DNA of 40,189 bases from an uncultured Erysipelotrichaceae bacterium (GCA_900317295.1 ONGB01000014.1:1-40189), one strand, 5' to 3'; shown: positions 1 through 40,189, numbered from the stretch's first letter. The notes: generated by a model from the sequence alone, not told the origin. Numbers and translations are program-made.

Positions 1-268
1 TCTGGAAAACCATGCCGATGCCGCGCTTTTCCGGCGTGAGGTTAGTGACGTCTTCGTCGCCGAACCAGATTTCGCCTTCGGTGGGTTGCTTCAGACCCGA
101 GATCATGTAGAGGGTCGTCGACTTGCCACAGCCAGAAGGGCCGAGCAAACCAAGGAGCTCGCCATCAGGGATGTCGAGGTTCAAATCGCTTACCGCGGTA
201 GTGTCCGGGATGTTTTTCTTCGGGTTACCGGGGAAACGCTTCGTCAAATGTTTGATTTTGATTTCCAT
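1..268 (-). CDS. Sugar-type ABC transporter ATP-binding protein, N-terminal part
   Basis: The gene runs off the left edge, so only the first 89 codons from an ATG at 268 are present. The fragment carries the Walker A motif GPSGCGKST followed by TLYMISGL, then PTEGEIWFGDEDVTNLTPEKRGIGMVFQ-type sequence ending at the Q-loop. This pattern is typical of MalK/UgpC ATPases that power import of sugars or glycerol-phosphate at the inner face of the membrane. An insert of about 8 residues before the first beta strand (RFPGNPKKN) is unusual but tolerable. No strong ribosome binding site is visible. The family call is firm; the substrate is unknown. An orphan solute-binding lipoprotein at 14412-15893 could be its partner, but nothing in the sequence proves it. 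Confidence 0.85.
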   Translation of the reverse strand, partial: MEIKIKHLTKRFPGNPKKNIPDTTAVSDLNLDIPDGELLGLLGPSGCGKSTTLYMISGLKQPTEGEIWFGDEDVTNLTPEKRGIGMVFQ

Positions 269-293
269 GGAAAAAACCTGCTTTAGTAGCAGC

Positions 294-323
294 ATTATAC
301 CAAAGCGCAGAGCCCCCTTTCAA
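294..323 (-). promoter_or_regulatory. Sigma-A type promoter of the ABC ATPase gene
   Basis: Reading the minus strand, TTGAAA (323-318) and TATAAT (299-294) are separated by 18 bases. Transcription would begin near 287, giving a 5' leader of about 20 nt before the ATG at 268. Confidence 0.7.
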
Positions 324-377
324 TAAGGGACGCCAATTTAAAATCAAAGATTTTTGTGCGGAAAAGCACGGATTTTA

Positions 378-1325
378 CTAGGGTTTTGTCTTGAGGTCGG
401 GGTTTTCCAAAGTCGCGTTTTCGCGTTCGTCGGTATGGACGACATAGTCCCCATAGTCGAGATAGATCTCTTGGCTCCGGTTATCGACGAGATAGATGTT
501 GGTCACATATTCGACCAGGTTCTGGCGCCTTTTCGAGAGGAAGACCATCGACACCGAAACGATGATCGGGATGAGGAAGGAAACCACCGATCCCAGATAG
601 ATGACCCCGTAGAGGAATAGGCAATAGCAGGCATAACGTTTCCAAGAGGGATTCAGGGCATCCGCGCCTAGATAGCCCACCTTCAAAACCGCTTTACCTA
701 AGGTCCGTCTGCCACGGCGGAACGCGGTCAGGGGAAGCAATACATAGAAAATAGAGAACGAGAAGGTAAAGCAAATCAAGGCCTCGACGACGAAATAGAG
801 GAAGACCCCGCGGGTGGCGTCGAGGTAACCCGGGCTCGTCAAAACGAGTTTATAGGCGAAATCGGTGGCGTCTTTCTTATAGAACCTCCAATAGACCGAG
901 GGGTTGTCCACCGCTTCCGTCACCGTCCCCTCGGAGACGACGAACATGTTCGTGCCTTCATAAACATAGGACAGCCGACGGGTCGTATACGCGGCCTCGT
1001 CTTCCGCGGAGGCGAAATCCCGGTTGGCGTAGAACGTCTTCAACCTCCCCGAAAGCTCATCTTTCCTTTGGCGGTCGCTTAGCTCGGTATCCGAGGAAAG
1101 ATAGGAAACGATTTGGGTGCCGTCTTCCGCGTAGAGGTTAGAGGCGGCTTGCACCGTTTCCCTTTTCGCGACCAAGGAATGGTATAAGGGGGTTTGCACC
1201 ATCAGGCTATTGGAGACGGCCAAAAGAATAAAAGTAAGGAAAAAGAGGAGGAACTGATCCATGACGACCGCGCCGATTCGGCGGGCCAACCCAGCCTTTT
1301 GGTATTGGAGCTCTTTATTCTCCAT
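378..1325 (-). CDS. RDD-family membrane protein with large external loop
   Basis: This 315-residue protein opens with the RDD signature (AGLARRIGAVVMDQFLLFF) leading into transmembrane helix 1. Between helix 1 and helix 2 lies a hydrophilic stretch of roughly 125 residues, far longer than in ordinary RDD proteins, which probably forms an extracytoplasmic domain. The rest contains two or three further helices and the conserved RDD element GRRTLGKAVLKV near residue 205. The family is widespread, with few members of known function; some have been linked to ion transport. It is the last gene of a three-gene minus-strand operon: its ATG lies inside the end of the upstream paralogue (11-base overlap). 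A weak AT-rich hairpin lies at 341-355, but no convincing terminator follows the gene. Confidence 0.8.
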   Translation of the reverse strand: MENKELQYQKAGLARRIGAVVMDQFLLFFLTFILLAVSNSLMVQTPLYHSLVAKRETVQAASNLYAEDGTQIVSYLSSDTELSDRQRKDELSGRLKTFYANRDFASAEDEAAYTTRRLSYVYEGTNMFVVSEGTVTEAVDNPSVYWRFYKKDATDFAYKLVLTSPGYLDATRGVFLYFVVEALICFTFSFSIFYVLLPLTAFRRGRRTLGKAVLKVGYLGADALNPSWKRYACYCLFLYGVIYLGSVVSFLIPIIVSVSMVFLSKRRQNLVEYVTNIYLVDNRSQEIYLDYGDYVVHTDERENATLENPDLKTKP

Positions 1326-2517
1326 CGACGACCTCCTCCGCGCTTAATTCTGGGCCGAAGCGCAGATCGCGGTAGCTAAGCATGGCGATACCCTCCGCGA
1401 CGCCTTGGTGGGATTTGACCGCGAGGGCGAGGATGATGGAAACCAAATCCATCAATGCCGACCCGGCGACCAAATAGAAGAACAAGAACCCGCCAAAGGA
1501 ATAGAACAGGTAATTCGACGAGAAGAGGAAGAACGTGATGAAGAACAAAGAGGAATACTGAAGCAGGAGTTTGAGGAAACCTTTGAGGATTCGCTGCCAA
1601 ACCGCGGGCTCGAATTCGTCCGCGGAGGCGGTGCCGACCTTCATGATCTTCGCGCCTAAAGACTGGCCGCGGAAAATCAACGGGAAGATCAGTTCGTTAG
1701 CCAAAACGCCCATGAAAATGCATAAGGAAAGGGTCAATAAATAGCCGAATACGTAGGTCGAATAATAGTCGTTGAACGCACGGACATAGTCCCGATATTC
1801 GACGGATTTCCCCTCGATTTCCTTGATGAAGATCCCCGTGGCTTTCTGATGGGAGTTATAAAGCTTGTTATAAAACGCCTTCGTGGACGAGGAACGTTCC
1901 CCGCGGATCAAGTAGTCCGCCAAAACGCGGGCTTTGTCCATTTTCAGTTCGGGGTAGGTTTCAAAATCCTCCGCGTCAAAGACGAAGATACGATCGAATA
2001 GGAATCCCGTCTTGTCCGCGGAAACGTCTTCGCCTTCGTAGACATAGAAATCAATGCCTTCGTGCTCGGGTTTGAAGTCACAGAAATAATGGAGGATGCC
2101 ATCGTTCGTGTAATGGCTTTCCGCGTCAACGTAGTCTAGGCACTCCTCCGCGGTGACCGTCACCGTTTGGGAACCAACGCCCTTAGGGAAAGGCTCGTCA
2201 TTACGGAAATAGGCGGTTTTCGCCAAAGAAAGTAAATAAGTGTTCGTCGTGGTTTCGGAGGCGATCGCGTTGCCATCCTCCCCGATGCTGATCAAGCCGG
2301 AATCCGCCTCGAATTGCAGCATCTCTTTGTGAACGGTTTGGGAGGCGGACAAAGAGGTGGTGATCGCCGGGAGGTTGCGCAATATCGGCGCCCCGGCGAC
2401 GGCGAAGAAGAAAACCGCGTAGACCAAAACGGCGAAATACTCGACGAGGAGGAAAAACAAAGTCCGCCCCGCGGGCAGGTTTTTGTAATTCTTATAAGAG
2501 GATACGGTCCGCTCCAT
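1315..2517 (-). CDS. RDD-family membrane protein, paralogue of the downstream gene
   Basis: This 400-residue protein has a first membrane helix near residues 19-48, then a loop of more than 200 residues, then further helices. The C-terminal half carries the RDD element FRGQSLGAKIMKVGTASADEF followed by a hydrophobic pair of helices. It has the same architecture as the protein encoded at 378-1325, so the two look like diverged tandem duplicates with different large outer domains. The N-terminal RDD arginine/aspartate motif is weak here. The stop overlaps the next start by 11 bases, which implies translational coupling. Its function is not known. The two proteins may form a heteromer; this is inferred only from the paralogy and coupling. 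Confidence 0.7.
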   Translation of the reverse strand: MERTVSSYKNYKNLPAGRTLFFLLVEYFAVLVYAVFFFAVAGAPILRNLPAITTSLSASQTVHKEMLQFEADSGLISIGEDGNAIASETTTNTYLLSLAKTAYFRNDEPFPKGVGSQTVTVTAEECLDYVDAESHYTNDGILHYFCDFKPEHEGIDFYVYEGEDVSADKTGFLFDRIFVFDAEDFETYPELKMDKARVLADYLIRGERSSSTKAFYNKLYNSHQKATGIFIKEIEGKSVEYRDYVRAFNDYYSTYVFGYLLTLSLCIFMGVLANELIFPLIFRGQSLGAKIMKVGTASADEFEPAVWQRILKGFLKLLLQYSSLFFITFFLFSSNYLFYSFGGFLFFYLVAGSALMDLVSIILALAVKSHQGVAEGIAMLSYRDLRFGPELSAEEVVDGE

Positions 2518-2547
2518 GCCGATATATCTTAATGGCCGCTTCCTATT

Positions 2548-2880
2548 TTAGGAATTGGGAAGCCCCTCCGAGGAAGTGGAGATGTCTTTGGCGAGCCCAT
2601 CTGGTCCATATTCGATGTTCAGATAGAATCCCCCGCCTTGCTCATAAACGCAGAAGGCGTTCCCCTCAGGGGTCTTGCTTTCTTGAACAGGGGCGCCGAG
2701 CGCTTTCTCCGCCTCGATCCTTGGGGTGCCGATTTTGATGACCGTCCGCGCTTTTTTCTTTTCGCTGGCCTTCGCCAAAAAGAAGATGATCAAGCCGGCG
2801 ACGATGAGGAAAAGCAAGGAGCTAGCGAGCACAATCCATAGGATAGTCGCGGGGTTATCCGATAAAAATAAGGGGGACAT
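2548..2880 (-). CDS. Small single-pass membrane protein, hypothetical
   Basis: This 110-residue protein has one hydrophobic helix near residues 12-35, a basic stretch KASEKKKAR that should stay in the cytoplasm, and a C-terminal domain of about 65 residues. The segment IKIGTPRIEAEKALGAPVQ followed by a YEQGGGFYLNIEYG strand recalls the SmpA/OmlA-type small alpha/beta fold, but this is only a resemblance. It is the first gene of the operon with the two RDD genes: 30 bases separate its stop from the next ATG. I do not recognise the family with confidence. Confidence 0.6.
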   Translation of the reverse strand: MSPLFLSDNPATILWIVLASSLLFLIVAGLIIFFLAKASEKKKARTVIKIGTPRIEAEKALGAPVQESKTPEGNAFCVYEQGGGFYLNIEYGPDGLAKDISTSSEGLPNS

Positions 2881-2943
2881 ACATTCGTTTTTAGGGATTT
2901 ATGCGCCTGTTCGACCCAAATATCCTAACCCCAAAAAGCGTTT

Positions 2944-2973
2944 TTGACATCCGCGCGGTTTAATCCTTATAAA
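2944..2973 (+). promoter_or_regulatory. Promoter for a leaderless transcript
   Basis: TTGACA (2944-2949) and TATAAA (2968-2973) are 18 bases apart. The -10 box ends 8 bases before the GTG at 2982, so transcription should start at or next to the start codon. Confidence 0.65.
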
Positions 2974-2981
2974 ATAAAGGC

Positions 2982-3629
2982 GTGTCTGCGAAATCCAAAT
3001 CCATCGCCAAGCTGATTTGCCAGATCCTCTTCGTCATCGCGGAGGTCGTCGGCATCCTCGTTTACCCTAAAATGGATTGGGGCGTTTTGCTTTGGTATAC
3101 CAATCTTTCCAATTGGCTGGCCGCGGGGGTCTCGATTGTCTGCATCGTCTTCTTTGTTCTTAAGCAAGGCCAGCCCAAGGCTTTGCGCGTTCTGCGCCTG
3201 ATGGCCGCGGTGCAACTGACCTTGACCTTCTTTACCGTTTATCTTTTCTTGGCCCCGTTATCGGAGTTGGAGAAGCCCGGCGGGTTCTATGAGATCACAC
3301 TTCACCGCCACCTATTGGTCCTCCATACGTTTTGTCCGTTGCTTTACGTGGTTTCTTGGTTGTTCTTCGAGGCAAGCGATTACGAGATCAAAGACACGGT
3401 TTTCGCCATCGGGTTCACCCTGCTATACGAGATTGTCTTTACGATTCTGAATCTGGCGAAAGTGGTTCACGGACCTTATCCGTTCCTTTATGTGTATGAG
3501 CAGCCTTGGTGGCTGTCGATTATCTATCTCGCCTCGTTTCCGGGGCTCGCTTATTTGATCGCTTTGGGGCTATATGTCCCAAAAACAAAGGTGCCCTTAT
3601 TCCACGGAGGGGAAGGGCAGCGCGCTTAA
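2982..3629 (+). CDS. Pr6Pr-like six-helix integral membrane protein
   Basis: The 215-residue protein has about six hydrophobic helices. The first loop carries LLWYTNLSNWLA, and a central HRHLLVLHTFCPLLYVVSWLFF segment places histidines and a proline at a membrane border, as in Pr6Pr/AIG1-like bacterial membrane proteins. The biochemical role of this family in bacteria is not established. The start is a GTG with no ribosome binding site and a strong promoter immediately upstream. The 3' end overlaps the convergent GAF gene by 33 bases, so the two messages are antisense to each other at their ends. Confidence 0.6.
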   Translation: MSAKSKSIAKLICQILFVIAEVVGILVYPKMDWGVLLWYTNLSNWLAAGVSIVCIVFFVLKQGQPKALRVLRLMAAVQLTLTFFTVYLFLAPLSELEKPGGFYEITLHRHLLVLHTFCPLLYVVSWLFFEASDYEIKDTVFAIGFTLLYEIVFTILNLAKVVHGPYPFLYVYEQPWWLSIIYLASFPGLAYLIALGLYVPKTKVPLFHGGEGQRA

Positions 3630-4046
3630 TAATTCCGCGCATTCTTTTAAGTAATCTTCTTTCCCCTTAAGCCCGTCTAATTCAGGGGAATCCACATCGA
3701 AAACCCCGACGAGGGAGCCATCTTGATATAAGGGGCAGACGTATTCGCTTTTGGCGCTCGCGTCGCAGCAAATATAGCCAGGGAAAACGGAAACGTCGGG
3801 GACATACATCGGTTTTTTGGTTTTGTAGCAAACCCCCACTACCCCTTTTCCAGGAGCGATTTCCTCGCAGGCCGGGGTGCCTTGAAACGGCCCAAGGCGA
3901 AGCACATCGGATTCCGGATCATATAAATATAGACCGACCCAGGAGCCCTCGCCGAGCTCCATTCGGATGAAAGCCAATCCATTGAGGATTTTCCCCAGGG
4001 GGTTGATGTCGCCCTCTAATAGGGCTTTAAGGCTTTTGTTTTCCAT
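3597..4046 (-). CDS. msrC: GAF-domain free methionine-R-sulfoxide reductase
   Basis: This short GAF-domain protein (149 residues from the ATG at 4046; a TTG at 4058 is an alternative start) matches the fRMsr family, which reduces free methionine-R-sulfoxide in the cytoplasm. Visible signatures are LGPFQGTPAC, GKGVVGVCYK, FPGYICCDASAKSEYVCPL and LVGVFDVDSPE. By comparison with the E. coli enzyme, Cys60 and Cys94 correspond to the first and the catalytic cysteine. The middle cysteine of the GVCG motif is valine here (Val70), and a cysteine appears three residues later (Cys73). That shift may change how the disulfide is resolved. The gene converges on and overlaps the membrane protein gene at 2982-3629. 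Confidence 0.8.
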   Translation of the reverse strand: MENKSLKALLEGDINPLGKILNGLAFIRMELGEGSWVGLYLYDPESDVLRLGPFQGTPACEEIAPGKGVVGVCYKTKKPMYVPDVSVFPGYICCDASAKSEYVCPLYQDGSLVGVFDVDSPELDGLKGKEDYLKECAELLSALPFPSVE

Positions 4047-4162
4047 GGCGGAGTCCAATCGATTCTTTTACTACTTGAATACTATAGCAAACGCTTTTGG
4101 CGCTTGTATTTCAAAAGGCTCGGAACGAAGTGATGTTCTAGCCGCCTGGATAGAAATAGAAA

Positions 4163-4183
4163 AAACCGCCATTCCGGCGGTTT
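4163..4183 (-). terminator. Rho-independent terminator of tRNA-Lys
   Basis: An eight-pair stem (AAACCGCC with GGCGGTTT) closes a five-base loop. On the minus strand a run of T residues follows it, 11 bases beyond the CCA end of the tRNA. Confidence 0.8.
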
Positions 4184-4193
4184 GTTCGTTACG

Positions 4194-4269
<76 letters not shown>

Positions 4270-4296
4270 ACGTTAGGCCCTTTAGGGGCGAGGCTT

Positions 4297-4325
4297 ATTA
4301 TACCGATGACCCCCTCCCCTATCAA
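4297..4325 (-). promoter_or_regulatory. tRNA-Lys promoter
   Basis: On the minus strand TTGATA (4325-4320) and TATAAT (4302-4297) are separated by 17 bases. The -10 box ends 27 bases before the mature 5' end of the tRNA. Confidence 0.8.
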
Positions 4326-4353
4326 CACGAAATTTTTGCTTATTTTTCTAGAC

Positions 4354-4755
4354 CTATTTCGCCTCGACGAGCGCGTCGATTTCTTTGGCTAGCGATAGGA
4401 CCATCGTCTCCAAGGCGGACATCTCAAGGGCGGCGTTCTCGTAATCTTCGTCCACGCGGGTGTCTTCCGGCTTCTCCGAAAGCGAATCGACCCCGACGTC
4501 GAGCACCATGAGTTTCTCCCCCGCCAGATAAAGCGCGTTGTCCCATTTGGATTCTTCCATGATGGCGAAACCTTTTTCCTCGTCGAGGGATTTGGCTTTG
4601 CTAAGCAAATCCATGAGCCCTTTCATCGAATCGTCTTCTTCCGAAGGCTCCCCGCCCAAGGCGAGCAAATAAAGCGCCCCGCAGGATTCGGTGTATTTCT
4701 GATAGGCCTTCACCAGGCGGCCGAGGTTATATAGGTAGCGTTCTTGGGCGTTCAT
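4354..4755 (-). CDS. Acidic hypothetical protein
   Basis: This 133-residue protein is rich in Glu, Asp and Leu, appears almost entirely helical, and has no signal peptide or membrane helix, so it is probably cytoplasmic. The ends (NAQERYLYNLGRLVKAYQKY and LETMVLSLAKEIDALVEAK) look like amphipathic helices. I do not recognise a family. A purine-rich stretch (GGAAGGGG) lies about 8 bases before the ATG and acts as a plausible ribosome binding site. It is divergent from the flavin reductase-like gene; the 77-base gap must hold both promoters. Confidence 0.65.
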   Translation of the reverse strand: MNAQERYLYNLGRLVKAYQKYTESCGALYLLALGGEPSEEDDSMKGLMDLLSKAKSLDEEKGFAIMEESKWDNALYLAGEKLMVLDVGVDSLSEKPEDTRVDEDYENAALEMSALETMVLSLAKEIDALVEAK

Positions 4756-4832
4756 GTCGATTCCCCTTCCTTATTCTTATTTATCTTACGCGTATGAGTG
4801 GCTTTTTTCTTGCTTGGCTTTAAGATGAAGCC

Positions 4833-5351
4833 ATGGATAAAGAAGTAGCATTATTCGATTACGCGAACGAAATCGTCCGCGGCATCTTAAGCGGGGCGGT
4901 TTTGACTGTGAAGACGGAAAAGAAGACCAACGCCCTCCTCATCGCCTGGGGAACGGTTGGGAATCAATGGCATATCCCCATGGTGACCGTCTACATCAAG
5001 AAGTGCCGTTATAGCCACGACATGTTGGATGAGGCGAGGAATTTTACCCTGAACATTCCTTTGAAGGGCCATCTGGATCCGAGGACGAACATCTTCGGTT
5101 CGAAGTCCGGACGGGAGATGGACAAGATCAAAGAGAGCGCGATCTCTTTATTGGAGAGCAAATGCGTCCCTTCCCCCGCGTTAGATATCCCTTCCTTGAT
5201 TTTGGAATGCAAAGTGATCTACCGTCAGGAGCAAGATCTAGAGTTAGTGGAAGACCCGCGGGCGAAAAGAAGCTACCCGCTTGGCACCGACCAACATTGT
5301 CCCCACACGATGTATCAGGCGGAAGTGCTACGCGCCTATATCCACGAATAG
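4833..5351 (+). CDS. Flavin reductase-like FMN-binding protein
   Basis: The 172-residue protein resembles the flavin reductase/FMN-binding split-barrel family: GILSGAVLTVKTEKKTNALLIAWGTVGNQWHIPMVTVYIKKCRYSHDMLDEARNF then FTLNIPL. Members bind FMN and either reduce free flavin with NAD(P)H or act as flavin-dependent oxidoreductases. The order of the barrel strands and the FTLNIP element support the family, but the substrate cannot be inferred. No ribosome binding site is visible. TAAGAT (4821-4826) lies 6 bases before the ATG and could be the -10 box of a leaderless message. A bidirectional terminator follows the stop closely. Confidence 0.8.
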   Translation: MDKEVALFDYANEIVRGILSGAVLTVKTEKKTNALLIAWGTVGNQWHIPMVTVYIKKCRYSHDMLDEARNFTLNIPLKGHLDPRTNIFGSKSGREMDKIKESAISLLESKCVPSPALDIPSLILECKVIYRQEQDLELVEDPRAKRSYPLGTDQHCPHTMYQAEVLRAYIHE

Positions 5352-5354
5352 AAA

Positions 5355-5387
5355 AACGGCGGCCCGAGGGTCGCCGTTATCTTTTTG
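5355..5387. terminator. Bidirectional Rho-independent terminator
   Basis: AACGGCG pairs with CGCCGTT, with an inner CCC/GGG. T-rich tails follow on both strands (ATCTTTTT on plus, GTTTTTC on minus). It sits between the convergent flavin reductase gene and rpsU and can serve both. Confidence 0.85.
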
Positions 5388-5402
5388 CTAGGGAGGAAGC
5401 GA

Positions 5403-5579
5403 TTACCACTTCTTCCGGCGCGCCAGTTTGGATTTCATCTTCCTGGCGAGGCCCGGTTTGAGGTAGGCTTCGCGCTTGCGGCATTCAAGAAGGATGCCGG
5501 ACTTGTTGACGCCCCGTTTGAAACGGCGCATCGCGTCATCGATGGTCTCGCCTTCGCGGACGACGACTTTCACGGTCAT
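5403..5579 (-). CDS. rpsU: 30S ribosomal protein S21
   Basis: The 58-residue product has the S21 pattern: [20 protein letters not shown], then [22 protein letters not shown], then a lysine/arginine-rich tail. S21 binds the 30S subunit near the anti-Shine-Dalgarno end of 16S rRNA and helps initiation. The open frame extends 20 codons further up, but the family start and a GGTGG stretch about 11 bases upstream support the ATG at 5579. The gene is monocistronic and ends at the shared terminator. Confidence 0.95.
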
Positions 5580-5617
5580 TTGCTCTTCACCACCTTTCTG
5601 CTTGGGCTGCAGGAAAG

Positions 5618-5646
5618 ACTTTACGCTCCCCCGCGACATTTGTCGA
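5618..5646 (-). promoter_or_regulatory. Possible rpsU promoter
   Basis: On the minus strand TCGACA (5646-5641) and TAAAGT (5623-5618) are 17 bases apart, leaving a leader of about 32 nt. The match to consensus is moderate. Confidence 0.4.
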
Positions 5647-5690
5647 GAACTATTTCGCGCGGGAAAGAAGGGGATATTCGCAAACGGGCT

Positions 5691-5719
5691 TTGACGAAAT
5701 AGGCCCGCGTGCCTATCCT
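5691..5719 (+). promoter_or_regulatory. Promoter for a leaderless glycosyltransferase transcript
   Basis: TTGACG (5691-5696) and TATCCT (5714-5719) are separated by exactly 17 bases. The -10 box ends 6 bases before the GTG at 5726, so the message should begin with the start codon. Confidence 0.6.
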
Positions 5720-5725
5720 TTTTCC

Positions 5726-6679
5726 GTGGATCTATCCGTCATCATCCCGGCCTATCGGTCGGAGCAAACCTTGAAAACGGCGCTCCTCTCCATCTTGGAA
5801 GGACAGGAAACCAAGCGACAATATGAGGTTCTTTTGCTTTTGTCTCCCTCGGAGGATGGTTCCTTGGCGCTTGCTAAGGAAATGGGCCAGGCCCATAAGA
5901 ACCTCCGGGTCATTGAACTAGAAGAAGTGACCCCTGCCAACGTCGCCAGGATGAAAGGCGTCGCGTTGGCGAAGGCCGATGTCGTGAGCTTCATGGACGC
6001 GGATGATGAAGCTAGGCCCAACTACGTCGAGGATTTCTGCGCGGCTTTCGAAAAGGAAAAAGACGCCGATATCGTCGTTGGGGGTTTTGCGATCTGCAGC
6101 AAAAAGAAACATACCCGCCCCTACATTCTTTCGGTTTCTAGAAACGTCCCGGGGGAGAAGGCTTTGCGCATCTATTTCCACGATTTATCCATCCGCGGCT
6201 TCATGTGGAACAAAGCCTATCGGAAGAGCCTATTCGATAAGCGGCCTTTGATTTATTTGTCCGATCCTGAAGACCTTTTCGAAGACGAAGCCCTCAATCT
6301 TTCCTTGTTCTATTTCGCCAGGAGGGTCATCACCTTCCGAAAACCCGTCTATGTGTATCACAAAGACAACGAGAAATCCCTGACCTCCGCGAAACGGTTC
6401 GAACGCGCGAAGAAGGAATTGCTTTTCTTCGCCGCCGGGAGGGAATTTCTTTCCAAGATGGGGGATGAACGTTTGCTCCGCCACTACCTCGCCTCGCTAA
6501 AATTCCGCCGCTTTTGGCTTTCCTATGACCTCTCCTTTGATAAGAAAAACGGCAAGGGGAAGGATTACATCAATCAGGTGAAGCGGGAATACCGTTCTAT
6601 CTGCGATTCCAAGAAGCCCTTGGACAAAGAAAACGCCAGCTATTCCGCGGCGCTTTCTAGGGCCCTATTAGATAAATAA
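5726..6679 (+). CDS. Family 2 glycosyltransferase
   Basis: The 317-residue protein opens with [23 protein letters not shown], the nucleotide-binding start of GT-A family 2 enzymes, and carries the metal-binding motif in [15 protein letters not shown] near residue 95. No membrane helix is evident, so it probably acts at the cytoplasmic membrane face, adding a sugar to a surface polysaccharide or lipid. The C-terminal third is basic and aromatic, common in this family. The start is GTG with no ribosome binding site. A weak terminator follows and overlaps the end of the convergent ABC exporter gene. The sugar and acceptor are unknown. Confidence 0.9.
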
Positions 6680-6711
6680 ATACCCGAAATCCCACGCGGA
6701 CTTCATTTTTT

Positions 6712-6738
6712 CGCCCTAAAAGAAAGGGACGCTTTTTT
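6712..6738 (+). terminator. Terminator after the glycosyltransferase gene
   Basis: CGCCCT pairs with AGGGACG with one bulged base, followed by six T residues (6733-6738) on the plus strand. The T run overlaps the stop codon of the convergent ABC gene. Confidence 0.55.
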
Positions 6739-8521
6739 ATTGCGCCCCTCCATCAAATTGCAAGGTATATAGGCGATGGTAGTAACCCTTCTTTTTCAGC
6801 AAGGTTTGATGGTTACCTTGCTCTAATATGGTGCCGTTTTGCAAGACGATGATGTTGTCGGCGTGCTGGATGGTGGACAGTCGGTGCGCGACGATGAGCA
6901 TCGTCCCGATGGAGGCCATCTTTAGCAAAGAGGCTTGGATGACCTGCTCGGTTTCGGTATCGATATTCGCGGTGGCCTCATCGAGGATCAAAATCTGCGG
7001 TTTGTGTAGGACGGTCCTAGCGAAGGAAAGCAATTGACGTTGGCCGGCGGAGAAATTCTCGCCGCGTTCGGAGACTTCGGTCTGGAACCCCTTCTCGGTT
7101 TTTTCAATGAACGGTGTGGCCCCAACGTAATCGGCCGCCTCTTTGATCTGTTCTTCGGTGAAGGAAGGATCGCGGAGAGTGATGTTGTTTTCGATCGTGC
7201 CGGAGAAAAGGAAGACGTCTTGTAGCATCTGCCCGATGCCGCGGCGAAGGGAGTCGATTTTGATTTCCTGGATGTCGCGCCCATCGATGAGGATGCGTCC
7301 CTTCTGGGGACTATAGTTCCTGACGATGAGGGAAAGGATCGTGGTTTTCCCCGCGCCGGTGACGCCGACGAAAGCCGCGGTCTGCCCAGCTTCGACGGTG
7401 AAGCTGACGTCGCGGAGGATCCAATTGTCCTTTTCATAAGCGAACCAAACGTTCTGGAATTCGATCTTCCCGTGGAAGCGATCCACAGAAACGGCGTCAG
7501 GCGAATCCACGACTTCCGGCGGGACGTCCATCAAATTGAATAGACGTTCGCAGGAAGTGAGCGCATGGGTGATTTGATGGAGCTGATCGGCGAAAGCCTG
7601 AATGGGCTGGAAGAAATGCGAAAGATAGAGATAGAAGGCGACGACCATGCCGGCGTTGAAGTGGAGGCTATAGCCCATGCCGAAGGTGACCGCGATCGCG
7701 GCGAAGTAGAGGAAAGAGATGACCGGGCGATAGAAAGTGAAGGCAAAATTAACGCCATACGCGGATTTGCGCAATTTTTCGTTTTTCTGCGCAAATTCCT
7801 CGTGTTTTTTCTCTTCTTGGTTGAAAATTTGCACGATTTTCATGCCGGAGAGATGCTCGCTTAAGAAGGCGTTGAGGTCGGAAACGCACTTCCTTTCTTC
7901 GCGGAATTTCTTACCCATCTGCCCTCCAAAGAAGAAGGAAATGATCCCGATGACGATGGCGAACCCAAGCAAGGCCAGGGAGAGCTGCCAGCTCTTGACC
8001 GCCATGATGACGAACACCGCGACGATGGTGATGAGGTTAGACAAGACGTTGAGCAAGACGTCGGTGAAGAGATTCGAAAGGGCGGCGGTATAGTTCGCCA
8101 CGCGGGTGACCAAAGAGCCGACGGGCATCTCGTTGAATTGGTTCTGCGACATCGATTCGATATGGGAGAACACTTCCATGCGGAGGTTATAGACGATCTT
8201 TTGGCCTACCCTTTGAAGGATGAGGTTCTCAAAGAAGCGGAATACCTGGTTGATCAAAACGATGCCGCCGAAACCGATCGCCGTGCCGAGGATGATCGCC
8301 AAAGTCGTCTCGCCGAAATTCTCTGGGCTATAAAGGTTGACGAACCATTCCATCGCCATCGGGAGGATAAGGTTAAGCCCGACATTAATGAGGAGGAAAA
8401 CGAAGGCCACAACGAGGGGAAAAGCAGAACCTTTGGCATAAGAAAGCATCCGCTTCAGCAGGATCGGGGTCGGGATTTTGACGTCGCCGCGAAGTTTTAA
8501 TGTTTCGTCGGACTCATCCAT
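6737..8521 (-). CDS. ABC exporter half-transporter, catalytically complete subunit
   Basis: The 594-residue protein has six membrane helices in roughly the first 330 residues and a C-terminal ATPase. Motifs are Walker A GVTGAGKTT (about residues 385-392), signature FSAGQRQLLSFART, Walker B ILILDEATANID with the catalytic Glu, and the H-loop VAHRLSTIQHAD. This is the pattern of the canonical partner in heterodimeric multidrug or lipid exporters such as BmrCD or LmrCD. Its start overlaps the end of the upstream partner by 8 bases and has a strong GGAGGG site, so the two are translationally coupled. The exported compound cannot be read from the sequence. Confidence 0.92.
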   Translation of the reverse strand: MDESDETLKLRGDVKIPTPILLKRMLSYAKGSAFPLVVAFVFLLINVGLNLILPMAMEWFVNLYSPENFGETTLAIILGTAIGFGGIVLINQVFRFFENLILQRVGQKIVYNLRMEVFSHIESMSQNQFNEMPVGSLVTRVANYTAALSNLFTDVLLNVLSNLITIVAVFVIMAVKSWQLSLALLGFAIVIGIISFFFGGQMGKKFREERKCVSDLNAFLSEHLSGMKIVQIFNQEEKKHEEFAQKNEKLRKSAYGVNFAFTFYRPVISFLYFAAIAVTFGMGYSLHFNAGMVVAFYLYLSHFFQPIQAFADQLHQITHALTSCERLFNLMDVPPEVVDSPDAVSVDRFHGKIEFQNVWFAYEKDNWILRDVSFTVEAGQTAAFVGVTGAGKTTILSLIVRNYSPQKGRILIDGRDIQEIKIDSLRRGIGQMLQDVFLFSGTIENNITLRDPSFTEEQIKEAADYVGATPFIEKTEKGFQTEVSERGENFSAGQRQLLSFARTVLHKPQILILDEATANIDTETEQVIQASLLKMASIGTMLIVAHRLSTIQHADNIIVLQNGTILEQGNHQTLLKKKGYYHRLYTLQFDGGAQ

Positions 8522-10316
8522 TGGACTTCCCTCCTTCCTGCGCTTCGGCTTCTAGCTGCTGCAAACGGACCATCTTCTGATAAGAAGGTGAGGTCTTCAT
8601 GAGTTCGGCGTGGGGGGCAAAGCCTTCGGCCACCCCGTCGACCAACACCAAAATCTTGTCGAATTTACGGACCGTGGAGACGCGGCTTGCGATAACGATG
8701 GTGGTTTGGTTCTCCCTCATCGTGCGGAGGTTCTCCAAAATCGTTTCCTCCGTCTTTACGTCAACCGCCGAAACGGTGTCGTCCATGATGAGGATCGGGG
8801 CTTTCTTGTAATAGGCGCGGGCCAAAGAGATGCGCTGCTTTTGGCCGCCGGAAAGCGTGACGCCGCGCTCGCCGGAAACGGTGTCATACCCCTTGGGAAA
8901 GCCCTCGATATTGCCATCAATGTCCGCGAAATCGGCAGCCTCTTTCACTAGCGATTGATCCGGCTCTTGGGAGGAGAAGGCGATGTTGTTGGTGATGGTG
9001 TCAGAAAATAGGAAATTGTCCTGCGGCGCATAGGCAATGGCGTCCCGCAGAGAGACCAAATCGGCATCCATAATGTCAATTCCGTCCACGAAAACGCGGC
9101 CTTTTTCCACGTTATATAGGCGCATGAGGATTTGGGCTAAGGTCGATTTTCCCGAGCCTATTTTCCCAACGACGCCGATGCGTTCACCGGGTTGAATGGA
9201 GAAAGAAAGGTTCTTTAAAGCCCCGTCTCCCCCGTCAGGATAAGCGAAAGAGAAATCGCGGAATTCGATCGCTCCCCGGGGATTGGCAAGGACGATCGCA
9301 TTCTCCGGGCTCTTGACGTCCTCGGGCACGTCGAGGAAGCGCGTAATCCTTTGCAAAGAGGTCTTCGAGCGCGAGTGCATCATGATGATTTGACCCAAGG
9401 CGATCATCGGCCAGATGAGCAAATCAAAGAGGGAGATGAATTGGGTGAGGTCGCCGATCGTCATCTCGATGCTCATGCCGAAGATGTGATAAGGCTCCCC
9501 GTGCATCGATTGATAAACGAAATAGCCGCCGAACCCCATTAACAAAGCGATGACGGAATAGATAAGGATTTCAATCAAGACGTCAAAAAGGATGGAGACC
9601 TTGGCGAAGGAATAGTTGGTGTCGCGGTTCTTCGCCGCGGTGCGGGCAAAGGCATGAATTTGTTGATTCTCTTTGACGAACGCCTTGATGACGCGGATGC
9701 CGGTGAAGCCCTCTTCGGCGAAATCATATAACTCGTCGTAGGCTTTTTGTCTTTCTTCCCATTTTCTGGACATGATGCGCTCCACCAGGAAGCCCCACAC
9801 GGCGAGAAGCAAAATAGGCACCGCCGCGAGGACGGTGAGCACCCAGTTGACCTCCAAAACCATGCGGAGAATGACGATGACGCTTAGGAAGACGGCATCG
9901 ATGAGCATGACCGTTCCCCAGCCAAAGAACTCGCCGATGGTTTCGACGTCCGTGGTGAACCAAGCCATGATGGCCCCGACTTTGTTCTCGCGGAAATAAG
10001 TGAGGGGTAGGCGCTCCGCTTTGCGGAACATATCGTCGCGAAGGCCCGCCTCAATTTTCCTTGAGGCATAGAAGATCAAAAGGCGCCAGACGATGCGGCC
10101 GACGAGGATCCCCAAGGCCAAAAGCAAAATGGTGCCCAGGGTATTCCAAAGCATTTCGGCGGTGATCGTGGATTCGTTTAAGCCGTCGACGACCAACTTC
10201 AGGTGCCTAGGCACTTCGGTCTCCGCCATGTCGACCCCGATAAGGGCAAGCGCGCCGAAAAGGAAGAAGAACCAAAGCTTCTTGTAATACTTATTTAGGT
10301 ATTTTCCGAGTAAGAT
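8514..10316 (-). CDS. ABC exporter half-transporter, degenerate-site subunit; apparent ATC start
   Basis: The ATPase half has Walker A GKIGSGKST, signature LSGGQKQRISLARAYY and Walker B ILIMDDTVSAVD, where Asp replaces the catalytic Glu, as in the BmrC-type subunit of heterodimeric exporters. From the first ATG (10229) the protein would have 571 residues and lack helix 1. The same frame continues upstream without a stop for 35 codons and reads ILLGKYLNKYYKKLWFFFLF, a good helix 1 that aligns with PILLKRML in the partner. No ATG, GTG or TTG occurs there. An ATC at 10316-10314 lies 7 bases after AAAGGAG, giving 600 residues. I therefore place the start at this ATC; a sequencing error or the shorter form remain possible. 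Confidence 0.8.
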   Translation of the reverse strand: MLLGKYLNKYYKKLWFFFLFGALALIGVDMAETEVPRHLKLVVDGLNESTITAEMLWNTLGTILLLALGILVGRIVWRLLIFYASRKIEAGLRDDMFRKAERLPLTYFRENKVGAIMAWFTTDVETIGEFFGWGTVMLIDAVFLSVIVILRMVLEVNWVLTVLAAVPILLLAVWGFLVERIMSRKWEERQKAYDELYDFAEEGFTGIRVIKAFVKENQQIHAFARTAAKNRDTNYSFAKVSILFDVLIEILIYSVIALLMGFGGYFVYQSMHGEPYHIFGMSIEMTIGDLTQFISLFDLLIWPMIALGQIIMMHSRSKTSLQRITRFLDVPEDVKSPENAIVLANPRGAIEFRDFSFAYPDGGDGALKNLSFSIQPGERIGVVGKIGSGKSTLAQILMRLYNVEKGRVFVDGIDIMDADLVSLRDAIAYAPQDNFLFSDTITNNIAFSSQEPDQSLVKEAADFADIDGNIEGFPKGYDTVSGERGVTLSGGQKQRISLARAYYKKAPILIMDDTVSAVDVKTEETILENLRTMRENQTTIVIASRVSTVRKFDKILVLVDGVAEGFAPHAELMKTSPSYQKMVRLQQLEAEAQEGGKSNG

Positions 10317-10355
10317 AGGCCTTCTCCTTTCGGCCTATCATTCTAACGATGATAG
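10314..10355 (-). promoter_or_regulatory. Leader with two overlapping, mutually exclusive hairpins before the ABC exporter
   Basis: On the minus strand GATAGGCC (10339-10332) pairs with GGCCTATC (10321-10314) around a 10-base loop that holds the ribosome binding site AAAGGAG, with the ATC start inside the right arm. The same central segment can pair instead through ATGATAG (10341-10335) with upstream CTATCAT (10355-10349). Both arms are perfect. Either two alternative RNA folds control translation, or the repeats are half-sites for a DNA-binding regulator. Confidence 0.5.
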
Positions 10356-10376
10356 AAGGATTTTCCACCCCTTTGC

Positions 10377-10592
10377 TTAGTGGGAGGAAACGCCTTCTTC
10401 TGGGATGTCTTTCAATATCGCGGGGCATTGTCCCCCGATTTGGATGTCATAAAGGACTTTACCCTGCCCGTCTTGTTTGATCGCATATATGTAGCCGAAC
10501 GCCCGTTCCCCGCGGAAACGGAAATAGACCATATCGCCTTCGTGATAACGCGAAACGATCTCCGGTTTCTTTTTCCTTTTAAAGAAGCACAT
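10377..10592 (-). CDS. Small basic protein of 71 residues, hypothetical
   Basis: The product starts MCFFKRKKKPEIVSRYHEGD and continues with several predicted beta strands (MVYFRFRG, AFGYIYAIKQD, KVLYDIQIGG). This resembles a small SH3-like barrel behind a basic N-terminus. A longer open frame runs upstream but is only the antisense shadow of the flavoprotein gene. A TATAAT box lies 9 bases before this ATG and no ribosome binding site is seen. It lies on the same strand as the ABC exporter, 60 bases upstream of its apparent start, so it may be co-transcribed with it, as the short bmrB frame is with bmrCD in B. subtilis. That parallel is an inference; I do not recognise the family. Confidence 0.6.
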   Translation of the reverse strand: MCFFKRKKKPEIVSRYHEGDMVYFRFRGERAFGYIYAIKQDGQGKVLYDIQIGGQCPAILKDIPEEGVSSH

Positions 10593-10601
10593 GGCCCGTA
10601 A

Positions 10602-10607
10602 ATTATA
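10602..10607 (-). promoter_or_regulatory. -10 box of the 71-residue ORF
   Basis: TATAAT on the minus strand ends 9 bases before the ATG at 10592. No good -35 box is seen. It lies back-to-back with the plus-strand -10 box at 10656, leaving an 84-base divergent promoter region. Confidence 0.5.
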
Positions 10608-10655
10608 GGAAATCCCGCCTCTTTTGGCGATGTTCCTCTTTTTCGCGCGAGAGCA

Positions 10656-10661
10656 TATAAT
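10656..10661 (+). promoter_or_regulatory. -10 box of the flavoprotein gene
   Basis: TATAAT lies 15 bases before the ATG at 10677, giving a leader of about 9 nt without a ribosome binding site. The -35 region is weak. Confidence 0.5.
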
Positions 10662-10676
10662 AATCGGGCTGTTTTT

Positions 10677-12233
10677 ATGTCTAAGAAAGTCATTATTATC
10701 GGCGCCGGCCCAGCCGGCCTGACCGCCGCTTACCAATTGCTCACCCAAAGCGACATCAAACCGATCGTTTTGGAGGCGGAGTCTTTCGTCGGGGGCATTT
10801 CCCGCACCTACGAATTCCACGGGAACCGCATGGACATCGGGGGCCACCGCTTCTTCACCAAATCCGATGAGGTCAACGCCCTTTGGGAAAAGATGATGCC
10901 CATCCAAGGCGCTCCGGCCTATGACGATAAGATCCTCGGGAACGAGAAACCTTTCGTCGAAGGCGGACCCGACCCCGAGAAGGAAGACGACGTGATGCTG
11001 CTCCGCCACCGCGTCTCCCGCATCTATTTCCTTAAGAAATTCTTCGATTACCCGATTTCTTTGAAATTCCGCACTCTGAAGAACATGGGCTTCGGCCGCA
11101 CGATGAAAGCAGGGTTCGGCTATTTGGGATCCTGCATCCATAAGCGGAAAGAGAAGTCCCTGGAGGATTTCTACATCAACCGCTTTGGCAAGCCGCTTTA
11201 TCAGCTTTTCTTTGAGGACTACACGACCAAGCTTTGGGGGGTCCACCCCTCTAACCTTTCCGCGGATTGGGGCGCCCAGCGCGTCAAGGGGCTTTCCTTA
11301 GGCAAAACCCTATGGAACGCGATCAGCAAACCCTTCCGCAAGAAGAAAACCAAAGTCGAAACCTCATTGATCGATCAATTCGAATACCCCAAGAAGGGCC
11401 CCGGCCAACTCTATGAGAAGATGGCGGAGGAAGTCATCCGCCTAGGCGGGCAGATCGTCTATGGGGCGAAGGTCTCCTCCATCGAGAAAAACGAATCCGG
11501 CATCGTTGCTTTGTCCACCGCCGATGGCAAGCGTTATGAGGCGGATGCCGTCTTCTCCTCCATGCCGATCAAAGACCTATTCGAGGCGTTCGGAAAAGAC
11601 AACGTTCCCGAGAAACCCTATGAAATCGCCACTCAATTGCCGTATCGCGACTTCATCACCGTCGGGTTGCTACTCGATCGGTTGAAAATCAAAAACCAGA
11701 CCAAGATCAAAACGTTGAACAACATCGTCCCCGACAACTGGATCTATGTTCAGGAACGCGAAGTGAAGATGGGCCGCATCCAGATCTTCAATAACTGGTC
11801 GCCTTATATGCTGGAAGACCCCGAACACAAGGTGTGGATGGGGCTGGAATACTTCTGCACCGAGGGCGACGAGATGTGGGAGGCCTCCGACGAGGATTTC
11901 ATCGCCTTCGCCACCAAAGAATTGGTCTCCATGGGCATCATCGAAAGCGAATCCGACGTTTTGGACGCCTGCCGCCTCCGCGTGAAGAAGGCCTACCCGG
12001 CTTACTTCGGGTCCTATGACGAATTTCCCGTGGTCCGCGAGTATCTCGATTCGATCCCGAACCTCTATTGCATCGGCAGAAATGGCCAGCACCGTTATAA
12101 CAACATGGACCATTCAATGCTCACCGCGATGGTCGCCGTCAATGACCTTCTAGAAGGGAAGGCGGATAAGTCCGCCCTTTGGGAGGTCAACACGGAGAAG
12201 GCCTACCACGAAGAGAAAGAGGAAAAGAAATAA
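10677..12233 (+). CDS. FAD-dependent oxidoreductase, UDP-galactopyranose mutase-like
   Basis: The 518-residue protein opens with the dinucleotide-binding fold [19 protein letters not shown] and a second-strand acid (VLEAES). [22 protein letters not shown] follows, a pattern seen in UDP-galactopyranose mutase-like and amine-oxidase-like flavoproteins. The C-terminal [24 protein letters not shown] should close the FAD site. No signal or membrane helix is present. Such proteins are often encoded next to membrane glycosyltransferases in polysaccharide or lipid-sugar loci, and here the next gene is a family 39-like transferase that overlaps by one base (TAATG). Whether it is a true mutase or another sugar or lipid oxidoreductase cannot be decided by eye. 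Confidence 0.8.
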
Positions 12234-13845
12234 TGTCCTCCGAAGCCGAAAACCCCGCGATTTCCCCATCGCTTTCTTCTGAAGCCAAGAAAAAGGGCCG
12301 CCTTCCCGATTGGGCGTGGCTAGGCATCGTCAGCGTCGCCGTTTTCTTGTTTATCTTCCTTTCCTTCTTGTTCCTCCGCCCGCTTGGGGCTTATGAGGAC
12401 AGCAAAAACCGCGGGCTTTTCGCGAAGCTGTTTGGCTTGGTCTTATTATTGGGGCTAACGGGCGCCCTCATCATCCTGCGTTGGAAGAAGGGTCCTTTCT
12501 CCCTTCAACAAAAGATTGCCTTTGCGATGGGGTACGCCCTCATCATCCATGTCGTCTATATGCTCTACACCGGGCCGCAAACCCGTCAGCACGACATGTC
12601 CTATCCCAGCGCGGAAGAGCTTGCTGCAGGGAAATATGGCGATGGGCATTTCGCCTATGCGATGTCCTTCTACCTCCATATGTCGATGCCGGAGGTCACC
12701 TCCCCCACCGCGGTCTATCAGTTCTATCACCCTCCGCTTAACGCCTTTATCCAAGGCCTCTTCATGCGGATCTTCGAGGGCCTGAACCTCTTCGCCTATA
12801 ACGAATCCGACGCGATTGTTTTATATGGGTCCACCGCGATCCTTTCTTGTTTCTATATGTATTTGACGGGGCTTTTCTTCGTGAAAGCCATCTTATTGAC
12901 CGACCTTTCTCCGAACGGGAAATTCATCGCCTCGCTTTTCGTGCTCCTTTTCCCACGCCTAACGCAGCTATCCGGCCAATTGAATAACGACTCCCTGGCC
13001 TTGATGTTCTCCGCGGTCACGCTTTATTTCTTCTTGAAGTGGTATCTCCGCGGCTATTCTTGGCGCGATATGCTCCTGGCGGGCTTATTCACCGGCTTAT
13101 CGATGTTCGCCAAGATGAGCGCGGCGGTTATCTGCCTTGGCATGGCCGTCGGCTTCTTGGTGGCCTTGATCAAAGTCATCGCGAAAAAAGATGATAATCT
13201 CCGATTAAAGACCGTCATCTTCCAATATCTTGCCTTCCTCGCCATTGCCGCGCCGATCGGCTTGTGGTTCCAAGCTTATAGCCATTATGTCTATGGCCTG
13301 CCCTGGAACTATGTTTTTGATAATCTCAATAGTTCCTTGTTCAACGGCACTCGGGATTATGTCCTTTCGCATCACCCTGACAGGATCACGTCATTTGATA
13401 GGAACAATTCCGGGCTCGCCTACACCAGCGGGTTCTATAACTTCTTGGGGAATTCGCTTATTGGTATGGTTTGGCAGAGGCTTTTGGGGTCATCGCCTTC
13501 TTCGCCAATTTCTTCCTCTACTATGGGGTGATTATCTATTTGGTTTACTGCTTCTTGGAGTTCCTAAGGAAAAAGCAGCCCTTAGGCAAAGAAGGCATGA
13601 TGTTCTTCTATCTCCTCATAGGGGTGGTCGTGATGTTCGTTTATCTGCAAATCAAGATGCCCTATGGCTGCTCGATGGATTTCCGTTACATCGTCCCGGT
13701 AATCCTGCCCTTTGGCTACTTCATCGCACACTCTAACGACAAACTAAAAGACGGTACCTTCCCGCCAATCCTAAAATACGGGGTCCTCGGCACCGGGGCG
13801 GTCTTCCTCGTTTCTAGTTACTGCTTCTATTTCGCGGCGATCTAA
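12233..13845 (+). pseudogene. Family 39-like membrane glycosyltransferase with a one-base frameshift
   Basis: The first frame runs from an ATG at 12233 (overlapping the upstream stop) to a TGA at 13529-13531. The second frame carries the natural C-terminus from about 13471 to a TAA at 13845. Joined, they give about 537 residues with ten or more membrane helices. The first large loop contains QHDMSY and YQFYHPPLNAFIQGLFMR, the acidic and HPPL elements of dolichyl-phosphate-mannose-type (GT39) transferases that use lipid-linked sugars outside the membrane. Inserting one T in the GGTTTGG run near 13470 restores one continuous frame (GMV-LAEAFGVIAFF). This may be a real recent inactivation, a phase-variable tract or an assembly error. 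The surviving frame would lack the last three to four helices. Confidence 0.8.
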
Positions 13846-13846
13846 A

Positions 13847-14428
13847 TCACCGATAATATTTCTCGATGCCGCCATAACCCGCGATTAGTTTGCCCTCGCG
13901 GGTTTTCTTTATAAAACTGTCCAAACGTTTTTGGAATTCCTCTGGACGGTTTCTAGCCGCGTCGATATAGGCGATGCGGATACGCTTATAGGGTTCGGCA
14001 AAGGCTTGATAATGTTCCCAGGCTTTCTTGTCTTTTTTGATGGCCATAATGATGTCTTTTGGGAAAACAAAGGGGGCGTGTATTAGTTTTTGCACGGATT
14101 TCAAAACGGAAGGATGAATCAACCCCTGTTCTTCTAACCATAAAAGGCGTTCGATGTTGGGGCGGGAATAAGGGCTGCCTTTTCGGCGCGGCGTGAACCT
14201 GCGGATGTGATGGTTTTCATCCAAGGTACCGGCTTGCCCGTCGATCCAGCCAAAGCAAAGCGCCTCTTCCACCGCGTCGTTATAGGAAATGGAGGGCTCG
14301 CCGGAAGCCATGGTAGGAAAGACAAACCAGATCTCGTCGTAATTTTGAAAATGGGCTTCGAGGAAGCTCCTCCATTCCGCGCGATCGGCGGATTTAAACA
14401 TCAATTTGTTTTCAGCTTTTCGGGACAT
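13847..14428 (-). CDS. YdeI/OmpD-associated-like protein
   Basis: The protein of about 193 residues matches the YdeI-like family: RAEWRSFLEAHF, then DEIWFVFPT, SISYNDAVEEALCFGWIDGQ, RRFTPRRKGSPYSRPNIERL, and a C-terminal helical segment ending GKLIAGYGGIEKYYR. Family members are small cytoplasmic proteins. Some have been linked to resistance to cationic peptides or to bacteriocin protection, but the chemistry is unknown. The start is ambiguous: ATG 14428 overlaps the upstream lipoprotein gene by 17 bases, whereas ATG 14401 avoids the overlap; neither has a ribosome binding site. The gene ends one base from the convergent GT39-like gene. Confidence 0.8.
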   Translation of the reverse strand: MSRKAENKLMFKSADRAEWRSFLEAHFQNYDEIWFVFPTMASGEPSISYNDAVEEALCFGWIDGQAGTLDENHHIRRFTPRRKGSPYSRPNIERLLWLEEQGLIHPSVLKSVQKLIHAPFVFPKDIIMAIKKDKKAWEHYQAFAEPYKRIRIAYIDAARNRPEEFQKRLDSFIKKTREGKLIAGYGGIEKYYR

Positions 14429-15893
14429 ATTGCTCGCTGTCGGCGACCGAGGCGGCGAAAAGGTCATCGATCTGGGTGGCGAGATCGTCGGAGTTTAAAC
14501 AGGTTTCTAAAAGCAGCCCAACATTCGTGCGGGCGTTGCCGGAGCCGCGGAAAACGGGGGTATTGAAGGTGTTCCCTTTGACTTCGGCGATCTTTTTAAG
14601 GTTATCGGCCTCGCCGATTTCATAAATCGTTCCTTCCTCGCCCGCGGCGATCTTTTCGTAATATTCCTCGCTCTCGTAGACGCTATTGCGGACACCGATA
14701 TAGCCCGTGGAAAGCGACCACCTCTTAGCGTGCTCGGGATCGGTGATATAGCGCCATAGCAGATAGGAGGCGAGGGAGCGGTTCTCGTCTTCGTGGTCAA
14801 GGATGCAAACCGAGGGTCCTTGGTTAATCGAGGCGCCCCCCTTCCCTTCCGCATGGGGGATTTTGGCCACGCCGACGGAGAAAGGCACCAGCCCTTTGTT
14901 TTCCGCGTCCCGTTCGCTGACGAAATTATAGGAAAGCCCCGCCGTAGATGAGATGGTGAATAACGCCTCACGGGATTGGAAGAGATAGGAGACATAGTCC
15001 TGATAGGTTTTCCGGGTTTGGAGATACCCCGCCTCCTTGGCCTGATTCAGCTTCAGCATCAAGCCCTTCATGCCGGGGTTATCGTAATCGATGCTGCCGC
15101 GACCATCTTCTTTGAAACTTGTATAGCCATAGCCATATTGGTTCGCCAAAGTGATGAAGAAGTTTTCGTCGGAATCGTAGGTGACGATGCCGGAATTCTC
15201 GGTGACCTTCATGATTTTGTGGTCGTCATCTTGGGCGTCGTTATAGCTTTTAATCGCGGGGCAGAGGCGATCGAACAGTTCTTCCCACGAAAGATTATCC
15301 AAATAGGCTTCGTCCAAAGGCCGGCCGCTATTGATAGAAGCGTCGATGCCGCTTAGATCTAGGCCAAGCAACACGTCCGCATTGTAATAAAGCAGTTCCG
15401 TCGATTTGCAAAATGGCAGCGAGTAGGTGCCCTTTTCTTTATAGGAGGAGCCTTCTTCCAGGAAAGACGTGATATAGTCGTCGTCTTGATCGATGCCGTA
15501 AGTCTCGTTAGCGCGATAGTCATCTACTTTCACGACATAGCCGCGGTCATAGTATTTGACGACGTTGTCGGGATAGCATTGCACCAAATCCGGGTAGTCT
15601 TCTTTATAGAAGCCGGCCACGACGGTCCTTTCTAGCGCCCCATAATCCCCCGAGCCGAGCGGGTTGGTCAAATTGACATCGACGTTAGGCTCCGTTTCTT
15701 CAAATTCTTCAACCATCTCCTCAAGCAGCGCGAAATAATTCCCGTCTACCATGCAGAGGAATTCAATCTCGGTTTTCTCTTTGATGATGAAATCGCCCTC
15801 CTCGGGCGTGGAAGTCGAACTTTGCCCGGGGGCGGAGGCGTTGCACCCGGTGACCAACAAGGGCAACAGGAGGAGAAGAATCTTGGATTTCAC
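14412..15893 (-). CDS. Extracellular solute-binding lipoprotein
   Basis: The 493-residue protein has a lipoprotein signal (KSKILLLLLPLLVTGC, lipobox LVTGC), so it should be lipid-anchored outside the membrane. A Ser/Thr-rich linker is followed by a family 1 binding-protein fold: IEFLCMVDGNYFALLEEMVEEFEE, a DYPDLVQCYPDNVVKYYDRGYVV segment and SLPFCKSTELLYYN. These features are typical of carbohydrate-type ABC binding proteins. No permease genes adjoin it. The cut-off ATPase at 1-268 could belong to the same system, but other binding proteins may lie outside the window. It lies divergently next to the cyclic-di-GMP cluster, 47 bases from the HAMP/HD-GYP receptor gene. Confidence 0.9.
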   Translation of the reverse strand: MKSKILLLLLPLLVTGCNASAPGQSSTSTPEEGDFIIKEKTEIEFLCMVDGNYFALLEEMVEEFEETEPNVDVNLTNPLGSGDYGALERTVVAGFYKEDYPDLVQCYPDNVVKYYDRGYVVKVDDYRANETYGIDQDDDYITSFLEEGSSYKEKGTYSLPFCKSTELLYYNADVLLGLDLSGIDASINSGRPLDEAYLDNLSWEELFDRLCPAIKSYNDAQDDDHKIMKVTENSGIVTYDSDENFFITLANQYGYGYTSFKEDGRGSIDYDNPGMKGLMLKLNQAKEAGYLQTRKTYQDYVSYLFQSREALFTISSTAGLSYNFVSERDAENKGLVPFSVGVAKIPHAEGKGGASINQGPSVCILDHEDENRSLASYLLWRYITDPEHAKRWSLSTGYIGVRNSVYESEEYYEKIAAGEEGTIYEIGEADNLKKIAEVKGNTFNTPVFRGSGNARTNVGLLLETCLNSDDLATQIDDLFAASVADSEQYVPKS

Positions 15894-15925
15894 GGACGTA
15901 TTCTATCATTCTGCATCGGGATTTT

Positions 15926-15931
15926 GATAAT
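15926..15931 (+). promoter_or_regulatory. Possible -10 box of the HAMP/HD-GYP gene
   Basis: GATAAT, with an overlapping TG-N-TAATAT extended form, ends 9 bases before the ATG at 15941. No clear -35 box is present. Confidence 0.35.
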
Positions 15932-15940
15932 ATATCAATC

Positions 15941-17680
15941 ATGCGGGGCAAAATGCGTTTCTCCATCCGTGCCAAGTTGGCCGTCATGTCGATGGCGACC
16001 ATCGCCCTTTCCGTTACGACGTTAGGGGCCGTTTTGACCACGACTTCCGCGACCAACGCCCGCCAAACCGCAGCCAATAACCTCTCCTCCGTCGCCATCA
16101 ACGCCGCGGCGGCTTTGGAGGGATCCATCGCTTCCGTCGACACTTCAATGAAGCTGCTCTCTAGCCAAATCGGCTATAACCACGATTTCGCCAACTCAAT
16201 CCTAGACGCCTCCACTTCCCCTGCCGCCGCAGCCCAGCTGAAGAAAGCGATGTCGGGGAGCGGCCTAACCGGGGACGCTTCCACGATCGTCGGGGCCATG
16301 GACTATTTGGTCATTGCTGACCACAACATCATCTCCGCGACGATGTATTCCCCCTTCGTTGAACCAGATAAGCCCGTCGCGAACCGTTTATTCCACACTA
16401 GCCTCAGCCAAGTCGAATGCACCGCCGAGCGATACGCCGCCTTAACGGAGCATTCGGGCCGCTCCTTCTGGTTCTTTGGGGACAATGACACCCTTTATGT
16501 TTGGAAAGCCCTCGTCAATTTCGGCGTGGACGATGTCTATGACATGCAGGTCGTCGGCTACGTGGAATATGGCTTTGACCGCGCATCTTTCCTCGAATGT
16601 CTCACCGGCACGGCCTACGAAGACGAAGGCATGCTCCTCATCGACGAGAACGCCAACATCGTATTGAACATCTCCTCGGGTGAAGACAAGGTCGATGACA
16701 AAGTCGCCAATGGCACCCCCAATATCCGCGAAGGCCTAAGACAGAACTCCGACCATACCGTGTATCGTTCGGAAATCGTTTCCCAAAATTGGACCTACAT
16801 CGCCTATATCAACCACCGCTCCCTCCAAAAGGCCATCAACGCGAACATCTGGTCTTCCGTTTTGATCATCGCGATCGCCGTGGTGGTCTCCGTCTTGGTG
16901 GCCGCGCTGCTTTCCACCAAGGAAATCCGCCGCATCCGCGGTTTGTCAAAGGCCGCAGGCGACATCAGCTCCGGGAACTATGATGCCCGCATCGCCAAGA
17001 AAGCGAATGACGAAATCACGGATGTGAGCGAAAGTTTCAACGCGATGGCGGATAAGGTCCAAGAATCCTTGCAGGAACTGATCGATCAACAAGACAGCAT
17101 CTCCGAAAATTTCGCGACCATCCTTTCCAACAAATCGGGCGAATCCGGCAACCACGTCAAGCGCGTCGGCGAATATAGCGCCATCCTCGCGCAAGAACTT
17201 GGCTTTGACGAAAGCCGCGTCCATGACGTCCGCATCGCGGCGATGCTTCATGACGTAGGCAAGATCATGATCGACGAAAAGATCCTCCATAAACCCGGCC
17301 GGTTCACCGAGGAAGAATATAGAATCATGCAGCAGCACGTCGATTTCGGCGGGCAACTCCTACAAGGGGTTCCGGGCAACATCATGCAGCTTGGCGCGAT
17401 CATCGCCCAATACCATCACGAACGCTGGGACGGCACGGGGTACACGCATCGCCTAAAAGGCGACGAAATCCCCGTAGAAGCCCAAATCGCATCGGTCGCC
17501 GACGTATTCGATGCCTTGGTCAGCCACCGTTGCTACAAAGAAGCTTGGACGATCGAGCAGGCCCGTGAAGAAATCCTTGCCCAGCGCGGCAGGCAATTCT
17601 CCCCGGCTGCGGTCGATGCCTTCGAACGGCGTTTCGAGGATTTCCGGCACATCGCCGAAGTCTACCGGGACGAGCTATAA
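15941..17680 (+). CDS. Membrane receptor with Cache-like sensor, HAMP and HD-GYP domains
   Basis: The 579-residue protein (575 if ATG 15953 is used) has helix 1 near residues 11-34, an external sensor region of about 250 residues, helix 2 near 290-320 (SVLIIAIAVVVSVLVAALL), a HAMP segment (EIRRIRGLSKAAGDISSGNYDARI) and an HD-GYP domain. The HD pair is His437-Asp438 in MLHDVGKI and HHERWDGTGY is present, but the GYP triplet reads GYT (500-502). HD-GYP enzymes break down cyclic-di-GMP, so this is probably a ligand-controlled phosphodiesterase. The solute-binding lipoprotein on the other strand could feed it information, as in other sensor/binding-protein pairs; that is inference. Confidence 0.9.
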   Translation: MRGKMRFSIRAKLAVMSMATIALSVTTLGAVLTTTSATNARQTAANNLSSVAINAAAALEGSIASVDTSMKLLSSQIGYNHDFANSILDASTSPAAAAQLKKAMSGSGLTGDASTIVGAMDYLVIADHNIISATMYSPFVEPDKPVANRLFHTSLSQVECTAERYAALTEHSGRSFWFFGDNDTLYVWKALVNFGVDDVYDMQVVGYVEYGFDRASFLECLTGTAYEDEGMLLIDENANIVLNISSGEDKVDDKVANGTPNIREGLRQNSDHTVYRSEIVSQNWTYIAYINHRSLQKAINANIWSSVLIIAIAVVVSVLVAALLSTKEIRRIRGLSKAAGDISSGNYDARIAKKANDEITDVSESFNAMADKVQESLQELIDQQDSISENFATILSNKSGESGNHVKRVGEYSAILAQELGFDESRVHDVRIAAMLHDVGKIMIDEKILHKPGRFTEEEYRIMQQHVDFGGQLLQGVPGNIMQLGAIIAQYHHERWDGTGYTHRLKGDEIPVEAQIASVADVFDALVSHRCYKEAWTIEQAREEILAQRGRQFSPAAVDAFERRFEDFRHIAEVYRDEL

Positions 17681-17716
17681 ACCAATCCATCCGCGATTTG
17701 CATATATATTCATGAA

Positions 17717-17755
17717 AAATGGCCGCCTTCGTTTGGACGGCCATTTCTCTTTTGT
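17717..17755. terminator. Bidirectional terminator between HD-GYP and GGDEF genes
   Basis: A perfect nine-pair stem (AAATGGCCG/CGGCCATTT) around a 12-base loop is followed by CTCTTTTGTTTT on the plus strand and TTTTTC on the minus strand. It can stop both convergent messages. Confidence 0.85.
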
Positions 17756-17756
17756 T

Positions 17757-18788
17757 TTAGATGATGGTTTTATTTTTTCCGGTCTTTTTGCCGTTATACA
17801 TTTTCTGGTCGGCGAGTTCGACCCACCGTTCTAGTTCCAATCCGTTCATGTATTTCGCGGCCCCGATGGTGATGGTGAGGTGGATCTTCCTGCCTTCGTA
17901 TTCCATTTCCTCGGTTTCAATGACCTTGCGGAATTCTTCCAGCCTATCCAGGGCGGGTTTTTGCGGCTTGTCGTCCAAGACCGCGACGAATTCTTCTCCG
18001 CCATAACGGCAGACGAACGCGTCTTCAAGGGATTGGGCGGCGACTTCGGCGACCCTTTTTAAGACGATGTCCCCCGCCGCATGGCCACAGGTGTCGTTAA
18101 TGACCTTGAAGTCATCGATATCAAACAAAGCCAAGACCTTCGTGGATTTGTCCTTCTCCGCATCGAAAAAGTCATAAAGCCCATAACGGTTGCTAATCTG
18201 GGTGAGCTCGTCGGTGCGGGATTCGCTGATAATCTTCTTTTCCAAGGAAAGCGCGTATCTCAAGAAGATGGAAAGGAAGCCGGAGATGATGAGGAAAACG
18301 ATTACCGCGTGGGTGGTGAACAAAGTGAGTTCCAACCAAGCGTCCACTTCGTAATACGGCTTGTTGAATTTGGTAACGAAATATAGGGTTAGGTAGATCG
18401 CCATAGAAAGGCCGACCCAAAGAAAAGACCCCTTGATGTTCTTTTTCGTGGAAAAATAGGTGGCGAAGAACGATACGACGCAGAACCCAATCAAGAAGAA
18501 GTGGAATCCCGTCGAGAAGCCTAGCATCAACGTAGCCAAGATAATGAAAGCGAAGAACTCGTTTCCCACGCTTAAGGCGTAGATGAAGTACTTTTTGAAT
18601 TTGATCAGCAGGAAGAAGAGCAAATAAAGGGCGATGATCCCCGCGACCACATAGACCATGACGTAAATCTTGGCCACTAGGAAAAGAACCAAATAAAAGG
18701 CGTGCAGGAACAGATACATAATGTTCGCCGCGTAACATGTTCTGCCGATCGTTTTATAACGCCGGGCTTTCTCGTTGGTGGTTGGCAT
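17757..18788 (-). CDS. Membrane diguanylate cyclase (GGDEF domain)
   Basis: The 343-residue protein has about six membrane helices in residues 20-190 with short loops, then a cytoplasmic GGDEF domain. LALFDIDDFKVINDTCGHAAGDIVL and RYGGEEF (GGEEF at 263-267) carry the metal- and GTP-binding residues, so it should make cyclic-di-GMP. The RxxD inhibitory site expected five residues before GGEEF is absent (LEDA), so product inhibition through that site is unlikely. It is the only cyclase in the window and sits among three HD-GYP genes. The N-terminal membrane region has no obvious extracellular sensor domain and may sense membrane state or a small molecule. Confidence 0.92.
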   Translation of the reverse strand: MPTTNEKARRYKTIGRTCYAANIMYLFLHAFYLVLFLVAKIYVMVYVVAGIIALYLLFFLLIKFKKYFIYALSVGNEFFAFIILATLMLGFSTGFHFFLIGFCVVSFFATYFSTKKNIKGSFLWVGLSMAIYLTLYFVTKFNKPYYEVDAWLELTLFTTHAVIVFLIISGFLSIFLRYALSLEKKIISESRTDELTQISNRYGLYDFFDAEKDKSTKVLALFDIDDFKVINDTCGHAAGDIVLKRVAEVAAQSLEDAFVCRYGGEEFVAVLDDKPQKPALDRLEEFRKVIETEEMEYEGRKIHLTITIGAAKYMNGLELERWVELADQKMYNGKKTGKNKTII

Positions 18789-18808
18789 TTTTTGGACTTC
18801 AATTTCTT

Positions 18809-18837
18809 ATTATAAGAAACCAAAAACAAAGTGTGAA
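18809..18837 (-). promoter_or_regulatory. Promoter of the GGDEF gene
   Basis: On the minus strand TTCACA (18837-18832) and TATAAT (18814-18809) are 17 bases apart. The leader would be about 13 nt, with no ribosome binding site before the ATG at 18788. Confidence 0.6.
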
Positions 18838-18919
18838 TATCCGGGACAAAGGCGCGTTATCGGCCTCGTTTTCGCTTCGCTTTGCTTTGGGGGGCTACAA
18901 AAGCAGACGGGCCGACCTT

Positions 18920-19447
18920 TTATTTCGTCAATTCATAGACATATAAAGTAACGGGCTCTGGCTTTAATGGCGAAGCGTGTTCCCGCCTTTCCGCCTTAAT
19001 GAAACGGAACCCGCATTTTTGGATCACGCGATTGCTGCCGATATTATCCACCGCCGCCTTGATGACTACCTTTTGGTAGCCAAGGCCAAAGAGGTGTCGG
19101 ACAAAGGCCTTGCAGACTTCGGTCATCAAGCCCTGGCCCCAAAGCCTTCTAGAGAGGCAATAACCGATTTCGGGCGCCCCGTCGACGTAGCCGACGACAT
19201 CGATCGACCCTTGGGGTTCGTCGTTTCCTTTCAAGGTAATGATGAACCGAACGGTGCTGGGATCTTTTTCTTCCGTGACCCATTTGCCCACGATCTCCCT
19301 GGTCACTTCGACGCTTTCGTGAGGCGTCCAAGTTAAATACTTGGTGACCTCAGGGTCGCTGGCCCAGTTTCGAAACATCGGTTCTGCGTCTTCTTTTTTC
19401 GGCTTCCTAAGAACGCACCTATCCGTGACTAATATTTTGTAATCCAT
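18920..19447 (-). CDS. GNAT-family N-acetyltransferase, RimJ/RimL-like
   Basis: The 175-residue protein begins DYKILVTDRCVLRKPKKEDAEPMFRNWASDPEVTKYLTW, the usual opening of RimJ/RimL-type acetyltransferases, and has the acetyl-CoA-binding region IGYCLSRRLWGQGLMTEVCKAF and DNIGSNRVIQKCGF. It should transfer acetyl from acetyl-CoA to an amine on a protein or small molecule in the cytoplasm. The open frame continues 20 codons upstream, but family alignment favours the ATG at 19447. TAGTAT lies 7 bases before that ATG, suggesting a leaderless message. The gene interrupts the cyclic-di-GMP gene cluster without an obvious link to it. Confidence 0.85.
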   Translation of the reverse strand: MDYKILVTDRCVLRKPKKEDAEPMFRNWASDPEVTKYLTWTPHESVEVTREIVGKWVTEEKDPSTVRFIITLKGNDEPQGSIDVVGYVDGAPEIGYCLSRRLWGQGLMTEVCKAFVRHLFGLGYQKVVIKAAVDNIGSNRVIQKCGFRFIKAERREHASPLKPEPVTLYVYELTK

Positions 19448-19454
19448 GTGCAAA

Positions 19455-19486
19455 ATACTACAGAATTCGGCTCCGAATAGCATTAA
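19455..19486 (-). promoter_or_regulatory. -10 box and palindrome upstream of the GNAT gene
   Basis: TAGTAT (minus, 19460-19455) ends 7 bases before the ATG. Just upstream is a perfect palindrome, ATTCGG-CT-CCGAAT, in the expected spacer/-35 region, a candidate operator. Confidence 0.35.
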
Positions 19487-19596
19487 CGAAAAACCGTAAA
19501 GGCGCAAGGCAAAGCTAGGCTTCGCCCGCCGAAAATCAGAGACGAAAAATTTAGAAAATAGTACCTATTTTCAAAATTCGTTATATAGTTGTAGGC

Positions 19597-20472
19597 ATGG
19601 AACCCTTACATGTCGTGATTCTTTCGCTCATTATCGTTGGCGCCTTGCTCATGGTCGCTAACATCGTCTTTTACATTCGCATGATGCTGCGGATGAGAGA
19701 CGTTATTTCCGGCGGCGTTAGAAGGGACAACATCATGGTGAGCTTTGGTCTCGTCTTATTGATCTTCTTCTTGGGCGGATACATCTTCGTCGGCATATAC
19801 GCCGATCCGCACTTGGTCACCAGCTTAATCTTGTTCTTCGGCAGCTTGTTTGTTTCCGTGGTCATCGTTTTGTTGACCAGGTTGTTGCGAACATCCAAAG
19901 AAAGGTCGTTAGAAATCACTGAGGTTTTGGCGGACATCATCGATACGCGCGGTCAGCATAACGAAGGCCACGTTTTGCATGTCAAAAACCTAATGGACCT
20001 GTTCTATAAACATCTTCCAAGGAACATCCAAGGCGAATATAGCTTGGTCAGCATAGAATACGCCGCGCTGCTTCATGATGTTGGCAGATCCAGCATTCCT
20101 CAGGAAATCGTGGATAAAGCAGGGGAACTAACCCCCGAAGAAGAGGAGATTGTGCGGGCCCACCCTCAAGTGACCGTTCGTCTATTAAGGGGCGTCAAGT
20201 CGTTTGATTACATCAGCGATTGGCTTTTATATCATCACGAAAAAGTCGATGGCACCGGCTACTACTTTAAAAAAGGCGATACCATCCCCTTGCCTAGCAA
20301 AATGCTCGCCATCTGCGACGCCTATTCCAAACTGATCAAGGATATGGACCACGATGCGGCGATCGCCGCAATTCAAGACGGGGTCAACAAAGACTTCGAC
20401 GAGGAATTGGTCCATATCTTCGTCAGCATCCCCAAAGAGGACGTTTTGGCTTGCCTGCCCAAAAGAAAATGA
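19597..20472 (+). CDS. Membrane HD-GYP-related protein with altered motif residues
   Basis: The 291-residue protein has three membrane helices in roughly residues 5-95, then a cytoplasmic HD-GYP-like domain. LADIIDTRGQHNEGHVLHV matches the domain start. His160-Asp161 lies in LLHDVGR, where arginine replaces the usual lysine, and HHEKVDGTGYYFKKGDTIP has GYY (221-223) instead of GYP. These changes could weaken cyclic-di-GMP hydrolysis or alter specificity, so a regulatory or binding role is possible. A TATAGT box 7 bases before the ATG suggests a leaderless message. The stop codon overlaps the ATG of the permease/HD-GYP gene (ATGA), so the two are translationally coupled and probably work together. 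Confidence 0.85.
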   Translation: MEPLHVVILSLIIVGALLMVANIVFYIRMMLRMRDVISGGVRRDNIMVSFGLVLLIFFLGGYIFVGIYADPHLVTSLILFFGSLFVSVVIVLLTRLLRTSKERSLEITEVLADIIDTRGQHNEGHVLHVKNLMDLFYKHLPRNIQGEYSLVSIEYAALLHDVGRSSIPQEIVDKAGELTPEEEEIVRAHPQVTVRLLRGVKSFDYISDWLLYHHEKVDGTGYYFKKGDTIPLPSKMLAICDAYSKLIKDMDHDAAIAAIQDGVNKDFDEELVHIFVSIPKEDVLACLPKRK

Positions 20473-22715
20473 GTCATACGAAATCCAGTAAATCGATATC
20501 CGCTTTGGGGGCGTTCTCCCTATCCATCGGCACGGCGATCGGATGGGGCTCGTTCGTCGTTACGGGCAGCTCTTTTTTAAGCAAGGCCGGCCCTCTGGGA
20601 AGCGTAATCGGCATTGTTGTCGGCACCTTGATCATGTTGGTGATCGCATATAACTACCACTATATGATCAACAAATATCCTGACAGCAATGGGGGTATTT
20701 ACACTTACGCCAAAAACACATTGGGAGGCGACCACGCCTTCTTGGTAGCGTGGTTTTTAATCATCACCTATGCCGCGATTTTGTGGGCAAACGTATCTTC
20801 TTTCGCTTTATTTGCTAGGTACGTATTCGGCTCCACCTTCCAATTCGGGTTCCATTATGTGCTAGGCGGATACGATGTTTGGCTAGGCGAAATCCTATTA
20901 TCGCTGTTTTTCTTGTTGCTGTTCGGCGGCATTTGCCTGCTGAAAAGGAAAATAACGGCGGGGGTCCAGTCGGGCTTGGTCTTAATATTCATATCTTTGA
21001 TTGTGGCCGGCTTTATTGTCGCCGCGATCATGCATAAGGGCGGCTTCGAGTCCTATAAGCCGGACTTCGCCAACAACGGAAGCGGCGAATTCTCTCAGGT
21101 CGTTGGGGTTATCGGCATGATGCCCTGGGCATTTATTGGGTTTGAAAACATCTCCCACTCTTCCAAAAACTTCAAATTCAGGCACAAAAACGTCTTTAAG
21201 GTGCTGATCGCTTCCGTTGTCGTCACCGCGGTTATCTATATTTTGATTTGCATGCTGTCCATCAGCGTTTTCCCCAGCGAATACGCCAACTGGTATGAAT
21301 ACCTGACTTCTTCGTCCTCGCTAAGCGGCTTAGACGGCATCCCCGCCTTCTACGTCATGCATCGCTATTTAGGCACGTGGGGATTGGTGATGTTCGTCGT
21401 CGCCTTAAGCGCCATCATCATGACGAGCTTGATCGGCAATATCGTCGCCTTATCCAACCTAATCCAAACGATGTCCGAAGACCGCGTTTTCTTTAAGGGT
21501 TTTGCCAAATTGGATAAAAACGAGGCCCCGCGAAACGTCATCATCTTCATTCTTGTCGTGACGGCGTTGATGCTATTTTTCGGCAGGGTATTAATCGGTT
21601 GGATCGTCGATGTTAATACCTTCTGCGGCATCATTGTTTATACCTATATCTCCGCGATTAGTTTCACCCAGGCCAAAAAGGACAACAACCTAGAAGGCCT
21701 TATCTCGAGCATAGCGGGTTTGGTGCTTGGCGTGGGCTTTGCCATTTCCGTCGTGGCCAGCAGCTTCGTTAATGCCGATTACCTGGCAAAAGAATCCATC
21801 TTCATCTTCATTGTTTGGGCGGCGATCGGCTTTGGATATTACGGCTTTTTGGTCAAAAAAGACAAAAAGAGGATGTTCGGCAATTCCATGATTGCCCTGT
21901 TCGGCTTATTCGTCCTGATCGTTTTTGGCATCGCTTCTTGGTTGTTCAAAACCGCGACCGAGACTAGCGAGGTCAATGTAGGCGAAATCAGCTTTGCCCT
22001 CATCTTTAGTTCTTTATTAATCATCGGGACGCAATTTGTTTTCTTCTTTGTGTTCTCAACGGTCAAGAACCGAGAAATCAAGGTTCAGGATAAGTTGTTT
22101 TATGGCATGGCCACGATGGTCGAAGGAAGAGACAAATCCACGGGCGGTCACATCAAAAGAACGAGCGACGTCGTCAAGTTCTTGGTTCAAGAGATGATGG
22201 ACGATCCGTTATTGAACATCAGCTCCTCCTTTTCTCAAAGCGTCATCAAAAGCGCCCCTATGCACGATTTGGGCAAAATAACGATCGATGATGCGATATT
22301 GAGGAAACCGGGCAAATTCACCGACGAAGAATATGCCATTATGAAAACCCATTCCAAAGAAGGTTCCGTCATCGTCAATCAGATCTTAGAAGACGTCGTC
22401 GATAAGAGCTTTGAAGAAATTGCGGTCAACATTGCCCATTATCACCACGAAAGATGGGACGGCAAAGGCTATCCTAACGGCCTGAAAGGCGACGAAATAC
22501 CCTTAGAGGCCCGCATTATGGCTATCGCAGACGTTTATGATGCCCTGGTTAGCAAAAGGGTATACAAAGACGAATTCTCCTTTGACGACGCCAACAACAT
22601 CATTATTTCCAACATGGGGAAACAGTTCGATCCGGGCTTGGAAAAGTATTATGTCCGAGCCAGAAGCAAAATCGAAAACTATTATTCCGCGATAAGGAAC
22701 GGGAAAGAGAAATAA
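20469..22715 (+). CDS. APC-family amino-acid permease fused to an HD-GYP phosphodiesterase
   Basis: The 748-residue protein has two parts. Residues 1 to about 535 form an amino-acid/polyamine permease of the APC superfamily: FSLSIGTAIGWGSFVVTGS is the substrate-binding break of helix 1, and about 14 hydrophobic segments follow. From about residue 545 a full HD-GYP domain starts with MVEGRDKSTGGHIKRT. It has His599-Asp600 in MHDLGK, KPGKFTDEEY, HHERWDGKGYPNGLKGDEIP (GYP at 667-669) and ADVYDAL, all intact. The likely role is to couple amino-acid transport or sensing to cyclic-di-GMP breakdown at the membrane. The start is the ATG at 20469, inside the upstream stop; an earlier in-frame codon at 20451 exists. 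No ribosome binding site is visible, in keeping with coupling. Confidence 0.92.
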   Translation: MSHTKSSKSISALGAFSLSIGTAIGWGSFVVTGSSFLSKAGPLGSVIGIVVGTLIMLVIAYNYHYMINKYPDSNGGIYTYAKNTLGGDHAFLVAWFLIITYAAILWANVSSFALFARYVFGSTFQFGFHYVLGGYDVWLGEILLSLFFLLLFGGICLLKRKITAGVQSGLVLIFISLIVAGFIVAAIMHKGGFESYKPDFANNGSGEFSQVVGVIGMMPWAFIGFENISHSSKNFKFRHKNVFKVLIASVVVTAVIYILICMLSISVFPSEYANWYEYLTSSSSLSGLDGIPAFYVMHRYLGTWGLVMFVVALSAIIMTSLIGNIVALSNLIQTMSEDRVFFKGFAKLDKNEAPRNVIIFILVVTALMLFFGRVLIGWIVDVNTFCGIIVYTYISAISFTQAKKDNNLEGLISSIAGLVLGVGFAISVVASSFVNADYLAKESIFIFIVWAAIGFGYYGFLVKKDKKRMFGNSMIALFGLFVLIVFGIASWLFKTATETSEVNVGEISFALIFSSLLIIGTQFVFFFVFSTVKNREIKVQDKLFYGMATMVEGRDKSTGGHIKRTSDVVKFLVQEMMDDPLLNISSSFSQSVIKSAPMHDLGKITIDDAILRKPGKFTDEEYAIMKTHSKEGSVIVNQILEDVVDKSFEEIAVNIAHYHHERWDGKGYPNGLKGDEIPLEARIMAIADVYDALVSKRVYKDEFSFDDANNIIISNMGKQFDPGLEKYYVRARSKIENYYSAIRNGKEK

Positions 22716-22869
22716 CCGCTTGGTTGGGTCGCGGTCAAAATGTCCTGCCACGAGGTCGTGATTTTCATCCAAAGACAGTTGTCTTGGGAGAAGAGGGTAT
22801 AGTATTCCCCTGATAGAAAACGACGTCCGGATCTCGTGGATTGCTATTGGTTTTGCTAAGGATTTTCAT
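22682..22869 (-). pseudogene. Possible small coding remnant or short ORF
   Basis: In the gap after the permease gene, a 34-codon frame from ATG 22869 to TGA 22765 begins MKILSKTNSNPRDPDVVFYQG. The neighbouring frame continues with protein-like sequence (EYYTLFSQDNCLWMKITTSW) to a TAA at 22682. A single frame change after the YQG codons would join them into about 60 residues. CATAAT lies 6 bases before the ATG. No family is recognised and chance cannot be excluded. Confidence 0.2.
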
Positions 22870-22945
22870 GACCCCATTATGTCAAAAGCCAGGGTCGCAA
22901 AAATATGCAAAAATAGAGATGTCGGAATGCACTAAAAAGACACGT

Positions 22946-24331
22946 TTATTGAACGGGCGCCCCGCTGGGAGACGAGGAATCTGACGTGGTTTTCGGTTCC
23001 GCTTGTTGTTCCTGGGCCTTGAGCCTTTGTTCTCTTCTGGCCTTCCACGCGAGGAACCTTTCCTCCCGTTCTTTTAGCTGCTGTTCGAATTCCGGTTTGG
23101 GTCTCATTCCCAACTCATAGTCGAACCGCGTTCCGTATTTGGTGAGCCGCGCCGCGAAACGCTCGATGATCCTGGAGAGGAGTCGGTCGTTCCAATCCGC
23201 CGGTTCCAAGACAACGACTTTTTCGAAAGCCCGGCTTTCCCAATACCATTTTTCGAAAGCCCCGTAGCAGCACTCGACTTTGACGACGGCGTCTTGGACG
23301 GCAATAAAGTCCTCTGAACCATCGAGGTGTTTTCTTTTGACCCGCCTTTCCTGCAAAGCATATTTCATGTCACCTTCTTTGAAAAAGGCTTCGAATTTTG
23401 CCTTCATTTCGGGAATGGCTTCCAAATCGAGGCCGGCACAGAACTTGAAGGTGACGGTGGTTTTCCTGTGCCCTGCTTGTCCCTTGAAATAAGAGGTATA
23501 CCAATCATCGATGGTTCGGGGGCCTTTTAGTTCGAAAATGGGCTCCTCCATCGGAGGAAAGGGACTATATAGATCATTTAGGACGACATTGTTCGCGTTC
23601 GTGATGACTGCGTTTTTGTAGTCGGGCATATAGATGCACACCTTGGTGGATTTCGCCGTTTGCGTCACCTCATAGACGTAGCCGGCATAATACCCTGGAT
23701 AAATCGGTTTAACCCTCTTTCTTTCGCGCTCCGCCATGACCGGGGGCAGTCTAAGGGGCGTCGATAAAACGACATCATCTGGGTCCGGCCTTCGGTTCAG
23801 TTTGAAATAGAAGCGGGCCTTGTTATCCCTGAGCCAGATGAGTTTGTCGATCATACCCATCTGGGCGTCCGTAATGTGGCGCTTAACCATGGAGGGGGTT
23901 TTATGGAGGATACCCAGCACCTGTTTCTTCTTTTCTTGGTCCGTCGCTTTATCCAAAAAACTTCCGATCAACTGATCCGATGCCTTTTCGGTGAGGCCGC
24001 CATAGTCTTTGACCGCATAGGCGATCTTTTTGATTTCTATGTCGCTGAAGAGATTCTTCTTTACAAAATAACGTGGTTTGTTTCCGACCCGAACGACCGT
24101 GTACGGGATAACGCCGGGGTAGTCACGGGTGAATTCGACAAGGTCGTCAAAGATGTCGTTGGCCTTCCTTCGATCCACGAATTCGTTGAAATGCTCCATA
24201 GCATAGGCCTGGAGTTCAACGGTCTTCGATGTGCGTTTTTCGCTAGGGCAGTTGTCCAAGAGGTAGTTTAGGGCGATGAACATCTCTAACCTCGTCGCAT
24301 GGGATTGCTTCCCGTTATATTTATAATCCAT
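22946..24331 (-). CDS. WYL-domain-type transcriptional regulator
   Basis: The 461-residue protein starts with a winged helix-turn-helix-like region (RLEMFIALNYLLDN, then VDRRKANDIFDDLVEFTRDY), followed by YFVKKNLFSDIEIKKIAYAVKD, the transition seen in WYL regulators. A central beta-rich region (YYAGYVYEVTQTAKSTKVCIYMPDYKNAVI) fits the WYL fold, and the C-terminal WESRAFEKVVVLEPADWNDRLL fits the WCX extension. A charged, low-complexity tail of about 50 residues ends the protein. WYL regulators bind nucleic-acid-type ligands and often control stress or defence genes. The gene has a good AGGAGG site and lies downstream of the FtsH-like gene with its own promoter sharing a sequence with that gene. 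Confidence 0.6.
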   Translation of the reverse strand: MDYKYNGKQSHATRLEMFIALNYLLDNCPSEKRTSKTVELQAYAMEHFNEFVDRRKANDIFDDLVEFTRDYPGVIPYTVVRVGNKPRYFVKKNLFSDIEIKKIAYAVKDYGGLTEKASDQLIGSFLDKATDQEKKKQVLGILHKTPSMVKRHITDAQMGMIDKLIWLRDNKARFYFKLNRRPDPDDVVLSTPLRLPPVMAERERKRVKPIYPGYYAGYVYEVTQTAKSTKVCIYMPDYKNAVITNANNVVLNDLYSPFPPMEEPIFELKGPRTIDDWYTSYFKGQAGHRKTTVTFKFCAGLDLEAIPEMKAKFEAFFKEGDMKYALQERRVKRKHLDGSEDFIAVQDAVVKVECCYGAFEKWYWESRAFEKVVVLEPADWNDRLLSRIIERFAARLTKYGTRFDYELGMRPKPEFEQQLKEREERFLAWKARREQRLKAQEQQAEPKTTSDSSSPSGAPVQ

Positions 24332-24359
24332 GCACGTCCCTCCTATTTTCCGTTTTGCG

Positions 24360-24375
24360 GCCCTATTATGCGGTG
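24360..24375 (-). promoter_or_regulatory. Shared promoter element, WYL gene copy
   Basis: The plus strand reads GCCCTATTATGCGGTG; on the minus strand it contains a CATAAT -10 box. The same 16 bases with one change occur before the FtsH-like gene. It ends 28 bases before the ATG at 24331, which has its own ribosome binding site. Confidence 0.5.
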
Positions 24376-24429
24376 GCGAAAAACCCTCTTCATGATATCA
24401 CGATTTTTGTTCAAACCTTCGCACATTAT

Positions 24430-24458
24430 AAAAAGGCCCCCTAGCGAAAGCGAGGCCT
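24430..24458 (-). terminator. Terminator after the FtsH-like gene
   Basis: On the minus strand AGGCC pairs with GGCCT, with an inner CGC/GCG around a TTTC-type loop, followed by TTTTTA. A second GC-rich hairpin (CTCCCC/GGGGAG, about 24478-24495) lies between it and the stop codon. Confidence 0.65.
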
Positions 24459-24497
24459 CTTTGATTCTCATCAGACCTCCCCAGTTGGGGGGAGATC

Positions 24498-25922
24498 CTA
24501 TCCGATAACGGACAGAATCTCCGACGACTTAAGGTGCTTTTTCTCAAAGAGAAGCTGACCCAAGGCGATGATTTGCGAACGATGTTCTTTGATGTATTTG
24601 GAGGTCTCTTTTTCGCATTTTCTGAGAAGTTTCTCGATTTTCTTCTCCATTTTCCTGCGTTTGACCACCGTGTCGGCGCGGGCGCCGGGCCTGAGGAGGG
24701 GGAGAGTTTCCCAACAGGACGAATACCCCACCATATTAATTAAGTTGTAAGCGTCCATCCTCGCGCGTTGGAGGTCCTGGTCGCAACCGCGAGAACCGCG
24801 GCCACAGAGAAGCTTTTGGGCGAGGATTCCCGCCATCGAGATTTTGATGTCGGCCAGCACTTTGTCATACGGCCAGAAGCCCTCCACCACCTGTTTCGCG
24901 TGGAAGGCGCCGGAAGCGCCGGAGATGTTAAGCCTATTGATAGAGAAGAATTGTGGGAAAGCTTTCGCCACAACTGCGTGGCCGGCCTCATGGATGGCTA
25001 CTTCCAGGTTATCTTCCCTTGGCGCCTCTTTGATGCGGTCGGTGACGTTATAGATGGAGGCGTCGATCATCTCGGAAGTGATGTTCTCGAAGCCGTTCCT
25101 AAGAACGATGTCGTTCACCATCGCCTTCACCCCGGCGCAGCTGACCCCGTTAAGCGACAACGCCACCCCTTCTTCATCGAAGTCTTCCGGAAGAGCGAGG
25201 TTAAATTCCTTGAAATGCTTCTTAAGGAGGTTTACCGCCTCTTCGCCCGTGGGGTAAGGGATATTAATAAGCTTTTCGAGGCGCCCATTTCGCATTAACG
25301 CGTCGGGGATCTCCCCCATTTCGTTGGTCGCGGCCAAGACGAGGATGTCGTCGCTCGATTCAACCCCATCGAGGTTCTCCTGAAGGACCCGGATCACCCT
25401 TCTCTCTTTGTTGATGAGCAGGTCCAATTCGTCCAAGACGATGATGGCGTGGCCGGCCTCCCTGGCTTTTCTGAAAGTCTCGACGATGCCTTCGGCAACA
25501 TTGCTTTGCTCGCCTTGAAAGACGAAGACGGGGGCCTCGCAGCAGCGAATGATTTCTTTGATGAGCAGCGACTTGCCGTTGCCGGGATCGCCAAAGAGAA
25601 TGACCCCGCGCGGGATGGATACGCCCCTCTTCTTCAATTCTTCCGAGCGCTTGAACCAGTCGACGACGGCAAGCAGCTCTTTCTTTTGGCTTTCGTGGCC
25701 AACTACCTTGCCCAAGGGCTCCTCGCCCTCTTCAAGCTTCGAGGCGTTGATGAGTTGATAGGGGCCGGGCCCCTTTTCGTTGTTTGGTTCGCCTTCGGCG
25801 GCGGGGTTGGGGCGCTTGCCTCCCCCATACGCTTTCGCGACCTCCTCGAAGCTCAGCAGATCTTCGTCGTCCTCTTGAATCACCTCGTTTTCCTCATTGG
25901 TTGGTTTAATGAATTCCAGCAT
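24498..25922 (-). CDS. Soluble FtsH-like AAA ATPase with M41 peptidase domain
   Basis: From the ATG at 25922 the protein has 474 residues. An acidic N-terminal 60 residues without any membrane helix is followed by an AAA domain: Walker A GDPGNGKS, Walker B AIIVLDELDLL, sensor LAATNEMGEIP and an arginine-rich MRNGRLEK region. A peptidase M41 domain follows with HEAGHAVVA (two zinc histidines and the catalytic Glu) and DQDLQRARMDAYNL for the third ligand. FtsH proper has two N-terminal helices; their absence points to a cytoplasmic protease. The start is set by a perfect AGAGGAGG site 7 bases away, although the frame stays open 54 codons further up. The targets are unknown; the WYL regulator downstream is an obvious candidate partner. 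Confidence 0.88.
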   Translation of the reverse strand: MLEFIKPTNEENEVIQEDDEDLLSFEEVAKAYGGGKRPNPAAEGEPNNEKGPGPYQLINASKLEEGEEPLGKVVGHESQKKELLAVVDWFKRSEELKKRGVSIPRGVILFGDPGNGKSLLIKEIIRCCEAPVFVFQGEQSNVAEGIVETFRKAREAGHAIIVLDELDLLINKERRVIRVLQENLDGVESSDDILVLAATNEMGEIPDALMRNGRLEKLINIPYPTGEEAVNLLKKHFKEFNLALPEDFDEEGVALSLNGVSCAGVKAMVNDIVLRNGFENITSEMIDASIYNVTDRIKEAPREDNLEVAIHEAGHAVVAKAFPQFFSINRLNISGASGAFHAKQVVEGFWPYDKVLADIKISMAGILAQKLLCGRGSRGCDQDLQRARMDAYNLINMVGYSSCWETLPLLRPGARADTVVKRRKMEKKIEKLLRKCEKETSKYIKEHRSQIIALGQLLFEKKHLKSSEILSVIG

Positions 25923-25939
25923 ATTCTTTCCTCCTCTGA

Positions 25940-25955
25940 GCCCTATTATGGGGTG
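25940..25955 (-). promoter_or_regulatory. Shared promoter element, FtsH-like gene copy
   Basis: The plus strand reads GCCCTATTATGGGGTG, matching the element before the WYL gene at 15 of 16 positions and containing a CATAAT -10 box on the minus strand. It ends 17 bases before the ATG, just upstream of the ribosome binding site. Confidence 0.5.
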
Positions 25956-26133
25956 AGGATTCCGGTCAGTTTTGATGTTCGTAAAAATGTCTCTGAGTCT
26001 GCACATTTGTTTTCTCGGCGTCGATAACGAGCGAAAAAACAGGACATGCGGTCTTGCGGCGGCAGGATGGATGGTTTTGTGCAAAGCTGGATGGATAGAC
26101 TTGGGGGCGACAGAAACAGACTAATTAATTACT

Positions 26134-27492
26134 TTATTTACGGCGCAGCCCCACGACAGTCTCCACATGAGGGGTCTGGGGAAACATGTCCACGGGTTGG
26201 ATGGATTCGATTTGGTAGGATTTTTGGATATAGGCGACGTCCCTAGCCAAAGTCGAACAGTCGCACGAAACGTAAACAACACGCTCAGGCTTAAGCTTAA
26301 TTAAGGCGTCTAGGAATCGCTTATCGCTGCCTTTCCGCGGCGGATCCATGAATAAGACGTCGACCTTCTGCCTTTGCTCCGCCATGCGGACCATGAACGA
26401 GGAGGCGTCATCGCAATACATTTCGAAATTGGGGATGTGGTTCCTCTCCGCGTTTTTGATCCCGTCTTTGACCGCGGCGCGGACCAATTCGACCGAGATG
26501 ACCTTTTTAACGTCTTTCGCGGCGATGAGGCCGATCGTCCCGATTCCGGAATAGGCATCAAAGGCAATGTCGGTTTTCTTCAGCTTTGCCGCCTCCATCG
26601 CCTTGCCATAAAGGACTTCCGTCATGACGGGGTTGGTCTGATAAAACGATTTGGAGGATATCTGGAAAGAGAGCCCGCAGAGGGTGTCCTCGATATAGCC
26701 TCTGCCGAAAAGAATATGCTCTTTCTCGCCTAAAATTACGTTCGTGGCCCTGGAATTGATGTTTTGGACCACCGTCTTGATGTCGGGGCATTCTTTGACC
26801 AAGGCTTTAACGAAGTTGCCGCGGCTGGGGAAAGAATCTTTGGCCGTAACGATGACCACCATGATTTCGTTAGAGGTTCTGGAGGCGCGGATCAGTAGAT
26901 GGCGAATCACGCCGAAACGGCGATCCTCATCATAGGGTTCGATGCGCATCGATTCCATCAAGCGGCAGGCGGTTTTCAATATCTTCTCCGCCCGTTCGTC
27001 TTCGATATAGCATTTCGTCACGGGGACGATGATGTGGGTGCCCGCCTTATAAAAACCGCAGTAAACATGGCCGCGGCGATCTTTGCCAAAGGGCATTTGT
27101 ATTTTGTTTCTATAGAAATAGGGCGTTTTCATCCCTAGGCAGGGGAGGACATCGACGTCCATCTTCCCGACTTTGCGGAACTGCTCCTTCACTTTCTTGG
27201 ACTTGAATGTCAATTGGGCAGGATAGGAGAGCTGCTGAAAGGCGCATCCGCCACAGGCGTGGCAGATTTTGCAGCGCGGATCAATGCGGTCCGGGGAGAG
27301 TTTCGTCAGTTTGGTAACCCGCCCAAAAAGCTGGCCGGCGCGGGAATAGGAAAATTCGACTTCCCCTTCGTCCCCAGGAAACATCCCCTCGACGAAAACG
27401 ACGTCTTTTCCTTGCTTAAGGACGCCTAGGCCTTCATATGTCAGATCGACGCAAGCCCCTTCGAACTTGCGCCCAGCGGGCGGCTTTCCCAT
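26134..27492 (-). CDS. rlmD: 23S rRNA (uracil-C5)-methyltransferase, RlmD/RlmCD type
   Basis: The 452-residue protein has an N-terminal TRAM-like barrel (VDLTYEGLGVLKQGKDVVFVEGMFPGDEGEV), an iron-sulfur cysteine cluster (CKICHACGGC with FQQLSYPAQL), and a SAM-dependent methyltransferase domain (FDAYSGIGTIGLIAA, DPPRKG, YVSCDCSTLARD). The cysteine in SCDCSTLARD is the catalytic nucleophile region. It methylates uridines in 23S rRNA. In Bacillota one enzyme often makes both the 747 and 1939 modifications, so it could be RlmCD. The ATG shares one base with the metG stop (TAATG), so it is translated from the metG message. Confidence 0.88.
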   Translation of the reverse strand: MGKPPAGRKFEGACVDLTYEGLGVLKQGKDVVFVEGMFPGDEGEVEFSYSRAGQLFGRVTKLTKLSPDRIDPRCKICHACGGCAFQQLSYPAQLTFKSKKVKEQFRKVGKMDVDVLPCLGMKTPYFYRNKIQMPFGKDRRGHVYCGFYKAGTHIIVPVTKCYIEDERAEKILKTACRLMESMRIEPYDEDRRFGVIRHLLIRASRTSNEIMVVIVTAKDSFPSRGNFVKALVKECPDIKTVVQNINSRATNVILGEKEHILFGRGYIEDTLCGLSFQISSKSFYQTNPVMTEVLYGKAMEAAKLKKTDIAFDAYSGIGTIGLIAAKDVKKVISVELVRAAVKDGIKNAERNHIPNFEMYCDDASSFMVRMAEQRQKVDVLFMDPPRKGSDKRFLDALIKLKPERVVYVSCDCSTLARDVAYIQKSYQIESIQPVDMFPQTPHVETVVGLRRK

Positions 27493-29102
27493 TAGGCTGC
27501 TACGGCCTCCTTTGGGCCGGCCATCATTTCAGCGATGGCCTTTTCTTCCGCTTCCGCGTCTAAACGCGGGAAGAGGGGTTCGCCTTTATTGACTTTGATG
27601 CCGTCCAAAAGATGGGCATCGGAGAGGAAAGAATACTCTCTCTTGTCGGAAGGAAGACCAAGTTGATCGAAGACCTTGTCGGATTTGGTGACGAAGATGG
27701 GCTTCAGCAGCATCGCGGACACAAATAGCACGCGGGCGAGGTGCGCCATAACGGAGGCTAGGGCCTCTTTCTTTTCCGGGTCTTTCGCAAGAGCCCAGGG
27801 GGCGGTCTCTTCAATATATTTGTTCGCCCTGGAGACGAGGTTCATTACCTCGGCATAGGCTTCGGTGACTTTGAGGTCATCGTTGAGTGCTTCGTAAGCG
27901 GCGATGGTGCGGGCGATCATCTCGTCGATTTCGCTGTCCTGCGGGTTGATTCCGGTGGAAAACGCCGGGATTTCCCCATCGAAATACTTCCCGATCATCG
28001 AAACGGTGCGGTTCAATAGGTTGCCGAAATTGTTCGCCAAATCCTGATTGACGCGCATGACGAATTGCTCTGGGGTGAAGGTGCCGTCAGAGCCAAAAGG
28101 CACTTCGGAAACGAGGTAATAACGCACAGCATCCACTCCATAACGCTCGATCAGGGGATAAGCGGAGATGGCGTTCCCTTTGGATTTGCTCATCTTGCCA
28201 TCCTTCATCATCAATAAGCCATGGACGAAGACGCGGTTCGGCTCACGGAGGCCTAGGGATTCTAGGAACATCGGCCAATAGATCGTGTGGAAGCGCGTGA
28301 TGTCCGCGCCGATGACATGGACGACTTCGGTCTCGGGGTCGTTCCAGAAATACTGGAAGCGGGAATCATCTTCTTGGAGATAGCCTAAGGTGGTGATGTA
28401 GTTGGTCAAGGCGTCTAGCCAAACATAAACCACGTGCTTCGGATTCTCTAGGACTTGGATGCCCCAATTAAAAGAGGTGCGAGAAACGCATAGATCCTGA
28501 AGTCCGGGTTTGATGAAAGTGTTGATCATCTCGTTCTTCCGGGATTCCGGGGTGATGAACGCCGGGTTGGCGTCATAGAACTTCAAAAGGCTATCCACAT
28601 GTTTGGAGCAGCGATAGAAATATGCCTCTTCTGAGGATTTCTCAACCGGGCGGCCACAGTCGGGGCATAAGTGTTCGGGCCCGACTTGGGTTTCGGTCCA
28701 GAAGGATTCTTCGTGGACGCAGTACCAGCCTTCGTAAGCGGAAAGATAGATATCGTCCTTCTCCAACATTTTCGAGAAGATTTTCTGGACGGTTTTGATG
28801 TGGCGTTCCTGCGTGGTGCGGATGAAGTCGTCATATTGGATGTCCATCGCCTTCCAAAGTGAGAGGAAGCGCTCGCTGATCTCGTCGACGAATTGCTGCG
28901 GGGTGATGCCTTTGGCCTCGGCGTTCTTTTGGATCTTCATGCCATGCTCGTCTAAGCCGGTGACAAAGAAAACGTCATAGCCGCGCATTCTCTTGCCGCG
29001 GGCAATAACGTCGGTCATCGTGGTGCAGTAGGCGTGGCCAAGGTGCGGCGAAGCGCTGGGATAATAGATCGGCGTGGAGATATAGAACTTTTTCTTGGGC
29101 AT
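27492..29102 (-). CDS. metG: Methionyl-tRNA synthetase
   Basis: The 536-residue protein carries FYISTPIYYPSASPHLGHAY (HIGH motif as HLGH), a CPDCGRP zinc knuckle segment near residue 150, and DGKMSKSKGN (KMSKS). It charges tRNA-Met in the cytoplasm. It is short: the C-terminal EMAP-like tRNA-binding domain found in many bacterial MetRS proteins is absent. A strong GGGAGGAGG site lies before the ATG. The leader contains a TATAAT box near 29160 and an AU-rich hairpin at 29122-29147. rlmD follows with a one-base overlap. Confidence 0.96.
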   Translation of the reverse strand: MPKKKFYISTPIYYPSASPHLGHAYCTTMTDVIARGKRMRGYDVFFVTGLDEHGMKIQKNAEAKGITPQQFVDEISERFLSLWKAMDIQYDDFIRTTQERHIKTVQKIFSKMLEKDDIYLSAYEGWYCVHEESFWTETQVGPEHLCPDCGRPVEKSSEEAYFYRCSKHVDSLLKFYDANPAFITPESRKNEMINTFIKPGLQDLCVSRTSFNWGIQVLENPKHVVYVWLDALTNYITTLGYLQEDDSRFQYFWNDPETEVVHVIGADITRFHTIYWPMFLESLGLREPNRVFVHGLLMMKDGKMSKSKGNAISAYPLIERYGVDAVRYYLVSEVPFGSDGTFTPEQFVMRVNQDLANNFGNLLNRTVSMIGKYFDGEIPAFSTGINPQDSEIDEMIARTIAAYEALNDDLKVTEAYAEVMNLVSRANKYIEETAPWALAKDPEKKEALASVMAHLARVLFVSAMLLKPIFVTKSDKVFDQLGLPSDKREYSFLSDAHLLDGIKVNKGEPLFPRLDAEAEEKAIAEMMAGPKEAVAA

Positions 29103-29121
29103 ATGATTCCCTCCTCCCTTT

Positions 29122-29147
29122 GGTTTTGTTTTATTTCAAAACAAACC
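29122..29147 (-). promoter_or_regulatory. AU-rich hairpin in the metG leader
   Basis: The plus strand GGTTTTGTTTT and AAAACAAACC form a near-perfect inverted repeat (one unpaired base) around a five-base loop, directly before the metG ribosome binding site. No T-box features are present. A regulatory role is possible but not shown. Confidence 0.35.
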
Positions 29148-29242
29148 CCTTAAGGCGACGGGATTATAACATATGCGCGAAACGAATTAGGAAAGAAAGC
29201 GTTTTTTCCTGCGAAAATCGATACATGGATCGCCTGTTTTGG

Positions 29243-29271
29243 AAAAAAGAAAAACCGCCACTTGGGCGGTC
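29243..29271 (-). terminator. Terminator after rpmE
   Basis: On the minus strand ACCGCC and GGCGGT close a five-base loop and are followed by TTTTTCTTTTTT, starting 14 bases after the rpmE stop. Confidence 0.85.
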
Positions 29272-29284
29272 GTTCTTGTTTTCC

Positions 29285-29509
29285 TTACTTGCCTTCTTTG
29301 GCGGCTTTGGATTTCTCGAGCTTCTTGTTGAAGCGATCGATGCGGCCATCGTTGAGGACGATGCGCTGATTGCCGGTGTAGAACGGATGGCAGTGCGAGC
29401 AGGTGTCGACTTTGATGTCGCCCATGGTCGAGCCAGTCTCGAAGACGGAACCGCAGGTGGTGCAGGTAACGGTCGAGTGCTTGTACGCCGGATGGATGCC
29501 TTTCTTCAT
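29285..29509 (-). CDS. rpmE: 50S ribosomal protein L31, zinc-binding form
   Basis: The 74-residue product reads MKKGIHPAYKHSTVTCTTCG and continues with TCSHCHPFYTGNQRIVLNDGRIDRF, the L31 pattern. Four cysteines in two CxxC pairs mark the zinc-containing form (L31, not the zinc-free paralogue used under zinc limitation). The frame extends 20 codons upstream, but the family start and an AAAGGAG site 9 bases away fix the ATG at 29509. The gene has its own promoter, a structured leader and a strong terminator. Confidence 0.96.
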   Translation of the reverse strand: MKKGIHPAYKHSTVTCTTCGSVFETGSTMGDIKVDTCSHCHPFYTGNQRIVLNDGRIDRFNKKLEKSKAAKEGK

Positions 29510-29528
29510 TTTCCTAACTCCTTTCGCC

Positions 29529-29589
29529 GTACGGCTTACTGCCGCACAGAGAGCCACATAACGATACACGCTAAGGGAGGGGGATACAA
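29529..29589 (-). promoter_or_regulatory. rpmE promoter and leader hairpin
   Basis: On the minus strand TTGTAT (29589-29584) and TATCGT (29566-29561) are 17 bases apart. The leader then forms a seven-pair hairpin, GTGCGGC/GCCGTAC (29547-29529, one G-U pair), just before the ribosome binding site. Ribosomal protein leaders of this sort often allow feedback control by the protein. Confidence 0.45.
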
Positions 29590-29605
29590 GAAATAATTTT
29601 CTTGC

Positions 29606-30196
29606 TCAAAGCTCGATTTCGTCCCCCGGCCGGACCAACATGGAACCGGCATAAGTAACGCGCATGTCCTGTTTGATGTCAAACAGCTGCCCGGGCTTCA
29701 TGTGGTAGGGAATCAGATGTTTTGGTTTCAGGATGTTGGCGACCCGGGCCGCTTCTTCCGGGCCCATGTTATAGATCCCATCAATGGGGAGAAAGGCATA
29801 GTCGAGATCCTTCTTGGCCAATTCTTCCATGAAAGGGACATAATCCGTGTCGCCGGCGACGTAGATCTTCTTGCCTTCGATCTCCAATAGATATCCGACG
29901 CATTCGCGGATGTCGTGGTGGGAATTCGCCGCGGGGACCGGCGTGATGTGGACGCCATAGTAGTCGAAGTCGTAATAGCCTTCCGGGGCGAAGCAGTTCG
30001 CTGCGCGGATGAGGATGGTCGTCGGTTTCCTATGAATTTTATCGACCCCATTATGGTCGTAATGCTCATGGGTGATCAAAACGAGGTCCGCGGGTTTCTC
30101 ATAGCCTTCCCCGGCGTAGGGGTCAACGTAAATGACCCGCCCTTCCGCGGTGGTGAATCGAAGGGAGGCGTGCCCTTGATAAAGGAGTTTGGCCAT
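29606..30196 (-). CDS. UlaG-like metallo-beta-lactamase-fold hydrolase
   Basis: The 196-residue protein has the metal-binding motif THEHYDHNG, then ANSHHDIRECVGYLLEIEGKKIYVAGDTDY and a closing PYHMKPGQ, as in UlaG-like metal-dependent hydrolases. DPYAGEGYEKPADLVLITHEHYDH is the canonical opening. The fold binds two metal ions and hydrolyses esters or lactones; the substrate here is unknown. The ATG shares a base with the stop of the upstream membrane protein gene (TAATG), so the two are coupled. A perfect seven-pair hairpin (CAAGAAA/TTTCTTG) follows the stop but lacks a U tract. Confidence 0.85.
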   Translation of the reverse strand: MAKLLYQGHASLRFTTAEGRVIYVDPYAGEGYEKPADLVLITHEHYDHNGVDKIHRKPTTILIRAANCFAPEGYYDFDYYGVHITPVPAANSHHDIRECVGYLLEIEGKKIYVAGDTDYVPFMEELAKKDLDYAFLPIDGIYNMGPEEAARVANILKPKHLIPYHMKPGQLFDIKQDMRVTYAGSMLVRPGDEIEL

Positions 30197-31368
30197 TATT
30201 CGCCCTCTTTGGTTTCTTCTTCGGGTTCTTCTTCCCAAGGAAGCGGGAAGAGGTCCCAGGTCGGATGGACTTTCAAAATGAAGGCTTTGTCGTGGGCGAC
30301 GAGGGCCTTTTCGGATTCGCGGAACACTTCATCGGTGTTCTTGAGGAGTTTCTCGACTTTGTCGATCGCGTAGTTGACCTCGGATTCGCTGTCTTCGACG
30401 CAGGCGGCGATGAGCATATAGCAACGGCAAGTCGGCATCGAGCTGAGGTTGGAGATATAGCGGCGGTCATCATCGGTGAATTCTTCATAGAAATGCTTCC
30501 CAACCGTGGTTTTGCTAGAAGCAAGAAGCAGCGCTAATTTGATGCATTTGGCTTCGCGGACGGTCGCTTTGCTCGGGCCGCGCTCCGCGTTGAGGGTCAA
30601 ATCGATGATCTTGGCGGCGCCATCAAAGTCGCCTTTGGCGATTTCGCGGTAGGCACGCAGCAGATTGAGAGAGGCAGTGAAGTCGGTGATTTCTTCAAAC
30701 ACGGGCAATTCCGGTGGGACTTCCCCCGCTTCTTTCGCCGCCTCCTGAACCAAAAGGTGGTTATAGGCGACACGGTTTCCGCTATGGGAGAAGAGGCTGA
30801 ACAAGAACCCGTCGTTGATGGAATCCAAACGGGCCGGGAAGATGTCATAAAGATAAATCATCCCGCCGACGGAGATCATCGTTATGGAGAAGATCTTAAG
30901 CCACGCCCAAGAGGCGTCGGTTTTGATCCAACCATCCGCCAAGGCGTTGAAGACCATCATAACGATCGCTTCGACGACATAGAAGAGAATCGGGAGAAAA
31001 ACGTAGGCACCGAGGGTGCTTTTCTCAACGTCTTCGGGGGCGACTTTCGTCTCGCCGGTCAATCCATCATAGGAATAGAGGCCGAAGCGGAATTTTCCTT
31101 CTTTTTTCCTCACGCCGATGCCGAAGAGGATGAAGGAACGGACTTTGTAATGCCCGACTTTCGCCCCGGCGAGGTGACCAAGCTCCAGCAAGACGGCGTT
31201 TAACAATACGCCGGCGACCAAAGCCAGGATGACTAACGCGATGAAGTGGATCGGAAGGCTATCGCCATAGGAACGAACGATGGGTTGGATGCCGAAAAGG
31301 CCGACCAGCAAGGCCAACGCGAACATCGCGACATAAACGAGGAATACTGCGAAATCGTTTCTTTTCAT
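30196..31368 (-). CDS. M50-like membrane protein lacking the first catalytic histidine
   Basis: The 390-residue protein has about six membrane helices in its first 215 residues. VLLELGHLAGAKVGHYKVRSFILFGIG at residues 59-85 matches the zinc helix of site-2 protease (M50) relatives, but the HExxH motif reads LELGH: leucine 61 stands where the first zinc histidine should be. The second motif survives as YDIFPARLDSINDG (residues 174-187), the NDG form seen in Bacillota M50 proteins. The C-terminal 170 residues are cytoplasmic and helical, perhaps repeat-like. It may be an inactive protease scaffold. An AAGGAGG site precedes the ATG, and it sits between an alcohol dehydrogenase gene and a UlaG-like gene. 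Confidence 0.7.
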   Translation of the reverse strand: MKRNDFAVFLVYVAMFALALLVGLFGIQPIVRSYGDSLPIHFIALVILALVAGVLLNAVLLELGHLAGAKVGHYKVRSFILFGIGVRKKEGKFRFGLYSYDGLTGETKVAPEDVEKSTLGAYVFLPILFYVVEAIVMMVFNALADGWIKTDASWAWLKIFSITMISVGGMIYLYDIFPARLDSINDGFLFSLFSHSGNRVAYNHLLVQEAAKEAGEVPPELPVFEEITDFTASLNLLRAYREIAKGDFDGAAKIIDLTLNAERGPSKATVREAKCIKLALLLASSKTTVGKHFYEEFTDDDRRYISNLSSMPTCRCYMLIAACVEDSESEVNYAIDKVEKLLKNTDEVFRESEKALVAHDKAFILKVHPTWDLFPLPWEEEPEEETKEGE

Positions 31369-31384
31369 GAAAAATCCTCCTTGG

Positions 31385-32557
31385 TTAGAGCAAAAGCCGA
31401 TAGATGGCTTCGACGTCTTGCTCCGTCAGCGGTTGGGGGTAACGACCAACCGTACGTGTTCCGTTACCTGTTGCTATGCTGACCAAGGCGGGGATGTCTT
31501 TTTCGCCTAGACCGACCTCTTGGAAGGTGGTCGGCATCCCGAGGGAGGAGAAGAACTCCTTCATCAGGCGGATACCCATTATAGCGGTTTCCTCGTCGGT
31601 TGCACCCTTTTCTTTGAAAAGATATTCGGTCAATTTGGCAAACTTGCCGATGTCCTTTTTATAAACGTAGGTTGCCCAGACGGGATAAAGCAAAGCAACC
31701 CCAGCCCCATGGGTGATCTTTTGATCATATCCGGAGAGGGCGTGCTCTAAGGGGTGGACGACAAAGACGCTGGTCTTTCCTAGGGAGGTAAGTCCGTCGT
31801 GGGTCAACGAGGAATTTAGCATCACCCGGGCTCTGGCCTCGTAATCATTGGGGTTTCTAAGCAAAGTCTTCGCGGCCTCCATCGTGGAAAGAATCAAACT
31901 AAGCGCCCATTCGTCGGCGAGTTCGTTTTCTCCTGAGGCGTTATGGTAGCGTTCAAGGCTATGCATCATGATGTCCGAGACGCCCGCGAAGGTCTGATAG
32001 CCGGGGACGGAATAAGTGAGTTCGGGATTCTCAATCGCAAACACTGGGCGAACGAGGTCGCAGTTAAACCCTTGTTTGATTTTCTTTTCGTCATCTTGGA
32101 TAACGCAGGAATTGCTGGATTCCGAACCTGCGCTTGAGATGGTGAGCACGACGCCGATGGGCAGGCATTTCTTCGGGGTGGCTTTATGAAGGTTGAAGTC
32201 AAAGAAGTCGCCTTCGTAATAAAAACCGGCGCCGACCGCTTTGGCGGTGTCGATGACGGACCCCCCGCCGATCGCGAGGATGGAATCAATGCCGTTTTCG
32301 CACGAAAACCCTATGAAATCGCGAACGGTTTTGGCATCGGGGTTAGGACGAACGCCTTCTTTGATGAAAAACTGGATGCCTTCTTTTTTAAGAGAGCCAG
32401 TCACTTTATCTAACAATCCAGACCGCCTGGCGGAGCCGCCTCCGAGCAAAACCAGAGTTTTGGAGAACCCGTATTCTTTGGCGAGTTCGCCGGCTTTGCT
32501 TTCGGCTTCTTTCCCGAAGACGATGCGGGTTGGGTTACGGAAATCGAAATCGATCAT
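31385..32557 (-). CDS. Iron-containing alcohol dehydrogenase, butanol dehydrogenase-like
   Basis: The 390-residue protein begins FDFRNPTRIVFGKEAESKAGEL and has the cofactor motif ILAIGGGSVIDTAKA. The metal site is visible as GVSDIMMHSLERY and VVHPLEHALSGYDQKITHGAGVALL (Asp and three His). It belongs to the YugJ/YqhD/butanol dehydrogenase group, which reduces aldehydes with NAD(P)H in the cytoplasm. It follows the TetR gene with a four-base overlap (ATGA), so the regulator probably controls it together with itself. The next gene starts 16 bases downstream. Substrate range cannot be deduced. Confidence 0.93.
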   Translation of the reverse strand: MIDFDFRNPTRIVFGKEAESKAGELAKEYGFSKTLVLLGGGSARRSGLLDKVTGSLKKEGIQFFIKEGVRPNPDAKTVRDFIGFSCENGIDSILAIGGGSVIDTAKAVGAGFYYEGDFFDFNLHKATPKKCLPIGVVLTISSAGSESSNSCVIQDDEKKIKQGFNCDLVRPVFAIENPELTYSVPGYQTFAGVSDIMMHSLERYHNASGENELADEWALSLILSTMEAAKTLLRNPNDYEARARVMLNSSLTHDGLTSLGKTSVFVVHPLEHALSGYDQKITHGAGVALLYPVWATYVYKKDIGKFAKLTEYLFKEKGATDEETAIMGIRLMKEFFSSLGMPTTFQEVGLGEKDIPALVSIATGNGTRTVGRYPQPLTEQDVEAIYRLLL

Positions 32558-33114
32558 GCGCGCTCGCCCTCCTTCTTGGAGAGCTCAATCATCGCGGGGA
32601 GCACCATCTCGACGGAAGCGCCGATGAAGGCCCCGATTTCTTTGACAAATCCATCGGGGGTGAGCTTTAGGTTTTTGAAACAATAACCGAATTCGTCGGC
32701 GATTAAATGGGAGAAGCGCCTGGCGAGGCTTCTTGCTTGGGTTTTCTTAAGGCCCATTTTCTTATCGTTGGACCAAAGCGCGAACAACGTGGTGTTCATT
32801 TTAGCGAAAAGGAAGTCGTCGGTAAGGTCGCGGGCGGCGGAATTATAGGTGGAGCGGAGGAAGGAGAAGTTGTCTTTGACATAGTTAACGAAGACGCCCA
32901 ACACGCCTTCGGTGGTCTTTTGCTTGTCGGCCTCCGAAAGGTCTTCGTTAAGGAAAATCGCCGCGATCAAATCATAGATATCGGTGTAGTGATAGTAGAA
33001 CGTCTGGCGATGTACTCCGCATTTTTTGCAGAGGGCAGTGACGTTGATTTCCTCAAGAGGACGGGATTTCATCATGTCCTTGAGGACCAGCTTGAATTTC
33101 GCTTCCGTGATCAT
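32554..33114 (-). CDS. TetR-family transcriptional regulator
   Basis: The 186-residue protein has an N-terminal helix-turn-helix: KDMMKSRPLEEINVTALCKKCGVHRQTFYYHYTDIYDLIAAI is the TetR DNA-binding domain. The C-terminal ligand domain (residues 75-186) resembles that of DhaS-like regulators (TetR_C type). The start is preceded by AAAGGAG and a TATATA box. It is coupled to the alcohol dehydrogenase gene by an ATGA overlap and lies 29 bases downstream of the large ABC transporter gene, so it may regulate one or both. No clear operator palindrome was found next to its start. Confidence 0.9.
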   Translation of the reverse strand: MITEAKFKLVLKDMMKSRPLEEINVTALCKKCGVHRQTFYYHYTDIYDLIAAIFLNEDLSEADKQKTTEGVLGVFVNYVKDNFSFLRSTYNSAARDLTDDFLFAKMNTTLFALWSNDKKMGLKKTQARSLARRFSHLIADEFGYCFKNLKLTPDGFVKEIGAFIGASVEMVLPAMIELSKKEGERA

Positions 33115-33143
33115 GTTCGCGCTCCTTTTCTATATATAAAGGG

Positions 33144-36113
33144 TCAGCCTTCGCTCCTTAGGCAGATTACCGGGTCTTTCCTAGCGGCGATCCTTGAGGG
33201 AATCAGCCCGCTTAAGAAAGCCAAAACGATCGCTATGCCCATAAGCGCAAGGGCGTGCCAGGGACTAAGGGCGGCGATGTTGGTGAAGATGTAATTGGGG
33301 AAGAGGCTCTTCAAAATGAGGTTAACGGGGATGCACAAAAGATAGGTCGCCCCAATGCCAAGTGCCCCCGCCACCAAACCGACGATGACACACTCGGCTT
33401 CGAATAGGCGCCCAACGTCCCTTTTTCTTCCTCCGCAAGCGCGCAATATGCCGATTTCTTTCGTCCTTTCAACGACGGAAACATAGGTGATGATCGATGT
33501 CATGACAGAGGAAACCACCAGGGAAATCGATGCAAAAACGACCAAAACGGCGCTGACGACAGAGATAACGGCGCTTAGCCCATTCATCAAGTCGCCCAGA
33601 ATATCCGCATAAGTGATTTGGTCTACTTCGTTCTTTCCGATGTTGTAGTCGTCCAAATAGGTTTTTAGCCGTTCCTTCGTGGTTAATGAGGACGGGAAAA
33701 CAAGGATTGAGGAGATCAGGGAATACGAATTCATGTAAGCGAGGCAATCCACGATGGAGGGGTCGCCGAATTCCGACCAGAAATCCGCGTCGAGGAAAAC
33801 GGTTAGCCAGCGAGAAAGATCTTCCTCGCTTGTAGACATTCGTGGCACGCGGGAGGTATCGAATTCCGCGCCGAATCTATGACAATAAGAAAGGAAAGAC
33901 GACACGCTGGTGGTCGCGGGGACCGAATATCCATCAGAAGAAGGATAATAAGTCGCGTTGACCCCGCGATAGTAAATCGCCCCAGCGAGTTTGTTGGTAA
34001 TATAGGTCGAGGTCAGATAGCTAGAGACGTCCGCGCCGCCTTCTTGGAGGCTTTGCATGAATTCGGTCATGTTTCGATTCAGGACCTCAAGGCCGTCCGA
34101 ATCGCTTTTTTGGGTCTTCAATTCGTCTTTATATAGCCGCGGAATATACCAGGAATCCTTTTGGGCTTCCCCGATTTCGTGTCCTGGTTGCCCTTCTTCA
34201 TAATCTTTTGCAAGCAGGTCCGCCAAATCGGACAAATAGCCGAGGGATGAGGGCATTAATTGGACGAAAGATTCCTTGGTCGGCCTCAAAACACCCACGA
34301 TTTTGCAGGTAATTGGATTAAATCTGGCATCATCGAGATAGACGGTTTTGTAAGGCTCGGTGTCACCGCCATAGAACGGGGAACGATAACAAACCATGTC
34401 CTTGACGCATTCATCGCCCTCAAACTTCCCAGTTGAGACGTTGAAGCGAACGTTCTCGTATGAGTCCACGGAATAGTGGTGCGCAGGATAGCTGGCGACT
34501 TGATAGAAATCACTGTTTTTATAGCATTTGTATTCTTTGTATTTTTCGTCGCCTTCGCCTTCATAAAGGAGGTCGGAGAAGTCGATAGTGGTGTCGGCGA
34601 AATCAATATATTGGGAAGAGTCGGCGAAAACGCCGAGTTTTTTCAATGTTGAATACTCCACTCGATTGTATTGATCCACGAACAACACCATTTCGTTGGC
34701 GGATTCTGGGAACCGGCCCGCGATTACGTCATACAGGGAACCGATGTTGTCCTTGTTCCCATAGATTTCGTGAATGGAATAGGTCGGAAGCTGGGTGTAG
34801 TTATTGACGGCCCACCCGGTTTCACCAGCCCAGCTGGTCTGGGGGATGGTGCGGTAGCGTCCGGTGCCCATTCCGTCTTCCGAAAGAATATTGAAACTGA
34901 AATTTTCGCGGTTATACATGACGTCCAGCGCCGTCCCATAAGCGGGGCAGGCGGGGTCTTTTAATGCCTCAAGATAGTCAATGTATTCCTTGGTGAATTT
35001 GTTGGTGTGATAAACGTAAAGGTTTGAGTCGGTGTCATAAACGCGGATCTTGCCGTCGTTAGGGTAGGACTCTCCTGCGATAAATTGCCTTAAATTGACG
35101 TTATAGATCGTGGGCGCAATCGAGATGGGGATCGAAGCGGCAACGCTGCTTTCGACCTTGCTTACGTAATCAGAGAACCCGTTAGTGGTCGCAAGGACGA
35201 GAGCGACCCCGATAATTCCAACAGAGCACGCGATGGAGGTTAATACCGTTCTCCCTTTTTTGGAAAGGATATTCAAACCCGAGGACCGGAGGGCGCTCAA
35301 AAAGCCCATAGAGGTGCGTTTTTTGCGCAAATTCTCATTAATATGTTCGTTTTGCGTTGTTTTTATCGGATTGGAGTCGGACGAGATCTCTCCGTCTTTC
35401 ATCAAAATGACTCTATCCGCGTACTGCTGGGCGAGCTCTTGGTTGTGCGTCACCATTATGACGCAGCGATCTTTGCTAAGTTCTTTGATCAAGTCCATCA
35501 CCAGAACGGAGGTGTTGGAGTCTAGGGCGCCCGTAGGCTCGTCGGCTAGGATTATTTCGGGTTCATTGACGATTGCTCGAGCAATGGCAACGCGTTGGGA
35601 TTGTCCGCCAGAAAGCTGATTGGGTTTCTTCTTAATTTCATCTAAAATCCCAACTTTCTCTAGGGCTTTCTTTACCCTTTCTTCCCGGTCTTTCCGCTTC
35701 ACGCCCGCAAGCAAAAGAGGGGCTTCAACGTTCTGGTAAACAGTCTGATGGGGGATGAGGTTATAGGATTGGAAAACGAAACCAATCCGCTCGTTTCGAT
35801 AGGCATCCCAATCTTTGGCAACGAAACCCTCCACGCTTTTACCATCGACCGTGAATTTTCCTTCGGTAACGTGGTCTAGCCCACCGATGATATTTAGAAG
35901 CGTGGTTTTGCCACAACCAGATGGGCCTAAAATTGCGACAAACCCCTTCTTAGGAAAAGCGATGGAGATGTTGTTCAAGGCGCGGAAGGGCTTTTTATTG
36001 ATCAAATAGTCCTTCGACACGCCAACAAGCGCCACGGAAACATCGTTGGTGGTTTGGGAGCCGTTGGTCTCGTTTTTCTCGATCTTTTCTTCCATAGACG
36101 AAAACGCGCCCAT
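33144..36113 (-). CDS. MacB-like ABC transporter: ATPase fused to FtsX-type permease
   Basis: The 989-residue protein joins an N-terminal ATPase to a permease. The ATPase (about residues 25-250) has Walker [14 protein letters not shown]-loop VFQSYNLIP, signature [14 protein letters not shown], Walker [12 protein letters not shown] and H-loop VTHNQE. After a linker, helix 1 (near residue 290) is followed by an external region of about 500 residues, then three helices with the FtsX pattern ([29 protein letters not shown]). Such transporters move lipoproteins or peptides, or sense antibiotics at the membrane. Two starts, ATG 36113 and ATG 36095, are possible. A TetR gene follows 29 bases later. 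The upstream gap contains TTGTACAA and TTGGTT/AACCAA inverted repeats. Confidence 0.9.
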
Positions 36114-36242
36114 TTCTGGACGCTAAAATGATACCACAAATCCTTACTATTTATCGTTGAAAATCATGAAAATTTATACATTGTACAAAAAGTCTAGATT
36201 CCTTCGGAATATTTTGGTTTGTAAAAGCATTATATAACCAAA

Positions 36243-36674
36243 TTAGTTTCTTTGAAGGGCGAAAAATTGTTTCAAAAGATCTTCCGCCTCTTCTTTTCTT
36301 TCGCCACGGAAGACCAATAAAGGCCAGTCCGTGAGGAGCCCATATTTCGTGAAGGCCCCCTCTTGGGCATCATCGGCCCCATAAGTGACCGAAGTAATTC
36401 GGGCTTGTTTAATCGCTCCAGCGCACATCAAACAAGGTTCAAGAGTTACATATAGCGAGCACCCTTCCAATTGCCATTTTCCTAGCGTTTTCTCGGCTGC
36501 TTTTATCGCTTCGATCTCCGCGTGAGACGAAATGTCGCCCCTCTTTTCGCGGTGGTTCCGACCTGTCGAAATCACCGCGCCATCCTTAACGACAACCGCC
36601 CCGACGGGAACCTCCCCTTCTTCCAAGGCGAGCTTAGCCTCTTCCAAGGCGATGTCCATGAACTTTTTATCCAT
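36243..36674 (-). CDS. tadA: tRNA-specific adenosine deaminase
   Basis: The 143-residue protein has the zinc deaminase motifs HAEIEAI and PCLMCAGAI, with GEVPVGAVVVKDGAVISTGRN before them. It converts the wobble adenosine of tRNA-Arg (ACG) to inosine and is essential in most bacteria. The frame is open further upstream into the SRP RNA gene. I chose ATG 36674 because a TATAAT box (36690-36685) lies 10 bases before it; ATG 36686 overlaps that box. No ribosome binding site is visible, so a nearly leaderless message is likely. The SRP RNA lies immediately upstream on the same strand. Confidence 0.93.
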   Translation of the reverse strand: MDKKFMDIALEEAKLALEEGEVPVGAVVVKDGAVISTGRNHREKRGDISSHAEIEAIKAAEKTLGKWQLEGCSLYVTLEPCLMCAGAIKQARITSVTYGADDAQEGAFTKYGLLTDWPLLVFRGERKEEAEDLLKQFFALQRN

Positions 36675-36691
36675 AACCGTTTTCATTATAA

Positions 36692-36776
36692 AGAAAACCA
36701 CCGCACAGGGGCTGACGACTTAAGGCTGCTACGTTCCCGTCCTGACCTGGTTCGGCGCCCTCTCCTCGCGATGGCG
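36692..36776 (-). ncRNA. ffs: Signal recognition particle RNA, small bacterial type
   Basis: On the minus strand the universally conserved SRP hairpin is clear: CCAGGTCAGG, then ACGGGAACGT with a GGAA loop, then AGCAGCC. Flanking sequences pair to form the long stem (GGGC/GCCC, CGC/GCG, CCA/TGG). The RNA binds Ffh and targets membrane and secreted proteins to the Sec translocon. It is the short form of about 85 nt without an Alu domain. The ends are set by the terminal CCA/TGG pairing and the -10 box, and are accurate to a few bases. Confidence 0.9.
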
Positions 36777-36781
36777 ACATC

Positions 36782-36790
36782 ATTATACCA
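36782..36790 (-). promoter_or_regulatory. Extended -10 promoter of the SRP RNA
   Basis: TGGTATAAT on the minus strand is an extended -10 box 5-6 bases before the RNA 5' end. The -35 region is poor. Confidence 0.65.
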
Positions 36791-36849
36791 ACGTCGGGGC
36801 TAAATGCTAGACGGATGGCGGTGATGGGGATTTTATAAATCCATCCACG

Positions 36850-36873
36850 AAAAAAGGGCTTTTTCGAGCCCTT
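36850..36873 (-). terminator. Terminator after serS
   Basis: AAGGGCT pairs with AGCCCTT around a six-base loop, followed by T residues on the minus strand, starting 16 bases after the serS stop. Confidence 0.8.
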
Positions 36874-36888
36874 CTTCGATTTTCCGGA

Positions 36889-38169
36889 TTACTTTTTGAT
36901 GGGTTTTAGGACCTCGATCCCGCCCATGTATTTCCTAAGAACTTCCGGAACGATCACGGATCCATCGGCCTGCTGATTCTGTTCAAGCAAGGCGGGGAAG
37001 ACGCGGGAAGTAGCGAGCCCGGAGCCATTCAAGGTGTGGCAGAACTGGGTTTTGCCGTTCTCGTCTTTATAACGGATCATGCCACGCCGGGCTTGGTAGT
37101 CCCTGGCGTTAGACACGGAGCTGACTTCTTTGAAAATGCCCATGGAGGGGAGCCAGATTTCGATGTCATAAGTGCGGGCCATCGAGTGCGAGCAGTCGCC
37201 GGCGGCCAATTTATCGACTTGGTAGACGAGCCCCAGCCCTTCGACGAGGCGTTTGGCTTTTTCCACCATTTCTTCGAAGGCGGCATCGCTGCCCTCTTTG
37301 GTGGTGTATTGGACCATCTCGACCTTATTGAATTGATATCCGCGCACCATGCCGCGTTCTTCCGTGCGGTAGGAGCCCGCCTCTTTGCGGTAGCAGGGCG
37401 TATAAGCGAAGTATTTCTTCGGCAGTTCTTTTAGGGGAATGATTTCGTCGCGATGGAGGTTCACCAGGGCCGTTTCGGCGGTCGGGAGGATGAATTTCCG
37501 TGGATCGCTTCCCTCAAGCCAGAAGACATCTTCTTGGAATTTGGGGAATTGTCCAGCCGTGTATCCGGATTGGTAATTCAGGATATGCGGCGGGAGGATC
37601 ATCTCATATCCGTCAGCGAGATGGGTTTCGATGAAATAATTGAGCAGAGCCCATTCAAGGCGAGCCCCAAGATTGGTATAAATCCAGGTGCCTGTTCCGC
37701 TGATTTTCGCGGCACGGGCATAGTCGATCAAGCCAAGAGATTCGGCGAGTTCCACATGGTTCTTTAACGGGAAATCGAATGCATGGGGTGCCCCGAATTG
37801 GTAAATCGGGTGGTTTGCTTCTTTTCCTCCGGCGGCCAAATCGTCATCGGGGAGGTTGGGCAGCACCTCAATCAACGCTTTGATTTCGGCCTCGATTTTA
37901 GCAAGCTCTTCTTCCTTGGCTTTGTTGTTCGCGGCCAAGGTTTTGACTTGGGCGAAAACCGCCTGGACGTCTCCCCCTTCTTTCTTGATTTGGGGAACGG
38001 ATTTGGAGAGGCGGTTTTGTTCCGCTTTGTTGTTCTCAACTTCCTTGAGGAGTTCGAGCCTCCTGGCGCTGAGGCTTTGGATCGGCTTCGGATCGAAGTC
38101 CCAAAGCTTCTTTTTGAGGGCCGCGACCACGTAGTCGGGCTTCTCGAGTATCAGTTTGACATCAATCAT
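36889..38169 (-). CDS. serS: Seryl-tRNA synthetase
   Basis: The 426-residue protein has the N-terminal coiled-coil arm (residues about 25-110, rich in Lys/Glu/Ala) and the class II catalytic core: CYRKEAGSYRTEERGMVRGYQFNKVEM is motif 2 and LNGSGLATSRVFPALLEQNQ is motif 3. It charges tRNA-Ser in the cytoplasm. Length and layout are normal. AAAGGAGG precedes the ATG, which lies inside the end of the upstream glycosyltransferase gene (8-base overlap), so the pair is co-translated. Confidence 0.97.
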   Translation of the reverse strand: MIDVKLILEKPDYVVAALKKKLWDFDPKPIQSLSARRLELLKEVENNKAEQNRLSKSVPQIKKEGGDVQAVFAQVKTLAANNKAKEEELAKIEAEIKALIEVLPNLPDDDLAAGGKEANHPIYQFGAPHAFDFPLKNHVELAESLGLIDYARAAKISGTGTWIYTNLGARLEWALLNYFIETHLADGYEMILPPHILNYQSGYTAGQFPKFQEDVFWLEGSDPRKFILPTAETALVNLHRDEIIPLKELPKKYFAYTPCYRKEAGSYRTEERGMVRGYQFNKVEMVQYTTKEGSDAAFEEMVEKAKRLVEGLGLVYQVDKLAAGDCSHSMARTYDIEIWLPSMGIFKEVSSVSNARDYQARRGMIRYKDENGKTQFCHTLNGSGLATSRVFPALLEQNQQADGSVIVPEVLRKYMGGIEVLKPIKK

Positions 38170-39196
38170 GGATGTCCTCCTTTTTGCTGTTTTTGTTTTC
38201 TAGCAGCTTTTCGTAAACGGCGCGCAATTGGGCGGCCCCGCTGGAGAGGGCGTGCTCTTTCGCCACCGAATATGCCGTGATTATAGTGCTCTTTCCCTCG
38301 CCGCGATAGAAAGAGCGGAGCCCTTCGGATAAAGATTCCACGTCATCGTAGAGATATCCGGTCTTCCCGTCGATGAGGAGAGGCTCTTTTTTCTGTTTCC
38401 CATACCCCAAGACCTGCGTTTTCGCGGCAAACGCCTCCAACAAGAAGACGGAATCTGGGTGTTCAGGGCTTAAGGATAGGTAATAATCCGCGCGGATTTG
38501 GGCGGAACGATAGACGTCGTCCTCCACGATGGATTCGAATTTGAGGTTCGCCGGGGCCTGACGGTTGTAATGCGCGGCTACCGTCCCGGTAGAGAACAAC
38601 CCCCTCGCCGAGCCGAAGAAATAGAACTGAATCTCCGGGCAAAGCTTAGCAATCGCCATCATGCGTTTGATGACGGTCTTGTCCTGATAGGACCCGCAGG
38701 CGACGGCGATCGCCTGCCCCGGACGAATGCCGAAATAGCGAGGAAAGATGTCTTTTTCCATCGCGTTATCGACAAAGCGGGCGAGATTCACCGACGGTTC
38801 CGCAACTTCGATCGGGGCGCTGACGCCTTGTCCGATCGCGATTTTGCGCAATTCTTCATTAGGCACGAGGATCCAATCCGCGTGATTAAGGAAGCGAAGG
38901 GCGCGCTTAGAAAGCGTGGGCGTCCCGTCTTTGGCTTTGGTTTCGAAAAACCTCGCGGAGGGGTCGTTTTCACAATAGAAAGCGCTGACGATCACAGGCA
39001 CGTGACGCCAGCGCATATCCGCCAACAAGGCTTCATCGCGGGGCGACATCAGATGGGCGATGTCCGGTTCGGAGGCCGGGCTATCGACCCAAGTGATTTC
39101 TTCGCTCTCGCACTGGCCCTTGAGGGTTTTCCGTAGACGGGTGCCCTCAAAGGCCGCGTGGCGGGCTTTTGGTTGGTAATGGATGAGGATCTTCAT
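38162..39196 (-). CDS. GT-B-type glycosyltransferase
   Basis: The 344-residue protein shows a GT-B layout: an N-terminal domain without a signal peptide, then AVACGSYQDKTVIKRMMAIAKLCPEIQFYFFGSA as the start of the nucleotide-sugar domain, and SPEHPDSVFLLEAFAAKTQVLGYG with the acidic donor-binding motif (in place of the common EGFG-type motif), then LIDGKTGYLYDD. This fits family 4-like enzymes that glucosylate diacylglycerol or a polysaccharide in mollicute-related bacteria. The ATG at 39196 shares one base with the gyrA stop (TGATG); a GTG at 39199 is an alternative. The gene lies between gyrA and serS, an unusual place for a surface-sugar gene. Confidence 0.8.
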   Translation of the reverse strand: MKILIHYQPKARHAAFEGTRLRKTLKGQCESEEITWVDSPASEPDIAHLMSPRDEALLADMRWRHVPVIVSAFYCENDPSARFFETKAKDGTPTLSKRALRFLNHADWILVPNEELRKIAIGQGVSAPIEVAEPSVNLARFVDNAMEKDIFPRYFGIRPGQAIAVACGSYQDKTVIKRMMAIAKLCPEIQFYFFGSARGLFSTGTVAAHYNRQAPANLKFESIVEDDVYRSAQIRADYYLSLSPEHPDSVFLLEAFAAKTQVLGYGKQKKEPLLIDGKTGYLYDDVESLSEGLRSFYRGEGKSTIITAYSVAKEHALSSGAAQLRAVYEKLLENKNSKKEDIHD

Positions 39197-40189
39197 CACT
39201 CCACATCATTCGGCGTGGCCGGGTTCTCGTCAATGAGGGTTTCGTCGACGATTTCCTCGCCCTCATCGTCTTCGATTTCGTCAGATAGATCGGCGTGAGG
39301 AAGGATGGCGATCGAAGCGACGCGGGCATCGTCGGCGACATTGATGATCTTGACACCTTGGGTGGCGCGCCCAGCGATCTTGATTTCGGTAAGCGGCGTG
39401 CGGATGACGGTGCCGGTGTTGGTAACGACAAGGAGATCATCTTCCAAGGAAACGCCGCGGACCGCGATCAATTTGCCGGTCTTCGGGGCCAATTTGATGG
39501 TGGCGACGCCCTTCGCGCCCCTATGGGAGAGGCGATAGGAGTCGTAGTGGCGGGTGGTGCCGTCTTCAAGGACGACGTCGGTCTCTTCGGCATAGCTCAT
39601 CTTGCCATAGCCGCGGGTCGTGAGGACAAGAAGGAGTTTGCCCTCGAAGGAGCCGGTGGCCCCGACGATAACGGAACCGTCGGAAAGATCCATGCCCTTC
39701 ACGCCGGCCGCGGTGCGGCCCATCGGACGGACTTCTTCTTCTTTGAAGGAGCAGAGTTTGCCATTGCTCGCCGCCAAGGAGATGATGGAGTGCCCATCGG
39801 TCCTCTTGACGTCGAAGAGGTCATCGCCTTCGCGCAAACCAAGGGCGATTTTGCCGTTGGAGTGGATGGAGGCGTATTCCTTGAGGGAGGTGCGCTTCAC
39901 GACGCCATATTTGGAAACGAAGAGGAGATAGTTGTCTTCCGGATAGTCATCGCAGGCGACGATGGAGACCACCTTTTCTTCTTTCTCGAGGTCGAGGAAG
40001 TTCTGGGCGGGGATGCCCTTGCCGGTGCGCCCGGCATCGGGGATTTGATACCCACGGAGGCGATAAACGCGACCAAGCGTGGTGAAGAAGAGCACGTCGG
40101 TGTGCGTTTTGAGGTGTTTCATCAAGCGGACGGTGTCGCCGGAAGTGGTCTTCATGCCGATGATGCCCTTCCCGCCGCGATGCTGGGCT
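39196..40189 (-). CDS. gyrA: DNA gyrase subunit A, C-terminal part
   Basis: The gene enters from the right edge, so the 5' part is missing. The fragment is the C-terminal six-bladed DNA-wrapping domain: blade repeats such as TDVLFFTTLGRVYRL, NYLLFVSKYGVVKRTSL and LLVVTNTGTVIRTPL. The first residues visible, QHRGGKGIIGMK, are the GyrA-box that marks gyrase rather than topoisomerase IV. An acidic tail (LSDEIEDDEGEEIVDETL) ends the protein. Gyrase introduces negative supercoils. The stop overlaps the glycosyltransferase ATG, placing gyrA at the head of a gyrA-GT-serS operon. Confidence 0.97.
   Translation of the reverse strand, partial: AQHRGGKGIIGMKTTSGDTVRLMKHLKTHTDVLFFTTLGRVYRLRGYQIPDAGRTGKGIPAQNFLDLEKEEKVVSIVACDDYPEDNYLLFVSKYGVVKRTSLKEYASIHSNGKIALGLREGDDLFDVKRTDGHSIISLAASNGKLCSFKEEEVRPMGRTAAGVKGMDLSDGSVIVGATGSFEGKLLLVLTTRGYGKMSYAEETDVVLEDGTTRHYDSYRLSHRGAKGVATIKLAPKTGKLIAVRGVSLEDDLLVVTNTGTVIRTPLTEIKIAGRATQGVKIINVADDARVASIAILPHADLSDEIEDDEGEEIVDETLIDENPATPNDVE

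Follow-up and report, generated by a model that had tools for sequence, protein, structure and literature searches.

A permease-fold membrane protein fused to HD-GYP is a member of a multi-phylum family of putative receptors with interchangeable outputs

The window analyzed here, a 40,189-nucleotide stretch of DNA from an uncultured Erysipelotrichaceae bacterium (GCA_900317295.1 ONGB01000014.1:1-40189), carries one open reading frame of 748 residues (P0001; 20469..22715, +) whose translation contains no internal stop and joins an APC permease to an HD-GYP domain. An alternative start, TTG at position 20451, would lengthen the product to 754 residues. The permease domain (AA_permease_2, PF13520) spans residues 11-448 (20499..21812, +) with a Pfam value of 6e-34, a score of 118 bits against a cut-off of 27, and coverage of profile positions 2-421 of 427, whereas HD_5 spans residues 582-723 (22212..22637, +) with a value of 6.8e-28, far above its cut-off. 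The HD motif is found at residues 599-600 (22263-22268), HHE at 659-661, and GYP at 667-669 (22467-22475). An earlier note on this DNA had described the same unbroken frame and placed these motifs, and both descriptions are correct to the residue. A fusion of about 750 residues recurs at 62-96% identity in other assemblies, which rules out a misassembly or a chance fusion. No promoter or terminator scored above shuffled expectation in a scan of positions 19300-23000.

Directly upstream lies a partner gene (P0002, 291 residues; 19597..20472, +), whose stop codon overlaps the start codon of the fusion (ATGA) and which encodes three transmembrane (TM) helices, a helix, and a degenerate HD-GYP-like domain with GYY in place of GYP. 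The surroundings also include a HAMP-HD-GYP membrane protein with GYT for GYP (15941..17680, +) and a membrane GGDEF protein with a GGEEF motif (17757..18788, -), a possible source of c-di-GMP; thus, four genes of c-di-GMP type, occupying 15941-20472 plus the fusion, lie within about 7 kb. Since the genome contains ten GGDEF matches, c-di-GMP is likely made in this host; a search of the same genome for a PilZ effector gave no match. On the other side of the fusion, we observe a 461-residue protein with no Pfam match (22946-24331, -) and a 528-residue FtsH-like protein with AAA and M41 protease domains (24498-26084, -), which has no obvious N-terminal membrane segment and scores 146 bits against the FtsH family cut-off of 600.

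We aligned the HD-GYP half with a known enzyme, PmGH, as the earlier note had proposed, taking the residue roles from PMC4159591. Seven of the eight metal ligands, the catalytic Asp/Lys pair, the GYP motif, the Ile, and both substrate residues are kept (PmGH D183, H189, H221-D222, K225, H250, H276-H277, GYP, I294, D305, D308, R314, and K317 correspond to D555, H561, H599-D600, K603, H628, H659-H660, 667-669, I677, D688, D691, R697, and K700, respectively). The claim that every motif is present stands for nearly all of the catalytic residues and fails for the bridging carboxylate, E185 of PmGH, which is Ser557 in the fusion and is the only mapped position that differs. This serine belongs to an S-T-G motif that every aligned member of the window's family shares, in place of the E/D-T-G of trinuclear enzymes, and its presence at the E185 position indicates that the metal centre is likely of the two-metal rather than the three-metal type. 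The E185A variant of PmGH retains some activity, and HD-GYPs devoid of this type of carboxylate have been placed among the likely two-metal enzymes (PMC4159591). Judged by its residues, the domain looks active and is predicted to hydrolyze c-di-GMP. A fold search with this half matched PA4781 (TM-score 0.84) and PmGH, which share with the fusion the HD-GYP fold and nearly all catalytic residues but carry soluble input domains (GAF in PmGH) where the fusion has a membrane permease. When proteins of its own kind are set aside, the best matches to the HD-GYP half of this group are membrane HD-GYP proteins with several TM helices from related Bacilli, at no more than 69% identity, which is consistent with domain shuffling.

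Hydropathy indicates 14 TM helices in the fusion. In its AlphaFold model (mean pLDDT 85.9, pTM 0.74, 47 sequences), TM1 and TM6 are broken as in the LeuT-type fold, at residues 24-26 and at 216-217/223-224. The fold search with the permease half matched AdiC and transporters of CAT and LAT type, with a TM-score of up to 0.84 when normalized to AdiC, and profile matches were obtained to CAT1, CAT4, GkApcT, and AdiC; a phmmer search of the first 500 residues alone against the PDB gave no match, whereas the profile and fold searches did. The AdiC/CAT-type transporters thus have the permease fold in common with the fusion, with about 16-19% identity in the fold match, but they stand alone and carry no signalling output. 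AdiC has 12 TM helices and the CATs have 14. None of the best 50 rows of the fold search is a solved structure matching both halves of the fusion.

Between the two domains, residues 449-581 have no Pfam match and are made of two TM helices and one long helix. The two helices, TM13 and TM14 (residues 473-528; 21885..22052, +), are shared by the fused members and absent from free-standing relatives: at least two TM helices beyond TM12 are found in 108 of the 108 fused members tested, compared to none of 16 free-standing relatives. In the model, a single unbroken helix (residues 504-555; 21978..22133, +) runs from TM14 through to the first helix of the HD-GYP domain, and we propose it as the signal transmitter. 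The shared extra helices together with this unbroken helix point to a mechanical coupling of the two halves.

Conservation among 47 aligned members peaks in TM1, TM3, TM6, and TM10 and reaches its minimum in TM14 and the loop that leads into it. The helices lining the site in the LeuT fold (TM1, 3, 6, 8, and 10) form the most conserved part. About 64 positions of the permease module reach 95% identity or more when members with different outputs are compared. The TM1 break, G25-W26-G27 (20541..20549, +), is invariant in 47 of 47 members, and all of the TM1 and TM6 glycines are retained in the fused proteins. The fused clade also has signatures of its own. The W106-A107-N108 motif of TM3 (20784..20792, +) is replaced by P-L-N in most free-standing relatives, and in TM6, PWAFIGFE (residues 219-226), where the model shows the helix break, is followed by S229-H230 (together 21123..21158, +), the latter pair being P-Q in most free-standing relatives. 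In addition, the segment between TM7 and TM8 is longer and conserved in fused members. Judged from the fold, the WAN and SH positions would contact the ligand. These substitutions, specific to the fused clade and near the likely substrate site, leave room for a receptor that has lost transport.

The earlier note had treated the fusion as a single case, and had overlooked the reusable sensor, the added TM13-TM14 pair through which the link runs, and the conserved partner gene with its degenerate HD-GYP domain. Scanning GTDB genomes with alignment A4 (permease plus linker) gave 587 confirmed relatives, from which the best 80 were kept, a ranking biased towards fused forms, since TM13 and TM14 were part of the query. 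By motif scan, these best 80 of 587 comprise 39 proteins with a histidine kinase, 21 with GGDEF, 10 with GGDEF-EAL, 9 with HD-GYP, and one at a contig end. Pfam confirmed the outputs on nine representatives (HisKA-HATPase-REC, GGDEF, GGDEF with EAL, and HD-GYP), one kinase form having an additional sub-threshold Hpt match. A fairer test, though made with the same alignment as query, is a sample of Lachnospiraceae in which 13 of 200 genomes had matches, 18 of the 20 matches being long frames of fused size and 2 short. Among 392 genomes of the window's phylum, the fused form was found in the window's genome only, along with seven short relatives. The plasmid collection yielded only partial matches, 25-28% identical, to stand-alone permeases.

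The hosts among the best 80 include Lachnospiraceae, Oscillospiraceae, Selenomonadaceae, Erysipelotrichaceae, Treponema, Flexilinea and other Chloroflexota, Eggerthellaceae, Coriobacteriaceae, and Synergistaceae; most of the hosts are gut and rumen bacteria, and together they represent five phyla (Bacillota, Spirochaetota, Chloroflexota, Actinomycetota, and Synergistota). Several genomes have two or three permease receptors, some with differing outputs; in a Flexilinea genome, kinase and GGDEF forms occur together with a third that its length marks as GGDEF-EAL. The genome of the cultured isolate Lachnospiraceae AC2029 has both a GGDEF-EAL and a kinase form (L116 and L166), and NK4A144 has a kinase form (L138). 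Two genomes from the window's genus (G003 and G011) also have this permease type, at 36-38% identity, there attached to a histidine kinase plus receiver. The permease part is thus a reusable sensor module whose outputs are swapped.

Within the window's order, 13 of the 279 genomes contain the form with HD-GYP, with identities of 62-96%; they represent two families and seven genera (G000, G017, G023, G026, G027, G030, G064, G095, G161, G189, G202, G203, and G219; the G027 copy is split over two contigs and the G030 copy is partial). Most other genomes of the same seven genera lack it, and such a patchy distribution would fit either acquisition by transfer or loss on repeated occasions. The named records with matches come from rumen and other ruminant-gut Bacilli, such as a contig from roe deer rumen (L071). 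We built an unrooted maximum-likelihood tree of 127 permease modules (quick search, SH-aLRT supports), in which all 111 fused rows, including a second copy of the window's protein, group together and the free-standing relatives fall outside. Members with a kinase output are for the most part set apart from those with c-di-GMP outputs. The supported (starred) branches force at least three changes involving the HD-GYP output, and AU tests reject a single origin of HD-GYP outputs (p = 3e-7) as well as trees in which the main HD-GYP group is united with L144 (p = 0.003) or L089 (p = 6e-5). Next to the window's HD-GYP clade, on a long branch, stands a GGDEF fusion (L078), its nearest neighbour in the tree. 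HD-GYP outputs would therefore have arisen at least three times inside a GGDEF-linked sensor clade, the direction of each change being inferred from an unrooted tree.

The partner gene is a second feature of the window's group. In 11 of the 12 genomes readable at this place, all but G095, the gene immediately preceding the fusion is one of its closest relatives (55-93% identity), while the other neighbours of the pair vary between genomes; more distant homologues (44-50%) occur elsewhere without a permease. The partner retains the metal-binding HD, His, and HH residues. Nevertheless, GYY for GYP is invariant, the position of D308 is Ser244 in 11 of 11 sequences, that of D183 is G119 (Ala, Gly, or a gap in 10 of 11 and Asp in one), and that of K225 is variable. 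In PmGH, substitutions of D183, K225, or D308 resemble the loss of metal ligands in their effect (PMC4159591). We infer from these residues that P0002 is a pseudo-phosphodiesterase. The stretch of P0002 from its last TM helices through the helix to the HD domain can be aligned to residues 472-729 of the fusion at 28% identity, which would suit a pairing of both proteins; its AlphaFold model is only moderate (pLDDT 73).

We consider it probable that the fusion is a membrane receptor built on an APC permease fold, a transceptor or transceptor-like protein, in which a ligand-driven motion sets c-di-GMP hydrolysis, the permease part possibly being still a transporter. The ligand, probably an amino acid or a related amine, would bind the permease site between TM1, TM3, TM6, and TM8 and induce the rocking motion that moves the substrate in transporters. 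TM13, TM14, and the continuous helix 504-555 would pass this motion to the HD-GYP domain, where the rate of c-di-GMP hydrolysis would be altered, and P0002, with its degenerate HD-GYP domain, is probably a regulatory subunit that pairs with the fusion. Neighbouring genes give no clue to the ligand, as no recurrent amino-acid pathway was found around the relatives. More broadly, and on balance, we favour a multi-phylum family of nutrient sensors, made of an APC fold plus two helices, with two-component outputs or outputs that make or destroy c-di-GMP, to which a phosphodiesterase was attached at least three times and which acquired a pseudo-phosphodiesterase partner in the window's group.

A sub-case of this receptor reading, not exclusive of it, is that the permease fold still binds its ligand but no longer transports it, as in KsAmt5 (PMC8534201), and we give this slightly less than an even chance. 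One sensor serving many outputs would fit it, as would relatives that often adjoin other signalling genes rather than transport operons, the WAN and SH substitutions for PLN and PQ near the likely site, and the longer TM7-TM8 lid. Against it, the TM1 and TM6 breaks and all of their glycines are kept, and CbrA, the closest studied case, is reported to both sense and transport (PMC13022988). At the other extreme, the earlier note had considered that loss of transport-critical residues would reduce the permease to a mere membrane anchor of the enzyme. We regard this as very improbable: the nearly identical positions cluster in TM1, TM3, TM6, and TM10, the helices of the substrate site are conserved whereas TM14 and its preceding loop vary, and an anchor would have no need for a conserved 12-TM core in five phyla.

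Two further explanations keep a working transporter, and both appear unlikely. The halves may be independent functions placed on one chain for co-expression or location, and each of them does look complete; however, the fusions share two extra TM helices that free-standing relatives do not have, the helix is continuous into the enzyme, and the output is swapped while the sensor is kept. Alternatively, HD-GYP might gate the transporter, via c-di-GMP or its hydrolysis, since motion through helix 504-555 could run either way. This reverse direction is hard to reconcile with the same permease being joined to a histidine kinase, GGDEF, GGDEF-EAL, or HD-GYP, and a kinase-REC output is sensible downstream of a sensor but not upstream of a transporter.

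The receptor reading that we prefer has parallels in other transporter folds. CbrA/CrbS of Pseudomonas and Vibrio (SLC5-STAC-histidine kinase) is likewise a transporter-fold sensor fused to a signalling output, and the gene just upstream of CbrA, cbrX, again overlaps it and encodes a product that binds the transporter part (PMC13022988). Nevertheless, CbrA/CrbS has an SLC5 fold with 13 TM helices and a STAC linker, where the fusion has an APC fold followed by TM13, TM14, and one helix; CbrX, a small peptide of two helices, is not an HD-GYP-like protein; and the output is a histidine kinase, with GGDEF and HD-GYP forms, both present in the fusion family, not described (PMC13022988). Membership of the CbrA/STAC family was rejected, as the Pfam and fold matches are to APC and not SLC5, and there is no STAC linker. 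In KsAmt5 of Kuenenia, an ammonium transporter domain acts as the receptor for a fused histidine kinase and binds ammonium with no efficient transport (PMC8534201); it differs from the fusion family by its Amt fold and by the kinase being its only output, with no c-di-GMP form. The 5TMR receptors with the S-component fold form a large transceptor class in which the transporter fold is the receptor fold, the fold being that of ECF S-components and not APC; the 2024 paper describing them considers transceptors rare and this fold a widespread prokaryotic case (PMC11109136).

The earlier note knew of no characterized example of the architecture, and we likewise found no description of an APC permease joined to HD-GYP, GGDEF, or a kinase in searches of an open-access library, a result that does not prove that none exists. 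An APC-fold receptor family is thus apparently undescribed, although the transporter-kinase fusions CbrA and KsAmt5 were already known. If our reading is right, a five-phylum gut and rumen family joins the few transporter-fold receptors studied so far, with natural experiments in which one membrane sensor drives opposite enzymes, and rumen bacteria would have a direct link from amino-acid supply to the second messenger of the sessile/motile switch. With a conserved site and a transmitter helix, the coupling lends itself to tests by point mutation and module swaps.

Several minor observations concern individual relatives. A 471-residue free-standing permease near the base of the fused clade (L196, G706:C15) has the longer TM7-TM8 segment without the extra helices and may be a stand-alone relative suited to transport assays. 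At L106, two permease receptors lie side by side, a kinase form (-) and a GGDEF-EAL form (+). In a Coriobacteriaceae genome (L206, G622:C155), a second permease module appears split over two frames and is possibly a decaying copy. In many genomes of Selenomonadaceae (L101, L104, L113, L117, L120, L121, L132, L135, L142, and L147), the gene after the kinase-type receptor encodes a rhodanese-like lipoprotein. Finally, the fusion in G023 (L055) is surrounded by small proteins at 748-1044, 10444-10734, and 15161-15445, with weak Nif11-domain matches just under the cut-off, which may be peptide precursors or zinc-ribbon proteins.
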